In this document: piece by piece, positions 1 to 22,050 of the stretch
Layout: each line of letters begins with the position of its first letter
Numbering within the stretch: position 1 is the stretch's first letter
Source of the DNA: Bacteroidales bacterium
GTDB taxonomy: Bacteria > Bacteroidota > Bacteroidia > Bacteroidales > WCHB1-69
Direction of reading: 5' to 3'
Assembly (NCBI GenBank): GCA_017527945.1
Contig: JAFXPL010000019.1
Coordinates: forward strand, 1-22,050
DNA length: 22,050 nt
The notes under the pieces: model-generated
The model's input: the letters and a program-made list of their open reading frames with translations, nothing else
What the model was told of the DNA's origin: nothing
Databases searched by the model: none
Position numbers and translations under genes: made by a program

Positions 1-1
1 A

Positions 2-496
2 ATGGAAGAGTTGCACCGCTATCTTCAAAGTGCTGTTGCCGACAGTTGTGCTGTCACCTTGGAATTCAAGGGGAATAGGCTGGAGATGTTCCATGTGTGC
101 GCAGGAGAGGGCGACGAACACCACTATTCAAACTTTTGGAATGAGGAGGCGCGTGAAAAGAAGGACTCGTTGATGCGCGTGGTGGGGTTGGAGCAGGAAG
201 AATATGACGGCATACGCCGGAGGCTCAAGAAAATGGGCTGTATTGGTATAGAGTATTCGCAAACCACCCCCAATTTGGTAAAAATCTGGTTCCGCAGGGT
301 TGATATGGGGCGCTACGACTATATCATCAGTGAACATCCTATGACAGACGAAGAGAAATCCACCGCCATGGAGAATCTGGATTTGATTCCCTATAACGAC
401 CATTGTACCTTCCGATACGGCGGCGGTGCTATCGGGCCGCAGATGTTCAGCCAAGAGGAGAAAGAGGACTTTTTGAAACGGCATCGGGCATGGTAG
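2..496 (+). CDS. Hypothetical protein, possibly 5'-partial
   Basis: I do not recognise the family. The ORF encodes 164 residues from an ATG at the second base of the window, so the true start may lie off the left edge. The product is soluble, acidic and charged, with no signal peptide or membrane segment. It has aromatic-rich stretches (HHYSNFW, IWFRRVDMGRYDY) and a glycine run near the C-terminus (RYGGGAIG). A charged segment follows residue 50 (EEAREKKD). The stop lies about 80 bases before the likely start of the radical SAM gene on the same strand, so co-transcription is plausible. The overlapping minus-strand reading frame looks like a shadow, because the + frame gives the more protein-like composition. 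It is certainly an ORF and probably real, but its function is unknown. Confidence 0.6.
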   Translation: MEELHRYLQSAVADSCAVTLEFKGNRLEMFHVCAGEGDEHHYSNFWNEEAREKKDSLMRVVGLEQEEYDGIRRRLKKMGCIGIEYSQTTPNLVKIWFRRVDMGRYDYIISEHPMTDEEKSTAMENLDLIPYNDHCTFRYGGGAIGPQMFSQEEKEDFLKRHRAW

Positions 497-574
497 CGAT
501 GCTTGGAAGCGTTGCCCCCTGCGCCGGAACGTCCAAATAAAAAAGAAGACAGTTTATCACCAAAATGTCAAAAA

Positions 575-1975
575 ATGTTGAAAGTTAAAATGATTCTCCC
601 CGCTTTGCAAGAGGCGGAAAGCCCCTATTGGCGGCCCATCAAATATTCGTTGTTCCCTCCCTTGGGGCTCGCGACCCTGGCCGCGTATTTCTCCGATGAG
701 GATGAGGTCGAAATCCAAGACCAGCATGTGGAGAAGCTGACGCTGGATGACACGCCCGACCTCGTGTGCATACAAGTGTATATCACCAATGCCTATAGGG
801 CCTACCAGATTGCCGACGGCTATCGCCAACGAGGGGTGTATGTGGCCATGGGCGGTCTGCATGTGACAACGCTTCCCGATGAGGCGGCACAGCATGCCGA
901 CACCCTGTTCCTGGGGCCGGGCGAGGAATCTTTTCCTCGTTTCGTCAAAGACTTCCGCGAAGGGAATCCCCAAAAACGTTATGTGTCCAATTGGAGAAGT
1001 TTGGAAAACATTCCTCCCGTCCGGCGTGATCTGATCAAGAGGGAGAAGTACTTCGTCCCCAACTCCCTTGTGGTTTCCAGGGGCTGTCCCCATCATTGCG
1101 ATTTTTGCTATAAAGACGCCCATTATGGCGAAGGGAAGTCGTTTTACACTCAAAAAGTGGATGACGCCCTGGCGGAAATAGAGCGACTTCCGGGCAGGCA
1201 TCTCTATTTCCTTGATGACCATTTGTTCGGGAGTCCCCGCTTCGCCTCCGCGCTTTTCGAAGGGATGCGGGGAATGGGACGGGTGTTTCAAAGTGCGGCC
1301 ACTGTTGCCTCGGTGCTAAACGGCGACCTGATAGAGAAGGCGACCGAGGCGGGCTTGCGCAGCCTGTTCCTGGGATTCGAGACATTCTCGCCGGAAAACC
1401 TTCGTTCCAGCAACAAAATACAGAATCTCTCAAAGGATTATGCGGCGGCGGTGAAACGGTTGCAAAGTCTCGGCATCATGATTAACGGCAGCTTCGTTTT
1501 CGGGCTCGACCATGATGACGGCGACGTGTTCCGCAGGACTGTGGATTGGGGCATCGAGCATAGTATCACCACGGCGACGTTCCACATCCTGACCCCATAC
1601 CCGGGCACACGCCTTTTTCGGCAGATGGAGCGGGAAGGTCGTATTGTGACGTATGATTGGGACAAGTACGACACTCGCACCGTCGTTTACAAGACAAGGG
1701 GACTGTCTGCCGAAGAACTGAAACAAGGTTACGATTGGGCGTATCGCGAATTTTATTCATGGCGAAACATTTTCAAGGCAAGTTTTGGCCATGACAACTT
1801 GAAACAGCGACTGGCGCATCTTTTTTACATGGGTGGATGGAAAAAGTTCGAGCCATTCTGGAATTTCATGATTCACTATGGCGAACTCAACCGGATGTTG
1901 CCCGTTCTGGAAAGATTGTTGGCCATCGCGCAGCCCACAAATAAAGAAAGGAGATTGCCCTCTTCCGAATGGTAG
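575..1975 (+). CDS. B12-binding domain radical SAM protein
   Basis: This is a radical S-adenosylmethionine enzyme with an N-terminal B12-binding-like Rossmann domain, cytoplasmic, substrate unknown. The frame is open from a TTG at 503, but I chose the ATG at 575. Homologues normally begin near MLKVKMILPAL, and the 24 residues before it look like non-coding translation. From that start the protein is 466 residues. The N-terminal domain (about 1-145) contains DQHVEK where canonical cobalamin binders have DxHxxG, so the glycine is replaced, and the family-typical GGLHVTTLP and LGPGEESF segments. The radical SAM cluster motif CPHHCDFC supplies cysteines near 171, 175 and 178. LFLGFET and ILTPYPGTRLF are typical of the TIM-barrel half. 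Members modify lipids, pigments, antibiotics or RNA, and nothing here specifies which. The DUF4153 gene follows after about 45 bases but has its own promoter box. Confidence 0.85.
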   Translation: MLKVKMILPALQEAESPYWRPIKYSLFPPLGLATLAAYFSDEDEVEIQDQHVEKLTLDDTPDLVCIQVYITNAYRAYQIADGYRQRGVYVAMGGLHVTTLPDEAAQHADTLFLGPGEESFPRFVKDFREGNPQKRYVSNWRSLENIPPVRRDLIKREKYFVPNSLVVSRGCPHHCDFCYKDAHYGEGKSFYTQKVDDALAEIERLPGRHLYFLDDHLFGSPRFASALFEGMRGMGRVFQSAATVASVLNGDLIEKATEAGLRSLFLGFETFSPENLRSSNKIQNLSKDYAAAVKRLQSLGIMINGSFVFGLDHDDGDVFRRTVDWGIEHSITTATFHILTPYPGTRLFRQMEREGRIVTYDWDKYDTRTVVYKTRGLSAEELKQGYDWAYREFYSWRNIFKASFGHDNLKQRLAHLFYMGGWKKFEPFWNFMIHYGELNRMLPVLERLLAIAQPTNKERRLPSSEW

Positions 1976-1986
1976 CGGGAAATTTA

Positions 1987-1994
1987 TAATTTTG
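1987..1994 (+). promoter_or_regulatory. Bacteroidetes -7 box before the DUF4153 gene
   Basis: The sequence TAATTTTG matches the Bacteroidetes primary sigma -7 consensus TAnnTTTG. It sits 26 bases before the ATG at 2021. No TTTG -33 element is visible at the usual 19-21 base spacing, so this may be a weak or activator-dependent promoter. Confidence 0.5.
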
Positions 1995-2020
1995 CAAAAT
2001 GAAATGAGACTCAATTGAAT

Positions 2021-3772
2021 ATGGAAAAGATAACGTTAAAAGAGAAAATCCAACGGGGACTGGCGGCTGTATGGGATGCCGTGAAGGCGCACCCCGTGGA
2101 GATTGTCATCCTGCTGTATGTTTGTGTAGTGGGATGCTATGGGATGTCACATCCCAAAGTGCTTGACGGTGACGATGGTGTCGCACCGTGGTGGTTCCGG
2201 CCAATGGTGCTGGCCCCGTTCATGGTGGTGGCGGTCTACTCGCTGCAACCGCTGCGCAAACGCGGCATCGGGGGGATGCTGCTCTATCTGCTGCCAATTG
2301 CGGTGATGGTGGCGGCGTGCGCCATGCCGTTCCTCATCGACTGGACGGAGGGAACCACCTATTGGATAGCCGCTTGTGTGGCGCTTCCGCTGTGGATGTG
2401 CGTGCGGCATTGGCTGACTGACAATGAACCGTTCGTGCGCCGCAACGTGCAGATGGCGTGGTCGGCGGCACGGGCACTGCTCGTCGCGGGCATCCTCTAT
2501 CTGCTGTATGCGGCCATCGTTTATACGATCAAATCGCTCTTCGACATCCCTCACAAGACCTGGGACGGCTGGTACGAACAAGCGGCGTTGCTGTTGTTCT
2601 GCGGGTTGGCTCCCGTGCTCTTCTTCGCCATGGAGGACCGTCCCGCGCCCGTCGAGATCCGCCGTTTCTGGGCTGTCCTGCTGAATTGGGTGCTGACACC
2701 GGCATTGCTGATTTACACTGTGGTTCTCTATGTCTATGCCGCCAAAATCCTCTTCACCTGGAACTTGCCGAAGGGCGGGGTCGCCATCATGGTGACGGTT
2801 TTTTTCGTGGTCTTCTTGTTGACCAAGATGTTGCAGATGCTGACGGAGCCGCAGCCGTTCAAGTGGTTCTACGACCGTTTCGGCCTGTTCGTCTTGCCGC
2901 TGTTGGCACTCTTCTGGACTGGGGTCGCCCGTCGTTTGGCGGACTACGGCCTGACGGAGTCGCGTTACTACCTGCTGTTGGTCGGGGCGTTGATGACGGC
3001 ATGCGTGCTGGTGTTCCTGTTCCGCAACCGGCGCGGTTATTTCGCCTTGGCGGCGGGAGCGTTGGCCATCGTATTGCTGACGGTTTTAGTGCCGGGGCTC
3101 CGTGGCGAGAGGATCGCGCAACGGGCCCAAATCCAGCGTGTGCGCACGATTGCCACGCAACTCGACCGCCTGAACGACGACGGTACCTTGCGACTTCCCG
3201 ATCCCGACCCTGCCGACACGTTGCAAATGGTTGAACACCGCAGGCTTTACCAGTCGCTCGACTATTTGGATGACAGGAACGACACGGTGCTCTTGAAGAG
3301 CGAATTCGGCATTGCCCGAAAGTCGGACTATTTGGCATCGTTGTCGGACAAAACCTCCAAATATGCTTCTGCATGGTCGGAAGAATTAGCCAGAGAATCG
3401 TTAGAGGAAGAAATTGTAATCGAGGAGATAGTGCCGTTTTTCTCTTTGTCGCGCCAAACTGACGAACCTGTGGATGTGAGCGGCTACCGACAGATGTACG
3501 GGACACCAAACCCTGCCAATGCAGACCAGCCACTGTCAATTGGAAACGGACGGAAAATTTCGGCAAAACAGATCTTCCGGGAGCAATTGCAAAGGCTTGG
3601 CTGTCCGGACATGTCGCCTTCGAGGTCTTGGATAAAGGATCACGAGGACGAGCTGCTGATTTATCGTGCCGACAGTTTGTTGGTCTGTTTCAATAAGTTG
3701 CACTTGGAGCAGCTGGCCTCCGACAGCAATTGGGTAGTGAACTATTACGACTGGGTGGTGCTGGTGAAGTGA
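2021..3772 (+). CDS. DUF4153 domain integral membrane protein
   Basis: This is a polytopic inner-membrane protein of the DUF4153 family, whose biochemical role is not established. I use the ATG at 2021 (583 residues) rather than the in-frame TTG at 2015, because the codon after TTG plus an immediate ATG gives no better start. Roughly the first 365 residues contain about ten hydrophobic segments, for example VEIVILLYVCVVGCYGM, LLYLLPIAVMVAACAMPFL and LLALFWTGVARRL. The block ALLIYTVVLYVYAAKILFTW followed by NLPKGGVA, and later ARRLADYGLTESRYYLLL, are the family hallmarks. The remaining 200 or so residues are soluble and carry aspartate-rich segments such as LPDPDPADTLQM. Its position after a radical SAM gene suggests nothing specific. 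The family call is firm and the function is unknown. Confidence 0.85.
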   Translation: MEKITLKEKIQRGLAAVWDAVKAHPVEIVILLYVCVVGCYGMSHPKVLDGDDGVAPWWFRPMVLAPFMVVAVYSLQPLRKRGIGGMLLYLLPIAVMVAACAMPFLIDWTEGTTYWIAACVALPLWMCVRHWLTDNEPFVRRNVQMAWSAARALLVAGILYLLYAAIVYTIKSLFDIPHKTWDGWYEQAALLLFCGLAPVLFFAMEDRPAPVEIRRFWAVLLNWVLTPALLIYTVVLYVYAAKILFTWNLPKGGVAIMVTVFFVVFLLTKMLQMLTEPQPFKWFYDRFGLFVLPLLALFWTGVARRLADYGLTESRYYLLLVGALMTACVLVFLFRNRRGYFALAAGALAIVLLTVLVPGLRGERIAQRAQIQRVRTIATQLDRLNDDGTLRLPDPDPADTLQMVEHRRLYQSLDYLDDRNDTVLLKSEFGIARKSDYLASLSDKTSKYASAWSEELARESLEEEIVIEEIVPFFSLSRQTDEPVDVSGYRQMYGTPNPANADQPLSIGNGRKISAKQIFREQLQRLGCPDMSPSRSWIKDHEDELLIYRADSLLVCFNKLHLEQLASDSNWVVNYYDWVVLVK

Positions 3773-3830
3773 GCGTAAGAAAGTGGCTTTTTTAACAATT
3801 AATTCTTAAAATTAAAAATATTTTCATCAA

Positions 3831-3863
3831 TTTGTGATTATATAGATAAAAATATTATCTTTG
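3831..3863 (+). promoter_or_regulatory. Promoter of yifB (-33 TTTG, -7 TATCTTTG)
   Basis: TTTG at 3831-3834 and TATCTTTG at 3856-3863 are separated by 21 bases. Both elements and the spacing match the Bacteroidetes housekeeping promoter. The -7 box ends 26 bases before the yifB ATG. The surrounding 117-base gap is very AT-rich and shows no convincing terminator for the upstream gene. Confidence 0.8.
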
Positions 3864-3889
3864 CGGCCGGAAAACAAAAACGAAATCGC

Positions 3890-5434
3890 ATGTTGATACG
3901 AACGAACAATTGTGCATTGATGGGGGTGGCCGCGATACCCATCGTTGTGGAGGTCAATGTTGATAATGGCATCGGCTTCTTTTTGGTCGGGTTGCCCGAC
4001 AGCGCGGTGAAAGAGAGTCAGCAGCGCATCGAGACGGCGCTGAACGTCTATAACTACAGGATTCCAGGTCGCAAGATTGTGGTGAACATGGCGCCTGCGG
4101 ACATCCGCAAGGAGGGTTCGGCATACGACTTGACGCTGGCCATTGGCATTTTGGCTGCGTCGGAGCAGATTGCGGGCGCAGCCGATTTGGAGGACTATTT
4201 CATCATGGGGGAGCTGTCGTTGGATGGCTCGTTGCAGCCGGTGCGAGGCGCGTTGCCCATCGCGTTGGAGGCGAGGAAGCGGAAGAAGAAGGGGGTGATC
4301 CTGCCGGCGCAGAACGCTCGGGAGGCGGCCATCGTTGATGGCATCGACATTCTCGGGGCCGAGAACATCAAGCAGGTGATCGACTTCTTCGACAAGGGCA
4401 CGCCCATCGAGCCGACGCGTATTGACGTTGCCAATGCCTTCAGCGACAGTCTGAACCGTTACGAGTACGACTTTTCCGACGTGAAGGGCCAGGAGAACAT
4501 CAAGCGGGCGATGGAGATTGCGGCGGCGGGCGGACACAATGTGATCTTGATAGGGCCGCCGGGATCGGGCAAGACCATGTTGGCCAAGCGGTTGCCGTCG
4601 ATTCTGCCGCCGTTGTGCCTGGAGGAGGCGTTGGAGACGACGAAGATCCATTCGGTGGCGGGCAAGATGAGCCGTTACGCCTCGATCATCTCCACGCGGC
4701 CGTTCCGTTCGCCGCACCACACCATCAGCGATGTGGCTTTGGTGGGCGGCGGCACGCACCCGCAGCCGGGCGAGATTTCGTTGGCGCACAACGGGGTGCT
4801 TTTCCTGGATGAGCTTCCGGAGTTCAAGCGGCAGGTGCTGGAGGTGATGCGGCAGCCGTTGGAGGAGCGGCGGGTTACCATCTCGCGGTCAAAATACTCA
4901 GTGGAGTTTCCGGCGTCGTTCATGTTCATCGCCGCCATGAATCCCTGTCCGTGCGGCAACTACAACCATCCGACCATCGCCTGCACGTGCAAGCCCTTCG
5001 AGGTGCAGAACTACCTGAGCAAGATTTCGGGGCCGCTGATGGACCGCATCGACCTGCATGTGGAGGTGGTGCCGGTGAGCCACGAGGAGCTGACTTCCGA
5101 CAAGCCGACAGAGCGCAGTGCGGAGATCCGGAAGCGGGTGATGGCGGCCAGGGAGATTCAGAAGCAGCGGTTCGAGGGGCGGCCGGGGTTGTTCGCCAAC
5201 GCGCAGATGAGCAGCCGGATGGTGCGCGACTATTGCCAGATTGACGCGACGGGGCAGGAGATTCTGAAGCAGGCGATGGACAGGCTGGGGCTCTCCGCCC
5301 GCGCCTACGACCGCATCCTGAAGGTGGCCCGCACCATTGCCGACCTCGACGGCAGCCCGGGCATTGAGGTCGGGCACCTGAGCGAGGCTATCAATTTTAG
5401 GAATCTGGATAGGGATAATTGGGGGAGGAGATGA
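3890..5434 (+). CDS. yifB: YifB/ComM family Mg-chelatase-like AAA+ ATPase
   Basis: This is a full-length (514 residues) member of the YifB/ComM family. ComM is a hexameric helicase that promotes branch migration when incoming single-stranded DNA is integrated during natural transformation; the role in Bacteroidetes is inferred by homology. Residues about 1-170 form the ChlI/Lon-protease-like N-terminal domain (FFLVGLPDSAVKES, NMAPADIRKEG). The AAA+ core has Walker A GPPGSGKT at 222-229 and Walker B LFLDE at 304-308, followed by RQPLEERRVTISR. A four-cysteine element (CPCG and CTC, about 353-367) and the DRIDLHVEV segment are typical. The C-terminal helical domain (about 440-514) includes [19 protein letters not shown]. 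The start follows a strong promoter directly. Its last 137 bases recur at 6183-6319. Confidence 0.95.
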   Translation: MLIRTNNCALMGVAAIPIVVEVNVDNGIGFFLVGLPDSAVKESQQRIETALNVYNYRIPGRKIVVNMAPADIRKEGSAYDLTLAIGILAASEQIAGAADLEDYFIMGELSLDGSLQPVRGALPIALEARKRKKKGVILPAQNAREAAIVDGIDILGAENIKQVIDFFDKGTPIEPTRIDVANAFSDSLNRYEYDFSDVKGQENIKRAMEIAAAGGHNVILIGPPGSGKTMLAKRLPSILPPLCLEEALETTKIHSVAGKMSRYASIISTRPFRSPHHTISDVALVGGGTHPQPGEISLAHNGVLFLDELPEFKRQVLEVMRQPLEERRVTISRSKYSVEFPASFMFIAAMNPCPCGNYNHPTIACTCKPFEVQNYLSKISGPLMDRIDLHVEVVPVSHEELTSDKPTERSAEIRKRVMAAREIQKQRFEGRPGLFANAQMSSRMVRDYCQIDATGQEILKQAMDRLGLSARAYDRILKVARTIADLDGSPGIEVGHLSEAINFRNLDRDNWGRR

Positions 5435-5440
5435 GGTTTC

Positions 5441-5561
5441 GCCCCTGAAGGGGCGTACGTGGGCCTTCCGAAGGCGCCGTCTCTACCGAGCTTGTGTCCC
5501 TTCGGGACAAGGCGTCCGTCGTGGTCGTTGCGCCTTACGGAGCTGTTGTCCCTGTGGGACA
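5441..5561. repeat. Cluster of short GC-rich hairpins (REP-like)
   Basis: Four small perfect palindromes lie in a 121-base stretch just after the yifB stop. These are GCCCC-tgaa-GGGGC (5441-5454), GCCTTC-c-GAAGGC (5463-5475), TGTCCC-ttc-GGGACA (5495-5509) and TGTCCC-tgt-GGGACA (5547-5561). No T-run follows any of them, so they are not a standard terminator. The arrangement resembles REP-like repeats, and an IS200/RAYT-type transposase remnant lies about 130 bases further on. The first hairpin could still contribute to mRNA 3'-end stability of yifB. Confidence 0.6.
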
Positions 5562-5688
5562 TCCCTCCTCGGTGTACTGTCTGTGCAAATCCACATTCAA
5601 ATGGTTTTTGCCGTTCAAAACAGAGCTTCCCTGATTTTCGATTCATGACGAGAACGTCTGTAAAGATGAGATACCCATCATTATCTGA

Positions 5689-5823
5689 CATATCGAAAAC
5701 CAGGCGGAACACCACAAACAGCAAGACATGGTGAACGAATACAAAATGATGTTAGAGGAAAGCGAAGTTGAATATAATGTCTTATTCGTTTTTTGTAAGA
5801 TTGAAAGCCAGACGTGTAAATAA
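5689..5823 (+). pseudogene. C-terminal remnant of an IS200-like (RAYT-type) transposase
   Basis: The frame beginning at 5689 reads HIENQAEHHKQQDMVNEYKM and continues with MLEESEVEYN. The NQ.EHH segment followed by an acidic helix and an EYN/EYD ending is, from memory, the C-terminal pattern of Bacteroidetes Y1 (IS200-like) transposases. The frame is closed upstream by a TGA at 5686 and loses similarity after EYN, with no HUH motif or catalytic tyrosine present, so only the tail survives. It is too short for function. The link to the neighbouring hairpin cluster fits a REP-associated transposase, but that is inference. Confidence 0.5.
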
Positions 5824-5923
5824 TATTCCAAAAGTATGCCGCTTTGGAGATTGCAAAAATACAAAAATTGACAATCGATTCCAAAAAAATTCGGACAAGC
5901 AACTCTTTGTTCGAAAAATATTG

Positions 5924-5931
5924 TAATTTTG
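5924..5931 (+). promoter_or_regulatory. Orphan -7 box in the gene graveyard
   Basis: TAATTTTG fits TAnnTTTG, with a TTTG at 5906-5909 that is too close (14 bases) for a standard -33 element. The only coding similarity downstream is the ATPase fragment, so this may be the promoter of the lost gene or a chance match. Confidence 0.3.
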
Positions 5932-5984
5932 CAGTGGATTTCGAATGGAAATAAATATGAAGGCATACGTAAAAAGAGACACCA

Positions 5985-6119
5985 CTGAAACGAATTGATG
6001 ATTCTTTCCAGAAAATTGTCATTGTCAAAGACGATATTATGCCATATCGTGACGAAAAAGGTATTTACTTTACAGGGTTGTTTCAGTTCCTGATGGACGA
6101 AAAGATAGCAGTAAGCTGA
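5985..6119 (+). pseudogene. C-terminal remnant of an AAA/DUF4143 ATPase
   Basis: The frame reads LKRIDDSFQKIVIVKDDIMP and then [19 protein letters not shown] before a TGA at 6117-6119. The pattern of a short I.DSF.KIVIV strand, a charged turn, then GI...GL..FL.D resembles the C-terminal end of the Bacteroidetes ATP-binding proteins with a DUF4143 domain. These are orphan ATPases often found in accessory DNA. The frame is blocked upstream by a TAA at 5970-5972 and no P-loop is present anywhere in this interval. I read it as the decayed tail of a deleted gene. The family call rests on pattern memory only. Confidence 0.5.
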
Positions 6120-6182
6120 ATATGTCGGTAAAAATTTGGAATAGTTCTTCCGGAAGAAAAATGGTACTATCAAAATATATCT

Positions 6183-6319
6183 CCCGCGCCTACGACCGTA
6201 TCCTGAAGGTGGCCCGCACCATTGCCGACCTCGACGGCAGCTCTGGCATTGAGGTCGGGCACCTGAGCGAGGCCATCAATTTTAGGAATCTGGATAGGGA
6301 CAGTTGGGGGAGGAGATGA
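6183..6319 (+). pseudogene. Duplicated 3' end of yifB
   Basis: These 137 bases align without gaps to 5298-5434, the last 45 codons and stop of yifB. I count 6 mismatches. Four are synonymous; the other two change Pro to Ser and Asn to Ser. Upstream similarity ends abruptly at the CCCGCGCC boundary. The copy is in frame with an ATG at 6122, giving a nominal 65-residue ORF, but its first 20 codons have no recognisable origin and I do not consider it a functional gene. The stop codon is followed within 4 bases by the heptamer array that precedes the four-helix-bundle gene. Confidence 0.9.
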
Positions 6320-6322
6320 TTG

Positions 6323-6346
6323 ATTCATAATTCATAATTCATAATT
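6323..6346. repeat. Heptamer array, unit ATTCATA x3
   Basis: ATTCATA occurs three times head to tail (6323-6343) plus a partial fourth unit. Its reverse complement contains TATGAAT, the word found in the array on the other side of the four-helix-bundle gene at 6721-6751. The two arrays are therefore inverted relative to each other. Confidence 0.85.
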
Positions 6347-6358
6347 TAATGGTAGGAT

Positions 6359-6721
6359 ATGAAAAGTAATAAAGATAATTTGATTGTGGTGAAGAGTACC
6401 GAATTCGCTGTGGATGTTGTACGTTTTTGTGATTGGTTGCGGAAAGAGAGAAAGGAATGGGTGATTTCTGAGCAATTGTTGAAGAGTGGCACCAGTATTG
6501 GCGCTAATATTCGGGAGGGAATAAGAGGGCAAAGCAGTTCTGATTTTTATTCAAAATTCAACATCTCTCTTAAAGAAGCAAGCGAATCTGATTATTGGTT
6601 AGAATTGCTACACAAAAGCGGCTACTTGGATAACGCCCTATATGAAGAGTTGAAAAACAAATGTGAAGAATTGATCCGCATACTAACCTCCATCGTTAAA
6701 CACAAAGACCACCGTAACTAA
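6359..6721 (+). CDS. Four-helix-bundle protein, 23S rRNA intervening-sequence protein family
   Basis: This 120-residue protein belongs to the S23/IVP four-helix-bundle family (TIGR02436 type), first known from intervening sequences within 23S rRNA genes and now common as free-standing genes in Bacteroidetes. The hallmark is the segment QLLKSGTSIGANIREGIRGQ (about 41-60), followed by SKFNISLKEASESDYWLELL. The molecular function of free-standing members is not established. The start is the ATG at 6359, 13 bases after an AT-rich heptamer array, with no TAnnTTTG box nearby, so transcription may come from read-through. The stop overlaps the first base of the second, inverted array. Codons are more AT-rich than in yifB, consistent with acquisition as a cassette. 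The family call is firm. Confidence 0.9.
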   Translation: MKSNKDNLIVVKSTEFAVDVVRFCDWLRKERKEWVISEQLLKSGTSIGANIREGIRGQSSSDFYSKFNISLKEASESDYWLELLHKSGYLDNALYEELKNKCEELIRILTSIVKHKDHRN

Positions 6722-6751
6722 TTATGCATTATGAATTATGCATTATGAATT
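6721..6751. repeat. Heptamer array, units ATTATGC/ATTATGA x4
   Basis: Two copies of the 14-mer ATTATGCATTATGA (6721-6734, 6735-6748) plus ATT amount to four 7-base units. The array overlaps the last base of the four-helix-bundle gene and supplies the last codons and TAA stop of the convergent LytTR gene. It is inverted relative to the array at 6323. Confidence 0.85.
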
Positions 6752-7807
6752 AACATGGTATCCGCCGTGGCGCTTGCTGCCGACGTATTTGACGAGCTTG
6801 CGCTTGCGGAGCTCGGCGATACAACGCTCGACAGTGCTCAATGAAAAGGCTGTTTTGGCGGTGATGTCTGTTGCGTTGCAGCCTGGATTCTCCTGGATGC
6901 AGGAATGAACCATGTCGAGTTTCTGCTGTGGGGGAACGACGGGCTTCCGCTTGGATTTCGACCGGGGCTTTCTCTTCGGAGCTTGTTCCCCTCCTGTTTC
7001 GGCTTTGCATCGCTGAAGTCCTTCGGCGACCTGGTCGGCGATTGAGCCGCTGTTTTTGGGATCCAACGTGAACGTGAGCGGCTTCTTCGTCCACGGCATC
7101 TTTTTCAGGAACACCTCGCTGCCGTTACACGACCAGATGTACTGATACGGAATCAAAACGGTGGGCGAAATGCGGACAAAATCTTCTTCCCCGAACAGTT
7201 GCACAAGATGTTTCATAGAGCCGAGCCGTGTAAACCAACGGTCATGCACCGTATAGATGCGGGTGAAGTTTCCGTCCTGAACACAATAGTAGATGTCGTC
7301 TTTGGGAATCATTAAGAGGTTACTCTCATTGTCTATGACATCCACCATCTGAGTGTCGCGATAGACCACCTGCACTTGGGCATCCAAGGCCTTTCGCAGT
7401 TCCTGTCGCTCCCGGAACATAAACGGGAAGAAGTTGAATGCCAAGGTACGGGCAGCCACAACTCTCCCTTGATGGGTAAACATTCTGAAGGCGCCAATTT
7501 GCTCTATAACCTCCGCATTACAATATTTCATCCATTTCCAGGCGATAACCATCTCAATCAATCCTGCCACAAAGGAAACGAAAACCACTACCACCCAATA
7601 GACAACCGGATGCTTTTTATGAAGTAGGGGGTAAAACAGGAAATAGTTGGCATATATGGTGGCCAACAACAACAGCCCCGCAAGCACTTCATTGGTGACA
7701 CTGCCCGCCCATGGACGAAGATAGGAGTTGTTGACAAAGAAGTAGAGCAGCACGGCGCAGAACAAGACGTTCAGCAAAACGATAACGATGGTTCTTCGGT
7801 GTTTCAT
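6743..7807 (-). CDS. Membrane-anchored LytTR regulator with C-terminal winged helix
   Basis: This is a predicted transcription factor of 354 residues. I start it at the ATG at 7807 (MKHRRTIVIV) because the promoter box at 7868-7875 places the transcript start inside the longer frame that opens at 7870. Three hydrophobic segments lie at about 7-25, 40-61 and 68-90. A LytTR-type DNA-binding domain spans about 165-255 (LMIPKDDIYYCVQDGNFTRI, FVRISPTVLIPYQYI). A basic linker follows (about 276-292, rich in K, R, S and P), then a winged-helix-like region (about 295-350, including NATDITAKTAFSLSTVERCI and LRKRKLVKYVG). The N-terminus may sense a membrane or envelope signal. No histidine kinase is adjacent. 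It is divergent from the giant surface gene, its likely target. Its final residues and stop come from the repeat array. Confidence 0.8.
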   Translation of the reverse strand: MKHRRTIVIVLLNVLFCAVLLYFFVNNSYLRPWAGSVTNEVLAGLLLLATIYANYFLFYPLLHKKHPVVYWVVVVFVSFVAGLIEMVIAWKWMKYCNAEVIEQIGAFRMFTHQGRVVAARTLAFNFFPFMFRERQELRKALDAQVQVVYRDTQMVDVIDNESNLLMIPKDDIYYCVQDGNFTRIYTVHDRWFTRLGSMKHLVQLFGEEDFVRISPTVLIPYQYIWSCNGSEVFLKKMPWTKKPLTFTLDPKNSGSIADQVAEGLQRCKAETGGEQAPKRKPRSKSKRKPVVPPQQKLDMVHSCIQENPGCNATDITAKTAFSLSTVERCIAELRKRKLVKYVGSKRHGGYHVNS

Positions 7808-7867
7808 AATCGGACATCCATATTTGTTTATTATTATGCTTCTTGTTTTCGGGTCTGAAAGTCGCTG

Positions 7868-7875
7868 CAAAGATA
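7868..7875 (-). promoter_or_regulatory. -7 box of the LytTR gene
   Basis: On the minus strand the sequence reads TATCTTTG, matching TAnnTTTG. It lies about 60 bases upstream of the ATG at 7807 and supports that start. A TTTG lies upstream, but at 15 rather than 19-21 bases, so activation or an alternative -33 is possible. Confidence 0.65.
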
Positions 7876-7914
7876 GTGAATTAATCCAAACAAAACCCCG
7901 GAAAACAGTCCCAT

Positions 7915-7946
7915 TCCCTCACAGAAAAGTCCTCTAAAGCCCTCAC
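7915..7946 (-). promoter_or_regulatory. Candidate operator: TGAGGG direct repeats facing the LytTR promoter
   Basis: On the minus strand GTGAGGG occurs at 7940-7946 and 7916-7922, 24 bases apart. A related AGAGGA (7930-7935) lies between them, giving a rough 12-base period. The sites lie about 40 bases upstream of the LytTR -7 box. The same word occurs as a direct repeat before the giant gene in the opposite orientation. Binding by the LytTR protein is inference. Confidence 0.4.
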
Positions 7947-7997
7947 AACAGCACAAAAATCGGACATTTATTTAACGTATTGAAAATCAGACTTTTA

Positions 7998-8009
7998 CCC
8001 CCCCCCCCC
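7998..8009 (+). repeat. Homopolymer of 12 C
   Basis: Twelve consecutive C residues lie about midway between the divergent LytTR and surface-protein promoters, about 95 bases upstream of the surface-gene -7 box. Such tracts are prone to slipped-strand length change. The exact length could be a sequencing or assembly artefact. Confidence 0.9.
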
Positions 8010-8052
8010 GAAATATTGGTTCAAAACTGGCAAATCGGTCACATTTTTACTA

Positions 8053-8080
8053 TGAGGGAACATATTTTTTGCGTGAGGGA
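8053..8080 (+). promoter_or_regulatory. Candidate operator: TGAGGGA direct repeats before the giant surface gene
   Basis: TGAGGGA occurs at 8053-8059 and 8074-8080, exactly 21 bases apart, about two helical turns. Spaced direct repeats are how LytTR dimers typically bind. The second site ends 23 bases before the -7 box, where a -33 element should be, and no TTTG is correctly placed. That layout suits activator-dependent transcription. Confidence 0.5.
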
Positions 8081-8103
8081 TATAAAAGTGTTGCGAAAGA
8101 TTG

Positions 8104-8111
8104 TATCTTTG
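8104..8111 (+). promoter_or_regulatory. -7 box of the giant surface-protein gene
   Basis: TATCTTTG matches TAnnTTTG, followed by GCA. The ATG at 8178 lies 66 bases downstream. The intervening leader is largely made of a heptamer array. Confidence 0.7.
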
Positions 8112-8118
8112 CACCCAA

Positions 8119-8160
8119 AACTTTGAACTTTGAACTTTGAAACTTGAATTCTGAAACTTA
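8119..8160 (+). repeat. Heptamer array, unit AACTTTG x3 plus three degenerate units
   Basis: Three exact AACTTTG units (8119-8139) are followed in register by AAACTTG, AATTCTG and AAACTTA, making 42 bases of 7-base periodicity. It occupies most of the predicted 5' untranslated leader of the giant gene, so changes in copy number could affect translation. Confidence 0.8.
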
Positions 8161-8177
8161 GAAAAAAACATATTATT

Positions 8178-11100
8178 ATGAAAAACCTCATTTCCTTATT
8201 CGTTATTTTAGCGACGCTGGTGGCAGGACTGACCGCGCAAACCCTCACGGTGGCCAATGACCCAAACACAGGGGTCAATGCACCTGCGGCTATCGACAAC
8301 ATCTCCGTCACATTCGACGCAACGACTTGCGAATTGCCAGAACAGTTGACCGCCCATCCGCAAGACACTACCGTCACGCTTTCTTGGTCATCCGGAAGTA
8401 TTGGTATCCCATCCTCTTACACTGTAGCTTACAAAATGTTAAGCGACTCTATGTTAAGCGACTCTGTCTTTACGGAACTGACCACCCAGGACACTTTCCT
8501 CACGATTCAAGGACTCACTCCGGCAACCGATTATCAATGGAAAATAATGACCATTTGCGACAACGACTCCCAAAGCATTTGGAGTCCGCTAAACACTTTC
8601 AGAACTTTAAACGAGTTGCCCGCGTTTCCTTATATATGTGATTTTGAAGACATTGTAGAAAACAGCAATTGGCAGTTTGTCGGAGACAACTATGTTAACC
8701 ATTGGATTATTGGCTCTGACACCTATCAAGATGGCACATCTTCGCTCTATGTTTCCAATGATTCAATAGGTAACAACACTTATTCACGCTATTCTGCATC
8801 GTCGGTTTGGGCTTATCGGGACATCAAGCTGCCTGAAGGATTCGAACACTACCAAATATCTTTTGCATTTAAGGGTATAGGACATCCTAATCACGATTTC
8901 ATGCAGTTTTACATAGGTCCTCCGACCATGCCTCAGGGAGGAAGCACGCCTGTTGGTGCTACGTCAATAGGCAACAAGTTCGCGAATTGCGACTCTTGGT
9001 GCAGATTCTGCTATGATCTTGACAGTTCCTACGCAGGCATCCAACGTCTCTATGTTAAATGGAAAAATATCAAATCATTAGGGTCAGGAGCAACGTACTA
9101 CTTCACACAGGAGACCAATCCTCCTGCTGCCATAGACAATCTCTCGATTGTGGGATCTCATTGTTCCTTACCTCAAAATATAACCTCATCAATGGTCAGC
9201 GGCTATGCCCAAACTTTGTCTTGGACTGGTGATGCCACCTCCTACATCGTAGCCTATCGTCCTCAAAACGTTCAGGAATACCAAGAAATCACGGTTACTG
9301 ACACTTTTTGCACCCTTAACACCCTCACTCCCTTTACCAAGTACGTATGGAAAGTGAAAAGCTCATGCGGTGAAGATGGACAAAGCGAGTGGAGCTCAGA
9401 GCAGACATTTGAAACTCCCATACAAACGCCCTATTTCTGCGACTTTGAAGACGCACAAGAAAATGCAGCATGGGGATTCCAAACCAGCATCTACTCCCTC
9501 GTTGATCTGAATTGGCATATAGGCAATTCTATCAGCGGAGCTGATGAGCATGCTCTTTATGTTAACGACAGCGATTGGCTCAACCACGTCTATTGGGCTT
9601 TCCGCGACATTTTCCTTGACCCCGCCTATAACGGCTATGACCTCTCCTTTGATTTTTATGGTTTGAGCGACTGGGAAAACAACAATTATGTTCGTGTTTT
9701 TATAGGCACCCCTACAACTCCTAGCGGAAACAGCGTCTCCGGAGCCACAGAACTCGCAACTTTATACCAAGACACCTGCATTTGGCAAACAAAGACAATG
9801 GTGATAGACTCCACCCACAAAGGGCTACAACGATTGTATTTTCAACACAAAGCATATAACAACCCTTCTTGCGCATATATAGACAATATCTCTTTGACTG
9901 GCTTCTATTGCGCCACTACTTGTTCTGATTTGACATCTGTCCCGCACGACACAGTCGCTGTTCTTTCTTGGAACGTCTCCGACTCGAACGTTTATTCTTA
10001 CACTATCGCATATAAAAAACTCACTGACAACTCTTTCTCAGAGGCTGTCGTGTTTGAGAACCCCTTCAGTTTGTCAAATTTACTACCAGAGACCACCTAT
10101 ATTTGGAAAGTCAAAGCCAATTGTAGTGCTACAGAGGAAGGGCATTGGTCTGAAGAAGGTAACTTTACTACTACGTCAAGCATCTTAAAAACACCGTATA
10201 TATGTGATTTCGAAAATGACAGCATCAATTCCCGTTGGATTTTGCAAAACGGCTCAAATGTCAACCGCTGGGAGATTGACACTGCGGCAAACAACGGAGG
10301 AACACGAGCCCTCTATATTTCCAACGACAACGGTGCCACCAACGCTTACACACTGAATTCCACCTCATATTCTTGGGCCTACACGGATATCTACTTCTAT
10401 CCAAATGCTGAAGAATACACCATCTCCTTTGATTTCAAAGGCATGGGAGAATTATATTACTCAACCATCTATGACTATGCCAAGGTGTTTATTGGCCCCC
10501 CTGTGACACCGAGCGGAAAGGCCACTCCTGATGGTGCACATCAAATTGGTGATCAGCTTTACAATATTTCGGACTGGACTACATTCTCCGAGATTATTCA
10601 GACTCCGCAAAGTGAATATCAACGAATTTACTTGCTTTGGGTGAACGATTTCTCCTCCGGCACCAACCCGCCAGCTGCCTTCGACAACATCTCCATCGTA
10701 CCGATAGCTTGCGGCATTCCACGACATCTGACCGCAAACCAAGTGTCGGAGAACGATGCGGTGCTGTCGTGGACAGCATCTTACCAAGCTGATTCCTATA
10801 CGGTGGCTTACCGCCGACAATCCGACAGCGCCTACAGTTATATGACAGCCAACAGCACTCAAGCCACGCTGACCAACCTGCAACCCAAGACCAACTATAT
10901 AGCCAAAGTCAGAGCCAACTGTGACACTTCGCAAGGCGCATGGAGCGATGAGTTCCAGTTCAGCACAACCACACTGCCCTATTTCTGCGGCTTTGAGGAA
11001 GCGGACGAGAACGCTTGCTGGATCTTGGATGACGGCATGAACAACCACAAGTGGTACATCGGCCATGCGGCGCACTGTGATGGCGACTCCGCGTTGTATG

Positions 11101-14100
11101 TCTCCAACAACAACGGCGTTTCCAACACATTCTCCAACAATGTGAACGCCCAAACTTGGGCTTATCGCGACATCTTTTTCGATCCGCAATATTCCGAATA
11201 TCTGATGGAATTCGACATTCGCTCAAACGGTTATCATGGGGCTGCATTGGACTACGTGAAAGTGCTTCTCGGACCTCCCGCCACCCCTTCGGGCAACTAT
11301 GTTCCGACTGATGCAGAGACCATCGGCAACTTCTATGAGATAACCGACTGGAGACATTTCCGCTTCGTGATCGACGGATCTCATGCGGGTATGCAACGCC
11401 TTTACTTCCTTTGGACACAGCAGGTTGCAGGAACGAACAACAATCTTCCGGGTGCCGTGGACAACATCTCCATCGTAGGTTCGCCATGCAGCATCCCGAC
11501 GGAGCTCACCGTTTCCGACCTTGCCGATGTCACAGCAGTGGTTTCCTGGAGCCCCGGCACGTGCGGCATCACCAACGACTACACCGTCGGCTATCGGATG
11601 AGCAGCGATACGGGATGGTACGAGCTTTCCACCACCGACACGTTCCTATTGCTGCAGAATTTGCAGTCCTCCACGCAATACACTTGGCGGGTGCGCAAGA
11701 GCTGCGTGCCGTCATACGCCAGCCAGTGGAGCGATACAAGCACCTTCTTCACGGAAGCCACCGAAGCGCAGCTGCCCTATTTCTGCGGCTTTGAAGAGAG
11801 TGACGAGAACCGCGACTGGCGTCTGCTGGGTGTGGGCGACAACCGCTGGTATATTGGGCAGGCCGCGCAACAAGCAGGCCAATACGCCCTTTATGTCTCC
11901 AACGATAACGGCGCGACCAACGCCTACGATGTCTATGGCTCCATGAGCAACTCCTGGGCTTATCGTGACATCTATTTCACCCCAGGATATTCTGAATACC
12001 AGATTGCCTTCGATTTCCGAGGGCTTGGGCAGAGCGGCGATGACCGCACCCGCATCTTCCTCGGACCTCCTGTCCCTGTGGAGCCCAATGCCACCTATTC
12101 CATCACTATCCCTTCCGGATTGGAGGAACTCGGCAACGGGCTGTACACGGATGCCGCATGGACCAGCCATTCGTTCACGGTCGATTCCACGCACGCGGGA
12201 CACCAGCGGCTCTACTTCCTCTGGAGCAATGGCTACTATGAGGGAACGAACCCGCCGGGTGCCGTCGATAACATCATGATTTACGGCGGTTCCTGCGCTG
12301 CACCGCACACGCTGACGGTGACCGCAACCTCCACAACCAGCATCAGCTTCAGCTTCACCCCCGCCGACACCAACGACCAAAATTGGGAGGCCGTTATTGT
12401 GGAAGAAGGGCAACCTATTGACACCACGCAGATTGTCGCGCTGACAAGTACCGCTTACACCTTCAACAATCTACACAAAGACAGGCTCTACACCATCTAT
12501 GTGCGCACCGATTGCGGGGACAGCCAGAGTGCATGGTGTTCCACTTCGCAAAGGACGGACTGCGGCACCATCACCGATATTCCTTATATGGAATCCTTTG
12601 ACACCTACGGCACCGGCTCCAACTTGGACGGCTATTCCGCATTCCCGAGATGCTGGAGCCGCCTCTACTCCTCCTATATCGTCGCACCTTATCCGTTTAT
12701 TTTCCCCAATGGATATTACAGCTCACCGGGTTCGCTCTATTTCCAACCCAGCAACGGCCACAACGTCGCCATCACGCCCGAATTTGATTCGTCTATCCCG
12801 ATGAACACTTTGCAGGCGTCGTTCAAGTTCAAAGCCAACACGACAGCCCCCAACTCCATTTTGGTGGTGGGTGTGATGACCGATCCTAACGACTTCGCCA
12901 CGTTCACGCCTGTTGACACGGTCTTCCCGAACCCTTACGCGCTGACATCTTGGATTGACAGGACCGTCAGTTTGGCTTCCTATACCGGCAACGGTCACTA
13001 CCTCGCTTTTATGCAGGAGAACTTCTCCAATCCGCTCACCCCGGTCAGCATGGACAATCTGACGGTGGAATACCTCTCCGCTTGTCCGCTGCCCACGAAT
13101 GTGACCGCTGAACCCATCACCCACGACAGCGTGTTGGTGGATTGGCAACCCGGCGGGTCGGAGACCGCTTGGCGCGTGGTGGTCGTTCCTAACGGCAATG
13201 GACCTGAGAGCGGCACACCTGTGCAGACGGGAACTCATCCGATTGTTATCGGCGGCTTGGCCGACAACACGATGTACGATGTCTTCGTGCAGTCCGATTG
13301 CGGCAGCTCGAGCAGTTCGTGGTGTACCCCCGCCACCTTCATGACAACTTGCACCCCCGTGGTGGATCTGCCCTACTCGGAGAATTTCGACGACTACCCG
13401 TGGATGAGCACCTATATTGTGAGACCCGACTGCTGGATCTTCCCCGTCACCTACGCCGAATGTCCCAGAATTGACTGGAACACCTACGGCTATTACGGCA
13501 TGGAGAGCAAAGCCCTGCTCTTCCACTCCGACACGTCAACGACTGCTACCGCGGTCACCCAGCCGTTCGGGGTGGACATCCACTCGCTGCGGGCTCAGTT
13601 CCGGCTGTCTGCTGACCACGAATATATCGCCGGATGTATGGAAGTGGGGGTGATGAGCGACCCGTACGACCTTTCGACTTTTGAATCCGTACAGGTTATT
13701 TCCATCGCCCATTTTGATACCTGGCAGGATGTCACGGTGGATTTCCGCAACACGGCGATGACGGGCACCAACCGCCATATCGCCTTCCGACAGGTGGGAT
13801 TACACTCCTCCAATATGGCCATGTGGCTTGACGATCTGATTGTCTATCAAGCAGATGATTGCGATGCACCCTCCGCTTTGACTGCCCATGACCTCACCTC
13901 CACCTCGGCTACCATCTCGTTCGAGCCCTCGCATAGTAGTGCTTCACAATGGGAATATGTGGCCTGCGCCCCGGGAGTTTCCCCCAACACCCAAACCCCG
14001 GTGGCCACCACCAACACCTCGTTTGTCGTTGACAACCTGACTCCCGGACAAACGTACCGCATATTCGTGCGGACTGTCTGTGGCTCGAACAGCCATTCGG

Positions 14101-14900
14101 GATGGTCAGAGCCGTTAGAAATTACCCCGGACTGTGGAATTATCAGCCAATTGCCCTACACGGAGAGGTTCGACACTTACGAAACAGACAGTGAAGCGGC
14201 CTTCCCCGATTGCTGGCGCCGCATTCTGACCCCTGCATCTTACTCCTACTACCCCATCGTTTCGTCCGAAGTTTCCGCCAGCGGTATCGGGTCGATGCTC
14301 TTCCTCGCCAACTCCTTCAGCGATGATTGGGCCATCACCCCGGCATTCGCCCCGAATCTCTCCTTTGATAGCATCCAGCTGGATTTCAGCTACTTCCAGG
14401 AAGCTGGTGCGGTTCCTGGTTGGGACACGATGTTCATCGGTGTGATGAGCAGTCCTTACGATGCCGCCTCCTTCGTGCCGGTCGATACCATCACCCTCCA
14501 GAGCTGGGGCGTGTGGGAACCGCATTCAGTACTCCTTGACCACCACAACGGCGACGGACGGTATGTGGCGTTCCGCTATCACTGTCCCGCCTATTTAGGC
14601 AAGGTGTTCATCGACGACGTGGTGTTCTCTGTAAGACCTGATGTCGGGGTTCCCGAGCGTGACATAGACCAACTCTTGCACCTCTACCCCAACCCCACGA
14701 CAGGCAAATGCATCGTCCGCAACGAGCAAGACCTCATCGAGCAGTTGGAGGTATATGATATGTACGGGAAACGGTTAGAGCTGCACTTTGTGCGTGATTA
14801 CCAGACGGTTATCGACCTTTCCACCCGTGCCTCCGGTGTCTATTTCGTGCGTGTGACCACCGAACAGGGCACCGTCACCAAACGGGTGGTGAAACGGTAG
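8178..14900 (+). CDS. Giant T9SS-secreted protein with repeated jelly-roll-like/FN3 modules
   Basis: This 2240-residue exported protein starts with a signal peptide (MKNLISLFVILATLVAGLTAQ) and ends with a type A sorting domain (about 2166-2240; LYPNPTTGKCIV, ASGVYFVRVTTEQGTVTKRVVKR). It should be secreted by T9SS and attached to the cell surface. Between lie eight tandem modules beginning at about residues 151, 418, 673, 934, 1200, 1469, 1732 and 1993, about 255-269 residues apart. Each starts with PYxCxFEx or PYxExFD, contains a choice-of-anchor-J/MAM-like beta domain (WAYRDI, GPP.TPSG, PGAVDNI), and all but the last are followed by a fibronectin III-like domain. Modules 1-5 and 6-8 are two subtypes. 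No catalytic domain was recognised, so adhesion is the likely role. The first 50 mature residues hold only the tail of another module. Codon and base composition shift along the gene. Confidence 0.9.
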   Translation: MKNLISLFVILATLVAGLTAQTLTVANDPNTGVNAPAAIDNISVTFDATTCELPEQLTAHPQDTTVTLSWSSGSIGIPSSYTVAYKMLSDSMLSDSVFTELTTQDTFLTIQGLTPATDYQWKIMTICDNDSQSIWSPLNTFRTLNELPAFPYICDFEDIVENSNWQFVGDNYVNHWIIGSDTYQDGTSSLYVSNDSIGNNTYSRYSASSVWAYRDIKLPEGFEHYQISFAFKGIGHPNHDFMQFYIGPPTMPQGGSTPVGATSIGNKFANCDSWCRFCYDLDSSYAGIQRLYVKWKNIKSLGSGATYYFTQETNPPAAIDNLSIVGSHCSLPQNITSSMVSGYAQTLSWTGDATSYIVAYRPQNVQEYQEITVTDTFCTLNTLTPFTKYVWKVKSSCGEDGQSEWSSEQTFETPIQTPYFCDFEDAQENAAWGFQTSIYSLVDLNWHIGNSISGADEHALYVNDSDWLNHVYWAFRDIFLDPAYNGYDLSFDFYGLSDWENNNYVRVFIGTPTTPSGNSVSGATELATLYQDTCIWQTKTMVIDSTHKGLQRLYFQHKAYNNPSCAYIDNISLTGFYCATTCSDLTSVPHDTVAVLSWNVSDSNVYSYTIAYKKLTDNSFSEAVVFENPFSLSNLLPETTYIWKVKANCSATEEGHWSEEGNFTTTSSILKTPYICDFENDSINSRWILQNGSNVNRWEIDTAANNGGTRALYISNDNGATNAYTLNSTSYSWAYTDIYFYPNAEEYTISFDFKGMGELYYSTIYDYAKVFIGPPVTPSGKATPDGAHQIGDQLYNISDWTTFSEIIQTPQSEYQRIYLLWVNDFSSGTNPPAAFDNISIVPIACGIPRHLTANQVSENDAVLSWTASYQADSYTVAYRRQSDSAYSYMTANSTQATLTNLQPKTNYIAKVRANCDTSQGAWSDEFQFSTTTLPYFCGFEEADENACWILDDGMNNHKWYIGHAAHCDGDSALYVSNNNGVSNTFSNNVNAQTWAYRDIFFDPQYSEYLMEFDIRSNGYHGAALDYVKVLLGPPATPSGNYVPTDAETIGNFYEITDWRHFRFVIDGSHAGMQRLYFLWTQQVAGTNNNLPGAVDNISIVGSPCSIPTELTVSDLADVTAVVSWSPGTCGITNDYTVGYRMSSDTGWYELSTTDTFLLLQNLQSSTQYTWRVRKSCVPSYASQWSDTSTFFTEATEAQLPYFCGFEESDENRDWRLLGVGDNRWYIGQAAQQAGQYALYVSNDNGATNAYDVYGSMSNSWAYRDIYFTPGYSEYQIAFDFRGLGQSGDDRTRIFLGPPVPVEPNATYSITIPSGLEELGNGLYTDAAWTSHSFTVDSTHAGHQRLYFLWSNGYYEGTNPPGAVDNIMIYGGSCAAPHTLTVTATSTTSISFSFTPADTNDQNWEAVIVEEGQPIDTTQIVALTSTAYTFNNLHKDRLYTIYVRTDCGDSQSAWCSTSQRTDCGTITDIPYMESFDTYGTGSNLDGYSAFPRCWSRLYSSYIVAPYPFIFPNGYYSSPGSLYFQPSNGHNVAITPEFDSSIPMNTLQASFKFKANTTAPNSILVVGVMTDPNDFATFTPVDTVFPNPYALTSWIDRTVSLASYTGNGHYLAFMQENFSNPLTPVSMDNLTVEYLSACPLPTNVTAEPITHDSVLVDWQPGGSETAWRVVVVPNGNGPESGTPVQTGTHPIVIGGLADNTMYDVFVQSDCGSSSSSWCTPATFMTTCTPVVDLPYSENFDDYPWMSTYIVRPDCWIFPVTYAECPRIDWNTYGYYGMESKALLFHSDTSTTATAVTQPFGVDIHSLRAQFRLSADHEYIAGCMEVGVMSDPYDLSTFESVQVISIAHFDTWQDVTVDFRNTAMTGTNRHIAFRQVGLHSSNMAMWLDDLIVYQADDCDAPSALTAHDLTSTSATISFEPSHSSASQWEYVACAPGVSPNTQTPVATTNTSFVVDNLTPGQTYRIFVRTVCGSNSHSGWSEPLEITPDCGIISQLPYTERFDTYETDSEAAFPDCWRRILTPASYSYYPIVSSEVSASGIGSMLFLANSFSDDWAITPAFAPNLSFDSIQLDFSYFQEAGAVPGWDTMFIGVMSSPYDAASFVPVDTITLQSWGVWEPHSVLLDHHNGDGRYVAFRYHCPAYLGKVFIDDVVFSVRPDVGVPERDIDQLLHLYPNPTTGKCIVRNEQDLIEQLEVYDMYGKRLELHFVRDYQTVIDLSTRASGVYFVRVTTEQGTVTKRVVKR
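8436..8465 (+). repeat. In-frame 15-bp tandem duplication
   Basis: The 15-mer ATGTTAAGCGACTCT occurs twice in succession, encoding MLSDS twice at residues 87-96 of the giant protein. It lies inside the first fibronectin III-like domain, in a strand-connecting stretch. The copies are identical, suggesting a recent event. Confidence 0.9.
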
Positions 14901-14913
14901 TGGGCGGATATAT
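14852..14913 (+). repeat. 62-bp repeat, copy 1 (3' end of the giant gene)
   Basis: This segment encodes the last 15 residues and stop of the T9SS protein plus 13 downstream bases. It matches 16090-16151 with 2 mismatches and no gaps. The TAG stop here is TAA in the second copy. Confidence 0.9.
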
Positions 14914-14966
14914 CATCTGTTCCAGAATTAACAGAAGCAAAACAACTTGACAATCAATATTGCAAA

Positions 14967-15926
14967 ATGAAAAGAATCATCCGAATTTCAACATTGGCCC
15001 TACTGGTCGTCTTGACCTTGACGGGCTGTAAGAAAAGTTATACCGTCACGGTGAAATCCAACAACACGGAATGGGGTTCTGTCACAGGCTCAGGCACATA
15101 CAAAGACGGTGAGACGGTCACCCTATCCGCAGTGCCTGTGATGGGATGTTGTTTTGTCCGCTGGAACGACGGCGATGCCACCAATCCGCGCCAAATTGTG
15201 GTGAGCGGCGATGCCGAATACATCGCCATATTCACAGACACAACCGGCGGCGGCAATGACTTAACCGGCACCGTTGTACACGATGCGGTGACCGATTACG
15301 ACGGTAACAGCTATGACGCAGTGTGGATAGGCAACCAGCTGTGGATGAAAGAGAACCTCCACACCACGCACTATGCCGATGGCACGGAAATCCCCCACGG
15401 AGTAGACACGAGTGTGACCAAGCCATATTGGTACAACTACTCCGTTCTCACCCTCCCACAGGAAAAATATTACAACTGGCCGGCGGTGATGCATGGAGAG
15501 GCTTCCAGCAACACCAGCCCGAGCGGCGTGCAGGGAATCTGTCCTTCTGGCTGGCATCTGCCGAGCGATGCGGAGTGGCTGATAATGGAGCAGCGGCTGT
15601 CCACGATGGATGTGTCCGGTTTCGGATGGCGCGGCGACCATGCGGGCATGTTGGCGAGTGACGGATGGGATGCTTCCTCCAAGTCGGGAGCCCCTGGCAA
15701 CGTAGCGGATTCCAACCATAACATTTCGGGGTTCTCCGCCGTTTCTGTAGGCTATTGCAATAATATTGCTCCTATGGATATGGGCCGAACTGCTCATTTC
15801 TGGAGTGCCACTCAGGACATCCACAATTCCGCATGGTGTCGCGATCTTTTTTACAACGAGGCGCGTGTAAACAGAGACCTCAGCGGCAAGGAATCCGGCT
15901 ATTCGGTTCGCTGCCTTCGCAATTGA
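14967..15926 (+). CDS. FISUMP-domain lipoprotein
   Basis: This 319-residue predicted lipoprotein carries a signal peptide with lipobox LTGC and lipidation Cys at residue 21. Residues about 25-92 form a short bacterial-repeat (InlB B-repeat-like) domain (GSVTGSGTYKDGETVTLSAV, FVRWNDGD, YIAIFTD). After a short glycine linker comes the Fibrobacter succinogenes major paralogous (FISUMP, TIGR02145-type) domain, about 100-319, with VWIGNQLWMKENL, GICPSGWHLPSDAEW, FWSATQ and the terminal GYSVRCLRN. The biochemical role of FISUMP domains is not established; they occur on surface lipoproteins and secreted proteins of Bacteroidetes and Fibrobacteres. The gene follows the giant surface gene by 66 bases with no clear promoter box, so it may share that transcript. 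A hairpin terminator lies 36 bases after the stop. Confidence 0.85.
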   Translation: MKRIIRISTLALLVVLTLTGCKKSYTVTVKSNNTEWGSVTGSGTYKDGETVTLSAVPVMGCCFVRWNDGDATNPRQIVVSGDAEYIAIFTDTTGGGNDLTGTVVHDAVTDYDGNSYDAVWIGNQLWMKENLHTTHYADGTEIPHGVDTSVTKPYWYNYSVLTLPQEKYYNWPAVMHGEASSNTSPSGVQGICPSGWHLPSDAEWLIMEQRLSTMDVSGFGWRGDHAGMLASDGWDASSKSGAPGNVADSNHNISGFSAVSVGYCNNIAPMDMGRTAHFWSATQDIHNSAWCRDLFYNEARVNRDLSGKESGYSVRCLRN

Positions 15927-15940
15927 CATACGCTTGATCT

Positions 15941-15975
15941 GAGACGTGTGACGTATGATTTGAGACGTGAGAATG
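15941..15975 (+). repeat. Heptamer array, unit GAGACGT
   Basis: Five units in register read GAGACGT, GTGACGT, ATGATTT, GAGACGT, GAGAATG. The two exact GAGACGT units are 21 bases apart, three periods. The array runs into the 5' arm of the terminator hairpin, which may therefore be derived from it. Confidence 0.6.
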
Positions 15976-16005
15976 GATTATCCCCAAAGTCTCACGTCTT
16001 TTTTT
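15963..16005 (+). terminator. Rho-independent terminator after the FISUMP gene
   Basis: A perfect 10-bp stem AGACGTGAGA (15963-15972) and TCTCACGTCT (15990-15999) encloses a 17-base loop and is followed by a run of T to 16005. It is correctly placed and oriented to end the giant gene plus lipoprotein transcript. Confidence 0.8.
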
Positions 16006-16089
16006 GATGCGGTCGCAGTGGCTTTATTGCGAATTTAATTGTGCAAGGAAATCCTCCAGTTGGAGCGCAAATTGCCTGCAGCGTTCGAA

Positions 16090-16151
16090 TGTGACCACCG
16101 AACAGGGCACCGTCACCAAACGGGTGGTGAAACGGTAATGGGCGGATACAT
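16090..16151 (+). repeat. 62-bp repeat, copy 2 (orphan T9SS gene tail)
   Basis: Sixty of 62 bases match 14852-14913. The copy still encodes VTTEQGTVTKRVVKR and a TAA stop, but no open T9SS-cargo gene precedes it. The 70 bases before it, read on minus, give a protein-like FERCRQFALQLEDFLAQLN ending in TAA, perhaps another gene tail, which I could not identify. Confidence 0.9.
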
Positions 16152-16170
16152 TTTTCGGTTTCCCCATTTT

Positions 16171-16218
16171 GTAGGGACGCGATTCATCGTGACATGACGC
16201 GATGAATCGCGTCCCTAC
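16171..16218. repeat. 19-bp perfect inverted repeat (hairpin/MITE-like)
   Basis: The arms 16171-16189 and 16200-16218 are perfect reverse complements of 19 bases, beginning GTAGGGACGCG and ending CGCGTCCCTAC, around a 10-base loop. No T-run follows immediately on either strand, so a terminator role is doubtful. From memory, similar GTAGGGACGCGAT hairpins occur dispersed in many genomes, but this was not checked here. Confidence 0.9.
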
Positions 16219-16269
16219 ATTTTTCACGCACCTCCACCACAGATAACCATAATCATTCAACAGCTTCAA

Positions 16270-16346
16270 TAACCATAACCATTAACCCTCAATGTCAATG
16301 TCAATAACCATTTACCATTAACCCTCAATAACCAATAACCATTAAA
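16270..16346 (+). repeat. Degenerate heptamer array, TAACCAT-like x11
   Basis: Eleven successive 7-base units can be laid out, including TAACCAT twice 35 bases apart, CAATAAC twice in tandem and ATGTCAA/AATGTCA variants. It ends 5 bases before the promoter box of the deacylase gene. The array fills the rest of the 453-base gap after the FISUMP gene, which otherwise holds the terminator, the 62-bp repeat and the hairpin. Confidence 0.6.
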
Positions 16347-16351
16347 AAATG

Positions 16352-16359
16352 TATTTTTG
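16352..16359 (+). promoter_or_regulatory. -7 box before the deacylase gene
   Basis: TATTTTTG fits TAnnTTTG and is followed by C, 20 bases before the ATG at 16380. No TTTG -33 element is visible because the region upstream is the heptamer array. Confidence 0.55.
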
Positions 16360-16379
16360 CCGTCCAAATTCCAAACATC

Positions 16380-16871
16380 ATGAACGGAGACCCGCGATTA
16401 TACAAACTCTTGGATGAACTGCACATCCCGTACGAGTATCTGGAGCACCCGCCCGCCCCGACCATTGAGATTGCCAAGCAATATTGGGCAGGGCACGACG
16501 CGAAGCACTGCAAGAACCTTTTCTTCCGCAACCACAAGGGCAATCAGCACTATCTGGTCTGCCTCGACTGCGATCAGGACATGAACATCCATGACATTGA
16601 GAAACAGCTGCATCAGGGCAAGTTGAGCTTCGCCTCGGAGCCGCGCCTGATGAAGTACCTCGGCGTGCAGCCTGGGTCGGTGACCCCGTTCGGGCTCATC
16701 AACGACACAGAGCATCATGTGCATGTGTTCCTCGACCGTCAGCTGCAGCAGGCGGAACGCGTGAGTTTCCACCCGTGTGTCAACACGGCTTCGCTCATGG
16801 TGGCGCGTGCGGACTTCGAGCGCTTTCTCCAATATATGGGCAACCCTTACGAATGGATTGACCTGTACTAA
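16380..16871 (+). CDS. ProXp-ala/YbaK-type aminoacyl-tRNA deacylase
   Basis: This 163-residue cytoplasmic protein is a stand-alone editing domain of the INS/YbaK superfamily, closest in pattern to prolyl-tRNA synthetase-associated deacylases (ProXp-ala, PrdX). These hydrolyse mischarged tRNA, typically Ala-tRNA-Pro, to protect translation accuracy. Family features include the N-terminal LYKLLDELHIPYEYLEHPP, the KNLFFRNHKGNQHYLVCLDC block with the conserved lysine (here K45), the LMKYLGVQPGSVTPFGLIND segment and the HPCVNTASLMV strand near the C-terminus. Length is normal for the family. The ATG is preceded by a promoter box 20 bases upstream. It is convergent with the M14 peptidase gene, with only 18 bases between stops and no visible terminator. 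Substrate preference cannot be settled from sequence alone. Confidence 0.85.
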   Translation: MNGDPRLYKLLDELHIPYEYLEHPPAPTIEIAKQYWAGHDAKHCKNLFFRNHKGNQHYLVCLDCDQDMNIHDIEKQLHQGKLSFASEPRLMKYLGVQPGSVTPFGLINDTEHHVHVFLDRQLQQAERVSFHPCVNTASLMVARADFERFLQYMGNPYEWIDLY

Positions 16872-16889
16872 AGTGGTTAGGTCTTCTTT

Positions 16890-18602
16890 CTATGAATGAA
16901 TCACGATAGTCTGTCGGGTTAGCATCTTGCCGTCGGCACTGATTTCAAGAACGTAGCTTCCCGAGGGAAAATTGGTAGTGTTGATTCTGGTTTCTTTGTG
17001 CAAATAGGTGGTTGACAGCTGTTTGCCAGATAAATTGTAAAGTGTGGCGGTAGTGTTCTCGGGCAGTTCGCCGCGAAAATCCACTATAATAAAATCTTGT
17101 GCAGGGTTAGGATAGACTGAGATTCGATTTTCGTAGCTGTCGAGGCCAACGGTCTTGGTGAGTTGAACGTCTTGAATGAGTTTTTCACCGTCAACCACAT
17201 GGGTGACAATTGTTTTCGGGAGATAGCCGTTGGCGGAGTAGGTGACAGCGTATTGTCCGGCCTTGATGGGACGGTGGTAGTCGCCGTATGGCAGTGAGCT
17301 TTCCACGTACGAATGGTCGAGGTCATGGTTGGCGATATAGACGAGTGCTTTCAGCGGTTCGCCTGTGATGGAGTCGGTGACGGTGCCGTGGATGCCGTTG
17401 TCAGCCTCTGCGATGAGGTTCAGCAATGAATGGTAGATGTATCCCCAATAGGTTGACAACCGATTGGAAGATAGAACTTTGTCGTCTGCTACCTCAATGG
17501 TGACATGTCGAGTGCCGAGGTAGTAGTTGTGCCAGTCCTGCATGGATCCGGTGATGACGTACCAGTTGCCGCCTTCCGTGACTCCGTTGTCGCCCGTGAA
17601 TCTCATGTAGTAGGGTGAGAATGTGTGGCAGGTGTCGGCAAACTGTCGTCCGGTCCGGTACCACCAGTCGGCGTCGGCGTGGCTATGGTCGGATGAGGTC
17701 CAGAAGTCCCACGGGTAGTTGAAAACCTCTGCGCCGCCGTGAAAATTAGCCGCCAGGGTGAAATCATGCGCTTGCAGGAATGCCATCATGGCTTGCACCT
17801 CAGGCTCGTCCTCGTTTTCTTTCGAGGGATTTTGCCCCACCCAGGGGAAGGAGCGGTTCAAATCGATACCGTGGCGGTTTGATCGGATGGAGGTGGGAGA
17901 TTCGTTGATGATGTTGTCCCCGGAGTAGTAAGTGCCGTCGGGGTTGTGCAGCGGGCAGATCCACAAGTCGATGTTGTTGAGAATCCAGGTGACATAATTG
18001 TCAGAGTTGTAGTTGGTTAACAGGTAGTTGATGAGCCTTAGCATCATGTAGTAACCCACCACTTCGTCGCCGTGAATGGTGGAGGTGTAGAAAACGGAAG
18101 GTTTACCTTCGCGGTCGTTGAGGTTGTTGCTGATGTGTGCGACCAAGATCTTGTGGTGTATGGGGGTGTTGTCGAGGATGGTATCGATTTCGCACAGTTG
18201 CGGGTAGCGCGTGCGGAAGGTGTCCATCATGGCCGTGTAGGTGCTGTAGGTCGGGTAACGGTTCCAGCTGGCGGTCATTTGCTCGTAATTCTGTGCCATT
18301 TGTACGTAGGCGCGGGTCGGCGTTGAGATGGTATAAGGGATGTTTTGAGATAGGAAACTTTCGAAATCCTTATATGACAAGCAGATGCGAGTGTTAAAAG
18401 ATCCGTCGGCGTTGCGTGTCACCTTGTCTATCGAGAACTTGTGGGAGAGTTTGTAGAGGGTGGAGGCGTCAAGTGTCGTCTCGATATAGGTTTCAGGATA
18501 GGAAAGTTTCGGGGTCTGCGCATTTCCCGTTTTAGAGGAAATAACAAGGAGTGCCATTGTCCATAATGCAATCCTAAATATTTTTATAATTCCTTGGTTC
18601 AT
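16890..18602 (-). CDS. T9SS-exported M14 zinc carboxypeptidase
   Basis: This secreted metallocarboxypeptidase has 570 residues. The signal peptide (about 1-28) is followed by a propeptide-like region (about 30-105). The M14 domain spans about 115-400. Zinc ligands are H177 and E180 in the TIHGDE motif and H288 in ANFHGG. NPDG (220-223) and DLNRSFPW (247-254) are substrate-pocket segments, and the catalytic glutamate is E370 in HVTIEVADDK. A carboxypeptidase regulatory-like beta domain follows (about 403-482; GIHGTVTDSITGEPLKALVY). The C-terminal T9SS type A domain (about 495-570; SVYPNPAQDFIIVDF, FPSGSYVLEIS) directs export. All catalytic residues are present, so it should remove C-terminal residues from extracellular peptides. 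Porphyromonas gingivalis has similar secreted enzymes. The gene is probably monocistronic. Confidence 0.92.
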   Translation of the reverse strand: MNQGIIKIFRIALWTMALLVISSKTGNAQTPKLSYPETYIETTLDASTLYKLSHKFSIDKVTRNADGSFNTRICLSYKDFESFLSQNIPYTISTPTRAYVQMAQNYEQMTASWNRYPTYSTYTAMMDTFRTRYPQLCEIDTILDNTPIHHKILVAHISNNLNDREGKPSVFYTSTIHGDEVVGYYMMLRLINYLLTNYNSDNYVTWILNNIDLWICPLHNPDGTYYSGDNIINESPTSIRSNRHGIDLNRSFPWVGQNPSKENEDEPEVQAMMAFLQAHDFTLAANFHGGAEVFNYPWDFWTSSDHSHADADWWYRTGRQFADTCHTFSPYYMRFTGDNGVTEGGNWYVITGSMQDWHNYYLGTRHVTIEVADDKVLSSNRLSTYWGYIYHSLLNLIAEADNGIHGTVTDSITGEPLKALVYIANHDLDHSYVESSLPYGDYHRPIKAGQYAVTYSANGYLPKTIVTHVVDGEKLIQDVQLTKTVGLDSYENRISVYPNPAQDFIIVDFRGELPENTTATLYNLSGKQLSTTYLHKETRINTTNFPSGSYVLEISADGKMLTRQTIVIHS

Positions 18603-18644
18603 AGATTGTTATTGAATATTATCGCTCTGTTTTGGAGCTGGTTG

Positions 18645-18652
18645 CGAAAATA
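18645..18652 (-). promoter_or_regulatory. Weak -7 box of the carboxypeptidase gene
   Basis: On the minus strand TATTTTCG differs from TAnnTTTG at one position. It lies 42 bases upstream of the ATG at 18602, a normal distance for this lineage. No correctly spaced TTTG was found. Confidence 0.4.
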
Positions 18653-18682
18653 CAAAAAAGACAGATTCCAAAACCAATATTG

Positions 18683-19564
18683 TCAATAGAATTCGCCCGC
18701 ATCATTTTTTTTAACTACGAGTACTGCGTTAGAAACCCCGCGTTCCCCGAGATGGTCAAATCGGCCGTTGTCGGATGGGCAGTTTAGGATGCCGTGCTTG
18801 TTCCCGATGTTGAGGTATAGAGTGGTGGATCCGCCGCCGTCGAGGTTGAGGGCATCGCGGCATCCGAGCCATCGGAAGATTTGCTGCAGCTCCGGCAGCG
18901 AGAGTCCTTCCGCCTCTTTGAATCGTCCGTCGGCCACGAGGAGCAGTACCGTGCCGTTGTCACGGATGCCCACGGCGGTGCGGTTGTGGCGGTTGGTGAC
19001 GAAGGTGCGGTCGTTGCGCAGGTATTGTAAGGTGTCGTGCCAGATGAGCAAAGGGCCGGCGGTCATGATGTCAGGGTAGGGGAGTGCTTTTTCCCAATGC
19101 CGTGATGAGTCGGTTTTGAGGATGAAGATGCTGTCTCGGCTTAAGCAGAGTGTGCCGTATTGGTAGTATTTGCGGTTCACGGTGTCCTTGCCAGGGGTGT
19201 TCTCCCCGAGGTTGATGCTGTCGATGCGTAAGAAACAGACGGGAAAATGATGGTCCATGTCGAAAAACGACCCGTTGACGGCCGCCATGGCTCCGTGTTT
19301 GCTTGCTATTTCCGAGGTCTTCGTGCGATGCGGCTCGTGCGCGAATGCCAACGTATAGTGTGCGGTGTCAGGGATTTCCAGCACAAAAATCTGTTGGTTT
19401 GAGGCAAACAGTTGCTGCCCCTCGAACCGGCACTGTTTCAGTACCATGCCGTCGATCGTGTCGGTCAGCCACGGACCGTTCGCAAACGCTAAGGAGTCGC
19501 GCTGCGCATGGAGGCAGAGCGAGAGGGTGATGAAGGTTAGGGTTAAGGTTATACGTTTTTTCAT
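18683..19564 (-). CDS. Exported phosphodiester glycosidase (NAGPA)-domain protein
   Basis: This 293-residue protein has a signal peptide (MKKRITLTLTFITLSLCLHA, cleavage near 20-21) and a NAGPA/DUF2233 domain, the fold of the mammalian mannose-6-phosphate uncovering enzyme. In bacteria the family acts on phosphodiester-linked sugars of envelope polymers or glycans. Diagnostic segments are AAVNGSFFD (94-102), PDIMTAGPLLI (164-174), RTAVGIRDNGTVLLLVADGR (195-214) and the glycine-rich ALNLDGGGSTTLYL (238-251). It ends about 80 bases upstream of the carboxypeptidase start on the same strand. No promoter box was seen in the 129-base gap before it, so it may be transcribed with the threonine aldolase gene. 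It has no lipobox or T9SS domain, so it is probably periplasmic. The substrate is unknown. Confidence 0.88.
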   Translation of the reverse strand: MKKRITLTLTFITLSLCLHAQRDSLAFANGPWLTDTIDGMVLKQCRFEGQQLFASNQQIFVLEIPDTAHYTLAFAHEPHRTKTSEIASKHGAMAAVNGSFFDMDHHFPVCFLRIDSINLGENTPGKDTVNRKYYQYGTLCLSRDSIFILKTDSSRHWEKALPYPDIMTAGPLLIWHDTLQYLRNDRTFVTNRHNRTAVGIRDNGTVLLLVADGRFKEAEGLSLPELQQIFRWLGCRDALNLDGGGSTTLYLNIGNKHGILNCPSDNGRFDHLGERGVSNAVLVVKKNDAGEFY

Positions 19565-19580
19565 CGCTTTTTGTCATCAG

Positions 19581-19643
19581 CCCCACACTGCGCTTCGCTT
19601 GTGTGGGGTTACTAGCACTTCGTGCGTCTTGCCCCTTTGGGGC
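19581..19643. repeat. Second cluster of short GC-rich hairpins
   Basis: CCCCACAC and GTGTGGGG (19581-19588, 19601-19608) form an 8-bp stem with an inner GCG/CGC. GCACTTCGTGC (19615-19625) and GCCCC-ttt-GGGGC (19631-19643) follow. The gap between the threonine aldolase and NAGPA genes holds little else. The style matches the cluster at 5441-5561. No T-run follows, so termination is uncertain. Confidence 0.6.
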
Positions 19644-19693
19644 TGCTCAAGGAAGTTGTTTTTAATATAAATGTCCTTATTCGTAAAATTCGC

Positions 19694-20710
19694 TTAATTT
19701 GCAGACAGCGCCACCACCACGCTCTCAATATCTTCGTCGGTGGTGTCCCACGAGGTGACGAGCCGGATCTCATCCTCGGCCTCGTTCCAGTAGTAGAAGT
19801 AGGTGGTCTGCGCGAGGCGGTCGGCGACTGGTCGCGGAAGCTTGAGTAACAGGATGTTGGCATCGGTGTGCTGGGTGAAGATGTCGCCGATGACAGCGGT
19901 GATGCGCTGGCGGAGTTTTTGCGCCTGCGCATTGGCGTGAGCGGCATTCTTCTTCCACAACTCGTTTCCAAAGTAGGCGATGAATTGGGTGCTGAGGTAC
20001 CGCATCTTGGAGCTGAGCTGTGCGCATTGTTTGCGGTGGTACTTGAGCTCGGGTACTAATTCGGGGTTTAGTACCACCACGGCCTCGCCCATCAGCATCC
20101 CGTTCTTGGTGCCGCCGAAGCTGACGATATCGACTCCGCAGTCGGTGGTCATTTCCTTAAACGTCTTGCCTAATGCCACGGCGGCGTTGGCGATGCGGGC
20201 GCCGTCGAGGTGGAGGTACATGCCGTGCGGGTGGATGAGGTCAGCGATGGCGCGGATCTCATCACAGGAATAGACGGTCCCGAGCTCCGAGCATTGCGAT
20301 ATATAGACGGATTTGGGCTGCGAATGATGTTCGAAGCCCCAGTTGGTGAGGTGAGGCTCAATAAGTTGCGGGGTCAGTTTGCCGTCAGGGGTTGGGATGG
20401 GGCAGAGCGAGGCGCCGGTCATGAAGGCGGGTGCGCCGCACTCATCGACGGCGATGTGGGCGGTTTCGGCGCAGAGGATGCTGTTGAAGGAACGCACGCA
20501 GGCGCGCTGGGCCACCACGTTGGCCCCGGTGCCGTTGAAAACGGGGAATACCTCGGCCTGCGGACCGAACTGATCCTTGAAAATATCCCGTACACGCGCG
20601 GTGTAGTTGTCGTCGCCGTATGCGATTTCATGGTCAACGTTGCATGCTGCAATGGCCTCTAAGATAGCGGGATGCACTCCCGAATGGTTGTCGCTTCCGA
20701 ATGATTTCAT
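19694..20710 (-). CDS. ltaE: Low-specificity L-threonine aldolase
   Basis: This PLP-dependent fold-type I enzyme (338 residues) cleaves L-threonine or L-allo-threonine to glycine and acetaldehyde. I start it at the ATG at 20710 (MKSFGSDNHSGVHPAI). The frame extends 40 codons further, but those run through the promoter box and into the neighbouring gene and do not look like protein. Family features are the N-terminal SDNHSGVHPAILEAI, YGDDNYTARV (31-40), VFNGTGANVVA (57-67), HLDGARIANAA (167-177) and the PLP lysine in SFGGTKNGMLMGEAVVV (K202). The length is normal for the family. It may serve glycine supply or threonine degradation in the cytoplasm. The gene symbol is by homology, and alanine or phenylserine aldolase activity cannot be excluded. 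Confidence 0.88.
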   Translation of the reverse strand: MKSFGSDNHSGVHPAILEAIAACNVDHEIAYGDDNYTARVRDIFKDQFGPQAEVFPVFNGTGANVVAQRACVRSFNSILCAETAHIAVDECGAPAFMTGASLCPIPTPDGKLTPQLIEPHLTNWGFEHHSQPKSVYISQCSELGTVYSCDEIRAIADLIHPHGMYLHLDGARIANAAVALGKTFKEMTTDCGVDIVSFGGTKNGMLMGEAVVVLNPELVPELKYHRKQCAQLSSKMRYLSTQFIAYFGNELWKKNAAHANAQAQKLRQRITAVIGDIFTQHTDANILLLKLPRPVADRLAQTTYFYYWNEAEDEIRLVTSWDTTDEDIESVVVALSAN

Positions 20711-20726
20711 TGTTTTTTTTTGAGGG

Positions 20727-20734
20727 CAAAGATA
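20727..20734 (-). promoter_or_regulatory. -7 box of the threonine aldolase gene
   Basis: The minus strand reads TATCTTTG, an exact match to TAnnTTTG, 16 bases upstream of the ATG at 20710. This short leader supports the chosen start. No -33 TTTG is obvious. Confidence 0.65.
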
Positions 20735-20774
20735 GTATTTTTCGGGATTGCAGGAGTTGTCATTATTTTGTCCG

Positions 20775-21377
20775 CTATGGCAACGAATTGCATTCGCAGT
20801 CGTAGAAGTCGTCCAGTTTGCAGTCGGCAATGAAATCTATGGGAATGCAGTATTTTTCTCCTTTCATGTTGATAAAGACACCTTTTCCGTCATGCTTCTC
20901 GTTCACTTTTACATACAAGCTTTGTTCTATGGAGTCGTAGTTCATGAGCTTTGGGACGAAAAATGCCGCTTTCCCATTCTGGATCCTCAAACCCAAGCCT
21001 TCGGCGACATCCTCGTCACGTCGGAAATAGTTTGTGTTGGTTTCTGCCAAGTCAACGCAAATGGTGTAGTAAGGTCTTCCGAGAGGGTTCTTGTGCTCGT
21101 TGACGGACACGACAGTGCCTTCAAAGGTGATGTTTGAATATGTCTCCTCGTATAGTTTGTTCTTATGTCCGTTTTTTTGCAGGGAAGAGAGGAATGTCCG
21201 TATGCCTACGAAGTGAAAAAGGACGAAGCCCAAAGTCAGTAGAATGGAGGTCAGTGCGATGTGTTTTCGGGACAAACCCTGTTTTTTGGAGGAAATGATG
21301 TGGAGGGTGATGATTCCTGCGGGGAAGAGGAGGAACCAGCAGAGCAGGAAGAGGAGGAGGAAGATGTCGCGGATCAT
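20775..21377 (-). CDS. Hypothetical protein with two membrane segments
   Basis: I do not recognise the family. The 200-residue product has two hydrophobic segments (about 5-28, IFLLLFLLCWFLLFPAGIITLHII, and about 40-58, IALTSILLTLGFVLFHFVG), then a soluble domain of about 140 residues. The tail is a beta-rich-looking region (ITFEGTVVSVNEHKNPLGRPYYTICVDL, GKGVFINMKGEKYCIPIDF) that might be a small OB- or SH3-like barrel; that is a guess. It ends with CKLDDFYDCECNSLP, giving three cysteines near the C-terminus. The start at 21377 is preceded by a promoter box 26 bases upstream. The stop is 64 bases from the threonine aldolase start on the same strand. Confidence 0.7.
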   Translation of the reverse strand: MIRDIFLLLFLLCWFLLFPAGIITLHIISSKKQGLSRKHIALTSILLTLGFVLFHFVGIRTFLSSLQKNGHKNKLYEETYSNITFEGTVVSVNEHKNPLGRPYYTICVDLAETNTNYFRRDEDVAEGLGLRIQNGKAAFFVPKLMNYDSIEQSLYVKVNEKHDGKGVFINMKGEKYCIPIDFIADCKLDDFYDCECNSLP

Positions 21378-21403
21378 AGGTCAAAGGGTTTTTGTTGTGA
21401 CGG

Positions 21404-21411
21404 CAAAGATA
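21404..21411 (-). promoter_or_regulatory. -7 box of the hypothetical membrane protein gene
   Basis: The minus strand reads TATCTTTG, an exact match to the Bacteroidetes -7 consensus, 26 bases upstream of the start at 21377. No TTTG is found at the standard -33 spacing. Confidence 0.65.
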
Positions 21412-21474
21412 GAAAAAACATCCATATAATGAAAGGGGAGGGGCGAAGATGGTTGGGCAACTGTCCTGATTCCA

Positions 21475-21686
21475 ATGAGCGACGATAAACAGAGACTAAA
21501 GGATGGCCTGCTGAACGAAAGGGGCATAATCAAGAAGGTAATTGGATCTGCAGCAGACATTTTCTGTTTATTGTAGTGTTTCTTACGGTCATCTTGTTGT
21601 ATGTAGTGTTGTTTGGGCTTTTCGATGGAAAATTTGCAGAAGTTGCCTGGCAAAAGATCTTGTGGTTTTGTTATCGGATAACATAG
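21475..21686 (+). pseudogene. Small membrane protein ORF interrupted by a frameshift
   Basis: An ATG at 21475 opens MSDDKQRLKDGLLNERGIIK, continuing to a TAG at 21574-21576 after 33 codons. Moving to the -1 frame at the run of four T (21560-21563) continues smoothly through FLFIVVFLTVILLYVVLFGL, a clear membrane segment, then FDGKFAEVAWQKILWF to a TAG at 21684-21686. The joined product would be about 70 residues: a charged N-terminus, one transmembrane helix and a short tail. Loss of one T, a sequencing error or a programmed -1 shift would all explain it. I do not recognise the family. The rest of the interval to 21920 is AT-rich and holds no gene I can support. Confidence 0.5.
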
Positions 21687-21920
21687 TGGTTTGTGTTTTG
21701 AATTAAATGGCGCAAATAAAAAAGTGTCGTTATATTGTTCATTTTTAGATGATTGTTTTACTCTAAATGTGTGTAAACCTTTTCTTTCCAGTATATGGAA
21801 GTTGACTGTTTACCCCTTTCCGGCTGTTTGAAACTGTTTAATTCACAGTTAAATAGTAACAGTCTTTTTGCTGTCTTTGGCGGCTGGCACTTGCATGGTA
21901 CCCCTGCCGCGGTACCTCTG

Positions 21921-22050
21921 TCACGGACTTACCACGTAGTACGGGATCACCTGTTCGACGCGCCCCATCGCCCGCTCGAACCGCTGCGTGTTGTTGCATC
22001 GGCAGGCCCTCCTCCTGAACAGTGCTTCATAGACGTATCGGTGGAACATC
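21921..22050 (-). CDS. Partial ORF at the right edge, C-terminal end only
   Basis: On the minus strand a frame is open from the window edge to a TGA at 21921-21923. It encodes at least 42 residues, beginning MFHRYVYEAL if the ATG at 22049 is read. The fragment is arginine-rich with two cysteines (RRRACRCNN), then QRFERAMGRVEQVIPYYVV. GC content rises sharply compared with the AT-rich stretch to its left, which supports coding. The rest of the gene would be outside the window. The family is not recognised, and a chance open frame is possible. Confidence 0.35.
   Translation of the reverse strand, partial: MFHRYVYEALFRRRACRCNNTQRFERAMGRVEQVIPYYVVSP

Follow-up and report, generated by a model that had tools for sequence, protein, structure and literature searches.

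Two heptanucleotide arrays as inverted arms around an S23p-family gene in a Bacteroidales genome

The window, a stretch of 22,050 nt from a Bacteroidales bacterium, contains five arrays described in the earlier note as repeating at exactly 7 nt (Table 1). The first two flank a gene of the S23p family, known from intervening sequences (IVS) of 23S rRNA. Its product matches PF05635 with E 9e-27 and 93.8 bits (curated cut-off 33.8) and TIGR02436 with E 3.4e-30 and 104.4 bits (cut-off 24), and has solved relatives, PDB 2rld (E 9.5e-31) and, by profile, 2gsc. The cassette is located outside any 23S rRNA gene, with protein genes as neighbours, the next one downstream (6743–7870) being on the opposite strand; the window yielded no Rfam match at the gathering threshold.

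Table 1. Heptad arrays and the S23p cassette in the window.
Feature	Position	Strand	Evidence
Whole cassette: inverted heptad arms and S23p gene	6320..6753	+	arm complementarity, RNA fold
Array 1, upstream arm, (ATTCATA) x3.4, 100% matches	6320..6346	+	repeat scan, inverted-repeat comparison
S23p / 23S rRNA IVS protein family gene, 120-aa four-helix bundle	6359..6721	+	profile matches
Array 2, downstream arm, reverse complement of array 1	6720..6753	+	repeat scan, inverted-repeat comparison
Array 3, AACTTTG units, x3.3 at 100%, then degenerate units	8119..8160	+	repeat scan
Array 4, degenerate GAGACGT units, weak, 69% matches	15940..15999	+	repeat scan
Array 5, TAACCAT-like units with indels	16243..16346	+	repeat scan

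Array 2 consists of AATTATG units (x4.7 at 84% matches, or 100% if read as a 14-mer) and overlaps the stop codon of the S23p gene. The earlier note had held the array sequences to be mostly unrelated, overlooking both the gene and the inverted relation of its flanks; this does not hold for arrays 1 and 2, which are inverted copies with arms of 26 nt (6320–6345 and 6728–6753), 92% complementary and 382 nt apart. In the predicted RNA fold of 6316–6757 the arms form a terminal stem enclosing the ORF (MFE –104.9, z –2.47), a value equalled by none of 100 shuffles. By complementarity and predicted fold, arrays 1 and 2 belong together as the inverted arms of a single S23p cassette.

The other three are solo arrays. 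Array 3 is situated immediately before the ORF 8178–14900. The last unit of array 4 (15963–15972) pairs with 15990–15999, followed by a T run, as in an intrinsic terminator. Array 5 (72% matches, 16% indels) adjoins a TCAATG 6-mer array and is upstream of the ORF 16380–16871. We considered arrays 3–5 as candidate S23p arms and rejected them, as they do not flank the S23p gene; within 600 nt, no inverted partner of note was found for arrays 3 and 5 (best scores 8 and 10), and for array 4 only the terminator hairpin. All five stretches exist and the first three are clear; array 4 is weak, and array 5 does not repeat at exactly 7 nt.

Repeats of 7 nt are frequent in bacterial genomes, for which we know of no agreed cause. 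An approximate-array scan of the window found four period-7 arrays against 0.04 expected (100 dinucleotide shuffles, maximum 1), none with periods 4, 5 and 8–12, and two with period 6 (0.05 expected). Among 81 Bacteroidota stretches including the window (1.41 Mb), 37 exact period-7 arrays were found compared to 2.7 in shuffles, and 1, 8, 5, and 4 arrays with periods 5, 6, 8, and 9, respectively. Thus, the comparison with other periods and shuffled sequence suggested in the earlier note gives a real excess in both samples. Outside ORFs at 80 YifB loci, with one run length applied to all periods, we count 23 arrays of period 7, three of period 6, five of period 8, none of period 9 and 14 of period 14; the period-7 arrays (35 in all) are clustered in 14 of these loci. 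Moreover, among 148 Bacteroidota genomes the core AGTT x4 forms arrays of period 7 in 59, of period 8 in 15 and of period 6 in three, and period 7 is also the most frequent with another core, as the backward control TTGA x4 gives 54, 19, and 16 genomes, respectively. Relatives do differ in copy number by whole units: among other differences between loci L221 and L222, one 7-nt unit is inserted in the same arm. A common generating process, as proposed in the earlier note, is supported by the phylum-wide persistence of period 7 with changing sequence; for arrays 3–5 the analysis found no shared cause.

S23p-like matches are present in 114 of the 148 genomes. We analyzed 115 S23p loci from the window and 22 hand-picked Bacteroidota genomes, 11 of which were chosen because period-7 arrays had already been shown there, scoring flanks as arms if their inverted comparison reached at least 14. 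Inverted arms were found at 73 of the 115 loci versus two of 115 swapped pairs; direct orientation gave 15/115, and control genes in the same stretches 4/128. An even draw of loci yielded arms in only 11/30 (swapped, 13/870). Of the weak family matches (below 80 bits), only 11/33 had arms. Among 14 chosen plasmid loci of five phyla, 13 of them from phyla other than Bacteroidota, 12 had arms (swapped, 10/182), in Spirochaetota, Bacillota, Bacteroidota and Cyanobacteriota, with Chlorohelix and Pseudanabaena below the threshold. The median arm score is 20.5 with the own partner and 5.0 with arms of the remaining S23p loci in that genome. The lag spectrum of the flanks is highest at 7, then at 8, 14, and 21; periods of 8 and others also occur in S23p arms, and the arms of L354 are perfect but non-heptad. 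As judged by these scores, the arm words are locus-specific, and the main arm period is 7.

One clean empty site was found, in Nostoc. The element of L359 (1132–1562) has perfect inverted ends of 36 nt, CAAAA(TAATTCG)4TAA, and the right flank of the paralogous site L365 is 99.7% identical, with both arms and gene absent there and in four further homologues. As paralogous sites lacking the gene also lack the arms, arms and gene appear to have come together. At the junctions about 197 bp of the target are missing, with no target duplication. The difference between L359 and L365 might alternatively be a recombination patch, with which this loss is compatible. A cas2–cas1 case likewise has some 64 bp that do not align. 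On the Dolichospermum plasmid pAfl69 (69 kb), ten TAATTCG arrays, two of them being arms, are found within 6.4 kb around an S23p cassette, and none elsewhere; such an array is also present in L372, from a Nostoc plasmid that lacks the cassette at this position.

The cassette is co-directional with both neighbours at 62 of 71 placed loci, compared to 161/235 for controls (p 0.0013), and on three cyanobacterial plasmids the S23p gene opposes both neighbours. This positioning bears on a reading in which the arms terminate or attenuate transcription of the gene upstream and merely happen to be repetitive, for which one could cite the terminator-like end of array 4 and attenuator-like spacers between adk and obg. 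We find it highly improbable, as in the window the arms are separated by a whole gene, the downstream arm has no clear T run after it, and the 62 co-directional cassettes reside inside gene rows.

We then have to account for solo arrays, which are common. None of 16 AGTT arrays sampled in other genomes has an S23p gene within 1.5 kb, and the suggestion that all solo arrays are hairpins was rejected, as an inverted partner was found in two of 16 (swapped, 15/240). These arrays fit an explanation of all five arrays of the window as heptanucleotide microsatellites made by slippage, with no role for S23p, as does the report, cited in the available part of PMC4679880, that heptamers are the commonest class in most surveyed genomes, with polymerase slippage or the polymerase footprint as the proposed origin (Mrazek, 2007). 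It is a good reading for arrays 3–5. Still, slippage alone does not account for arms that mirror each other and have their own word at each S23p gene, and a slippage-only origin of arrays 1 and 2 is already unlikely. Moreover, without correction for kinship or genome size, the fraction of genomes with an AGTT array rises with S23p copy number, from 5/34 (no copies) to 6/28 (one), 12/27 (2–4), 17/34 (5–8) and 19/25 (at least nine), and so it does for TTGA (5/34, 5/28, 9/27, 17/34 and 18/25). As an account of all five arrays, slippage is quite improbable. This survey of 148 genomes replaced a comparison of period-7 arrays outside ORFs in S23p-free and S23p-rich genomes (20 stretches of at most 20 kb each; 0 and 10 arrays), dropped as too clustered to count, since the ten arrays came from two of 20 stretches, of which L312 itself has an S23p gene. 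Arm words recur in the outer flanks of their own cassette (score at least 20) at 7/71 loci, compared to 5/224 for the remaining S23p loci in that genome and 1/4746 in other genomes.

In Flavobacterium, S23p genes occur at two neighbouring sites, gmk–nadD (6/30 loci) and yicC–gmk (3/30). They form one clade (support 100/99), and most of their arms at both sites share the word family TTAGTNA, which also makes up a solo hairpin at yicC–gmk in L221. Free jumping between distant Flavobacterium sites is therefore unsupported; the patchy presence of the gene requires four changes on the nadD tree (with five loci then labelled), making losses or short moves more likely. Out of 24 gmk–nadD sites without the gene, ten have a self-complementary spacer (p<=0.01), several of them built of heptads (L235, L237, L239, L244). 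By eye, hairpins can also be recognized in spacers between adk and obg in Bacteroides, some of them attenuator-like. Such spacers would be expected if the arms were ordinary intergenic heptad hairpins of the host, with S23p genes merely settling in the loops. However, some of the ten are REP-like palindromes (L225, L226, L249) or CACAAAG repeats (L229, L232), the empty homologous sites in Nostoc have no arms, one word family is maintained around the S23p genes at the two sites in Flavobacterium, and the majority of the solo arrays sampled form no hairpin. We consider settling in host hairpins rather unlikely.

Arrays 1 and 2 are thus probably the inverted arms of a small IVS-like S23p passenger element outside rRNA. 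At the level of sequence, this agrees with what is established at these loci, that is, the gene, the inverted arms, locus-specific words of period 7 (in some cases 8), and, in one recent Nostoc case, joint absence of arms and gene from the paralogous site; the mechanism of mobility and the function of the cassette we infer as follows. The arms, best read as fast-evolving heptad arrays, would pair in a read-through transcript, and the gene-bearing loop would be excised, with RNase III as the probable nuclease; insertion might thereby be tolerated inside operons. Such excision fits poorly with opposing neighbours, as on the three plasmids and downstream of the window cassette. Hairpin template switching would copy one arm onto the other, so that words change fast and complementarity is kept, with slippage adding or removing whole 7-nt units. 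The unit may move locally or to new sites, losing some target bases, and solo hairpins and some nearby solo arrays may be copies or remains of arms. This would be a case of inverted ends staying complementary while their sequence turns over.

A broader and rather doubtful possibility, which we raise tentatively, is that S23p cassettes are a cross-phylum mobile class with ends recognized by shape and a 7-nt rhythm rather than by sequence, and that S23p or its pathway helps to write and spread heptad arrays nearby. Hints for array writing are the clustering on pAfl69, the arm words in own flanks and the trend with S23p copy number; the array of L372 at a site without the cassette is against it. 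If true, S23p cassettes would be a main source of the heptanucleotide-repeat landscape in Bacteroidota and cyanobacteria. The physical link of S23p and heptads in several phyla, echoed in the Coxiella IVS, turns two open questions into one testable system.

Among known systems, MITEs and IS elements are similar as small units with inverted ends, and the cassette, too, seems to have moved at least once, but its ends are not conserved between copies, it has no transposase, and target duplication is absent in the one clean case (Nostoc). In the available parts of PMC4692102 and PMC4679880, cyanobacterial heptamers, GGGAATC of Xanthomonas and TAACTGA of Beggiatoa are intergenic period-7 repeats of uncertain function, with an inverted arrangement, like that of the cassette arms, for some of those in Xanthomonas; there one word is dispersed many times, whereas S23p arms, as compared with one another, differ between the S23p loci within a genome. 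A link to S23p is not mentioned in these parts, “four helix” being absent from both and “S23” from that of PMC4679880. The heptads of a tRNA intron, as partially available, resemble the arms in that degenerate units form a hairpin by pairing, with variation in steps of one or more complete units, and differ in their position inside the intron, with no S23p gene mentioned in that text. The closest likeness is with the IVS of Coxiella burnetii, where, in the available part of PMC4990558, an S23p ORF is placed in the loop between pairing terminal inverted repeats (a 28-bp stem), and tandem heptamers precede the start codon, their number varying between strains. The same source describes S23p-like four-helix-bundle genes as being of unknown function and the Coxiella protein as thought not to be made. 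That IVS resides in helix 45 of 23S rRNA and is excised by RNase III, whereas the cassettes lie between protein genes and have arms that are themselves heptad arrays with a private word. S23p relatives with such arms in several phyla look like a little-noticed passenger element related to these insertions in rRNA genes.

Arrays 1 and 2, two of the five period-7 arrays in the window, had been described in the earlier note as mostly unrelated in sequence; instead, they are inverted copies of each other, with 26-nt arms that are 92% complementary. They enclose an ORF whose product belongs to the four-helix-bundle, 23S rRNA intervening-sequence protein (S23p) family and is related to the solved structures 2rld and 2gsc, and in the predicted RNA fold of 6316–6757 the arms pair as a terminal stem. 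A protein 99% identical to it is recorded on 42 contigs (P0001). A duplicated YifB 3' end, on the same strand, precedes this cassette (S23p gene plus inverted arms) on its upstream side, and the downstream gene is on the opposite strand. The duplicate is 95.6% identical over 137 bp to the end of the YifB-like gene, which stops at 5434; it lies immediately before the cassette and is separated from the gene end by 748 bp (region 5201–6319).

Positions of repeats and other features in the window
Feature	Position	Basis
Repeated 3' end of the YifB-like gene	6183–6319	
Array 1	6323–6346	
S23p-family ORF, enclosed by arrays 1 and 2	6359–6721	family profile matches
Array 2	6721–6751	
12-C run	7998–8009	
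Array 3	8119–8160	
Two tandem copies of 15 bp	8436–8465	
Array 4	15941–15975	
REP-type palindrome	16170–16219	
Array 5	16270–16346	

All five arrays are present, but they are unequal in quality: arrays 1–3 are clear, array 4 has 69% matches, and array 5, with 16% indels and a 6-mer patch, is not strictly of period 7. The suspected excess of period 7 over other periods is borne out against shuffled sequence, the window holding four approximate period-7 arrays with 0.04 expected; among periods 4–12, only period 6 has arrays besides (two). Thirty-seven exact period-7 arrays, compared to 2.7 in shuffles, were found in 81 Bacteroidota stretches (80 YifB loci and the window, 1.41 Mb in total), 26 of them outside ORFs of at least 120 aa. 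The period-7 arrays are clustered, with 35 arrays within 14 of the 80 YifB loci. Across 148 genomes sampled evenly from the Bacteroidota, a row of four AGTT cores recurs with period 7 in 59 genomes, period 8 in 15 and period 6 in three, and the backward core TTGA, in 54, 19 and 16 genomes, respectively. Near array 3, the window also has a 12-C run, possibly a slippage-prone switch, between two divergent genes, ahead of a 2240-aa fn3/T9SS-sorted protein, and two perfect tandem 15-bp copies within the large fn3-domain gene.

The S23p family was found in 21 genomes (125 matches) of a biased set of 22 drawn from the 80 YifB genomes; 11 of the 22 were chosen for having shown period-7 arrays. With the window, 116 analysed matches yielded 115 loci with usable flanks. 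Inverted arms, defined by a score of at least 14 between the upstream flank and the reverse complement of the downstream one, are present at 73 of these 115 loci, compared to 2 of 115 swapped pairs and 4 of 128 control genes in the same stretches; direct-orientation matches of at least 14 occur at 15 of 115. The share of loci with arms is 3/13 for family scores below 50 bits, 8/20 for 50–80, 26/38 for 80–100, and 36/44 for at least 100. The arms carry private words, differing between loci, in this set and the window, and period 7 is the strongest in the flanks, followed by 8 and multiples of 7. The S23p gene is co-directional with both neighbours at 62 of 71 placed loci vs 161 of 235 controls; it is not so in the window and on three plasmids. 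In the evenly sampled set the family is present in 114 of 148 genomes, and 11 of the 30 top-scoring loci (one per genome) reach a score of at least 14, compared to 13 of 870 swapped pairs. On plasmids (14 of 26 records sampled, five phyla) inverted arms are seen at 12 of 14 loci, spanning four phyla, vs 10 of 182 swapped pairs. Perfect TAATTCG heptad arms occur on cyanobacterial plasmids of Dolichospermum and Nostoc, and a Euhalothece plasmid cassette has perfect CCAGTGA heptads on one side. Plasmid S23p genes are found, e.g., at cas2/cas1, hsdS/hsdR and helicase/methylase sites.

Among 30 loci of the Flavobacterium gmk region, an S23p gene is present at gmk–nadD in six and at yicC–gmk in three. 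These nine genes form one clade (support 100/99), and most of their cassettes share an arm-word family. Presence of S23p is patchy on the nadD tree, with four changes (five loci labelled at that stage). One locus, L221, has the gene at one gmk site and a solo hairpin of similar words at the other, and its arms differ from those of L222 by one whole 7-nt unit, among further changes. Ten of 24 gene-free gmk–nadD spacers are self-complementary (p ≤ 0.01 by shuffling), five of these ten being other repeats. In the yicC–gmk spacer of L249, many alternating units TATTCACTAATCAC / TATTCACTAATTAC make the downstream arm far exceed the upstream one. A REP-type-like palindrome (GACGCGATTAATCGCGTC) occupies much of the gmk–nadD spacer in L225 and L226; the 50-nt near-perfect REP-type palindrome of the window (TGTAGGGACGCGATTCATCG...) resembles it. 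In Flavobacterium columnare, a four-helix-bundle gene is recorded between those for guanylate kinase and nadD (PMC5524665), and the accessible passages do not mention repeats.

Filled and empty sites could be compared in Nostoc sp. C052, where plasmid pC052_A has a cassette and the paralogous site of pC052_D lacks it, so that gene and arms are absent jointly. The flanks are 99.7% (right) and 90% (left) identical, and the differing segment runs from one outer end to the other of a perfect 36-nt inverted repeat, CAAAA(TAATTCG)4TAA; approximately 197 bp of pC052_D sequence are absent from pC052_A at the cassette site. Four more homologues of this site have neither arms nor gene. A similar pattern is observed at cas2–cas1, where two plasmids with the cassette were compared with two lacking it and about 64 bp of the cas1 3' end do not align. 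As target sequence is lost at both sites, the cassette may have arrived by a recombination patch rather than by insertion. On plasmids L355 and L357, the cassette separates cas2 from cas1 and is on the strand opposite to theirs, and the cas1 3' end is apparently replaced.

Neither arrays 3–5 nor the AGTT arrays sampled in other genomes are S23p arms. Still, AGTT arrays are present in 54 of 114 genomes with S23p vs 5 of 34 without it, and more commonly at higher S23p copy number, and TTGA arrays, in 49 of 114 vs 5 of 34, all uncorrected for kinship and genome size. At a score of at least 20, arm words recur in the outer flanks of their own cassette at 7 of 71 loci, at the genome's other S23p loci in 5 of 224 cases (p 0.01 vs own flanks), and in other genomes in 1 of 4746; at 16 or above, the respective numbers are 9/71, 12/224 and 30/4746. 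Plasmid pAfl69 has ten TAATTCG arrays, two of them arms, inside 6.4 kb around its cassette, and none in the remainder of its 69 kb. This local recurrence, both in own flanks and on pAfl69, is the basis of a less likely, more novel reading in which cassettes would spread heptad arrays nearby. A related Nostoc plasmid (L372) with a cassette-free site has a TAATTCG-type array within a methylase gene.

By analogy with the Coxiella 23S rRNA intervening sequence (IVS), the transcript arms would pair and the loop would then be removed. Both arms might change in concert via hairpin template switching, and slippage would add or remove 7-nt units. In the accessible portion of the open-licence literature, no link between S23p or four-helix-bundle genes and heptad arrays was found besides the Coxiella IVS paper. 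According to the part of that paper available (PMC4990558), RNase III cuts the IVS in vitro, and tandem heptamers, varying in number by strain, precede S23p. Degenerate heptads paired into a hairpin are likewise described, in the accessible text of PMC3488679, for the Nostoc tRNA-Leu intron.
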